This document shows, in pieces, positions 1 to 40,951 of a stretch of DNA of 40,951 nucleotides. Position 1 is the first letter of the stretch. Every line of letters begins with the position of its first letter. Source of the DNA: Candidatus Levybacteria bacterium CG_4_9_14_0_2_um_filter_35_21 (GTDB taxonomy: Bacteria; Patescibacteriota; Microgenomatia; Levybacterales; UBA12049). The notes beneath the pieces were generated by a model that worked only from the letters and a program-made list of their open reading frames with translations, had not been told where the DNA came from and searched no databases. Position numbers and translations under genes: made by a program. The stretch spans positions 1 through 40,951 of the forward strand of contig PFRF01000009.1 in the NCBI GenBank assembly GCA_002788395.1. The letters are read 5' to 3'.

Positions 1-563
1 TTTTTTAAAGCTTTAACCACCATTTCCTGCTCTATGCAAAAATCGTTTGCCTTTAAATCCAAATCTTTTACCGATGATTTTTTAACTGCCCTAAAACTAT
101 AAAGGATGTCGGATAAACCGGTTTTAAACCTTTTATTAACCATATAGGCTAAAAAGTCCGCTCCTCCGGAACGCAAAATTCCGGTAAAACTCATGTTAAG
201 ATCAAAACTTCCGCCGGTTCTGCGTGACCCAATTACAATATCCGCCTTACCTCCAAGAATTGGCAAGACAAGCTTTGGAATGTCGGAAGCTCTGTGAGAC
301 CCATCTGCATCAAAAAGGACAACGATTTCGTTTTTTGCTTTTTTAAGCCCTAATTTGACCGCATCCCCTCTGCCAAGTTTGTGGTCTAAAATAAATTTTG
401 CCTGATTTTCCAAAGCAATTTTCTTACTGCCATCATTTGAATGACCATCCACGATAATAATCTCATCTGCGTATTTTTTTATTGATTTTAAAATTCCTGC
501 AAGCCCCTCTGCTTCGTTTTTTGCAGGTATGACAATACTAACCTTTGATTTGTTATATAACAT
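1..563 (-). CDS. Family 2 glycosyltransferase, N-terminal part (3' end outside window)
   Basis: Read from an ATG at 563 towards base 1 with no stop, so the C-terminus lies beyond the window. The first residues (MLYNKSKVSIVIPAKNEAEG) are the classic start of a GT-A glycosyltransferase 2 domain. A DxD-type metal and nucleotide-sugar motif appears as FDADGS, followed by a GSRRTGGSF segment, as in polyprenol-phosphate mannosyl- or glucosyltransferases. Such enzymes load sugars onto lipid carriers at the inner face of the membrane for surface glycans or glycoproteins. No membrane segment is visible in the part present, so the exact class (DPM1-like, or one with a C-terminal GtrA-like region) cannot be told. 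It is separated from rpsJ by more than 500 noncoding bases and is its own transcription unit. No convincing Shine-Dalgarno precedes the ATG. Confidence 0.85.
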   Translation of the reverse strand, partial: MLYNKSKVSIVIPAKNEAEGLAGILKSIKKYADEIIIVDGHSNDGSKKIALENQAKFILDHKLGRGDAVKLGLKKAKNEIVVLFDADGSHRASDIPKLVLPILGGKADIVIGSRRTGGSFDLNMSFTGILRSGGADFLAYMVNKRFKTGLSDILYSFRAVKKSSVKDLDLKANDFCIEQEMVVKALK

Positions 564-1087
564 AGAAAATATATACCATTTAGCTTAGGTTTTGTAAAGA
601 AGACGTGAGTTTAAATGTATATGGAATCTATGTTTTTCTTTATTTTATGGATAAGCATTTAAATTTATTTTTTTATAGAAGTGGTCGAGAGGCAGTCTAA
701 TAGTTCGAACTGTTAAATTAACGTAGTTTAATGATTCAAATCATTGAACTAAGCAAAAAAAGAACGTATGTTTTTATTAAAAATGGAGAATCTATTAGAT
801 ATTGATTTTGATACTCATAGTAAAAATCACGCTATAATTGCTATTTCCAAATAGCGTGATTTTGAGGAAAAATTTTTGGTTCAATGCCCATAACATTATT
901 TAATTTTCCTTATACTCTACATATCTCAGCGATCTTTTCATCTGTTATATTCAAAAAGGGTTTTTATTCTTTCTTGTTGATGTTATATCGAATCCCAAAT
1001 TTTTTTTAAATTGTCTAGGATTTTCTGTCATAATAACATTAATATTATGTCACAGTATAAGATTATAAAAATTACAATATGAGGATT
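564..1087. other. Long intergenic region between glycosyltransferase and rpsJ
   Basis: About 520 bases with no credible ORF. It holds the strong inverted repeat at 823-863, annotated as a terminator, and a tRNA-like but unfoldable stretch near 678-760, including an imperfect 9-bp hairpin around 733-756. Nothing else recognisable is seen between 870 and 1087, which is simply AT-rich. Confidence 0.6.
823..863 (-). terminator. Terminator hairpin after the str-type cluster
   Basis: Perfect 13-bp inverted repeat: AAAATCACGCTAT (823-835) and ATAGCGTGATTTT (851-863) with a 15-nt loop. Read on the minus strand, the stem runs into TTTTTA, as expected for an intrinsic terminator about 225 nt downstream of the rpsJ stop. 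It is nearly symmetric and could also work on the plus strand. An inner alternative hairpin (GCTATTT-CC-AAATAGC, 840-855) overlaps it. Confidence 0.6.
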
Positions 1088-1396
1088 TTAGATTCTGATT
1101 TCGATGTTGACACCCGCTGGGAGTTCCAGATGAGTTAGGGAATCAATGGTTTTATCGGTTGGCTTTAAAATATCAATTAATCTTTTGTGAGTTTTAATTT
1201 GAAAATGATCTCTCGCATTTTTATCTACAAAAGGTGATTTGTTAACCGCAAACACCGATCTTTTACTTGGAAGGGGGATTGGACCCACAACTTTAGCTCC
1301 GGTCCTAATGGCCGTATCTAAAATTTGTTGACACGTAGAGTCGATTACCCTTGCATCATAACTTTTTAAACGTACTCTTATTCTTCCCTTTGGCAT
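1088..1396 (-). CDS. rpsJ: 30S ribosomal protein S10
   Basis: A 102-residue protein of the normal length for S10, starting [15 protein letters not shown] and containing the conserved [10 protein letters not shown] and the [14 protein letters not shown]-type loop. S10 sits in the 30S head and also acts as NusE in transcription antitermination. It lies 24 nt downstream of tuf on the same strand, the usual tuf-rpsJ order. Normally rpsJ opens the S10 cluster (rplC, rplD and so on). Here it is followed by a long gap with a terminator and then an unrelated glycosyltransferase, so S10 is uncoupled from the rest of that cluster. Confidence 0.97.
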
Positions 1397-1420
1397 TTAA
1401 TTAAGTAGTTAGTAAGTGGA

Positions 1421-2602
1421 TTAAGCAATTATTTTAGTAATTACTCCTGCCCCAACTGTTTTTCCGCCTTCACGGATAGCAAATCTTAAACCTTCCTCTA
1501 GGGCAATTGGGGAAATAAGTTTTGCTGTCATTTTCGTACTGTCTCCCGGCATTACCATTTCCACTCCTTGTGGAAGGGTAACTTCTCCCGTTACATCTGT
1601 TGTTCTAATATAAAATTGTGGTCTATAACCATTAAAAAAGGGTGTGTGTCTTCCACCTTCTTCTTTAGCTAGGACATAAATTTCTGCTTCGAATTCCTTG
1701 TGAGGCGTAATTGATCCCGGTTTTGCAATAACTTGTCCACGCTCTACATCTGCCTTTTCAATTCCTCGAAGCAAAAGACCGACATTATCTCCTGCCTGAC
1801 CATCCTCAAGCTGCTTTCTAAACATCTCAACTCCTGTGACTACGGTTGATTTTGTAGCTTTAATTCCGACGATTTCGAGTGTTTCATTTATCTTAACCTT
1901 GCCTCTTTCAATTCTTCCGGTTACAACTGTTCCTCTACCTTTAATGGAAAATACGTCTTCAACAGGCATAAGGAATGGTTTTTCAATATCTCTTACTGGG
2001 GTTGGGATATATTCATCAACTTTTGCCATTAAATCCAGAATCGCTTTTTCACTTGTAGCTTCTCCCTCCAACGCTTTAAGAGCAGATCCACGGATAATTG
2101 GTACAGTTTCTCCCGGATATTTATATTTTGTGAGAAGTTCTCTAACTTCCATTTCCACTAAGTCCAAAAGCTCTTCGTCTTGAACCATATCGCATTTGTT
2201 AAGAAAAACTACGATTGCCGGTACTCCAACCTGATATGCCAAAAGAATGTGCTCTCTTGTTTGTGGCATTGGACCGTCCGGAGCCGAAACAACCAAAATT
2301 GCTCCGTCCATTTGGGCTGCTCCTGTAATCATATTTTTAATGTAATCTGCGTGTCCTGGAGCATCTATATGAGCATAATGTCTTTTTTCTGTTTCGTATT
2401 CAATGTGGGAGATGTTAATCGTTACTCCTCTTGCTTTTTCTTCTGGAGCGTTGTCTATATCTTCATATTTCATTGCTTTTGCTCCACCCGTTTTTGACAA
2501 AACGGTAGCAATAGCTGCAGTTAAAGTAGTCTTACCATGATCTACGTGACCGATGGTTCCGATGTTTACATGTGGTTTAGTTCTCTGAAATGTATCTGCC
2601 AT
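1421..2602 (-). CDS. tuf: Translation elongation factor Tu
   Basis: A 393-residue EF-Tu when started at the ATG at 2602 ([13 protein letters not shown]). An upstream in-frame TTG at 2620 would add MFFFEF, which is not family-like. The GTPase motifs are visible: GHVDHGKT (about 18-25), [12 protein letters not shown] and a GSALKALEG (SAL-type) motif, followed by domains 2 and 3 ([13 protein letters not shown], the [13 protein letters not shown] tRNA-binding segment). It delivers aminoacyl-tRNA to the ribosome. It has its own good promoter (2642-2670) and a short leader with a long U tract, and is probably cotranscribed with rpsJ. Confidence 0.98.
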
Positions 2603-2641
2603 AAACTCAAAAAAAAACAACCCGCTTTAAAGGTTAAATAT

Positions 2642-2670
2642 AATATACAATACTTTTATTCTCCCGTCAA
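2642..2670 (-). promoter_or_regulatory. Sigma70-type promoter of tuf-rpsJ
   Basis: On the minus strand, TTGACG (2670-2665), a 17-nt spacer and TATATT (2647-2642). Predicted transcription start is near 2635, giving a leader of about 33 nt. The leader contains a weak AACC/GGTT hairpin and then about ten U residues just before the start codon. Confidence 0.65.
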
Positions 2671-2684
2671 GAGGGAAAATACAA

Positions 2685-3068
2685 TTATTTTTTAAATTCT
2701 TTTACTTCGCCCAAATTAACTTTATCTATATCTATTGATCTAATTAGAAACGCAAAATTAGAATACAACCCCTCTTCGTTGGGAATGATATTAAAATCCG
2801 TAGCTTCAACGGGAATCTGAACTAATTCTTCTTCTATCTCAGCTTCTACAACAAACCAAACTCCGGATATTTCTTGACCTAGGTATGGAAATGGTCCCGG
2901 CTCTGAAACTGCTGTAACCTCAGGCACTTTCTTACCGTCATAGAAAGGGATATATTTTTGACCAATTTTTATTTCCGACAACTTCGTTATCTGAAAGGGC
3001 GTAAATATTTTTCTTCTTCTAGAAAAACCATCTTTATCTGCAAAATTTGCTTTAACTATCTCTCCCAT
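2685..3068 (-). CDS. Conserved hypothetical protein, 127 residues
   Basis: Not recognised. It begins MGEIVKANFADKDGFSRRRK; an earlier in-frame start at 3158 would overlap the 40-residue membrane ORF and give an unlikely cysteine-rich extension, so 3068 is preferred. It is soluble and mixed in charge, with a GQKYIPFYDGKKVPEV segment and a C-terminal half rich in beta-prone, acidic stretches (EAEIEEELVQIPVEA). Its start lies 2 nt after the stop of the small membrane protein, with an AGGAAAG sequence about 14 nt upstream, so the two are almost certainly translated from one mRNA. No enzyme motif is seen. Confidence 0.6.
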   Translation of the reverse strand: MGEIVKANFADKDGFSRRRKIFTPFQITKLSEIKIGQKYIPFYDGKKVPEVTAVSEPGPFPYLGQEISGVWFVVEAEIEEELVQIPVEATDFNIIPNEEGLYSNFAFLIRSIDIDKVNLGEVKEFKK

Positions 3069-3070
3069 AT

Positions 3071-3193
3071 TTAAAAGAATCTCTTTCCTGTTAATAAGAC
3101 TAAAACTACTGCAACCGCAATTCCAAAACCGGCAATCGAAAATCCAATTCCCAGCCACACAAAAAATTGAGAATAATCAAAATTCTTCTTCAT
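3071..3193 (-). CDS. Small membrane protein, 40 residues
   Basis: A short ORF from an ATG at 3193 to TAA at 3073-3071. It encodes a charged start (MKKNFDYSQ), one glycine- and alanine-rich hydrophobic helix of about 24 residues (from FFVWLGIGFSIAGFG onward to LVLLTG) and a basic end (GKRFF). This has the shape of a single-span inner-membrane miniprotein. The stop is 2 nt before the next gene's ATG, which supports a real two-gene unit. GGAG sits only one base before the ATG, too close for an ideal ribosome site. Confidence 0.5.
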   Translation of the reverse strand: MKKNFDYSQFFVWLGIGFSIAGFGIAVAVVLVLLTGKRFF

Positions 3194-3262
3194 GCTCCAA
3201 GAATCTCAAATGAGAGTTAAAAAGTCAATTTAAACTTTAACTATACAATTAACTTAAAAAAA

Positions 3263-4111
3263 TTAAATTTGCATCTCTTCCAAATCCGGAGGTGGAGGAT
3301 CATACATAAGAGGATCAATCCAAACTAAACTTCCATCATTTTTTTCAATGAGATTGATAGGTTTAATACTTCTATACCCATCTACCCCTATATTATCCCA
3401 CAGGGAATTTTTTAGAGAATTCTGTTCGTCGATATATGTCTTTACCATGTCTAAAGCTGCCAAAGTCCTCACTTTGATTTTTCCGGAATTAGGACGATCA
3501 CCCTCCTCAAACTTAACACCACACACCTGTCCTGTGGCGAATAAAAAAGTAGGCATAAAAATTCCTAATTTTGCAAGATTATCCCCTAAATCATAATCTA
3601 TTGCTTGAACCTGCAACATCTCGTTAAAATATGGCTGAACAACAGGAGGTCCAAAGTCATCCATTAGTTCAGTTTGGATTTTTTTTACTACAATTTTTTT
3701 TCTTCCTGTCTCGAGAACAAAAATTTTAGACTGGTTCCCATCTTTTTCATAGCGCCTTTTAAGATATTTCTGTCCTCCCAAATCAGAGGATACTGCTTTA
3801 CCCTTACTTCCTTTTTTATCTGATATTTCATTATCTATTATTACCTGTTCCATTGCTCTAAGAATTCCTTTGTTTACATGCAAAAAATCTTCCCCTTCTC
3901 CGGAAATAAGGACTGCTGCTTTAACCGAATCTCCTTCCCTATCTAAATAGGCTAGTCCATTCCCGGAGCTAATTACTCTATTCCCAAATCTATCTCTTGG
4001 ATAACCATCGGATAAATCCACGGGAGAAAAATGCTTTATAGAAGCATTCGTGTCTCTGAAAAGTTCAAAATGAACAGACCTCCTGGATAATCGCGTTTCG
4101 GGAGTTAACAT
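3263..4111 (-). CDS. Unknown protein, 282 residues, possibly a divergent kinase-like fold
   Basis: Not recognised by family. Two segments resemble an aminoglycoside-phosphotransferase/protein-kinase fold: a beta-strand lysine pair (RKKIVVKKIQ, about 138-147) followed by an acidic helix region with NEMLQVQAIDYD, and near the C-terminus NLIEKNDGSLVWIDPLMY, which looks like the strand pair before a DFG-like aspartate. No HxD catalytic loop is clear, so this is only a suggestion. It ends in a proline stretch (DPPPPDLEEMQI). It stands alone between the MFS gene and the small membrane pair, with a TATAAT 8 nt before its ATG. Confidence 0.55.
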   Translation of the reverse strand: MLTPETRLSRRSVHFELFRDTNASIKHFSPVDLSDGYPRDRFGNRVISSGNGLAYLDREGDSVKAAVLISGEGEDFLHVNKGILRAMEQVIIDNEISDKKGSKGKAVSSDLGGQKYLKRRYEKDGNQSKIFVLETGRKKIVVKKIQTELMDDFGPPVVQPYFNEMLQVQAIDYDLGDNLAKLGIFMPTFLFATGQVCGVKFEEGDRPNSGKIKVRTLAALDMVKTYIDEQNSLKNSLWDNIGVDGYRSIKPINLIEKNDGSLVWIDPLMYDPPPPDLEEMQI

Positions 4112-4119
4112 AAGCGCAT

Positions 4120-4125
4120 ATTATA
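4120..4125 (-). promoter_or_regulatory. -10 element directly upstream of the 282-residue gene
   Basis: TATAAT on the minus strand with 8 nt between it and the ATG at 4111, so the transcript would begin at or within a couple of bases of the start codon. Confidence 0.45.
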
Positions 4126-4155
4126 AATTAAATTACTACCTATTGCAAAAACAAA

Positions 4156-5319
4156 TTAGATCTTTTTTATTAACTTTCCATAAGAAAGGATTAAAAATGC
4201 CAGAACAGCCATTATGGAACCATAATAAAAAGTTGCCGAAGGATTAAATTGGCTCCAGATTAATCCTCCTACAAAAGAAGCAAAAAACGCACAAATTGCC
4301 GTTCCCATCTGGTATAAGCCAAAATAAGTTCCTGATTCTTTTTCTGTGACAAATTCCGAGATATATGCCTTAGAAATTCCATCTGTAAAAGCAATGTAAA
4401 TCCCGTAAATCGGAAAAAGTGCCCAAATGAAAACCGGACTTTTAATAATTCCAAACCCAAAATAAACGGCGGCAAAAACCAAAAGTCCGATTGCAAAAAC
4501 TTTTCTTGCTCCAATTTTGTCTGCAAGAGATCCGGCCGGTGTAGAAAAAATTGTTTGCGAAAGATTATATAAAACATATGTTAAGGTAACTAAAATTGTG
4601 GTTAACCCTAAATTCTGGGCGCGCAAAATTAAAAATGCGTCCGAACTATTTCCCAAAGCAAAAATCAAGCTAACGATTAGAAAAAATTTGTATTTTGGAT
4701 TTAAATTTTTCCATTTAAAACTAAATTTAAATTTTTCATCCTCTTCTTTTTTCTTTTCGCGAACAAATAGTATTAAAAGCAAAACTCCAATTGCGGAAGG
4801 GATAAAGGCAATAAAAAATACGGATCTGATATTTTCTTTAAATGAATAAAGAAGAATTAATGCCAAAAGTGGTCCTAAAACCGCTCCTAAGGAATCAAAT
4901 GTCCGATGAAAACCAAATATATAGCCTTTATTTTGGGGCGTTGCATTCTGAAGCAAAAGTGAATCCCTGGCAGATGTTCTAACTCCTTTTCCAAGTCTAT
5001 CTATAAACCTGGCAAATAGAACAAACGGCCATGAATAGGCAAGTCCAATTAGAAGTTTCGAGATTGACCCCAATCCATATCCCAAAACAACAAACGGTTT
5101 TCTTTTTTGGATTTTATCCGAAAAATAACCTGAGATAAATTTCATTATACTTGCGGTAGCTTCGGCAAATCCTTCGATCAAACCGATTATAGAAACAGGA
5201 ACATAAAGAACAGATGTGAGAAAAATCGGCACAATGGGGTAAATCATTTCCGAGGCGATATCGTTAAAAAAACTAACAACTCCTAAAATCCAAACATTTT
5301 TGGGAATTTTCTTAGACAT
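4156..5319 (-). CDS. Major facilitator superfamily transporter
   Basis: A 387-residue polytopic membrane protein with about 12 hydrophobic segments and the MFS cytoplasmic loop signature between helices 2 and 3 (GYFSDKIQKRKPFV) and its repeat in the second half (GSLADKIGARKVFA). The N-terminus (FFNDIASEMIYPIVPIFL) is typical of a broad group of bacterial MFS proteins annotated as drug or anion transporters; the substrate cannot be inferred. It overlaps the end of the zinc-ribbon gene by 8 bp. A strong Shine-Dalgarno, AAAGGAGAG, lies inside that gene and fixes the start at 5319. Confidence 0.88.
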   Translation of the reverse strand: MSKKIPKNVWILGVVSFFNDIASEMIYPIVPIFLTSVLYVPVSIIGLIEGFAEATASIMKFISGYFSDKIQKRKPFVVLGYGLGSISKLLIGLAYSWPFVLFARFIDRLGKGVRTSARDSLLLQNATPQNKGYIFGFHRTFDSLGAVLGPLLALILLYSFKENIRSVFFIAFIPSAIGVLLLILFVREKKKEEDEKFKFSFKWKNLNPKYKFFLIVSLIFALGNSSDAFLILRAQNLGLTTILVTLTYVLYNLSQTIFSTPAGSLADKIGARKVFAIGLLVFAAVYFGFGIIKSPVFIWALFPIYGIYIAFTDGISKAYISEFVTEKESGTYFGLYQMGTAICAFFASFVGGLIWSQFNPSATFYYGSIMAVLAFLILSYGKLIKKI

Positions 5320-5635
5320 CGTACTCTCCTTTAGAAATTTTCTTAGTTAAAGTTCCGGGAATTAAATTAAAAGCTTTTCTCTTTTCTTTTTCATAAATGC
5401 TCAAATTGCCGATTAAGCTTGAACATTTTAAGCAGACTAATAATTTTGAGCTAATTAGTTCATCCGGAGCTAAAATTCTATCCAGATAAAGTCTTTTTAA
5501 AATTCCTGGTCCGTCTTTTTGATAAAGAAGAAGATGATTTTTACACTTTGTGCAATAAAGATCTAAGAAATGTGAGGTTCCTCCTCTTGTCTTTCTATAT
5601 TTATCTCTTTTAAATTTAAATTTTTTAATTTCCAT
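5312..5635 (-). CDS. Zinc-ribbon protein, 107 residues, function unknown
   Basis: A small basic protein with two CxxC knuckles, CTKC (about 29-32) and CLKC (about 68-71), spaced as in a treble-clef or ribbon zinc site. The N-terminus is strongly basic (KKFKFKRDKYRKTRGG), suggesting nucleic-acid or phospholipid contact. The middle segment GPGILKRLYLDRI is distinctive. It is translationally coupled to the MFS gene (8-bp overlap) and starts 3 nt after the upstream 88-residue membrane protein. No known role is assigned. Confidence 0.7.
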   Translation of the reverse strand: MEIKKFKFKRDKYRKTRGGTSHFLDLYCTKCKNHLLLYQKDGPGILKRLYLDRILAPDELISSKLLVCLKCSSLIGNLSIYEKEKRKAFNLIPGTLTKKISKGEYDV

Positions 5636-5638
5636 CTA

Positions 5639-5905
5639 TTATTTCTTAACATATTTTAGCCAAAAACTCTTAATATACGGAAGGGTTAATGTGGAAAGGA
5701 AAAATCCAAATGCCGGAACAATTGCGTTAAACCAAGGTCTATCTATATTTATTGCGTTCAAATAAAAACCAATAGAAAGATATGTAAATGTAATTAGCAA
5801 GGCTTTTCTTACAAGACTTGTTTCCCATGCTTTATCTGTCTCAACTTTTTTGTTGCGGTCTTCAATATTTTTTAATCTTTTTTCTAAATCCTCAAAATTA
5901 GACAT
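5639..5905 (-). CDS. Small two-span membrane protein with N-terminal coiled coil
   Basis: 88 residues: a charged heptad-like helix at 1-30 (FEDLEKRLKNIEDRNKKVE, then a DKAWETS segment), followed by two hydrophobic helices (about 34-52 and 60-78) joined by a short NIDRPWFNA turn, and a lysine tail. Small proteins with a DKAWETS segment and two spans are widespread in bacteria, but I know of no established function. It is first in a unit with the zinc-ribbon and MFS genes (gaps of 3 nt and -8 nt). A perfect TATAAT lies 7 nt before its ATG, predicting a leaderless mRNA. Confidence 0.75.
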   Translation of the reverse strand: MSNFEDLEKRLKNIEDRNKKVETDKAWETSLVRKALLITFTYLSIGFYLNAINIDRPWFNAIVPAFGFFLSTLTLPYIKSFWLKYVKK

Positions 5906-5912
5906 CTCAGAG

Positions 5913-5918
5913 ATTATA
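5913..5918 (-). promoter_or_regulatory. -10 element predicting a leaderless transcript
   Basis: Perfect TATAAT on the minus strand with 7 nt to the ATG at 5905. No recognisable -35 hexamer at the usual spacing. Confidence 0.5.
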
Positions 5919-5926
5919 ACAAATAG

Positions 5927-6196
5927 TTATTGTTTGGGGATAGTATTGCCGATAAAAATCTTTGAAATTTTAAAAGTTTTTTTAAATTCTAAGGTATTTA
6001 TTCTTCGGATAAAAGAGAGGAGAGAAATTAATAAAAACATAATCGCTCCAAAGAATAAGGCTGTTATTAGCATCATATAAACAGATCCTGAAAACATCCA
6101 AGTTAAAGCATATACCCAAACAAAAGAAGAACTTTGCAGTATAAAAACTACAAACATCAAAACTGCGGCTATTGCAAGGAATATGTAGTGAGCCAT
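5927..6196 (-). CDS. Small membrane protein, 89 residues
   Basis: Starts at the ATG at 6196 (MAHYIFLAIAAVLMF). A longer reading from a TTG at 6226 is rejected because that codon sits in the loop of an intrinsic terminator. Two long hydrophobic helices (about 4-26 and 38-62) flank a short FVWVYALTWMF segment, then a basic tail. The layout resembles small LapA-like/DUF1049-type membrane proteins, but the similarity is too weak to name it. An AAGAAG sequence precedes the start. Confidence 0.6.
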   Translation of the reverse strand: MAHYIFLAIAAVLMFVVFILQSSSFVWVYALTWMFSGSVYMMLITALFFGAIMFLLISLLSFIRRINTLEFKKTFKISKIFIGNTIPKQ

Positions 6197-6208
6197 AGAT
6201 TTCTTCTT

Positions 6209-6233
6209 AAAAAATGAGACCGCCAAGCGGTCT
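6209..6233 (-). terminator. Intrinsic terminator after maf
   Basis: Perfect 7-bp GC-rich stem AGACCGC/GCGGTCT (6217-6233) with a 3-nt loop, followed on the minus strand by CA and six U residues (6214-6209). It lies about 90 nt after the maf stop and just before the next small membrane gene. Confidence 0.75.
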
Positions 6234-6322
6234 TAAATTTATAGCTTAATTCCATGCCTAAATACGTTTTATACATAATTTGCCAAAAAAATTTAAAATT
6301 CAATAATAAATTCGCAAAATTT

Positions 6323-6907
6323 TTAGTACCCAATTATATTAATACCAAATTCTTGTAGTTCTTTGCAAAGGGCAAAAATGGGAAGACCAACTACATTAAA
6401 GAAATCTCCTTCAACTTTCTCTATAAACATTCCTGCTTTTTCCTGAATCGCATATGCACCTGCCTTGCCCATTGGCTCTTTTGATTTTACGTATACATTT
6501 ATCTCTTTTTCCGTAAGCTCTTTAAAGAAAACTCTTGATGAAACTGATTTTGTTAAAGACTTATTTGTTTTACTATCTAAAATTGTAAAACCTGTTATAA
6601 CCGTATGTTTTTGTCCACTTAATCTTTTTAAAATTTCTTTAGCATTTTTTAAAGACTTAGGCTTACCGATTATTTTACCTTTAAATATAACTATTGAATC
6701 TGCTCCGATTATTATTGCGTCTTTGTATATTTCGGCTACTTTTTTTGCTTTTTCCCTGGAAAGGTTCCCGGCATACTTCTTTGGAAATGAAATGGAAATT
6801 AAATTTTCGTTAACATCACTTGGAACAATTTTAAACTTTAATCCGATATTTTCTAAAAGCTGCTTTCTTCGAGGTGATTTTGAAGCTAAAATAATTTGTC
6901 TTTTCAT
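6323..6907 (-). CDS. maf: Maf-family nucleoside triphosphate pyrophosphatase
   Basis: The protein from the ATG at 6907 (MKRQIILASKSPRRKQLL) is about 194 residues, the usual Maf length. Upstream in-frame starts at 6919 and 6943 add unconserved residues. Motifs visible: ASKSPRR (substrate-binding loop), the acidic GADSIV, a GKP segment and the EPMGKAGAYAIQ motif near the C-terminus. Maf proteins hydrolyse dTTP/UTP or modified nucleotides to monophosphates and can arrest septum formation when overproduced. It follows the 171-residue unknown gene by about 40 nt and is closed by the terminator at 6209-6233. Confidence 0.93.
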   Translation of the reverse strand: MKRQIILASKSPRRKQLLENIGLKFKIVPSDVNENLISISFPKKYAGNLSREKAKKVAEIYKDAIIIGADSIVIFKGKIIGKPKSLKNAKEILKRLSGQKHTVITGFTILDSKTNKSLTKSVSSRVFFKELTEKEINVYVKSKEPMGKAGAYAIQEKAGMFIEKVEGDFFNVVGLPIFALCKELQEFGINIIGY

Positions 6908-6946
6908 TTTAAAAATCATAAAAGTCAAATACTTGGATATCAAATG

Positions 6947-7462
6947 CTAGAGAGAATTTTTTACTATTTTTACAAAAGAATTTAGAACATCTTTTTTTGA
7001 CTTTGAGCCAAATTTTAGTACAGTCAGTTCATCTTTTTCTACTCCGTCAGGCAGTTCCTCGCCTATTAAAAGTGCTTTTAATAAAGATTGTGTTATGGGA
7101 ATTGAATCGGAATTTATAGAGCTATAAAACAAACCATATTCGCGTCTTCCCTCAAAATCATGGAGTCCATAAGTTATTGCGGGATTATTTTCATCGTCTA
7201 GCCCAATCGTTCTGTTAGAAACATTATCTTCATGGGTTAAAAAGGGCAAGACGGAAGATGACAATGCCTTAATAAACATCAGAAGAGTTTTTGATTGAAT
7301 TAAAGGATCTTCATCAATTGTCTCCGCATTTATATCCTTATCTAGTATGTTTTCGGAAATCAATAATTGTCTCCGAGCTTCCAAAGAAACGCTTTTAAAA
7401 TCTGTGCCAAAATTATTTTCCTTTTTCCAATCGTAAATTTTTGATACTAATAATTCTTGCAT
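6947..7462 (-). CDS. Unknown soluble protein, 171 residues
   Basis: No family recognised. It is mostly helical and acidic in the first half (SLEARRQLLISENILDKD) and has a central region with HDFEGRREYGLFYSSINS. There is no signal peptide, membrane segment or metal motif. It is 24 nt downstream of the zincin-like gene and upstream of maf on the same strand, so these three probably form one unit downstream of fusA. No clear Shine-Dalgarno. Confidence 0.55.
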   Translation of the reverse strand: MQELLVSKIYDWKKENNFGTDFKSVSLEARRQLLISENILDKDINAETIDEDPLIQSKTLLMFIKALSSSVLPFLTHEDNVSNRTIGLDDENNPAITYGLHDFEGRREYGLFYSSINSDSIPITQSLLKALLIGEELPDGVEKDELTVLKFGSKSKKDVLNSFVKIVKNSL

Positions 7463-7486
7463 ATTTTTGAAGATTTAATTGACAAC

Positions 7487-7999
7487 TTATTTCTGAGTAA
7501 ACTTTATTCTTTCGGCAAGTATCAAAGCCCGCTCAATATTAGAAAGGTGAGTATTAACCGCAATTTGAGCTCGCTTCATTTCTTTTAAATCGTGCTTCGT
7601 TATCTCCGGTCTTACAAAAAGATGAGTCATTTGCGACACTGTTAGAGGAAATAATCGCGCGGCAAATCTTGCAACATGTGCTGTTTCGTGAGTTATGGCT
7701 GCATTTAATACTTCTTTACTTACTTGAATACCATCTTTTTTTTGTTCAGTTAGATAATCCCTCCAATGATGCCAGACTACCGGACCATCAATTGCAAAAT
7801 TTTCTTCTACTAATGCTATTTCATTTCCAAACTTTTGCATCCACTCTGTTTCATACCCTGGTTCTGAAATTCTTTTTAAAAATCCTGTTACTTCCCTTGT
7901 AATTGCATCATCTGAAACTGGACAAAAGATAATCCTTTCTAAAGGTTTTTGTACTGCTTCATTTAACGATACTTGTGCTGATCTTTCTGTATTATTCAT
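7487..7999 (-). CDS. Zincin-like protein with HExxH motif
   Basis: A 170-residue protein whose clearest feature is AAITHETAHVARFAARLF (about 100-117), an HExxH zinc-binding motif in a helix, as in many small metallopeptidases. A third ligand cannot be assigned with confidence; acidic residues after the motif (E134 or E142 region) are possible. A tryptophan- and histidine-rich VVWHHWRDYL segment lies before the motif. There is no signal peptide, so it would act in the cytoplasm. It follows fusA by 24 nt. HETAH could be coincidental in an unrelated fold, and the peptidase role is inference. Confidence 0.55.
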   Translation of the reverse strand: MNNTERSAQVSLNEAVQKPLERIIFCPVSDDAITREVTGFLKRISEPGYETEWMQKFGNEIALVEENFAIDGPVVWHHWRDYLTEQKKDGIQVSKEVLNAAITHETAHVARFAARLFPLTVSQMTHLFVRPEITKHDLKEMKRAQIAVNTHLSNIERALILAERIKFTQK

Positions 8000-8023
8000 A
8001 ATTTTTTTGTTTCCGGAGGAACC

Positions 8024-10129
8024 TTATTCAACTCTTCCCGTAAACGTAGATTTCGCAAGCATTTGGACAACAATATTTTGTGGAACATCCTCGTAGTGTG
8101 AAGGTTCCATATAATAACTTGCTCTACCTTGTGACATAGAGCGAAGTATCGTTGCATAACCGGATAACTCTGCTAAAGGTACCATTGCTAAAATAACTGT
8201 TGCTCTTCCTTTTTCTTCCGTTCCCATAATCTGAGCTCTTTTGGAAGAAAGGTCTCCGATTATATCTCCCATAAATTCTCCCGGGGTAGTTACTTCAACC
8301 TTCATTATTGGCTCAAGTAAAGTTAGCTGGGCTTTTCTACACGCAGCTTGTAGTGCCTGGCTTGCAGCAATCTTAAAGGCAACGTCTGAGGAATCAACTT
8401 CGTGAAAAGATCCATCATAGACTGTTACGTTCATATCTACCATTGGATAGCCAAGTAAAATTCCATTTTCCATTGTTTCTTTGACTCCCTTTTGAATTGA
8501 GGTAATAAATTCCGCCGGAATTGCTCCTCCTTTAATAGCATTTATAAATTCGTAACCTTCTCCCCTTGGTTTTGGCTCTACCCTAAGAAAACAATGTCCA
8601 TATTGACCTCTTCCTCCGGATTGTCTAATATATTTTCCTTCTCCCTCTGCTTGAATTTTAACTGTTTCTTTGTAGGCAACCTGCGGCGCTCCAACATTAG
8701 CCATAACCCCAAATTCCCTCTTCATTCTATCAACCATAATCTCAAGTTGTAGTTCTCCCATTCCCGAAATAATGGTCTGACCTGTTTCATGGTTAGTCTT
8801 AATCGAAAAAGTTGGATCTTCTTCCGAAAGCCTCTTTAAGGAAAATCCTAATTTCTCCTGATCTGCTTTAGTTTTTGGCTCAATTGCCAAAGAAATAACA
8901 GGCTCCGGAAAAGTAATTTGTTCAAGAATAATTGGTTTTTTATCTTCGGTTAAAGTATCTCCCGTACCTGTATTTTTAAAACCGACTAAGGCAACTATTT
9001 CTCCTGAATATGCTTCTTTAACTTCTTCTCTATGGTTTGCATGCATAAGAAGAATTCTTCCGACCCTTTCCTGATTGTTTTTGTTGCCATTAAAAATATA
9101 TGAACCTGCAGCAACTTTTCCGGAATAAACCCTAAAGTAAGTTAATTTTCCAACGTGTGGATCAATTTGGATTTTAAATGCAAGTCCTGCAAAAGGTTCG
9201 CTAGGATCAGGTTTTCTTTCTTCTACTTCGCCTGTTTTTGGATTTATTCCCTTAACCGCTCCAACGTCCAGAGGAGACGGAAGATAATCTATAACCGCAT
9301 CCAGAAGTGGCTGAACTCCTTTGTTCCTAAGAGAAGATCCTGCATATATTGGAACTAACCTATAAGCAATAACTGCTCTTCTTAAACCTGCTTTTAATTC
9401 CTCTATAGACATTTCTTCTCCATTTAAATATTTTTCCATTAGAACATCATCATTTTCAGCGATTTTTTCAACTAATTTATGTCTATATTCCTCAACTTGA
9501 TCTTTCATCTCGGCAGGAATTTCATCGGAAACTTTAAATTCTGCACCTAATTGATCCGAACCCCAAATAATTGCTTTTTTGGTTAAAAGATCTACAGTTC
9601 CTATAAAACTTGACTCCACACCAATTGGTAACACCATAATTGCAGGATTTGCACCAAGCCTATCTTCTATGCTTTTTACGGTCGCTAAAAAGTCCGCTCC
9701 AAGCTTATCCATTTTATTTACAAAGCAAATCCTTGGAACATTATATTTATCTGCTTGTCTCCAAACTGTTTCCGATTGAGACTGAACTCCCTCCTCCGCA
9801 TCAAGAACAGTTATTCCGCCATCCAAGACACGCAAAGATCTCTCTACCTCGGCTGTGAAATCTACATGCCCGGGAGTATCAATGATATTTATTCTGTAGT
9901 TTTTCCAAAATGCGGTAGTTGCGGCCGAAACGATAGTAATTCCCCGTTCTTTTTCTTGATCCATCCAATCCATTTGAGTATTTCCATCGTCAATATCCCC
10001 AATTTTATAGGTTTTTCCGGTGTAAAAAAGAATACGCTCGGTTGTCGTGGTTTTACCCGCATCAATATGCGCTATTATTCCAATGTTTCTAATTTTATCT
10101 AATTCGAAATGTCTTTGTGTGTCTAACAT
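8024..10129 (-). CDS. fusA: Translation elongation factor G
   Basis: 701 residues, the full length for EF-G. GTPase motifs: AHIDAGKTT (about 20-28), [11 protein letters not shown] (switch I), DTPGHVDF and NKMDKLGAD; then the domain 2 to 5 segments, including [10 protein letters not shown] (domain IV), [15 protein letters not shown] (domain V) and the C-terminal [10 protein letters not shown]. It drives ribosomal translocation. It is separated from rpsG by an unrelated 141-residue gene and has its own extended -10 promoter near 10174-10182, so it need not be read only from the upstream operon. Confidence 0.98.
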
Positions 10130-10139
10130 AATTTAATCC

Positions 10140-10182
10140 AAAAAAATCCTCCTCCCCAAAGGAAGCTATATGTAGTATAGCA
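10140..10182 (-). promoter_or_regulatory. fusA promoter and leader
   Basis: On the minus strand, TGC then TATACT (10182-10174), an extended -10; a -35 is poor (TGGCAG at 17 nt). The leader contains a small hairpin CTTCC-TTTGG-GGAGG (10165-10151) followed by a run of seven U (10146-10140), about 10 nt before the ATG. The GGAGGAGG sequence here is about 20 nt from the ATG and partly held in the hairpin. Confidence 0.45.
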
Positions 10183-10216
10183 TAATCTCTAAGAGACTGC
10201 CACTCCTATTGAAGAT

Positions 10217-10642
10217 TTAATTGCTTGCCCCTATTCCTATTTTAATTAATTTTTGATTTACTTTCTCTCTAAATTTTTGCTCAATTTCTTCATAGTGAGG
10301 ATTTAGATTTGGCCATTTCTCATTTTTGTTTAAACTAAAATCAAATATTACTAATCCTTCTTCCTTTTTTGCGGATAACTTTACTGCTCCAATTGCGGTT
10401 GGCAACTCAAGAGAAAGAGTATCTCTTCCAAATTTGATTTCATGTTTTATTCTGTCACTGCTAAATATCCACATGTTTGGTATTAAGGATCCTGTAACCA
10501 AAGTGTATGTATCTGTTACTATTTCCACAATTTCATCCGTTAAATCTTCCGGGTTTACTCCAATAACATAGCCTGTGGGAATATTTTCTGTTGTTTTTAT
10601 GTAAACTGAACGCAATGACGGTGTCATTTCAGGATTTGTCAT
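10217..10642 (-). CDS. Unknown protein, 141 residues, inserted between rpsG and fusA
   Basis: No family recognised. The N-terminal part is beta-rich with SLRSVYIKTTENIPTGYVIG, and the C-terminus is a charged helix (PHYEEIEQKFREKVNQKLI). No cysteine pairs, membrane helix or nucleotide motif. It lies 25 nt downstream of rpsG on the same strand and is presumably cotranscribed with it. A gene at this position inside the otherwise conserved rpsL-rpsG-fusA block is unusual. It could be a lineage-specific partner of translation or merely an insertion. Confidence 0.6.
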   Translation of the reverse strand: MTNPEMTPSLRSVYIKTTENIPTGYVIGVNPEDLTDEIVEIVTDTYTLVTGSLIPNMWIFSSDRIKHEIKFGRDTLSLELPTAIGAVKLSAKKEEGLVIFDFSLNKNEKWPNLNPHYEEIEQKFREKVNQKLIKIGIGASN

Positions 10643-10667
10643 AGTAAAAATCAGGACAAATCCTGTT

Positions 10668-11141
10668 TTAAAATCTAAAGTGGCTAAATGCTCTATTCGC
10701 CTCGGCCATTCTGTGGGCCGTATCTCTCTTTTTTACTGCAGCACCTTGATTTTCTACCGCATCTTTAAGCTCTGCAGCAAGTTTTGCAGCAAAAGATTTA
10801 TAATCCTTGTTTGATCTTGCTCTTGCAGCCTCAATTATCCAACGAACAGAAAGAGAAATCCTTCTTTCTCCCCTTACTTCCATTGGCACTTGGTAGTTTG
10901 CTCCACCAACTCTTTTTGCTTTTACTTCTTGCCTTGGACCAACGTTTTGGATAGCCTTTTCAAAAGTTTCCAGAGCATTTTGACCGTTCTTTTCCATTAA
11001 GTCAAAAGCTTCATAAAGGACTTTTTCTGCTGTTGTTTTTTTGCCGTCCTTCATTAGTTTATTAATGAATTTAGCAACCATTAAATTATTATGAATTCTA
11101 TCTGTGCTTATTTGTCTTTTTGTAACTTTCTTATGTCTCAT
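10668..11141 (-). CDS. rpsG: 30S ribosomal protein S7
   Basis: 157 residues from the ATG at 11141 (MRHKKVTKRQ), the normal S7 length. The longer reading from 11159 would overlap rpsL. Family segments: DRIHNNLMVAKFINKLMKDGKK, the VGGANYQVPMEV loop and RWIIEAARARSNK, with the C-terminal helix KRDTAHRMAEANRAF. S7 nucleates assembly of the 30S head. The start is 1 nt after the rpsL stop, with AGGAG 9 nt upstream inside rpsL, so the two are translationally coupled. Confidence 0.97.
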   Translation of the reverse strand: MRHKKVTKRQISTDRIHNNLMVAKFINKLMKDGKKTTAEKVLYEAFDLMEKNGQNALETFEKAIQNVGPRQEVKAKRVGGANYQVPMEVRGERRISLSVRWIIEAARARSNKDYKSFAAKLAAELKDAVENQGAAVKKRDTAHRMAEANRAFSHFRF

Positions 11142-11142
11142 A

Positions 11143-11583
11143 TTAGGCTGCTCCTGCAACTACTCTCTTACCACTTTCCTCTCTTTTTGTTCCGTATTTA
11201 CTACGCGAAGTTTTTCTGCCGTCCACTCCTGCTAAATCGAACTTTCCTCTTACAATATGATATTTTACTCCTGGCAAGTCCTTAACTCTTCCTCCTCTAA
11301 CCAGAACAATACCGTGCTCGGAAAGAGCATGTCCCACCCCTTGAATATATGCCGTAACTTCCATTCTATTAGAAAGCCTTACTCTTGCAACTTTTCTAAG
11401 CGCCGAATTTGGTTTCTTAGGTGTCATTGTTTTAACCAAAGTAACAACTCCTCTTTTTTGAGGCGAATCAATGTTTGTATAAACCCTATCTTTGGCATTA
11501 AAAAGACGTCGCATCGCTGTTGAGCGTGTCTTTTTTATTTTCTTACTTCTTCCTTTTTTTGACAATTGTGATAATGTTGGCAT
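11143..11583 (-). CDS. rpsL: 30S ribosomal protein S12
   Basis: 146 residues with the S12 hallmarks: [11 protein letters not shown] start, [17 protein letters not shown] (the streptomycin-site lysine loop), a [22 protein letters not shown] stretch (read in two adjoining parts) and the basic C-terminus. It is slightly longer than the E. coli protein because of a C-terminal [14 protein letters not shown] tail. S12 lies at the decoding centre. It has a promoter overlapping the rpoC stop and a leader made largely of a heptamer repeat. Confidence 0.97.
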
Positions 11584-11590
11584 AATCTTT

Positions 11591-11624
11591 AAATTGAAAA
11601 TTGAAAATTGAAAATTGAAAATTG
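11591..11624. repeat. Tandem heptamer repeat in the rpsL leader
   Basis: Almost five copies of AAAATTG (CAATTTT on the transcribed minus strand) between the rpoC stop and the rpsL start. It falls inside the predicted rpsL leader RNA, making that leader nearly unstructured and free of any Shine-Dalgarno. Confidence 0.9.
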
Positions 11625-11630
11625 CACTGT

Positions 11631-11660
11631 ATTATACCTCTTCTATAGCCTTTCCTTCAA
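11631..11660 (-). promoter_or_regulatory. Promoter of rpsL overlapping the rpoC stop
   Basis: On the minus strand, TTGAAG (11660-11655), an 18-nt spacer and a perfect TATAAT (11636-11631) whose bases include the rpoC TAA stop. Predicted start near 11625, leaving a leader of about 41 nt. Confidence 0.5.
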
Positions 11661-14600
11661 CCGGAATAAGCCTTCCTATAATTACGTTTTCTTTTAGTCC
11701 AATTAGCTTGTCTTCCGCACCTTCTAAAGCTGCTTCCGTTAAAACTTTTGTCGTTTCCTGAAAAGAAGCTGCAGAAAGCCATGAATCAGAGAATAAAGAC
11801 GATTTAGTAATTCCAAGTAGAGCCTGTCTTGCAGTCCCCGGCTCTCCACCCTGAGAAAGAACCTCTGCGTTAATTTCATCAAACCTGGTTTTCGTTACAA
11901 AATCTCCAGGTACTAACGCTGTATCCCCAACTGTTTCTACAATAACCTTATCCGACATTTTTCTAAGAATTACTTCAAAATGTTTATCATTAATAGTAAT
12001 TCCTTGAGATTCATAAACTTTTTGAGCTTCATTTATAACATATCTCTGTGCCTCTCTTAACCCATTAATTTTTATTACTTCTTTAGGATCTAGATAGCCC
12101 TGTGCAAGCTGAGTGCCAATTTGAATTTCTTGTCCGTCATTAACGGTTATTGTTGCCGAAGCAGGAACAAAGTATTCTTTTTCTTCTACAGGTTTAGTTC
12201 TGGAATTTTTGATTGTTAGGAGATATCCCTCGTCTGTTGTTTCGATTTTGATTTTTCCGGAAATCTCCGAAATAGGAGAAAGATTTTTAGGAGTTCTCAT
12301 TTCGAAAAGTTCTTCTACTCTCGGTAAACCCTGGGTAACGTCACTCATTACAACTCCTCCAAAATGCCTAACCCTCATAGTAAGCTGAGTTCCAGGTTCT
12401 CCGATTGACTGTGCCGCAATTACTCCAACAGGTACACCTGTCTGCACAATTCTTTTATTACTAAAGTCAATTCCATAACATTTTGCACAGATTCCATATT
12501 CCAAGCCACAGGTAAGAGGAGATCTTATTAAGGCTTCCACTACCTCGCCACTAATTACTTGTTTGGCTTTTTCCACAGTAATCTCTTCGCCTTCTTTAAC
12601 AATTTCTTTCTTGGTAGTTTTGGAAACAATTCTTGCAGCCGCAAATCTGCCGGTAATTCTATCTGTAAAAGATGCCGTTCTTCCTTCTTCGTGGGCAACT
12701 ACTATAATTCCCTCTTTAGTCTCGCAATCTTCGTCTTTAATGATTACATCGTGGGAAACGTCAACCAAACGTCGGGTTAAGTAACCTGCGTTTGCTGTTT
12801 TTAGAGCAGAATCTGTAAGCCCTTTTCTGGATCCTCTCGCAGAAGCGACATATTCAAAAATTGAAAGACCTTCACGGAAATTAGATTTAATTGGCAGTTC
12901 AACGATCTTTCCGAGCGGATCAAGAAGAAGTCCTCTCATTGCGGAGAGCTGTTTTAGCTGTTCTTTTCCCGCTCTTGCCCCTTCGGAATCAATAATCGTT
13001 CTAATAACATTTTCCGCTTTAAGATTGTTCCAAGTAAGATCTGCAATTTTATCCGTAGTTTTTTGCCATACTTCGTTTGAAAGTCTTTTCTTTTCTTCAT
13101 TTGTAATAAGTCCTTCCTGGTACTGATCCTCAATTTTTGTAACTTTTTTCTCCGATTCTTTTATAAGATCATTTTTTTGGGGAACTTCCTCGTTATCAAA
13201 TACCGATACCGATATTCCCGATACGGTAGCTCCATAAAACCCTAGAGATTTTATTCCATCTATTAAGCTTGCAACTTCTGCTTCGGAAATTAATTGGATT
13301 GCGACAGTAATAATTTTTTTAATTCCAGATGCTTTTATAGCCTCATTCATAAAACCTAAAATTTCCGGAAGTTTTTCGTTGAACATTATTCTTCCCAGTG
13401 AAGTCTCAAGAATTTCATTACCCACTCTTACTTTAATTGGTTCTCTCAATTTTATTTTTTCAAATGAATGAGCTAAATAGACTTCGTTGAAGCTGGAAAA
13501 CTCTGTCCCGTTTTCTTTTTTTAATAGTTCATCTAATGTTGTTAAGTAAAAAATTCCGACTGCCATTTCTTTGTTTGGAAGTGTAATTGGGCTTCCGTCT
13601 GCAGGCTTAAGCAAATTGTGGCTTGGCATCATTAGCTTAATTGCTTCTTCTTGTGCTTTTGCAGAAAGCGGGATGTGCACAGCCATTTGGTCTCCGTCGA
13701 AATCGGCATTATAACCTGCACAAACACAAGGATGTAAGGCAATTGCCGCTCCTTCAATTAAAATTGGGTAAAATGCTTGAATACCAAGCTTATGTAGCGT
13801 AGGCGCACGATTTAAAAGAACCGGATGATTTTTGGTAATTTCTTCTAAAATATCAAATACTTCCGGCGGCCTTTTTTCGATAAATCTTTTTGCCGATTTA
13901 ATATTTGGAGCATATCCTCTTAGGATAACTTCACGGAGAACAAACGGCTTAAACATCTCAAGCGCCATTTCTTTTGGCAATCCACATTGAGAAAGTTTTA
14001 ATTCCGGTCCGACAACAATAACCGACCTTCCGGAATAATCCACTCTTTTTCCTAAAAGATTTTGTCTAAATCTTCCTTGTTTTCCTCTCAACATATCGGA
14101 GAGGGATCTTAATGGAGAGGCGGATGTTTGCGTTCCCCTTTGAGATGCGTCGATTAAAGAATCGACAGCTTCCTGAAGCATTCTTTTTTCGTTTCTTAGA
14201 ATTATTTCCGGTGCTCCAAGAGAAATTAAATGCTTTAAACGGTTATTCCTGTTAATAACTCTTCTGTAAAGATCATTAAGGTCTGAAGTTGCAAACCTTC
14301 CTCCGGAAAGCTGAACCATTGGACGTAAGTCCGGTGGAATAACGGGAAGCGCGGTCATAATAATATTTGCCGGCGATACCCCCGCTTTTTTCATTATCTC
14401 AATTAGTCTTAACCTTTTAATTAATTTAAGATATTTCTGACCTTTTGATTTTTCCGCTTCTTTTCTAAGATTTATTATTAATTCGTCTAAATCAAGCTTA
14501 TTAATAAGCTCCAAGAGTCCATCGGTTCCTGTTTTTATGGTAAAGAAAACCGGAATATCATATTCAATAATTTTAAAATATTCGTCTTCAGACAAAACGC

Positions 14601-15348
14601 TTCCAATTTTTAAACTTTTAATAAGCCTAGATAAAGCATCTTCTATTTCGTCCATTTTTTTGGATTCGGAAGCATATCTATCGTTTAGTCTTGCTACCTT
14701 TTGTCTTTTTTGAAGATCAAATTCTTGCAAGATTAAAGCCTTTTGTTCCGGTTTAACTTTTGTTTTTACGGTTTCTTTTTTCTTTTCTTCTACTTCTTCA
14801 TCTATTTTCTTTTCCTCTATTTCAATATCTTTTTTTAGTTGCTCTTTTCTTTTTTCTATATTTTGAGCAAGTTCTCCTATGCTTATCTTTTTCTTTTCTT
14901 CGTCAATCTCGGTAATTAAATATGATGCGTAATAAACAACCGATTCAAGACTTTTTTGCTGCATATCTAAAATTAGCGGTAAAGCGGAAGATAAACCTTT
15001 AAAAAACCAAACGTGTGCAACCGGAGCTGCAAGCATAATATGACCCATTCTTTCTCTTCTAACTCTTGATAAGGTTACTTCAACTCCGCATTTATCACAA
15101 ACAATTCCTCTATTTCTAATCCTTTTATACTTTCCGCAATAACATTCCCAATCTTTAGTCGGACCAAAAATTCTTTCGTCAAAAAGACCGGCTTTTTCCG
15201 GTCTTAATGTTCTATAGTTGATCGTTTCAGGCTTGGTTACCTCACCATAAGACCAGGACAACACATCTTCTTTGCCTGCAAGTACTATCTTTAGCGTTTT
15301 AAAATCTAAAATTGTTATGTCTTTTTTCCCTTTTTTATCATTATTCAT
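11632..15348 (-). CDS. rpoC: DNA-directed RNA polymerase subunit beta'
   Basis: 1238 residues. The N-terminal zinc ribbon has four cysteines (CYCGK and CDKCG, about 70-90), the active-site NADFDGDQMAVH is at about 547-558 and binds the catalytic magnesium, and a second cysteine cluster (CGLEYGICAKCYG) and the trigger-loop region follow. A lysine/glutamate-rich coiled insertion at about 150-235 and a second one near 720-760 are notable. It overlaps rpoB by 8 nt, with a strong Shine-Dalgarno AGGAGG 6 nt before the ATG at 15348, so the subunits are translationally coupled. Confidence 0.98.
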   Translation of the reverse strand: MNNDKKGKKDITILDFKTLKIVLAGKEDVLSWSYGEVTKPETINYRTLRPEKAGLFDERIFGPTKDWECYCGKYKRIRNRGIVCDKCGVEVTLSRVRRERMGHIMLAAPVAHVWFFKGLSSALPLILDMQQKSLESVVYYASYLITEIDEEKKKISIGELAQNIEKRKEQLKKDIEIEEKKIDEEVEEKKKETVKTKVKPEQKALILQEFDLQKRQKVARLNDRYASESKKMDEIEDALSRLIKSLKIGSVLSEDEYFKIIEYDIPVFFTIKTGTDGLLELINKLDLDELIINLRKEAEKSKGQKYLKLIKRLRLIEIMKKAGVSPANIIMTALPVIPPDLRPMVQLSGGRFATSDLNDLYRRVINRNNRLKHLISLGAPEIILRNEKRMLQEAVDSLIDASQRGTQTSASPLRSLSDMLRGKQGRFRQNLLGKRVDYSGRSVIVVGPELKLSQCGLPKEMALEMFKPFVLREVILRGYAPNIKSAKRFIEKRPPEVFDILEEITKNHPVLLNRAPTLHKLGIQAFYPILIEGAAIALHPCVCAGYNADFDGDQMAVHIPLSAKAQEEAIKLMMPSHNLLKPADGSPITLPNKEMAVGIFYLTTLDELLKKENGTEFSSFNEVYLAHSFEKIKLREPIKVRVGNEILETSLGRIMFNEKLPEILGFMNEAIKASGIKKIITVAIQLISEAEVASLIDGIKSLGFYGATVSGISVSVFDNEEVPQKNDLIKESEKKVTKIEDQYQEGLITNEEKKRLSNEVWQKTTDKIADLTWNNLKAENVIRTIIDSEGARAGKEQLKQLSAMRGLLLDPLGKIVELPIKSNFREGLSIFEYVASARGSRKGLTDSALKTANAGYLTRRLVDVSHDVIIKDEDCETKEGIIVVAHEEGRTASFTDRITGRFAAARIVSKTTKKEIVKEGEEITVEKAKQVISGEVVEALIRSPLTCGLEYGICAKCYGIDFSNKRIVQTGVPVGVIAAQSIGEPGTQLTMRVRHFGGVVMSDVTQGLPRVEELFEMRTPKNLSPISEISGKIKIETTDEGYLLTIKNSRTKPVEEKEYFVPASATITVNDGQEIQIGTQLAQGYLDPKEVIKINGLREAQRYVINEAQKVYESQGITINDKHFEVILRKMSDKVIVETVGDTALVPGDFVTKTRFDEINAEVLSQGGEPGTARQALLGITKSSLFSDSWLSAASFQETTKVLTEAALEGAEDKLIGLKENVIIGRLIPVEGKAIEEV

Positions 15349-18300
15349 TTATTACCTCCTCTGCAATTTTGATGGTTTCTTCACCAGATTCGGCAACAGG
15401 AGCTTCAACCGCTTCTGCTTCTACTGCTACTTCTCCTCCTAATTCTTCTGCCATTTCTTTTGCCTGTTCGGAAACTATTTCTTCTTTTTCGGCTGCTTTT
15501 TCAACATCCGCTGACATTACCGCTGCAACTTCTTCTATAGTTTCTTCTTTCTCGATAATTTTTGCCTCAATAGGAATAACATTTAACCCTAATGCCTGCA
15601 ATTCTTTTATAAGAACTTTAAAAGATTCCGGAACCTTAGGCGTTGGGATGTCTGTTCCTTTTACAATAGCCTCAAATGCCTTTGCACGTCCAACAACATC
15701 GTCTGATTTAATTGTTAGCATTTCTTGCAAAATATATCTTGCCCTATGCGCTTCGAGCGCCCAAACTTCCATTTCTCCAAGTCTCTGACCTCCCATTTGA
15801 GCTTTTCCTCCAAGAGGTTGCTGTGTAACCAAAGAATATGGTCCTGTAGATCTTGCATGAGTTTTATCCTCAACCATGTGGATTAGCTTCATCATGTATT
15901 CTATTCCGACAACTACCGGTTTTTCGTAAGGTTTTCCTGTTCTTCCATCGTAAAGAATAGCTTTTCCATTAACAGGAAAATCTGCTTTTTTTAAAGCTTC
16001 CGCTATTTTTGCCTCTTTTGCTTCTTCAAAAACCGGGATTGCGTACTTGGTTTTAAGTTTATAGCCGGCAATCCCCAGATGAGCCTCTAAAAGTTGACCT
16101 AAATTCATACGTGCCAATACGGAAATTGGTGAAATAATAATATCAACAGGAGTTCCGTCTGCAAGATGCGGCATGTCAACTTCCGGTAATATCTTTGAAA
16201 TAACTCCTTTGTTTCCGTGACGTCCGGCGAGTTTATCTCCAACCGTAATGTGTCTAAGTTGTGCAGTTTCAATAATAATCTTTCGTTGTGTTCCAGGTTC
16301 TAGTTCATCTCCCTTTTTCCTGTCTAAAATTTGAACGCTAATTATGGTTCCACGCTCACCATGAGGCATACGTAATGAAGTATCTCTTACTTCTCTTGCC
16401 TGCTCTCCAAAGATTGCCCTTAATAATCTCTCTTCCGCCGTAAGTTCTGTTTCTCCTTTTGGTGCAATTTTCCCAACAATTATATCTCCCGACTGAACAC
16501 TGCTTCCTACAACTACAATTCCTTCTTCATCCAGATTTGCCAAGTCTTCTTCGGAAACATTCGGAATATCGCGAGTTGTTTCTTCCGGTCCTAATTTTGT
16601 TTCTACGACTGCTGCCTCGTGTTTTTCGATATGGATAGAGGATAAAACATCCTCTTTTACCAATCTTTCGGAAATAATAATAGCGTCTTCATAGCCAAGA
16701 CCATCAAAAGAGGTATAGGCAATAATTAAATTTTGTCCTAAGGCCAGTTCTCCTTTATCAGAAGCCGGTCCATCAATAAGTAAATCTCCCTTTTTAACTT
16801 TTTGTTTAGCTATAACCATTGCTTTTTGAGTATAAGTAGTTGACTGAGAGGTTCTTTGAAATGAGTCAATATTATAGGTAATTTCTTCCTTTTCCACTTT
16901 TCCTTTAATGGTAATTTTATTTGCGTCTGCAAATATGATTTCCCCGTCAAATGGAGCTCTTACGACTCTATTCATAACTCTGGAGATCTCTTTTTCCATA
17001 CCTGTTCCAACAATCGGACTTTCCGGTTTTAAAAGAGGGACAGCTTGGCACTGCATATGAGTTCCCATAAGAGCCCTATTCGCTTCATCATGGCTTACAA
17101 AAGGAATAAGGGATGCGGCTGATCCGACAACTTGCCTTGGCACAATATCAATGTATTGAATATTTTCCTTGTCGGTTTCTATAAATTCTCCTTTAAATCT
17201 TGCGGGAACACGTTCTTCTTTTATCGTTCCATCGGAAGCTAGAACTCCGCTGTGAGTAATATAATTATTTCTTTCATCTTCCGTATCCATATAAACCAAT
17301 TCATTTGTTACTTTTGTTGTAGTTGTTCTACCTTTTTTCTCTTGAATAACTTTCTTGTAGGGAGTTTCTAGAAAACCATATTCGTTTACTCTTGCATACA
17401 AAGCCAAATATGTAACCAAGCCTATATTTGGACCCTCAGGACTTCTGATCGGACAAATTCTACCGTATTGAGAAGCATTAATATCACGGATGGAAAACGC
17501 TGCACGCTCCCTGGAAATTCCACCCGTTCCCATAACGGTCAAGCGGTTTAAGTTGTCAATTTCGGAAAGTGGATTTGTCTGGTCTAAAATTGTAGAAAGC
17601 TGAGAAGTCCTAAAGAATTCATTGATGGATGCCATAATTGGTCTTGCATTAATAAGGCTGGAGATTGAAGTCGGCTGATCAAGCTGAATAAGGCTCATTC
17701 TTTCCTTTACTGACCTTTCAAGTCTCAAAGCACCGATCCTAAAAGAAGTACTCGCAACAAGCTCGCCAACACATCTTACTCTTCGATTGGAAAGACTATC
17801 GATATCATCTACTGTGCCTTTCCCTTTAGCAAGATCTATTAGGAAACTAATCGCACCAATAATATCTTCTACTGTTAATATTCTTGTTTTTTCATCAACC
17901 GACCTAAAGGCTGGAATGTCTTTCAATTTTTTGTTCATCTTGTATCTTCCGACCTTCCCCAGGTCATAACGCCTAGGATTAAAAAACATCCCGTTAAAAT
18001 TTTCTTTAATCTTTTCTAAAACTACCGGCTCTCCGGGATGCATTTTTCTGAAGATTTGAATCAAAGCAGTTGCGCTATCTCCTGTTTCATCTTTACGAAG
18101 AGTGTTTTCGATATAAGATGTTTCTCCGTCTGCTTCTATTTCTCCGAATTTTTGTTTAATGTCTTCGTTTGAGGAAATACCTATTGCTCTCAAAAAAGTG
18201 GTTGCGGGGAATTTTCTACGCCTGTCTATTTTAACTAAAATAGTTTCGTGTCTGGTGGTCGTAAACTCCAGCCAGGATCCATGAACCGGTCTTATTTCTG

Positions 18301-18781
18301 CAGAATATAAAGTTTTTCCGGTAACATTATCTTGTGTTGCTGTAAAGAATGCTCCGGGAGATCTAACCAATTGATTTACAACCGCTCTTTCTATCCCATT
18401 TACAACAAATGTCCCTCTGTCTGTCATTTGCGGCATATCTCCTAAAAATACTTCCTGGTCTAGCTGGGAACCTGTTTTTTTGTTGATTAAAGTGGCATTA
18501 ACGTAAAGCGGAGCATCGTAGGTAAGTCCTTTTTTAAGACAAAGTTGTGGTTGATTAGAGTTTTTACCAATTTTATAATCCTTAAGGACTAACGTCCAGT
18601 TTTTCTCTGTAAAATCTTCAATTGGAGAAATCTCCTGTAAAACCTCAGCGATTCCTTTATCTAAGAACCACTGATATGATTTCTTTTGAGTGGCAAGTAA
18701 GTCTATTTTTGGCAGATGTGTATATTCCTTACCCCAATTTTCTCTTAATTTGTTGTTCTGTTTAATGTCTGACTTCGGCAT
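15341..18781 (-). CDS. rpoB: DNA-directed RNA polymerase subunit beta
   Basis: 1146 residues with the RpoB landmarks: the rifampicin-region segment ([20 protein letters not shown], with N and S/T substitutions compared with E. coli), the [17 protein letters not shown] fork loop, [24 protein letters not shown] and [21 protein letters not shown]. The C-terminus carries an extra acidic, alanine-rich tail of about 70 residues ([20 protein letters not shown] and on) with no known role. It is first in the unit, with its own promoter (18869-18898) and an 80-nt leader. The rplJ-rplL genes that often precede it are not here. Confidence 0.98.
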   Translation of the reverse strand: [1146 protein letters not shown]

Positions 18782-18815
18782 CGGCTTAATTTCTGGAAGG
18801 ATTTAGTTTTTACAC

Positions 18816-18852
18816 AAAAAAAATGCACGAGGATTACCCCTCTTAAATCCTT
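18816..18852 (-). promoter_or_regulatory. Possible attenuator hairpin in the rpoB leader
   Basis: In the rpoB leader RNA, AGGATT (18851-18846) can pair with AATCCT (18835-18830), or GAGG with CCTC (18842-18829); five nt later come eight U residues (18823-18816). This looks like a weak intrinsic terminator placed between promoter and gene. Attenuation is inference; the stem is short. Confidence 0.35.
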
Positions 18853-18868
18853 TATATAAAGTGTTAAA

Positions 18869-18898
18869 GTTATACCATACCAAATTATAGGCTGTCAA
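18869..18898 (-). promoter_or_regulatory. Promoter of rpoB-rpoC
   Basis: On the minus strand a perfect TTGACA (18898-18893), an 18-nt spacer and TATAAC (18874-18869) with an upstream TG (TGGTATAAC, extended -10). Predicted start near 18862. Confidence 0.75.
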
Positions 18899-19010
18899 GC
18901 ACTAAAAAATATTAAGTGCGCTGACCCCTCGACAATTGTACCATGAAGCGTAAACGAATAGTTCTGAAAAGCCGAATGGCAAAATGTGTGGGGTCAAGCA
19001 TCAAAATTAT
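18899..19010. repeat. Inverted-repeat element between DUF2207 gene and rpoB promoter
   Basis: TGACCCC (18922-18928) and GGGGTCA (18990-18996) face each other across 61 nt; a GC pair outside them extends the match with one bulge. Inside is the palindrome ACAATTGT (18932-18939). A second short repeat, GCACT/AGTGC, lies at 18899-18919. It has the look of a small noncoding palindromic element, or a terminator for the DUF2207 gene; there is no clear U run. Confidence 0.4.
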
Positions 19011-20666
19011 TTACCAACTTCCTCCACCTCCGCCACCTCCACCTCCGCCGGAAAATCCTCCTCCGCCCGCTCCGGAAGAGGAAGATGGAGCAGAGGTAGT
19101 AATATTTGAATTCATCGAGGAATAAAAACTCCCGTAACTAAGATAAAATGGAGTATGGCCGTGATACCAGGTCGGATTGTAGTCCGGTTTAATTATCTTT
19201 AGTTGCTCCATAAATTTATCTATGTATCCCAAAGCTATAGTATATGGAATCATTTGTTCTACTACATATAATTGTTTTGCCTGCCATTTATAATTTCTGT
19301 CCATAGATTTTAAAAACAATTTTAGTCTATCTATTTTAAAATCTACTTCATCTCCCAACGGCGTTCTCCCATTTAGCTTAATTCCCAAAAATAGCAAAAT
19401 TCCGGCAAGAATAATATTTAAAGTTGATAAGGAGATAACGGCGGCAAAAATAAGTAATATTTTCTGGGTTTTCGGATTTTTAGTATAATATTTTTTCTCA
19501 ACTAAAATTTTAAATACATGTTTTTCCATATCCGCAAAAGTTTTATAAAAATCTGTTTTTAAATCCGATAATTTAACCGTCTTACCATTTTCGAAAAGAC
19601 GGTTGAATAATCTTTTTTCATAACTATTTAAATTTTCGTCCGCCTCTTTTAATTTAACCATTGATTGATCCCCACCGCTAACCTGAACGCCTAAAATCTT
19701 TTTCGGTTTTTTAGTTTGCTCTAGTCGAAGATACTTCCTAATTGCCAAATCAAAAATTGTTGCTACGACATCATCCCGCTCTAATTTTGTCGAATCGATT
19801 GTTCCGGCCAAAGCAGGAGCAAGCCTCTGTTCTTTTTCGTCTTTAGGGATTTCAAAATTAACAGACGGATGCCCGAATCTTTTTTTATTTTTGTGTTTTT
19901 GATACCAATAAATTAAATATCCGGGCAAAAGAATATTAAAACCAATATAAATTAACCAGTAAATGTCAAAAATAAAAGTAAAAAACCGCTCCGGAATACT
20001 TTTTGGCAACTCTTTAATTAAAAAGCTTTTAGGAAAAGTATTAACAGGAAAGCTTGCAACTGCAGTTAAACCATTCTTTGGAAAAAGTAAATTAATTGAA
20101 GCGGAATTTTCTATAATATTGCAGTTATTGTTCTTGCTCCCGTAAGCTCCGGAAAAACAGATAAAACCGGTTTGTTTGGCACTAAAATCCGTATTAATAC
20201 TTATGTTTGCTTTTTCAATTAAAACTTGCCATCCGTTTCCGGTGCCGTTCCAATAAATCTCGTCATGATCGGGAAAATTGCTACCGATTCCGTTTTCTAC
20301 AGTATAGGAGATTTTATAGATATGAAGTCCGGAAATAGTTTGGTTTGCTTTTCCAATTTTATATTCTATTTGGTCTTGAGTTTGGGTTGTTGCGAAGTTT
20401 TCGTTAAGATTATCCCTTTGAATCTTAACGTTATTTATTTTAATAACTCTAAATAAATTACCGACCTTTGTATAGAGAGGAATATAGCGGTAAATCCCAT
20501 GTCTATCCAAACTTTCAAAATCATAATTAATAGTTTCTGTAATATCCATTAATCCGTTTTTATGGGCAGTAATGTTTACATCAAAAGAGCGGATTACTTC
20601 GGCATAGGCAAAAGGGGGTTTTATGAATAAAAATGCAGCGATTAAAAATAAAATTATTCTCTTCAC
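19011..20666 (-). CDS. DUF2207-family membrane protein with glycine-rich tail
   Basis: 551 residues, started at GTG 20666. A signal peptide (MKRIILFLIAAFLFIKPPFAYA) precedes an extracellular beta-rich DUF2207 domain (RSFDVNITAHKNGLMDITETI). A membrane helix follows at about 234-255, then a cytoplasmic domain, two more hydrophobic segments near 400-430, and a terminal GGGGFSGGGGGGGGGGSW-type tail, which is characteristic of this family. Function is unproven; the family is common in Gram-positives and CPR bacteria and is presumed to be envelope-associated. A perfect TATAAT 7 nt before the GTG predicts a leaderless transcript. Confidence 0.85.
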   Translation of the reverse strand: MKRIILFLIAAFLFIKPPFAYAEVIRSFDVNITAHKNGLMDITETINYDFESLDRHGIYRYIPLYTKVGNLFRVIKINNVKIQRDNLNENFATTQTQDQIEYKIGKANQTISGLHIYKISYTVENGIGSNFPDHDEIYWNGTGNGWQVLIEKANISINTDFSAKQTGFICFSGAYGSKNNNCNIIENSASINLLFPKNGLTAVASFPVNTFPKSFLIKELPKSIPERFFTFIFDIYWLIYIGFNILLPGYLIYWYQKHKNKKRFGHPSVNFEIPKDEKEQRLAPALAGTIDSTKLERDDVVATIFDLAIRKYLRLEQTKKPKKILGVQVSGGDQSMVKLKEADENLNSYEKRLFNRLFENGKTVKLSDLKTDFYKTFADMEKHVFKILVEKKYYTKNPKTQKILLIFAAVISLSTLNIILAGILLFLGIKLNGRTPLGDEVDFKIDRLKLFLKSMDRNYKWQAKQLYVVEQMIPYTIALGYIDKFMEQLKIIKPDYNPTWYHGHTPFYLSYGSFYSSMNSNITTSAPSSSSGAGGGGFSGGGGGGGGGGSW

Positions 20667-20673
20667 TACGTCA

Positions 20674-20679
20674 ATTATA
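20674..20679 (-). promoter_or_regulatory. -10 element predicting a leaderless DUF2207 transcript
   Basis: Perfect TATAAT on the minus strand, 7 nt from the GTG start at 20666. Confidence 0.5.
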
Positions 20680-20708
20680 GCTTATGAGGATAAAGAAAAA
20701 AAATGAAC

Positions 20709-21089
20709 TTAGGGACTTCTATTCTGAAAGAGGCCAATCATGTTTCCTTCGCTATCTCTAAAATAAGCCGCCCATCCCATATCACCAATTTCCATTTTTG
20801 GACGGATTATCTTTCCACCATGCTCGGTTATTTTCTTACCGGCTTCTTCGATATCTTCTACGCTAATCGTAACAACCGGATATTGAAACTCATCCTTTCT
20901 TTCCATAAGTCCACCATTAATAAAACCGGACTCTTTCGGCATTCTCTTATCATCTATTGGACCTGTTACCACAATCGTATAGTTCATCTCGGGTATCTCG
21001 TTAATTTGCCACCCAAAAACATCCCTATAAAATGCTTGAGCACGCTTTATATCATCTGTGGGTATTTCGAAGTGAACTACTTTGTTCAT
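20709..21089 (-). CDS. VOC (glyoxalase/bleomycin-resistance) family protein
   Basis: About 126 residues from the ATG at 21089 (MNKVVHFEIPTDDIKRAQAF). The beta-alpha-beta-beta-beta VOC pattern is clear: VVHFEIP strand with the metal-ligand histidine, FYRDVFGWQI, and the second module VVTISVEDIEEAGKKI with the GDMGWAAYFRDSEGNMIGLF end carrying the second glutamate region. Members are small cytoplasmic metalloenzymes or binding proteins; the substrate is unknown. The start at 21104 is rejected: CATAAT lies 6 nt before 21089, so the transcript probably starts at that ATG. Confidence 0.88.
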   Translation of the reverse strand: MNKVVHFEIPTDDIKRAQAFYRDVFGWQINEIPEMNYTIVVTGPIDDKRMPKESGFINGGLMERKDEFQYPVVTISVEDIEEAGKKITEHGGKIIRPKMEIGDMGWAAYFRDSEGNMIGLFQNRSP

Positions 21090-21450
21090 AATTGCATTAT
21101 GCACCCGAAATATTAAATTTATGTAAAAGAAACATAAGGAGCCGGTAGGAACTCCTCTGTTTATGATTTACGACTTAAGATTTATGAATCGGAGAAGAAT
21201 ATTAAGAGTATTTGCAATCCAACAAAGAACGTTAAATTTTTGTAATTGAGTGCGTCAGGGGAATTCCTCAGCTCACTGAAAGTGAGATTGAGGATGGGGT
21301 GAAATTACCCGACAAACGAAAGAACAAAAATAGTTCGGCTTGGCTTGCAAAAAGTTTCTGCTTCTCTTTTCGATAAAAGAGAAGAAATATTAAAAAAATG
21401 ATATTTAATTTACTTTTAGCAAAGAAGTATCCTTGAGCTAAAAAGGAAAA
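21090..21450. other. Intergenic region with hairpins
   Basis: About 360 bases without a gene. Contents: CATAAT for the VOC gene (21096-21101); a bulged 12-bp hairpin at 21265-21294 (TCCTCA and CTCACT against AGTGAG and TGAGGA); a perfect 10-bp hairpin CTTCTCTTTT-CGAT-AAAAGAGAAG at 21361-21384; and CCTTGA/TCAAGG (21431-21456) overlapping the thermonuclease stop. None has a clear terminator U tract on the minus strand. No small ORF is convincing. Confidence 0.55.
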
Positions 21451-22197
21451 TCAAGGAAGGGATTCGCACGCAAGTCCGTCTTTGTCGGCATCAAGCCTGT
21501 GAGGGTCGCTACCGGGTCCTCCCTGAGAAATAAAGAAAATCTGAGCTTGGGCATGAGTTGCAAAATCCGAACAATCCTTATCCCCTCCGCTGTAAACCGC
21601 AATAGTTTTGACGGGAACTTGATTTATTTTTTGAACAGACGGATTAGTAATAATTATTTGTTTTATAGTTGGCTTGGGAACACTCAAGGGACATGAATTC
21701 CATAGGCCTAAATTATTCTCCCTTGCATATTTTTCAAAGGCATTAAACTTATTTAAAAACTTAGTTGGGTATTGTCTATAACTAAAAGCAAAGCCTTGTT
21801 TTACCATTTCTCCGTTTACAAAAGTTGCCTTACTATCCGGTAAATATACGAAACGGAGAAGTCTTTTATATTTATCTCTGTTTCCTTGCGATGCATCATC
21901 AACAAGTCTTACATATTTTCCTAAAACAAAAAACTTCATTTTATCCGATGCCGCTTTGCCAAAGCATTGAACAGGCTTTTTCGGATCAACTGTTTCGGAA
22001 GTATCAATTCCCAAAAGCCTTACACTCTCATTTTTACCACGAACATTAACCATAATCGTATCTCCATCTGTAACTTTAACTACTCTAAAAAGCTTTTGCT
22101 TATCCATTTCCGTTTCCACATAAGAAAAGGCAGCTTTAGTATTAAAAGCGGATATAAATAATGTAAAAAAGATAACAAGAATAAATAATTTTTTCAT
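21451..22197 (-). CDS. Secreted thermonuclease (SNase-like) with Excalibur domain
   Basis: 248 residues. An N-terminal signal peptide (MKKLFILVIFFTLFISAF) is followed by a staphylococcal-nuclease OB-fold: VVKVTDGDTIMV, VRLLGIDTSET, a DKYKRLLRFVYL strand (arginine-containing) and YARENNLGLW at its end. The C-terminal 45 residues, beginning DKDCSDF and ending DADKDGLACESL, are an Excalibur calcium-binding domain (DxDxDGxxCE). It would be exported and cut DNA or RNA outside the cell, plausibly for nucleotide scavenging, which fits the limited biosynthesis of CPR bacteria (inference). Confidence 0.92.
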   Translation of the reverse strand: MKKLFILVIFFTLFISAFNTKAAFSYVETEMDKQKLFRVVKVTDGDTIMVNVRGKNESVRLLGIDTSETVDPKKPVQCFGKAASDKMKFFVLGKYVRLVDDASQGNRDKYKRLLRFVYLPDSKATFVNGEMVKQGFAFSYRQYPTKFLNKFNAFEKYARENNLGLWNSCPLSVPKPTIKQIIITNPSVQKINQVPVKTIAVYSGGDKDCSDFATHAQAQIFFISQGGPGSDPHRLDADKDGLACESLP

Positions 22198-22239
22198 TTA
22201 TTTAATATTATTTTACGCGGTAGTAGTTGCCGAATATTG

Positions 22240-23718
22240 CTAAATTTTTAATAATTGTTTATATATCTCTACCATTGCAAGGGTATCTAATTTACAATAT
22301 TCTTCAAGGTCGTTTAAAATTTGATCTTTAGAACTTTCCCGTTTGCCATCTAAAAATGCTTCCATCCACAATCTTTTTGCAGCATCTCCTTCGTGTATTC
22401 CGAGCTCTTTATAGGAAAGCTCTGTTACCAAAACCGGTAAAACTTTTTTAAGTGATGCACTCCCGCCAAAATCCTTATGAACATACCAGTTGCAGGAAAA
22501 AGGAATCATTAAATCAATAATCCTCTCATTTAACTCTTCGTAAAATTGCTCAAATTCTGGTAAGAGTTTTCCAAGCGATTTATTACAGTTTTTTTCAAAA
22601 CTTTCACTCCAAACTATTACTGATCCTTTCGTACCGATATTTAACTTAATTGATTCACTTAGAGCTTTTGCCGGATTTGAATTCTCCTTATGTAAATACA
22701 TATAATGCTTAATCTCTTCGTCAGGTTTATCCATTACATGCAGTGAATACTGAAACGGAATTTGCTGGTACGGAGTTAAACCGTCAAAATAGGGAATAAC
22801 ACTTGAAAGTGTTTCGTAGTCTAAAAAGTAAAGCGGAAATACTAATTTTTTAATAAACTTTCCTATTTTCTTTTTATCGATAATTTTTCTATTCTGTTTT
22901 GTTGCTAAGATTTGAAGTTTTTGTTTGTCTGTTAATGAAAAAAATCTATCATGGATGTCTATTAGCTTTTTAATTTTAAGGTTTTCCAGCTCTCCGATTT
23001 TGACAGCATTTACCATAAATAAATCGTAAATACTTTCCGGATCAACTGTGGTAAGAGTGCGATAAATATTTAACCATTCCCCAAAAGAATTTCCTTTGGC
23101 AAGAGAAGGTGAAATATCCGGAATTTTAGAAGAAGCAGCAACTTGTAAGGCGTTTTTAATATTAACTTTTGTTTCTTCTTTTCTTGCTTTAACTTTTTCG
23201 GTTATGTCCGAAATGGCTGTTATTTTATTTATATCTATATCTCCGCTACGGACATATTCGCTATTTACATGAATAACGGCAATTTTGTTAATTTTATAAC
23301 CGCATCCCTCAAGAACAACCATCTGAAACGCCAGATCAAATTCATGTTCGGGTTTTACTTTAGTGCTTGATTTTATTTCGTATAAATCAACTATCTTTTC
23401 ACCAACAACTACAATAACGTCACAAATAAATGTAATTTGTCCGTACTCAAAACGTCCCTGAAATATTGTTTTTACACCATCTTTCAACGCCTTTATTGTT
23501 CGCGCAGGAAGATTCAAATATTCATCGTAACCATTAAAACCAATTCGCACTCCGTTTGGGAAAAGTTGCTCTGCATATTTTTCAAACAAATTCCCTTCAT
23601 CAAAAATTGCTTGAAGAGTTTCACTTACCGGAGGTAGTTTATTTTTATCATGCTTTTTAAGCCACAACCATGCAGGGTGCTTGAGGAATAACATGTAGTC
23701 GGATTTTGAGATTTGCAT
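22240..23718 (-). CDS. DUF2779 protein: Cas4/PD-(D/E)XK-like nuclease plus DEDD-type exonuclease-like domain
   Basis: 492 residues. The N-terminal half begins ISKSDYMLFLKHPAWLWLKK (a Cas4-like opening) and has an aspartate strand (CDVIVV) followed by DLYEIKSST, fitting a PD-(D/E)XK active site. The C-terminal half carries FLDYETLSSVIP (first D and E), a later acidic segment and LEEYCKLDTLAMVEIY, matching the last YxxxD motif of DEDDy exonucleases; this is the DUF2779 region. Such two-nuclease proteins are known in bacteria but lack an assigned role. It is divergent from the retron-like locus and shares its intergenic region. A TATAAT at 23744-23739 precedes the ATG by 20 nt. Confidence 0.75.
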   Translation of the reverse strand: MQISKSDYMLFLKHPAWLWLKKHDKNKLPPVSETLQAIFDEGNLFEKYAEQLFPNGVRIGFNGYDEYLNLPARTIKALKDGVKTIFQGRFEYGQITFICDVIVVVGEKIVDLYEIKSSTKVKPEHEFDLAFQMVVLEGCGYKINKIAVIHVNSEYVRSGDIDINKITAISDITEKVKARKEETKVNIKNALQVAASSKIPDISPSLAKGNSFGEWLNIYRTLTTVDPESIYDLFMVNAVKIGELENLKIKKLIDIHDRFFSLTDKQKLQILATKQNRKIIDKKKIGKFIKKLVFPLYFLDYETLSSVIPYFDGLTPYQQIPFQYSLHVMDKPDEEIKHYMYLHKENSNPAKALSESIKLNIGTKGSVIVWSESFEKNCNKSLGKLLPEFEQFYEELNERIIDLMIPFSCNWYVHKDFGGSASLKKVLPVLVTELSYKELGIHEGDAAKRLWMEAFLDGKRESSKDQILNDLEEYCKLDTLAMVEIYKQLLKI

Positions 23719-23738
23719 AATATGAAAGCAACATGTTA

Positions 23739-23744
23739 ATTATA
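23739..23744 (-). promoter_or_regulatory. -10 element of the DUF2779 gene
   Basis: Perfect TATAAT on the minus strand, 20 nt from the ATG at 23718; leader of about 12 nt without a Shine-Dalgarno. Confidence 0.45.
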
Positions 23745-23761
23745 GCATGCGAAATGAAAAA

Positions 23762-23785
23762 TGACTACCAGTCAATATACTTGAC
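23762..23785. promoter_or_regulatory. Overlapping palindromic operator at the retron promoter
   Basis: TGACT-ACC-AGTCA (23762-23774) is a perfect 5-bp inverted repeat; its right arm, read as GTCAA (23771-23775), pairs again with TTGAC (23781-23785). Thus three half-sites sit in 24 bp and the last is the -35 box itself. This arrangement is typical of repressor operators. The nearest candidate repressor is the XRE-type protein encoded at 24420-24701. Confidence 0.5.
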
Positions 23786-23809
23786 AAAGTAAAATATTTT
23801 ATGTATATT
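23781..23809 (+). promoter_or_regulatory. Near-consensus promoter of the retron-like RNA
   Basis: TTGACA (23781-23786), 17-nt spacer, TATATT (23804-23809). Predicted transcription start near 23816. With the rpoB and tuf promoters it is one of the best sigma70 matches in the window. Confidence 0.7.
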
Positions 23810-23815
23810 AATTAC

Positions 23816-24110
23816 GACAGCTTTGGCTGCAATCTTGTACCTTAACATCACTGAATGTCTATTCTAACCCATCAGTAAAGATTAATTCTTTACTCAATCA
23901 TTTACTGATTGACTTAAGACGTTCTTTTTTGAATGTCGCAAGACGTATTAAAACTACGTTTTGCATTTTCCGGCGCCGGTATTCTTATATCGATAGTTGC
24001 AAGTAAGGTAACAACACTACTTCTTCAAAAGAAATAACTATACTTCGGCACTAGCAAAAAGAATTAAGGTGATCCCATCACTTTTCATAAAGGGGGGACG
24101 AATACGGCAC
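23816..24110 (+). ncRNA. Candidate retron msr-msd RNA (boundaries uncertain)
   Basis: About 345 nt lie between the promoter start and the 66-residue ORF, and they are densely structured. Consecutive hairpins: CAGC/GCTG (23818-23829); AGTAAAG/CTTTACT (23874-23894); CAATCA/TGATTG (23895-23911); GACGTTC/GAATGTC with one GU pair (23918-23937); a 10-bp stem GCAAGACGTA/TACGTTTTGC (23938-23964); the palindrome CCGGCGCCGG (23970-23979); an interrupted stem 23993-24041; and AAGGTGAT/ATCACTTT (24066-24084). Tandem short hairpins then longer stems are the layout of an msr-msd RNA. Possible outer a1/a2 arms are TACCTTAA (23838-23845) with TTAAGGTG (24064-24071). The branching G and msd limits cannot be fixed by eye. 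Confidence 0.5.
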
Positions 24111-24114
24111 TGTA

Positions 24115-24155
24115 GTCTTCTCTACGTCGTAGAAAACTGCAGAGAAAGTAGGTGA
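24115..24155 (+). promoter_or_regulatory. Hairpin and Shine-Dalgarno before the 66-residue ORF
   Basis: TCTAC-GTC-GTAGA (24121-24133) extended by GTAGT/ACTGC (24112-24140), followed by AGGTGA (24150-24155) 6 nt before the ATG at 24162. A clear ribosome site supports translation of the small ORF. Confidence 0.5.
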
Positions 24156-24161
24156 TATATC

Positions 24162-24359
24162 ATGGCAAGATATGCTTTCCAAGAGCTTATTGATAACATC
24201 AATAAGCTTGCAAGGGCAGGAGTGTTGGGATCGGAAGATAAAATCTTCTTCCTAAAATCCATTAAGGATTTGAGACACGCTTTTAGCGTAAACGACTCTC
24301 GAGAAATTGAGAAGTTGGTCAATAAAATCTGTAAGGGTCTTTTGAAGAGTGTGTTTTAA
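24162..24359 (+). CDS. Unknown 66-residue protein of the retron-like locus
   Basis: MARYAFQELIDNINKLARAG start; a compact, probably all-helical, basic protein with a DKIFFLKSIKDLRHAF segment and a C-terminal lysine-rich amphipathic helix ending in hydrophobic residues. No family recognised, no membrane helix and no cysteine. It is the first ORF after the structured RNA, has the best Shine-Dalgarno in the locus and lies 60 nt before the HTH gene. Candidate roles are a small effector (toxin), an RT or msDNA-binding partner, or a second regulator. An antisense ORF over the same bases (24122-24322) lacks a ribosome site and is not favoured. Confidence 0.6.
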   Translation: MARYAFQELIDNINKLARAGVLGSEDKIFFLKSIKDLRHAFSVNDSREIEKLVNKICKGLLKSVF

Positions 24360-24419
24360 TTCTTCAACCTTAATATCTTTTACAAAAACCGAAGGAAACT
24401 TAGATTTTTATAAGAGATT

Positions 24420-24701
24420 ATGAATTACGGAAAAGCAATTAGAACAATTAGAGCTAGTAAAGGGATTACTCAAAAAGAATTTAGTAATGTGTTGGATCTT
24501 GATCCAAGCTACATTTCTAGAATTGAACAAAATACAAGAACTCCCAGTACGGAATTGCTAGAGTTAATTGCTAAAAAATTAGATATACCATTCTATTTAT
24601 TAATATTGCTTGCATCTGAAAAAAATGACTTAAAGAATATTGAATCTCAGGATGCAGAAAAAATTGGCAGAAATTTATTACAAATTTTACTTCAGAAATA
24701 A
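24420..24701 (+). CDS. XRE-family helix-turn-helix regulator
   Basis: 93 residues. The first 60 are a Cro/CI-type HTH: GKAIRTIRASKGITQKEFSN (helices 1-2), then DPSYISRIEQNTRTPS (recognition helix) and LLELIAKKLDIPF. The remaining 30 form an acidic then amphipathic helix (EKIGRNLLQILLQ) that may dimerise or bind a partner. It stands 22 nt before the reverse transcriptase. HTH proteins are known accessory genes of some retron types, where they act as effector or regulator. The palindromes at 23762-23785 are an obvious possible target. A TATAAG lies 5 nt before the ATG, perhaps an internal promoter. Confidence 0.85.
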   Translation: MNYGKAIRTIRASKGITQKEFSNVLDLDPSYISRIEQNTRTPSTELLELIAKKLDIPFYLLILLASEKNDLKNIESQDAEKIGRNLLQILLQK

Positions 24702-24723
24702 ACTTTTTGCTTTAATAAAGTAA

Positions 24724-25704
24724 ATGAACAACTCCTTAATTTCGCTTAAAAAATTAGAATTTACATTATGTACATCAAGAGATGAATTAAGAAGAATTGC
24801 TGACCGAGTGGGTAGACTGTATGAGCCATATGACCTACATAAAAAAGGCACTGATAAATGGAGACATATAGATAATCCCCACGATGAACTTAAAAAACTT
24901 CAAAGAATAATTAATAAAAATGTTCTTAAAAAGAATATCTCTTTACTTCCAGAAAGAATGACTGGAGGAATAACTGGAAAATCAATTATTGATAATGCGA
25001 AAAATCATGTTGGCAAAGAATATATATTAATCGTGGATATAAAAAACTGTTTTCCCAATACAGATCAATTAAAAATTCTTCATGTGTGGAGAACATATTT
25101 TGGCTGTGGAAACACAACTGCAAGAATCTTAACTCAACTGACAACATTTCAAGCAAGACTCCCTCAGGGTGCGCCAACAAGTTCACTACTCTGTAATTTT
25201 GCGTTATTGCCAATTTTTAGAAAAATTGATCATTACGCAAGTCTAAATAATTTATCTTTCTCAATTTTTGTAGATGATATTACGATTTCGGGAAGAAAAG
25301 CTGATGTTATAAAATCCATAAAACCAATAATAAAAATATTAAAAGAACACGATTATGCTGTGAAAAAGAAAAAAATTAAAATTTTTGCTTCTGGATATAG
25401 TCAAAGAACTACTGGGATAAATGTTAATAAAAAACTTAGCGTAGGTAGGAGAAAATTAAATGAAATAAGAAAATTAATAATTGAATCAGCCAAGCTGAAA
25501 GGATATTTGCCATCTACTTTAATAAATAAGATAACCGGTGATATAAATTTTACCAAACAAGTCTCGCCAAACGACGGGAAAAAACTTAAGGAATTAGCAA
25601 ATAAACTGCTGATTGCACCAATTAAAATTGTAAAATCAGAGAGTGATTGTAATACAAGAACTTGCAATGATTTTAAAAGAAATCACAAGTATATTTTAGA
25701 TTAA
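24724..25704 (+). CDS. Retron-type reverse transcriptase
   Basis: 326 residues, typical length for a retron RT. Motifs in order: NAKNH (91-95) matching the retron NAxxH motif; YILIVDIKNCFPN with catalytic D105 (RT motif A); LPQGAPTSSLLCN (147-159, motif B); FVDDITISG with catalytic D184-D185 (182-190; FVDD in place of the commoner YADD); and TTGINVN (229-235), equivalent to the retron VTG motif that recognises the RNA. The C-terminal 80 residues form the basic thumb. There is no maturase X/endonuclease domain, arguing against a group II intron, and no template/variable repeat or diversified target, arguing against a DGR. It would prime on the upstream RNA to make msDNA. No Shine-Dalgarno is seen; it follows the HTH gene by 22 nt. 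Confidence 0.88.
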   Translation: MNNSLISLKKLEFTLCTSRDELRRIADRVGRLYEPYDLHKKGTDKWRHIDNPHDELKKLQRIINKNVLKKNISLLPERMTGGITGKSIIDNAKNHVGKEYILIVDIKNCFPNTDQLKILHVWRTYFGCGNTTARILTQLTTFQARLPQGAPTSSLLCNFALLPIFRKIDHYASLNNLSFSIFVDDITISGRKADVIKSIKPIIKILKEHDYAVKKKKIKIFASGYSQRTTGINVNKKLSVGRRKLNEIRKLIIESAKLKGYLPSTLINKITGDINFTKQVSPNDGKKLKELANKLLIAPIKIVKSESDCNTRTCNDFKRNHKYILD

Positions 25705-25738
25705 TTTATGTTTCTGTGGCTAAGAAGTCAAATTATTT

Positions 25739-26047
25739 CTATTCTCTATACTTACTTGGAAACTGCCTGTTTTGCCAAGCTCTAACATTTCTAGACAATC
25801 TATCTCTTTCTTTTTTAATACCTTCTATCTCCTGGGATGAATAATGTTGTGGAAATTTTTCGGAAAGAGCTAATTCGAAATCCATTAATATTCTTTGTTC
25901 GCTGTCATAGGCTATACCCATGTCATATATATCAACAGGCTTTATTGGCTCTTCGTTATTCAACCGATACCCTAAAAATTTCTCAGACTTTTGACGTGCG
26001 ACTTCAAGATCCTTCAAAATATTTTTTATTTTTTGGTCAATATTCAT
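25739..26047 (-). CDS. Small protein coupled to the type IIG enzyme, 102 residues
   Basis: Predicted all-helical and charged. It begins with a helix (MNIDQKIKNILKDLEVARQK), has a central IYDMGIAYDSEQRIL segment and ends in a basic, aromatic region (RNVRAWQNRQFPSKYRE). No family recognised. Its ATG directly abuts the TAA stop of the restriction-modification gene, so it is translated with it. It may be a specificity, control or stabilising partner. Its 3' end faces the RT gene tail to tail with 34 nt between and no terminator visible. Confidence 0.6.
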   Translation of the reverse strand: MNIDQKIKNILKDLEVARQKSEKFLGYRLNNEEPIKPVDIYDMGIAYDSEQRILMDFELALSEKFPQHYSSQEIEGIKKERDRLSRNVRAWQNRQFPSKYRE

Positions 26048-28774
26048 TTAGTTTTCATCCCCTTCCACAATTTTTATTTCTTCAGAGGTTAGATCATAGA
26101 GTTTGTAAACTTCTTGGTCGATTTTTTTATCTGTTCTTTCAATTTCTTCTTTTATTGAATTCCATTTATTAGAATCTTTTTTGTAAGTTCTAGATTCTTC
26201 ATTCAACTTTAAAATTTTATCAACCAGAGATGATATATTTTTTTGATTATTTGTTTTTTTAATTGGAAGTTGTTCTAAATATGTCTTAGAAATATTAACA
26301 GTTAATTTTGATCTATTAGAAAAATTAATAGAGTAATACCAATTCATTAAAGCTGAATTAATTATCCCCAAAATATATTTAAGACTATATCCTGAATCTT
26401 GATTGAGTATGATGTTATTTACGGAATTAAATGTATAGTATTTATTATTATCAATTGTTGCTGTTAAGGGTTTATCTCCTCCGCTTATCCTTTGCAAAAC
26501 AATTTTCTCAGATAAATAAATCTCTTCTGCTCTTGCTCTGTTTAATTTTTTTCTATCATAATAAATCCATTTGTTGTTATAACTAATATTGTATCTGCTA
26601 AAATTTTTCCCAAATAGAAGTGGTTTGTAGAATTCGTTTGTTTTAGTATCAGAAACATACTTTTCCTTATCTCCGTCGATCCCAGGAGATATATATTGAC
26701 AAATACTACCCAGGAGAAGTGAATTCTCTACAATTTTTTTACTTAATATATTTAAATTAGAACTTGATAATATATTAAATGTAAAACTTGAATTGCTAAG
26801 AAATTGTTCCTGTAAAATTTGCTGTTCAGAAAACTTTCTTTCGTTTAAATCGATAACATTAGATATTATTTTTATGTTATTTAACTTATTTTTAATTTCT
26901 TTTTGCAGAAATAAAATTATCGAAGATGCAGTAACTCCTTGAAAAATACCTTCCCCTAAATCAACAATTTCTAGAATTTTAGTTTTATCTAAAATATATT
27001 TTCTAACTAAATCAAAATTTGTGGCTCTTAAAATATTATTAGGAATTACAAATCCTAATGTTCCCTTATCTTTTAGCAAAGCTGTTGCTTTTAAGATAAA
27101 TAATGAATATAAATTAAGCTTACCCGATTGTATGTTCCTACCTTTTTCTGCTTGAATTAATCCTAATTTTTCTACAAAAAATCCAAAGTATTGTTTTTCT
27201 GAATCAGAGAAATCTCCTTCTTTAGTAAAAACCCATGGAGGATTGCCTACTATTACATCAAATCCCCCTTGCTCAAAAACTTCTGGAAATTTTTCCTTCC
27301 AATTAAATGGATTTTTGTCTCTAAAATTTTTGCCAAAATATTTTTCCATTTCTTCATCTGTTCCAGAAATTAAAGAATTGCCATTTTTAATATTTTTATC
27401 TAGAGAAGGTAACTTTCCTTTTTGTTCTAAGGCATTTATTAAAAGGTTAAGTCTTGCAATTTCTACGGCTTGTTGATCTAGATCAACTCCATAAATGTTC
27501 TCTTGTAGAATCTGAACTTTTGTTAATTCGTCTCCTGCATAGCCAAATTCTTTATATTTATCATTTATAACTTCCATCACTTTTAATAAAAATGAGCCAG
27601 AACCACAAGCTGGATCGAGTACTTTAATCTTTTTTAAATCATTTACGCTTTTACAGTTATCTAGAACAGGTTTTAAAGCATTTTTTACAATGTAGTCGAC
27701 TATAAACGTTGGCGTATAATAAATACCTTGCTCTTTTCTTTTACTCGCAGACTTATCTAAGGTTAATCCTTTTTTTGATTGAGAAAGTTTATATCCGAGA
27801 TAGTTTTCATAAACGCTACCAAGAATATCTGCAGGCATTACGCTAAAATCGTATTCATAATAACCTTGTTTTCCATGTAAAATTTTTATAACTTTTTCTA
27901 ATCCTCCACCATCATCTTCCCAATCCTCAAATGGATGGGGAGTAAATAGGTTTGAATTGTAAATTTCATCTAGCTCCCGAAACTTCTTAGCCATTGACTG
28001 ATATAGTCTTGGCTTATTATTTACAGTTAATGACCTCCATTGATTTAATAAAGGAATTAGGATATTTTGCTCTATCTTTCTGTCCTCAGCCACCCTTATA
28101 AAAATCAACCTATCTAACAATTTTTGCACTCCTTCATCTAGATCGTCTTTAGATCTTTCTGGATTCCATTGCCCTAGATAACTGATTAACAATTTTCTAC
28201 ACTCTTCTAAATCCTTATAGAGTTGTTCTGTTACGGGGACTCTTTGAAGCTTTTTACCAACTCTTTCTGCTTCTTTGTCTATTAGATCTTCCCTCATTGA
28301 CTCTTTAGATAATAGCCATAACTGATCAAAACGGTCTAAATAATCTGGATATTTAATCTCAAAATATAATTTATCACCTAAATATTGGGAGGGAGATTGT
28401 GCATTAAAAACTTTTATTGCCTCAAAATCTGTAAGAACTGCCCAAGTAACACCTCTATTAAAAGAATATCTAATTGCCTGTTTTGCAAAATCTTCCATGT
28501 TTAGATTTGCCTTTAAAGATTTTGCCTCCAAGTAAAATTTAGGTCTATCGTTAATATAAAACCCATAATCTACTCTTCCTGAAGAAATTTCATGTTCTTC
28601 TGCAGAGACTTCTTCTTTTTCTTCAAAATTCCAACCTAAAGCTTTAAACAGAGGTGTTATGAAGGCATTTTTTGTCTCCTCTTCTGTGTAGCTATTAATT
28701 TTTCCAGAAGATTTTACTTGCTCGTACTTAGCAATTAATTTTTTAATCTCTTCCTTGGCTAGTTGTTTATTCAT
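26048..28774 (-). CDS. Single-chain type IIG-like restriction-modification enzyme
   Basis: 908 residues. The N-terminal domain resembles HsdR_N, with VDYGF (D69) and FYLEAKS (E83, K85) forming a PD-(D/E)XK nuclease site. A helical linker precedes YYTPTFIVDYIV and the N6-adenine methyltransferase motif I DPACGSGSFLL (about 387-397), then motif IV GNPPW (about 510-514). The last 350 residues are a TaqI/Eco57I-type target-recognition region. One chain would both methylate and cut its own recognition sequence. BREX PglX proteins share the methylase part but lack this nuclease. A TATAAT (28797-28792) lies 17 nt before the ATG. Confidence 0.85.
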   Translation of the reverse strand: MNKQLAKEEIKKLIAKYEQVKSSGKINSYTEEETKNAFITPLFKALGWNFEEKEEVSAEEHEISSGRVDYGFYINDRPKFYLEAKSLKANLNMEDFAKQAIRYSFNRGVTWAVLTDFEAIKVFNAQSPSQYLGDKLYFEIKYPDYLDRFDQLWLLSKESMREDLIDKEAERVGKKLQRVPVTEQLYKDLEECRKLLISYLGQWNPERSKDDLDEGVQKLLDRLIFIRVAEDRKIEQNILIPLLNQWRSLTVNNKPRLYQSMAKKFRELDEIYNSNLFTPHPFEDWEDDGGGLEKVIKILHGKQGYYEYDFSVMPADILGSVYENYLGYKLSQSKKGLTLDKSASKRKEQGIYYTPTFIVDYIVKNALKPVLDNCKSVNDLKKIKVLDPACGSGSFLLKVMEVINDKYKEFGYAGDELTKVQILQENIYGVDLDQQAVEIARLNLLINALEQKGKLPSLDKNIKNGNSLISGTDEEMEKYFGKNFRDKNPFNWKEKFPEVFEQGGFDVIVGNPPWVFTKEGDFSDSEKQYFGFFVEKLGLIQAEKGRNIQSGKLNLYSLFILKATALLKDKGTLGFVIPNNILRATNFDLVRKYILDKTKILEIVDLGEGIFQGVTASSIILFLQKEIKNKLNNIKIISNVIDLNERKFSEQQILQEQFLSNSSFTFNILSSSNLNILSKKIVENSLLLGSICQYISPGIDGDKEKYVSDTKTNEFYKPLLFGKNFSRYNISYNNKWIYYDRKKLNRARAEEIYLSEKIVLQRISGGDKPLTATIDNNKYYTFNSVNNIILNQDSGYSLKYILGIINSALMNWYYSINFSNRSKLTVNISKTYLEQLPIKKTNNQKNISSLVDKILKLNEESRTYKKDSNKWNSIKEEIERTDKKIDQEVYKLYDLTSEEIKIVEGDEN

Positions 28775-28791
28775 TAGATATCTTAGATCGG

Positions 28792-28797
28792 ATTATA
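28792..28797 (-). promoter_or_regulatory. -10 element of the restriction-modification operon
   Basis: Perfect TATAAT on the minus strand, 17 nt before the ATG at 28774; the leader would be about 10 nt. Confidence 0.4.
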
Positions 28798-28840
28798 GTA
28801 CTTGTTCTTTACTTCGTAAAGGATGATTAAAGATTTAGGA

Positions 28841-28893
28841 TGGTTGCGCTTCGTCACTGCGTTCCTTGAATTACAACCACTGCGGGCCGAAGG
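28841..28893. repeat. Hairpin repeat, copy 1
   Basis: TGGTTG (28841-28846) pairs with CAACCA (28874-28879) around a loop containing TCACTGCGTTCCTTG (28854-28868), followed by a GGGCC-GAA-GGCCC hairpin (about 28884-28896). The loop sequence recurs with changes at 30019-30033 and 31088-31102. Confidence 0.55.
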
Positions 28894-29015
28894 CCCTTGT
28901 TTAGGATTTATGATTGACAAACAGATGGCAAATAACTATAATATTCATACAATTAATTCCTTAGTCGTGGGGTTCCGGATGGTTCCTCTTATAAAGCGAC
29001 TAAGGTTTTGTTTTA

Positions 29016-29651
29016 TTAAGGGAAAAGAGGGCTTTCTTCAATAATTATCTTCTTAATTAATTTATAATATGAATCATCCCCATGCTCATATTTTCTAAAA
29101 ATAGACCAACTAGCAAAATCTACTGCTTGCAAAGCCTTTTCTTCACTTGGCATTTTTATTTCAATTGTAATTAAGGCTTTATGCTTATTTTTTAATTGAT
29201 TTTCAAGATAATCTTTAAAACCTAAATTCAAAAATTTATTTGTCTCTCTTTTTGCCGCAATTAATATAATTTCTTTATCTTTACCGAGATGTTTTGTCAT
29301 AATTCTGTCTAGGAGTATGTTGGTGACGTAGTTATAAAGAACGTGTTTTTCATCTTGCAGATGCGTATAAACCTTAGATTTATTTAAAAAGATTGTCATA
29401 ATCACTACTTCTTTACCTACTAAAAGTTTTAAAAGTCTTTTTCTTGTAATTGGCTTTTCTTTTACGGCATGCAATACTCCGCCACTTAATTTTTTTACGT
29501 TTTTTCTGAGGTTTTTATGGATTTTTTTAACAATATTTTCTAAAGGTTTTTTATCTGAAGAAAAAAGCACTGTAATTACAAAATATTTTGAATTTTTCTT
29601 TTTAGGATTAAACCCTAAATCTCCAGATTCATCTAAAAATAGATATTTCAT
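29016..29651 (-). CDS. DUF3800 protein
   Basis: 211 residues opening with YLFLDESGDLGF, the hallmark LDESGD motif of DUF3800, a predicted RNase H-like fold. Later acidic residues (a KALQAVDFASW segment with the conserved aspartate) complete the family pattern. DUF3800 proteins are often found near defence and mobile genes, and in one retron type are linked to the RT. Here the gene is on the other strand and 3.3 kb from the RT, so a direct link is not shown. A perfect TATAAT 6 nt before the ATG predicts a leaderless mRNA. Confidence 0.85.
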   Translation of the reverse strand: MKYLFLDESGDLGFNPKKKNSKYFVITVLFSSDKKPLENIVKKIHKNLRKNVKKLSGGVLHAVKEKPITRKRLLKLLVGKEVVIMTIFLNKSKVYTHLQDEKHVLYNYVTNILLDRIMTKHLGKDKEIILIAAKRETNKFLNLGFKDYLENQLKNKHKALITIEIKMPSEEKALQAVDFASWSIFRKYEHGDDSYYKLIKKIIIEESPLFP

Positions 29652-29657
29652 AATATA

Positions 29658-29663
29658 ATTATA
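29658..29663 (-). promoter_or_regulatory. -10 element predicting a leaderless DUF3800 transcript
   Basis: Perfect TATAAT on the minus strand, 6 nt before the ATG at 29651. Confidence 0.5.
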
Positions 29664-29715
29664 AATCTTTTATTCAAAAAATATAACTTTATTAAAACTT
29701 TGGTAAACTATAAAT

Positions 29716-30003
29716 GTGAATAAAACCCCGAAAACTTCTTACATCCTATATATACTAGAATGCAGTGATGGGAGTTTTTATACTGGGATTAGTAATAATA
29801 TAGAGAAGAGGTTGAGGCAACATAATGGGGAGATTGTCGGAGGGGCTTTTTACACCAGATCAAAGAGACCTGTAACTCTACAACATTTTGAAACTTTTGC
29901 AACCAGAAGTGAGGCGATGAAAAGAGAATATGAGATCAAAAAGATGGACAGAGCGGAAAAAGAAGTAGTTATTCTTAACGGAAACAGACCTTTGAGCGTT
30001 TAG
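29716..30003 (+). CDS. GIY-YIG domain protein (UvrC-like single domain)
   Basis: 95 residues from a GTG start. The GIY-YIG core is YILYILECSDGSFYTGISNN (about 8-27), with the following RLRQHN helix arginine and the distal glutamate (SEAMKREYEIK). This is the small YhbQ/UvrC-N group; single-domain members are presumed nucleases but few are characterised. It converges with the RhuM-Fic gene with only 15 nt between stops. No ATG is available near the conserved start, so GTG is kept; no Shine-Dalgarno is seen. Confidence 0.88.
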   Translation: MNKTPKTSYILYILECSDGSFYTGISNNIEKRLRQHNGEIVGGAFYTRSKRPVTLQHFETFATRSEAMKREYEIKKMDRAEKEVVILNGNRPLSV

Positions 30004-30005
30004 AA

Positions 30006-30039
30006 CTTGGGGACATCGTCACTTCGTTCCTCGCCCAAG
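30006..30039. repeat. Hairpin repeat, copy 2
   Basis: CTTGGG (30006-30011) pairs with CCCAAG (30034-30039) around TCACTTCGTTCCTCG (30019-30033). It lies between two convergent stop codons; the last codons and stop of the RhuM-Fic gene are inside it, so its C-terminus may have been extended or replaced by the element. It could also serve as a bidirectional terminator. Confidence 0.5.
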
Positions 30040-31005
30040 GAGGATTGTTACAAGCCCTATCATTTTTTCTTTATCTTTAGGATTACTTTCTGCAATAAGA
30101 AGAGTAATTGCAGTTAAAGCCTGGGGCGTAATTTGAAAAAGATTTAGCCTACCTGTCCGACGTAAAAACCAAACAAAAGCAAATGCTCCCGAGCGCTTAT
30201 TTCCATCTGTAAACGGATGATTTTTGACTATAAAATATAAAAGATGCGCAGCTTTTTCCTCGATACTCGGATAAAGATCTTTTCCATCAAATGATTGAGA
30301 GACATTTCCAATAATTCCTCTAAGCGAATCCTTATCTTTTTCTATTGCAAAAAGTTCACTCGCTTCGTTCTTTTTTAAGAGTTCTATCTTAAGTTTGGCA
30401 ATACCATTTTTAAGGTCATCTGCAACAAGAAGAATTTTGCTTTTGGTAGGCTTACTAATAGTAAACTTACCCTTATCGTAAGCATCAAGCGAAAACCAAG
30501 TATTTGCAAAAGTTTTTATTAACTCTAAAATGTCTGCATTGTCAATTTGCGTATTAGCAGGCAAAAGTATTTTAACATTTTCCACCGCTTGCATAAAAGA
30601 ATTATAATTTTTGGAAATACGCTTGCGGTTTATTGTATATCCCTTAACAATGTGTTCGCGCAGGGTTTTCGTTGCCCATTGACGAAACCTGGTTGCATTT
30701 GTCGAATTTACACGATAACCGATAGATAAGACTAGATCTAAATTATAATATTCAACTTTTCTTGAAACTTTTCTTTTACCTTCTGCCTGAACTGTTTCCA
30801 AAATGGAAACAGTTGACTTTTTACTTAGCTCGCCTGTGTCAAAAATGTTTTTTACATGCTTTGAAACAGCAGCTTTTTGAACATCAAAAAGCTGCCCCAC
30901 TTGCTGCTGAGTGAGTAGTATTGTTTCCTGTTTTACGTCCAAACTTACTTCTACCGATCCACTTGAAGTTTGATAAACAATAATTTGTTTTTCTTCTTTT
31001 CCCAT
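30019..31005 (-). CDS. RhuM-like/Fic domain protein
   Basis: 328 residues. The N-terminal part is a RhuM-family DNA-binding-like domain (LLTQQQVGQLFDVQKAAVSKH, then VEYYNLDLVLSIGYRVNS and RFRQWATKTLREHIVKG). The C-terminal part is a Fic/Doc domain with the active motif HPFTDGNKRSGA (H, D, N and R all present). Intact Fic motifs transfer AMP or a related group to proteins; Doc-like members phosphorylate EF-Tu. No inhibitory SxxxE helix or separate antitoxin is obvious, so it may be self-controlled by the N-terminal domain. A TATAAT at 31020-31015 lies 9 nt before the ATG. Confidence 0.88.
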   Translation of the reverse strand: MGKEEKQIIVYQTSSGSVEVSLDVKQETILLTQQQVGQLFDVQKAAVSKHVKNIFDTGELSKKSTVSILETVQAEGKRKVSRKVEYYNLDLVLSIGYRVNSTNATRFRQWATKTLREHIVKGYTINRKRISKNYNSFMQAVENVKILLPANTQIDNADILELIKTFANTWFSLDAYDKGKFTISKPTKSKILLVADDLKNGIAKLKIELLKKNEASELFAIEKDKDSLRGIIGNVSQSFDGKDLYPSIEEKAAHLLYFIVKNHPFTDGNKRSGAFAFVWFLRRTGRLNLFQITPQALTAITLLIAESNPKDKEKMIGLVTILLGRGTK

Positions 31006-31014
31006 AATATTTTA

Positions 31015-31020
31015 ATTATA
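31015..31020 (-). promoter_or_regulatory. -10 element close to the RhuM-Fic start
   Basis: Perfect TATAAT on the minus strand, 9 nt before the ATG at 31005; leader of only two or three bases. Confidence 0.45.
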
Positions 31021-31087
31021 ACGGTTTTTCTCCTTGATTTCACCCAAACCATCGGCCTTGAGAACTTAAACAAAAAGAAACCGGCAA

Positions 31088-31102
31088 TCACTTCGCTTCT
31101 CG
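31088..31102. repeat. Hairpin repeat loop, copy 3 (partial)
   Basis: TCACTTCGCTTCTCG differs at two positions from copy 2. The flanking arms are poor here (AAGAA against TTCTT). Confidence 0.4.
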
Positions 31103-31134
31103 TTCTTGTTCTTTGATTATTGATCATTGAGGAT

Positions 31135-31140
31135 TATAAT
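31135..31140 (+). promoter_or_regulatory. -10 element predicting leaderless hflX
   Basis: Perfect TATAAT, 6 nt before the ATG at 31147. A weak -35 (TTGATT, 31113-31118) lies 16 nt upstream. Confidence 0.55.
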
Positions 31141-31146
31141 ATCCCC

Positions 31147-32262
31147 ATGATTACACAGAGGCAAATTCCACGCGTAATGCTTATCGGACTTTCCGATCCT
31201 TTTAAAAACAAAGAAGACATGCTTGCAGACTTTGAGGAGGTGGAGTCTTTAGTTTCAACTTTCGGTGCAACTGTTTATGCGGCACTTGTTCAAAATAAAA
31301 CTAGGGGAAATCTGGATACTTTTATTGGACCCGGCAAAGTAGAAGAAGCTCTAAAAGAAATTATGGAAAAAGAAATAGACATCGTTGTTATAAACGATGC
31401 AATTAAGCCCGGACAAATCCATAATCTGCTTTTAGCGTTTCAAAAATCAAATCCCAAAATACTCGTTTGGGATAGGGTAAGTTTAATCTTGGAAATCTTT
31501 TCCAAACATGCAAAAACCGCCGAAGCAAAGCTTCAGATAAAATTTGCAAAATTAAGGCAAATGGGCCCGAGAATTTATGGCATGGGTATGGAAATGTCTA
31601 ATCAAGCAGCGGGAATTGGAGCAAAAGGAATTGGGGAAACCAATACGGAGCTTATGCTTAGGCACTGGCAAACCGAAAAAAAGAAAATTCAAGAAGAACT
31701 GGATGTTCTTTCCAAAAGAAAAATGGAACAGATAGATCACAGAAAACAAATCGGACTGCCAACAATTTCTTTAGTCGGATACACAAATGCGGGAAAAACA
31801 ACCCTTTTTAACAGACTTACCGGCCTTAAAGATTTTGTTGCAAACGTTCTTTTTGCAACGCTTGATAGCACTGTTAATAAATTTTACTTAAAAGGGCTTG
31901 GAGATGAAGTTTATTTATCCGATACCATAGGTTTTATTAAAAACCTCCCACCTCTACTTATCGATGCTTTTAAATCTACTCTTCTGGAAACTGTTAATGC
32001 GGATCTGGTTGTACATATAATTGACAGCGCTGATCCAAGAATGGAAGAGAAAATAAAAACAGTTGAGGAAATTTTTAAAAATTTAGGAATTAAAAAAGAA
32101 AATGTTATGTATGTTTTTAATAAAATTGAAAATAACGCTACTCTAAACCGGGCAAAAATTACAAATGACTTTAAGGAATTTACTCCTTCTTTTATAAGTG
32201 CCAAAATGGGAGACGGGATGACTGAGCTAATGAATTTATTTGCCACAAGACTAAAGAGTTAA
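31147..32262 (+). CDS. hflX: GTPase HflX
   Basis: 371 residues from the ATG at 31147 (MITQRQIPRVMLIGLSD); a TTG at 31120 lies upstream of the promoter -10 and is rejected. N-terminal HflX domain with FIGPGKVEEAL and WDRVSLILEIF, a coiled linker, then the GTPase domain: GYTNAGKTTLFNRLTG (G1), a DTIGFIKNLP switch (G3) and NKIE (G4). HflX binds the large ribosomal subunit and splits stalled ribosomes. It is read on the plus strand 40 nt ahead of alaS, which has its own promoter. Confidence 0.95.
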   Translation: MITQRQIPRVMLIGLSDPFKNKEDMLADFEEVESLVSTFGATVYAALVQNKTRGNLDTFIGPGKVEEALKEIMEKEIDIVVINDAIKPGQIHNLLLAFQKSNPKILVWDRVSLILEIFSKHAKTAEAKLQIKFAKLRQMGPRIYGMGMEMSNQAAGIGAKGIGETNTELMLRHWQTEKKKIQEELDVLSKRKMEQIDHRKQIGLPTISLVGYTNAGKTTLFNRLTGLKDFVANVLFATLDSTVNKFYLKGLGDEVYLSDTIGFIKNLPPLLIDAFKSTLLETVNADLVVHIIDSADPRMEEKIKTVEEIFKNLGIKKENVMYVFNKIENNATLNRAKITNDFKEFTPSFISAKMGDGMTELMNLFATRLKS

Positions 32263-32290
32263 CGGGTTAAAATCTAAGGCTCTTTTCTGC

Positions 32291-32296
32291 TATAAT
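32291..32296 (+). promoter_or_regulatory. -10 element predicting leaderless alaS
   Basis: Perfect TATAAT, 6 nt before the ATG at 32303; possible -35 TTAAAA (32267-32272) at 18 nt. Confidence 0.55.
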
Positions 32297-32302
32297 TTAT
32301 GC

Positions 32303-34162
32303 ATGACTGCACAAGAAATTATAAAAAAATATATTAAGTTCTTCGAAGAGAGAGGACATAAGCAAATCGCAAATTCTTCTTTGATTCCGGAAAATGATCC
32401 AACTACCCTTTTTACTTCTTCGGGAATGCAACCTTTAGTGCCATATTTATTGGGAGAAGTTCATCCGCAAGGGACAAGACTGGTTAATTCTCAGGATAGT
32501 TTTAGGTCCCAAGACATCGAAGAAATCGGTGACAACCGCCACCAAACTTTTTTTAGGATGATGGGAAATTGGTCTCTCGGAGATTATTTTAAAAAAGAAC
32601 AACTCCCTTGGTTTTTTGAATTTTTAACGAATGAGCTAGAAATTGATCCAAATAAGCTTTATGTTTCTTGTTTTAAAGGTTTTAACAATATTCCCAAAGA
32701 CACGGAAAGTGAAGAAGTCTGGAAAGAATTGTTTAAAAGTAAAAATGTTAATCTAACCGATAGAATTTCTTTTTATGGCGTAGACAAAAATTGGTGGTCT
32801 CGCTCCGGAGTTCCTGACAATATGCCGGTTGGCGAACCCGGTGGTCCGGACAGCGAAGTCTTTTATGATTTTAATGATCCCAAAATCCACGGAAAAAGCG
32901 AATTTAAAAACCAAAAATGCCATATAAATTGTGACTGCGGAAGGTATATGGAAATCGGCAATTCGGTTTTTATGCAGTACAAGAAGCTGCAAAGCGGCTT
33001 CGCAGATCTTCCGCAAAAAAACGTTGACTTTGGCGGAGGATTGGAAAGACTTCTGGCAGCTACAGAAAATGAGCAGGATGTTTTTAAAACCTCTCTTTAT
33101 TTTCCGGCAATTAAAAAAATCGAAGTTTTATCGGGCAAAAAATACGAAGATGAAAATAAACTTGCAATGAGGGTAATTGCCGATCATTTAAAAGCTTCTG
33201 TTTTTATAATCCTGGCAGGAGTTAGACCGTCCAATAAAGAACAGGGTTATGTTTTAAGAAGACTTTTAAGACGTTCTGTTGTTAAATATCACGAACTTAC
33301 CCAAAACTTTACCCCAATTAACGAATTCAAAGAAATTATTAAAAAACTTTTGGTAATTGAGGAAGCTGTCGACCCGCAAAAAATTAACAAGAACCGCGAT
33401 TTTGAAGTCGTTTTGTCAGTTTTAACCGATGAACTCACCCGTTTTGGCAAAAGCTTAGACAGGGGATTGAAAATAATTGAAAAAGTGGAAAAACTTACCG
33501 GCAAAGAAGCTTTTGATCTTTACCAATCTTCCGGTTTTCCGGTAGAAATTACGATTGAACTAATGAGTAAAAAAAATCAAAATATAAATATTGATGAATT
33601 TAAAAAAGAATTTGAAAAACATAAAGAACTATCCAGAACTGCCTCTTCAGGAATGTTTAAAGGGGGACTTGCAAATTCGGGTGAGCAAACCGTTATGGGG
33701 CACACTGCTACCCACCTTTTACATAGGGCGTTAAAAGATGTTTTAGGAGAAAAAGTTAGTCAGGCAGGCTCAAATATTACCAATGAGCGTGTTAGATTTG
33801 ATTTTACTTACGACGATAAACTAACCGACGAAGAGCTTAAAAAAATCGAAAAAATTGTTAATGGCAAGATCAGGGAAAATCTAAAGGTAAGTTTTGAGAT
33901 TATGCCTCTTGCCAAAGCTAAAGAGATGGGTGCTATCGGCTTATTTAACGAAAAATATCAAGATGAGGTAAAAGTCTATACTATGGAAGAAGAACGCCCT
34001 TCACCTGATGGCTCAGGACTCCATCGTAAGCAAGAGGCTTACTCGGTCGAAATATGTGGTGGACCGCATGTTGATTTTACAGGTAAACTAAAAAGGTTTA
34101 GAATAATAAAGCAGGAAAATATAGGACACGGATTAAAAAGAATATACGCAAAAGTTGGCTAA
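32303..34162 (+). CDS. alaS: Alanyl-tRNA synthetase lacking the C-terminal C-Ala domain
   Basis: 619 residues against about 870 in E. coli. The class II catalytic domain (FTSSGMQPLVPYLLGEVHPQ, RNR-like QDSFRSQDIEEIGDNRHQTF) and the tRNA-recognition region are present, followed by the editing domain with its zinc ligands HTATHLLH and CGGPH. The protein stops right after the editing domain (RIYAKVG), so the DHHA1/C-Ala domain is absent. Short AlaRS forms are known in CPR bacteria; charging and editing sites look intact. It is first in a plus-strand unit and followed 6 nt later by the PilM-like gene. Confidence 0.95.
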   Translation: MTAQEIIKKYIKFFEERGHKQIANSSLIPENDPTTLFTSSGMQPLVPYLLGEVHPQGTRLVNSQDSFRSQDIEEIGDNRHQTFFRMMGNWSLGDYFKKEQLPWFFEFLTNELEIDPNKLYVSCFKGFNNIPKDTESEEVWKELFKSKNVNLTDRISFYGVDKNWWSRSGVPDNMPVGEPGGPDSEVFYDFNDPKIHGKSEFKNQKCHINCDCGRYMEIGNSVFMQYKKLQSGFADLPQKNVDFGGGLERLLAATENEQDVFKTSLYFPAIKKIEVLSGKKYEDENKLAMRVIADHLKASVFIILAGVRPSNKEQGYVLRRLLRRSVVKYHELTQNFTPINEFKEIIKKLLVIEEAVDPQKINKNRDFEVVLSVLTDELTRFGKSLDRGLKIIEKVEKLTGKEAFDLYQSSGFPVEITIELMSKKNQNINIDEFKKEFEKHKELSRTASSGMFKGGLANSGEQTVMGHTATHLLHRALKDVLGEKVSQAGSNITNERVRFDFTYDDKLTDEELKKIEKIVNGKIRENLKVSFEIMPLAKAKEMGAIGLFNEKYQDEVKVYTMEEERPSPDGSGLHRKQEAYSVEICGGPHVDFTGKLKRFRIIKQENIGHGLKRIYAKVG

Positions 34163-34168
34163 GAGAAT

Positions 34169-36535
34169 ATGAAGTTACCTTCCCTTTCTATTTTTGAGAA
34201 AAAGGAAAAACCGCAATATTACCTGTCTTTAATCTTAAGAGACGAAAAAGCAATTGCTGTAGTTTTTGTGGAACTCTCCGGTATAATAAAAATTATTGGT
34301 CGGGAAGAAGAATATTTCCCCGGATCAATAGAAGATCTAACTACCGAAGCACTTTTAGAGATTTGTGACAAAATAATCTCTAAAGCGGAAACTCCTCTCC
34401 CAAAAGGCGTGGAAACTCAAAAAACTATTTTTGCTCTTAAAGATAATTGGGTTCAGGAAAACAAAATTAAAAAAGAATATTTGGATAAGCTTAAAAAAGT
34501 TTGCGACGAATTAGGACTTACTCCGATCGGTTTTTTAGTTATAACCGAGGCAATCATTAATTTACTTCAGAAAGAAGAAGGTGCCCCAATAACTATTATT
34601 CTTGCCCAAATAAGTAAGGAAAATGTGTCTATTTCTCACATTAAAGCCAGTAGAGTTGTCGAGACAAAAATATCCAAAATCCACGAAAGCGCTTCTTTTA
34701 CCGTGGATACTCTTTTAAAGCATTTTGAAATTCCGGAGATTCTTCCTGCCAAAGTTGTTATTTTTACCGACCAGGAAAAGGAATTATCCCAGGAATTTAT
34801 TAGACATCAATGGAGTAAAAGTCTTCCCTTTCTACACTTGCCGCAAATTGTAACTCTTGCCAGTAACTACGACGTAAAAGCTGTTTTACACGGCGGCGCA
34901 AAGCAAATGGGATTTACTGTTTCACCACATCTAATGGATTTTAAAGGAAACGAAGAAATTCCGGAATTTACATTTATAAAAGGAGACGCTAGAGAGGAAG
35001 CAGTAATTGGAGAACCTCAAGTAGAAGAACCTCAAAGGTTGGAGGAGGAGACTGTAGAACAAAAAGATGATGAAGTAAATCCGGAGGAAGAAATTAAAGA
35101 CGCAGTTATTCTTCCCGCAGAACATTTTGGTTTTATGGAAGACAAAGATGTTGCCAAGATTACTCCTTTTAAAGAAGAGACGGAAAAAGAATTTAGTCTA
35201 CCACTAAGGCAGGAAACGGTTGAAGAACCAAAATTGGCAATAATCGAAGACGAAGAGAGACGTCCTTTCCCTGATTTTAGAGAAGATAGAAAACCCGAGA
35301 GACCTTCCGCAATCCGAGAGCTTAACTTACTTGCTCTTGTAAGCGGAGCTTTTGGAAAATTTGGCAGTATTCTTTCTAATTTTATACATAGGTTTAAAGA
35401 TAGAAAAATTGTATTTATTCCGGCGATAATTATTATTTTTATGGTTTTTGTTTATGTTTATTATCTCTTTGCTCTTAAAGCAACCATTGTTTTAAGTGTT
35501 TATCCAAAAACCGAAGAGCAAAAACAAAATACGGTCTTTTCTACTTCTTCTTCTACCAACGTTGCCGAAAATATTATTGCTGCAGAGTTTGTCAGCGTTT
35601 CCGAAGACGGTTCAACCACTGTTAATGCGACCGGCAAAAAAGAAACCGGAACGAGCGCAAAGGGAAAAGTAACTTTATACAGTCGCTTTACTTCGGATAA
35701 AACTATTCAATCCGGAACCGTAATTACCAGTCCAGGCGGTTTAGAATTTACAATTGACGATTCCGTTAAAATTGCTTCCGCATCCGCGGATGCCAGTGCT
35801 CAACCAACTACCGCAACCGTTGCCGTTACTTCTAAAAAATTCGGTAAAGAATATAATCTACCGGCCGGCACTAAATTTTCGGTCGGATCATTAGGTACGG
35901 GTGATATTATTGCCAAAAACGAAAATCCCTTCTCCGGAGGAACTAAAAAAGATATCATTGTTGTTTCAAAAGACGACGCGGGTAAAGCCGAAGAGGAGCT
36001 TATAAAAGATCTTGAACAAAAGGCAAGAGATGACATTGCTAAAAAAATATCCTCGGACAAAATTTTGTTACCGCTTTTTATTGATACCAGTGTAGATAAA
36101 AGTGAAGCCAATAAAAAAGTCGGAGACGAAGCAGACACACTATCTGTTACGGGAACCGTAACTTTTAAAACTCTCTCGTATTCTAAAAAGGATATCGCCT
36201 CTTTTGCCAAACTTTTGCTTAAGAATAAAATTCCGGGAGATTTAACAATTGACGAAAATAATATTAAAATCGAGGTAAGCGATTCAAAGAAAAAAGGAGA
36301 TTCGGAAATTTCCGCATCTCTTAATATAAAAGCAGCCCTTTTACCAAAGATTGAACAAGAGAAAATACTTAAAAAAGTCGCAGGCATGTCGGTTATGGAT
36401 GCCGAGAAAGAATTTAAAAATTTACCTCAAGTTTCCGAAGTTACAATAACTCTTTCCCCACGACTTCCTCTTATTCCCAAATTTTTGCCCGGAGACCCTA
36501 ATAAAATTAAAGTTACGGTTAAAAGTAATGGCTAA
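34169..36535 (+). CDS. PilM/actin-like domain fused through a membrane helix to a baseplate-J-like domain
   Basis: 788 residues. Residues 1-260 resemble a PilM/FtsA actin-like ATPase fold (a YYLSLILRDEKAIAVVFVEL opening and a HGGAKQMGF segment). An acidic, low-complexity linker (about 275-385) leads to one membrane helix at about 414-434 (PAIIIIFMVFVYVYYLF). The rest, beginning ATIVLSVYPKTEE, is an extracytoplasmic beta-rich region rich in Ser/Thr/Lys with the pattern annotated in CPR genomes as baseplate J-like. It would couple a cytoplasmic ATPase-like module to the surface. It overlaps the sortase gene by 8 nt. Family names are from pattern memory and are moderate-confidence. Confidence 0.65.
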   Translation: MKLPSLSIFEKKEKPQYYLSLILRDEKAIAVVFVELSGIIKIIGREEEYFPGSIEDLTTEALLEICDKIISKAETPLPKGVETQKTIFALKDNWVQENKIKKEYLDKLKKVCDELGLTPIGFLVITEAIINLLQKEEGAPITIILAQISKENVSISHIKASRVVETKISKIHESASFTVDTLLKHFEIPEILPAKVVIFTDQEKELSQEFIRHQWSKSLPFLHLPQIVTLASNYDVKAVLHGGAKQMGFTVSPHLMDFKGNEEIPEFTFIKGDAREEAVIGEPQVEEPQRLEEETVEQKDDEVNPEEEIKDAVILPAEHFGFMEDKDVAKITPFKEETEKEFSLPLRQETVEEPKLAIIEDEERRPFPDFREDRKPERPSAIRELNLLALVSGAFGKFGSILSNFIHRFKDRKIVFIPAIIIIFMVFVYVYYLFALKATIVLSVYPKTEEQKQNTVFSTSSSTNVAENIIAAEFVSVSEDGSTTVNATGKKETGTSAKGKVTLYSRFTSDKTIQSGTVITSPGGLEFTIDDSVKIASASADASAQPTTATVAVTSKKFGKEYNLPAGTKFSVGSLGTGDIIAKNENPFSGGTKKDIIVVSKDDAGKAEEELIKDLEQKARDDIAKKISSDKILLPLFIDTSVDKSEANKKVGDEADTLSVTGTVTFKTLSYSKKDIASFAKLLLKNKIPGDLTIDENNIKIEVSDSKKKGDSEISASLNIKAALLPKIEQEKILKKVAGMSVMDAEKEFKNLPQVSEVTITLSPRLPLIPKFLPGDPNKIKVTVKSNG

Positions 36536-37265
36536 ATACTACTACCGGAAGTCTTCTTTAAATTTTAAAAAGATAATTAAATTCATAAGCCTGCTCATTT
36601 TAACAACAGGTTTTATTATTGCTGCTTACGTGTTTTTCCCTTTAATTTCTTACCAAATTTATTTTGCCTCTACATTTTCGGCTCAAGAAATTACGGCACC
36701 TATTCCTAAAGCAACAGTTCTAAATAATGCAACTGTTGCAAGCTTATTAGACTCTGCCTCGTCAAGTTTTTTTTCCGGGATTGATTATTCTAATGCAGAA
36801 AATTGGTTCCCTAATGTAAAATTTCAAAAACAAACACAAAAGATACAAAATGTAGAAACCTACAGCCTTTCAATCCCTAAATTAGGAATTGAGAACGCAA
36901 TAGTCTCTACCATTGATACCGATTTGGAAAAGCATCTTGTAAATTACGGAGGAACAGCTGTTCCTCCAAACAAAGGGACTGCGGTTATTTTTGGCCATTC
37001 CACCCTGCCGCAGCTTTATGATCCCACGAACTATAAAACAATATTTGCAAATGTCCATAAACTTAAAATCGGAGACCAAATTCAGACAAATGTGTCAAAT
37101 ATTAGCTTTAGTTATAAGATAGTTAGTATTTTTATTGTTGATCCTTCCGATGTATCAATTGTTGAGCAAAGCTATGATGATTCTTATTTAGCGCTGGTAA
37201 CCTGTACACCTCCGGGTACTATCTGGAAAAGATTAATAATAAAAGCTAAAATGGAGAAGATATAA
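36528..37265 (+). CDS. Sortase
   Basis: 245 residues. An N-terminal membrane helix (about 17-42) anchors an extracellular sortase domain with catalytic H157 (IFGHST), C226 (LVTCTP) and R235 (WKRLII) all in place. TYSLSIPKLGIENAIV is the typical sortase first strand. Class assignment (D/E/F-like) is uncertain. It would attach surface proteins or act with the preceding membrane protein, whose gene it overlaps by 8 nt. No LPxTG substrate is encoded in this window. Confidence 0.93.
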   Translation: MAKYYYRKSSLNFKKIIKFISLLILTTGFIIAAYVFFPLISYQIYFASTFSAQEITAPIPKATVLNNATVASLLDSASSSFFSGIDYSNAENWFPNVKFQKQTQKIQNVETYSLSIPKLGIENAIVSTIDTDLEKHLVNYGGTAVPPNKGTAVIFGHSTLPQLYDPTNYKTIFANVHKLKIGDQIQTNVSNISFSYKIVSIFIVDPSDVSIVEQSYDDSYLALVTCTPPGTIWKRLIIKAKMEKI

Positions 37266-37266
37266 A

Positions 37267-37410
37267 ATGGAACAAAGCACAATAAAAAGATTTTTAATTC
37301 AAATTTGGCCAACTGTTTATAGAATAATTAATAATCTATTTTATGCGGTCGTACACTTTCTAAAATCATCAGTTTCCATGATAATAAATCAGTTAAAGGG
37401 AGACTATTAA
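37267..37410 (+). CDS. Small 47-residue protein between sortase and AMP phosphorylase genes
   Basis: ATG at 37267 to TAA at 37408-37410. It begins MEQSTIKRFLIQIWPTVYRI, continues as a long amphipathic, aromatic helix (IINNLFYAVVHFLKSS) and ends NQLKGDY. One base separates its start from the sortase stop, GGAG lies 10 nt upstream, and its stop directly abuts the next ATG, so it fills the gap exactly. It may be a peripheral or re-entrant membrane protein. No family recognised. Confidence 0.6.
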   Translation: MEQSTIKRFLIQIWPTVYRIINNLFYAVVHFLKSSVSMIINQLKGDY

Positions 37411-38685
37411 ATGGACGAAAAAACTCTTGCTTTAAGTGCTATCCAAAAAAAATTAGTCGGTAAAAAATTAACCTATAAAGAAATATATGCTATTATGAAC
37501 CAAATTTCCAAAGAAGAACTTGGAAATGTTTTAACCACTTATTTTGCCGCATCCGGTTATTCCAACGGCTTTACTAATAAAGAACTCTTTTTCTTAACAA
37601 AAGCCATGGTAGAAACAGGTGAAAAACTCCACTTCTCGGGTATCGTAGCCGACAAACACTCTATAGGCGGTGTCCCCGGAACAAGAACAACTCCAATTGT
37701 AGTGGCAATTGTTGCAGCAGCCGGTTATAAGATTCCCAAAAGTTCTTCCAGAGCTATAACTTCTCCCGACGGAACAGCAGATGACATGGAAGTTTTGGCA
37801 CCTGTAATACTTTCTAAAAAGAAAATTTATGAAGTTGTGGAAAAAACAAATGGCTGTATTGTTTGGGGCGGAAGTTTTAATCTTGCCCCTGCCGATGACA
37901 TCTTAATTCAGGTAGAAAAACCTCTTTTATTCGAAAGTTACGATAAAGTTTTGGTTTCCATCATGGCTAAAAAAATTGCTTTTGGTGCAAATCACGTCGT
38001 TATTGATCTTCCGTATGGAAAAATGGTTAAAGTGCATAATTTACACGACGCAAGTTTTATTAGGGAAAAATTTCAGTTTTTAGCAAAACAGTTTAAGATA
38101 AAAATAAAAGTTATGATTCATAAAACCGACGAACCAGCAGGAAGAGGAATAGGACCAATTTTAGAAATCCGGGAGTCTTTAAGAGTTTTAGAACAAAATA
38201 AAAACCGACCAATAGATTTAGAAATAAGAAGTTTAAATATTTCCGGAACACTTTTGGAACTTTGTCTTCAGGATTCTTCCGAGAAATTAAGAGCAGGCGT
38301 TAAAAGAAACTATGGAAATGCTTTTGGTTGGGCAACCGAAATATTAAGAAGCGGAAAGGCTTTAAAAAAGTTTCTGGAAATAATAAAAGCTCAAGGTGGA
38401 AGTCCAAAAATAAATAGTGAAAGTTTTAAGCCTGGTAGATATTCTTACTCCGTAAAGGCAAAAAAAACCGGAATAATAAATAATTTAAACAGTAAAAATA
38501 TAACTATTGTCGCTAAAATCCTAGGTGCTCCTGTCGATAAAACCGCAGGAATTTATCTTGATAAAAAGATCGGTGAAAAAACGGCTATAGACGAGACAAT
38601 CTATACTTTATATAGCCAAAGCGTGTATAATCTAAAGGAGGGAAAAGATTCGGTTGAAAATTTTCCGATATCTAACTTAGGATGA
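37411..38685 (+). CDS. AMP phosphorylase / thymidine phosphorylase-family enzyme
   Basis: 424 residues. Family motifs: DKHSIGGVPGTRTTPIVVAI, SSRAITSPDGTADDMEVLAP, CIVWGGSFNLAPADDILIQV and EPAGRGIGPILEIRE. These resemble archaeal AMP phosphorylase (KHSIGG.. and WGG..NLAPADD) more than bacterial DeoA or Pdp. AMP phosphorylase makes ribose-1,5-bisphosphate and adenine, feeding the type III RuBisCO AMP pathway known from some CPR genomes. The archaeal enzyme has an extra N-terminal domain of about 80 residues that is missing here. GGGAG 8 nt before the ATG supports the start. The other pathway enzymes are not in this window. Confidence 0.85.
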   Translation: MDEKTLALSAIQKKLVGKKLTYKEIYAIMNQISKEELGNVLTTYFAASGYSNGFTNKELFFLTKAMVETGEKLHFSGIVADKHSIGGVPGTRTTPIVVAIVAAAGYKIPKSSSRAITSPDGTADDMEVLAPVILSKKKIYEVVEKTNGCIVWGGSFNLAPADDILIQVEKPLLFESYDKVLVSIMAKKIAFGANHVVIDLPYGKMVKVHNLHDASFIREKFQFLAKQFKIKIKVMIHKTDEPAGRGIGPILEIRESLRVLEQNKNRPIDLEIRSLNISGTLLELCLQDSSEKLRAGVKRNYGNAFGWATEILRSGKALKKFLEIIKAQGGSPKINSESFKPGRYSYSVKAKKTGIINNLNSKNITIVAKILGAPVDKTAGIYLDKKIGEKTAIDETIYTLYSQSVYNLKEGKDSVENFPISNLG

Positions 38686-39641
38686 AAAAATTATTTATAA
38701 CCTTTGCAATTGGAATAATAGTTGCGGTAATTGCTACACTATGGTGGAAAAATGGGACATTACCTGTAAATTCAAAAGCTAGTAGCCAAAAAATTTTTGT
38801 TGTTAGAAAAGGGCAAGGTGTCAGGGAAATTTCCTATAACTTAAAACAACAGGGTTTAATTAAAGATCCTATTATTTTTTTTATTATTACTAAAAAAATG
38901 GGCTACGATAAAAAAATCGAGGCGGGAGATTTTAGACTAAGCCCATCGATGAATACTTGGGATATAGCAAATAGTTTAACTCACGGAACTCTGGATATAT
39001 GGGTAACCATACCTGAGGGAAAAAGAACTGAAGAAGTTGCCGAAATCTTAAAAAAAAATATTCCTACTTTTCAACAGTCTTGGATACAATCCTTAATAAC
39101 AGATGAAGGATATCTTTTTCCGGATACATATCTTATTCCAAAAGACGCAACAATCGACCTAATTTCTACCATGATGAAGGATAATTTCCAGCAAAAATTT
39201 GATAGCGCTAAAAATACAAAAATAACTAATTTAACAGACCGGGAAACAATTATTATGGCTTCTTTAGTTGAAAGAGAAGCAAAGGCAGATATCGACCGCC
39301 CAATGGTTGCAAGTGTAATTTACAATAGAATTAGTATCGACATGAAACTGGATATTGATGCAACTCTTCAATACGCACTTGGCTACCAGACAGATGAAAA
39401 AAGATGGTGGAAAAAAGAATTAACTTCACAAGATAAAACAATTAATTCTCCTTATAATACCTACACAAATCCGGGGCTTCCGCCGGGTCCAATCTCAAAT
39501 CCCGGACTTGCCAGTATTAAAGCTTCCTTAAATCCTGCAAAAACAGATTATTTATTTTATATTTCCGATGCAAATGGAACTAATCACTACGCAAAAACAA
39601 TGGCGGAACATAATGCGAATATTAAAAAATACGGATTATAG
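38682..39641 (+). CDS. mltG: MltG (YceG-like) endolytic transglycosylase
   Basis: 319 residues. One N-terminal membrane helix (about 3-22), a LysM-like region (VVRKGQGVREISYNLKQQG), then the YceG domain with catalytic E197 in ASLVEREAK, and the C-terminal NTYTNPGLPPGPISNPGL and YFYI-like signatures. It cuts nascent peptidoglycan strands at the membrane and sets glycan length. It overlaps the preceding gene by 4 nt (ATGA), so it is the last gene of the plus-strand operon. Its stop is 5 nt from that of the convergent YtxH-like gene. Confidence 0.95.
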   Translation: MKKLFITFAIGIIVAVIATLWWKNGTLPVNSKASSQKIFVVRKGQGVREISYNLKQQGLIKDPIIFFIITKKMGYDKKIEAGDFRLSPSMNTWDIANSLTHGTLDIWVTIPEGKRTEEVAEILKKNIPTFQQSWIQSLITDEGYLFPDTYLIPKDATIDLISTMMKDNFQQKFDSAKNTKITNLTDRETIIMASLVEREAKADIDRPMVASVIYNRISIDMKLDIDATLQYALGYQTDEKRWWKKELTSQDKTINSPYNTYTNPGLPPGPISNPGLASIKASLNPAKTDYLFYISDANGTNHYAKTMAEHNANIKKYGL

Positions 39642-39646
39642 AAATT

Positions 39647-39952
39647 TTATTTTCCTCTTTTAAAGAATCTATGCTGTTTTCTTGTTTCAGCTGTAGCTTC
39701 TTGCAATTTTGATTCTCCATTTGACTTTTTAGATTCAGGACCATCTTCAACGAAATCCTGATCCATCATTTCTTCATCCTCCATGTTTTCTAAAACATTT
39801 GTAATGTTATCTAATCCTTCTTCCGAAATTAATTTAAGAATTTTCTTACCTCTTTTTGTGGCAAACAAAAACACAATTACGGCTCCAAAAATTAAGCCGA
39901 TCAAAAAACCGTTAAAAGACCTATTGTTATGGCTAGAATTATTATCTTGCAT
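39647..39952 (-). CDS. YtxH-like small membrane protein
   Basis: 101 residues: a short hydrophilic start, one glycine-rich membrane helix (FLIGLIFGAVIVFLFA, about 16-31) followed directly by TKRGKKILKLI, as in YtxH/gas-vesicle-like proteins, then an acidic segment (MEDEEMMDQDFVEDG) and a basic tail. Function unknown. It follows the DUF948-like gene by 11 nt. Confidence 0.75.
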   Translation of the reverse strand: MQDNNSSHNNRSFNGFLIGLIFGAVIVFLFATKRGKKILKLISEEGLDNITNVLENMEDEEMMDQDFVEDGPESKKSNGESKLQEATAETRKQHRFFKRGK

Positions 39953-39963
39953 TTGTTGAGATA

Positions 39964-40224
39964 TTACTTTAAATATCCTTTTTTCCCAAATAATTTAGCG
40001 ATTGAAGCTCCTGTTTTTAAACCGGTTACAAGTGTAGAAATATTGGAAATTGGTCCTGAAACGCTTTCTGTGATGTTTCCCGTATCGTCTAGTACCTTAT
40101 TTGCCTTTTCCAAAGTTTTTCTTAATTCACGAAGGATAAAGAAGACCTGAATACCTAAAACAACAAGAAGAATTGTTAAGATAACAATAACTAAAAATAA
40201 TGCAAGCTGGGCAGGATCTACCAT
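39964..40224 (-). CDS. DUF948-like membrane protein
   Basis: 86 residues with an N-terminal helix (LALFLVIVILTILLVVLGIQ) and an amphipathic coil (VFFILRELRKTLEKANKVLD) ending in a glycine-rich, basic tail. The layout fits DUF948, often found next to YtxH proteins as here. It lies 31 nt downstream of the RodZ-like gene. Confidence 0.65.
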   Translation of the reverse strand: MVDPAQLALFLVIVILTILLVVLGIQVFFILRELRKTLEKANKVLDDTGNITESVSGPISNISTLVTGLKTGASIAKLFGKKGYLK

Positions 40225-40255
40225 ATAACTAAATTAGCTTATATTGGGTTTTATG

Positions 40256-40897
40256 TCAATAGGTCGGCTTAACCACTACCTCTTTTTTAACCACGGTTTG
40301 CCTTCCAAATTTGTTAGCAGCTTTAATAATAATTGTTGATTTTCCAGGAAAAATGTTAATTACTTTCTTAAATTCTCCATTATTGTCTACCGAAACAAGA
40401 AGGCCGTTAACCGTAACTGTTGCATTGGAATCTGTTTTCCCTAAAACGGTAAATCTGGTTGAACTAATAGTCGCACCTTCTTTCGGAGCAATAATGTAGA
40501 CTTGAGGACTGAAAAAATATGACCGGAATTGATAAAGAATGAAACCGAAGATTAAAACAAAAACTAAAAATACTATTACCCAAGTTTGTCTAAGTCTTAC
40601 TCCTGCAGAGGAAAACCTTTTATTTTTAGCTAAACCATCAGGTAAAACGTGGAAATGTTTATTTTCGTCAAATTCCCTTCTGAATAGTGCCAATGTTTCT
40701 TTTTCCGGAAGTCCTAAGAATCTTGCGTAATTTCTTACAAAACCCTGAGCATAAGCACCCGATGGAAGTTTTGAATATTCACCTTTTTCTATTGCAACTA
40801 AAAAGTTATGTCTTATTTTTGTTTGACTGGCGACCTCGTCCAAGTTTAAGCCCTTTTCCAGCCTAACTTCCTGAAGTTTTTGTCCTATTTTTACCAT
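40256..40897 (-). CDS. RodZ-like helix-turn-helix membrane protein
   Basis: 213 residues. The N-terminal HTH_25 domain (VRLEKGLNLDEVASQTKIRHNFL, then the YSKLPSGAYAQGFVRNYARF segment) is diagnostic of RodZ, whose HTH binds MreB in rod-shaped bacteria. A membrane helix follows at about 109-130 (WVIVFLVFVLIFGFILY), and the extracellular part is a small beta domain (VYIIAPKEGATISSTRF, with DSNATVTVNG). It starts 5 nt after the stop of the upstream gene; AAGGGA just before the ATG may serve as ribosome site. Confidence 0.88.
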   Translation of the reverse strand: MVKIGQKLQEVRLEKGLNLDEVASQTKIRHNFLVAIEKGEYSKLPSGAYAQGFVRNYARFLGLPEKETLALFRREFDENKHFHVLPDGLAKNKRFSSAGVRLRQTWVIVFLVFVLIFGFILYQFRSYFFSPQVYIIAPKEGATISSTRFTVLGKTDSNATVTVNGLLVSVDNNGEFKKVINIFPGKSTIIIKAANKFGRQTVVKKEVVVKPTY

Positions 40898-40902
40898 ATC
40901 CC

Positions 40903-40951
40903 TTAACTTTGATCAAAATTTGCCAAAAATTCATCGGCATTTTTAACTAGA
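40903..40951 (-). CDS. C-terminal end of an upstream gene
   Basis: Fifteen codons are visible at the window edge (ending KNADEFLANFDQS) with TAA at 40905-40903. The reading frame is open to the edge and coupled to the RodZ-like gene by a 5-nt gap. FtsK commonly precedes RodZ-like genes, but these few residues cannot identify the protein. Confidence 0.5.
   Translation of the reverse strand, partial: LVKNADEFLANFDQS

Follow-up and report, generated by a model that had tools for sequence, protein, structure and literature searches.

A candidate type VI retron RNA with a covarying fold and a neighbouring nuclease gene in Patescibacteria

Introduction

Retrons consist of a structured non-coding RNA (ncRNA) beside a reverse transcriptase (RT) gene. 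The RNA is insulated by the inverted repeats a1 and a2, and a conserved branching guanosine adjoining a1 takes part in a 2'-5' linkage (PMC8989520). In type VI, according to a summary of the classification of Mestre et al. 2020, the RT is combined with a DNA-binding protein and a small auxiliary protein (PMC8541194). A literature search on type VI retrons yielded brief mentions only, and the type seems to be little studied.

Two described groups are closest to the locus presented here. Retron-Eco1 (Ec86, type II-A) has the RT with the best sequence match in the PDB and an a1/a2, msr and msd anatomy (PMC8989520) which the present locus would share, but it differs in effector and ncRNA. Type VI retrons of Shewanella phage MuM16-1, Klebsiella phage ST147-VIM1phi7.1 and the Acinetobacter baumannii plasmid pA388 resemble it in gene order and in their RT_VI and HTH_VI proteins.

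Results

Gene order and assignment to type VI

The window, i.e. the whole stretch of DNA analysed (40,951 nucleotides), is one contig of a Candidatus Levybacteria genome of ~0.9 Mb (60 contigs, 96% complete). A stretch of tandem hairpins flagged in it by the first-pass annotation is directly followed, on the same strand, by a 65-aa open reading frame (ORF), a gene for an XRE-type helix-turn-helix (HTH) protein and an RT gene (Table 1). For the HTH protein and the RT alike, the top PADLOC models are those of type VI retrons. The RT reaches 254.6 bits with the RT_VI model versus 182.7 bits with the next PADLOC RT model, RT_II-A (2.2e-54), and its best sequence match in the PDB is the RT of retron Ec86 (2.2e-25). 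Retron RTs have a catalytic DD and the motifs NAxxH and VTG. The RT of the window carries NAKNH and FVDD, and its VTG motif reads TTG (VTG in L002, ITG in L005). An AlphaFold model of the RT was poor (pLDDT 63) and was not used. The protein components of a type VI retron are present, namely a type VI RT, a type VI HTH protein and a small auxiliary protein, the 65-aa ORF being conserved in L002 and L005.

The order small ORF-HTH-RT is common to the window, to three loci from other Patescibacteria and to the proteobacterial type VI loci. RT identity to the window is 55% for L002, 46–47% for L005 and 23% for L017. The relatives found in sequence searches, with Candidatus Woesebacteria for L002, point to Patescibacteria. 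In a further locus (L010 1456-2673, minus strand, genome G268) a single fusion protein of 406 aa carries both the HTH and the RT_VI domain. No relatives of the locus were found in the viral contigs searched.

The neighbours in the window resemble a defence island. They include a type IIG restriction-modification enzyme (26048-28774, REase_MTase_IIG 2e-113), a staphylococcal-nuclease-like protein (21451-22197) and a protein which we take to resemble DUF3800 (29016-29651).

Table 1. Coordinates of features in the window and of nuclease genes beside related retrons.
Feature	Position	Strand	Evidence or remark
Divergent DUF2779 nuclease-like gene, possible partner	22240..23718	-	Pfam DUF2779 2.4e-39; sole genomic copy
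Operator-like palindrome TGACTaccAGTCA, putative HTH site	23762..23774	.	between divergent retron and DUF2779 promoters
Promoter TTGACA-17-TATATT	23781..23809	+	11/12 consensus matches; same layout in L002, L005, L010
Structured leader, candidate retron ncRNA	23816..24161	+	z -4.24; fold common to relatives; start placed from promoter
5' hairpin at predicted RNA start	23818..23829	+	P 0.80; equivalents in L002, L005, L010
Closing-stem 5' arm, best a1 candidate, TGTCTATTC	23856..23864	+	P 0.89-0.97
Hairpin H1, AGTAAAGATTAATTCTTTACT, 8 bp	23874..23894	+	covariation
Hairpin H2, CAATCATTTACTGATTG, 6 bp, directly abuts H1	23895..23911	+	covariation
Hairpin H3	23918..23937	+	covariation
Hairpin H4, GCAAGACGTATTAAAACTACGTTTTGC, 10 bp	23938..23964	+	covariation
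Long hairpin, candidate msd stem	23972..24052	+	outer stems P ~0.9; long hairpin at same position in L002, L005, L017
Hairpin before closing arm	24066..24084	+	P 0.85
Closing-stem 3' arm, best a2 candidate, GAATACGGCA	24100..24109	+	pairs with 23856-23864
Hairpin H6 before small ORF	24110..24142	+	P 0.97; hairpin at same position in L002, L005, L017
Small basic protein, 65 aa, predicted three-helix bundle	24162..24359	+	homologues in L002, L005; codon-position pattern; pLDDT 91
XRE/Cro-type HTH protein HTH_VI, 93 aa	24420..24701	+	PADLOC HTH_VI 6.8e-25; Pfam HTH_3
Type VI retron RT, 326 aa	24724..25704	+	PADLOC RT_VI 2.5e-76; NAKNH and FVDD; PDB Ec86
DUF2779 genes beside other retrons	L010 3-1514; L017 3-1451		
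Cas4-like PD-(D/E)XK genes beside retron	L002 3222-4019; L011 2397-3155; L006 674-1357		~222-264 aa

Fold of the leader

The near-consensus promoter places the start of the RNA near 23816. Folding of 23816-24161 by minimum free energy, which had been proposed as a check, gave -89.5 kcal/mol as compared with -66.9 +/- 5.3 kcal/mol for dinucleotide shuffles (z -4.24), and none of 100 shuffles was as good. The leaders of L002, L005 and L017 have lengths of 343–361 nt, and the z-scores of the four Patescibacteria loci are -4.2 (window), -5.7, -5.4 and -4.5. A scan of the whole window with Rfam revealed no family that reaches its gathering score.

H1, H2 and H4 lie exactly where the first-pass annotation had placed them, and its count of at least seven hairpins is borne out by the four tandem hairpins together with the 5' hairpin, the long hairpin, the hairpin before the closing arm and H6. 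Other pairings proposed there hold in part. Of three mutually exclusive pairings of AGTAAA with TTTACT two are exact, since there is a single AGTAAA (23874) and there are two copies of TTTACT (23889, 23901), whereas the third needs a G-U pair. A bulged stem of GCCGGTATTC with GAATACGGC (23975-23984 with 24100-24108) can form, but it is absent from the best fold. There the partner of 24100-24109 is 23856-23864, and 23975-23982 is engaged in closing the long hairpin (P ~0.9).

Conservation and covariation

A covariance model was built from H1–H4 of the window only (94 positions). Its top two matches in 75.7 kb, searched on both strands, are L005 (E 0.005) and L002 (E 0.023, filters off), both at the homologous place and on the homologous strand. 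MAFFT alignments of leaders and hairpins misplace the arms and were excluded from the covariation analysis. In a three-row alignment of H1–H4 (window, L002 and L005), which was fitted to the window structure and is biased in its favour, 20 of 31 pairs show two-sided compensatory changes, 98.8% of the cells are paired and none of 500 shuffles reaches any of the pairing or compensation values. When partners are slid by 1–3 columns, pairing in this alignment falls to 31–41%. The covariation whose absence from homologues, according to the first-pass annotation, would speak against a retron RNA is hence present.

Leader identity among the window, L002 and L005 is only 48–56%, yet the folds resemble each other far more than those of shuffles do. 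The summed tree-edit distance between the leader folds of the four loci is 1795, versus 2654 +/- 142 for shuffles with a minimum of 2087 in 1000 draws. A three-sequence RNA model has its sole match among 380 Patescibacteria genomes at the locus of the window. The covariance model found no match in the proteobacterial type VI leaders or in L017, L006, L010 and L011; therefore the covariation rests on three sequences, and the RNA either diverges fast or represents a sub-branch. Hairpins arising by chance in AT-rich intergenic DNA, a reading with AT-rich composition as its sole support, are refuted by the z-score of -4.2 together with the covariation, and we give them practically no weight.

Candidate a1/a2 arms and msd

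A closing stem around the region from H1 to the long hairpin occurs in all four folds; in L002, L005 and L017 it lies at the same place with unrelated sequence. Its two arms in the window are our best candidates for a1 and a2, and the long hairpin is the best candidate for the msd; both assignments are derived from the predicted fold. Shuffling of the 5' arm gave an energy p value of 0.34, i.e. within chance, and the p value for the pair count carries a bias, as the fold itself had served to choose the arms. As regards the branching guanosine, each of the four Patescibacteria loci has an AG dinucleotide (CAGT, AAGT, CAGT and TAGC) just 3' of the a1 candidate, either at the base of H1 or next to it; this motif is too short to serve as proof. 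Different a1/a2 arms had been suggested before, 23838-23845 with either 24064-24071 or 24004-24010. These are complementary in the window but do not pair in the fold, and the match between 23838-23845 and 24064-24071 shrinks in L002 and disappears in L005 and L017, so that both proposals were rejected.

In four enterobacterial type VI leaders (L021, L024, L025 and L042) GGCGA is found both in the loop of the putative msd hairpin and in the hairpin before the small ORF. By this repetition, the RT-DNA could complement the latter hairpin.

Alternatively, the template might lie inside a longer helix, formed by 24058-24069 and 24367-24379 on either side of the small ORF. The arms AAAGAATTAAGG and CCTTAATATCTTT have similar complementary counterparts in L002, L005 and L017, TTAAGG/CCTTAA is changed to CTAAGG/CCTTAG in L005, and in the window the duplex beats 300 of 300 shuffles. 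Against shuffles, however, it is within chance in L002 (p 0.18) and L005 (p 0.26) and weak in L017 (p 0.03), and the ORF inside is under coding constraint of the ordinary kind. The ncRNA would then contain a coding sequence, and we know of no retron with this property. Thus, we regard such an arrangement as very improbable.

Small ORF and Shine-Dalgarno region

Between the window and L002, codon positions 1, 2 and 3 of the small ORF are identical at 62, 77 and 48%, and because of this pattern we regard the ORF as a real gene. The protein has a pI of 9.5, and a fold search with its model found nothing in the PDB with an E value of 0.001 or lower.

The leader in front of this gene could also be an ordinary structured mRNA leader, similar to those of type I toxins, which hides the Shine-Dalgarno sequence of the 65-aa ORF and does not serve as a template for reverse transcription. 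In the minimum-free-energy folds of all four Patescibacteria loci a 5' arm (6 to ~37 nt into the RNA) indeed pairs with the Shine-Dalgarno region, and such a pairing also looked convincing in several proteobacterial folds. The cost of opening the Shine-Dalgarno region, however, is 3.9 kcal/mol as compared with 3.2 kcal/mol in shuffles, not larger than expected (17 loci, Fisher p 0.26), and the 5' segment shows no more pairing with this region than its own shuffles (Fisher p 0.52). Moreover, if the RNA were a mere mRNA leader, the retron-type RT next to it would have no template. We therefore consider this explanation unlikely. As a conserved feature, Shine-Dalgarno sequestration was rejected; it failed two shuffle tests, and a comparison with downstream genes gave p values of 0.04–0.09.

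Operator-like palindrome

The palindrome TGACTaccAGTCA ends six bases before the -35 element of the retron promoter and overlaps a promoter-like match on the opposite strand. Throughout the 0.9-Mb genome there is a single exact copy of TGACTNCCAGTCA. In L005, TGACTaagAGaCA is located just before the -35 element, and in the distant relative L017 TGACTgCCAGTCA overlaps the -35 element of the retron promoter. Most of the proteobacterial type VI loci examined contain TTCGCT-N3-AGCGAA or TTCACT-N3-AGTGAA at the equivalent place; no palindrome of the TTCGCT-N3-AGCGAA kind was found there in the P2-like type VI loci of E. coli and Klebsiella (L021, L036). In the simplest interpretation, the palindrome would be bound by the HTH protein.

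Linked nuclease gene

A gene for a PD-(D/E)XK-type nuclease, either DUF2779 or Cas4-like (Table 1), adjoins the retron in six of seven Patescibacteria type VI loci. The only exception is L005, with no such gene within the flanking DNA compared. Of 380 Patescibacteria genomes, 58 contain DUF2779, almost all of them as a single copy, and in the three genomes found here to have both DUF2779 and an HTH-bearing type VI retron (G000, G268 and G282) the single DUF2779 gene is the one next to the retron. Among 20 DUF2779 loci examined, 19, all from other genomes, have no such RT within ~1.5 kb. Consequently, DUF2779 is not specific for retrons. Its link to the retron may have a functional basis or result from a shared insertion site.

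Discussion

The RNA from 23816 to ~24110, with a leader extending to 24161, is very probably the ncRNA of a type VI retron from Patescibacteria and contains an msr-msd candidate. The interpretation as an msr-msd candidate, already put forward in the first-pass annotation, is supported by the covariation and by the position of the RNA immediately ahead of a type VI retron operon, the place expected for a retron ncRNA.

We propose the following mechanism. From the predicted promoter, one RNA would be transcribed from ~23816 through the genes for the small protein, the HTH protein and the RT. It would fold into the 5' hairpin, the a1/a2-like closing stem, the msr-like hairpins H1–H4 and the msd-like long hairpin. 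The RT would bind the folded RNA and reverse-transcribe a portion of it to RT-DNA. The HTH protein, bound to the palindrome, would repress or tune the operon and, in the genome of the window, probably also the divergent DUF2779 gene. By analogy with the retron family, the locus would presumably act in defence; the complex of RT, RNA and DNA together with the HTH and small proteins might hold an effector inactive as long as no phage disturbs the complex, and this effector would be either the small protein or the linked nuclease. For the Patescibacteria branch of type VI, a more specific but doubtful idea is that the retron and the linked PD-(D/E)XK/RNase H-like nuclease (DUF2779 or Cas4-like) are under joint control of the HTH protein, and that the effector set free upon disturbance is this nuclease and not the small protein alone.

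The covariation-backed RNA fold, the operator-like site and the recurrent nuclease neighbour provide handles on the mechanism of type VI retrons. In addition, the locus places retrons in the Patescibacteria, a group of ultra-small and mostly uncultured bacteria, and contributes an RNA outside every Rfam family.

The type VI family itself is known, whereas the RNA, the small helper protein and the linked nuclease gene of this Patescibacteria lineage appear to be undescribed. As in the window, proteobacterial type VI retrons have a leader with two abutting hairpins and, in most of those examined, a palindrome with a 3-nt spacer just upstream of the -35 element. The half-site of the palindrome differs, however, being TGACT in the window and TTCGCT in proteobacteria. 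Small basic proteins of ~48–55 aa are encoded at the same place in the proteobacterial loci, but without evident similarity to the 65-aa protein. In contrast to these systems, the locus of the window is distinguished by four tandem hairpins in a leader whose covariance model does not match theirs, by a small protein with a predicted three-helix fold and by a linked PD-(D/E)XK nuclease gene.
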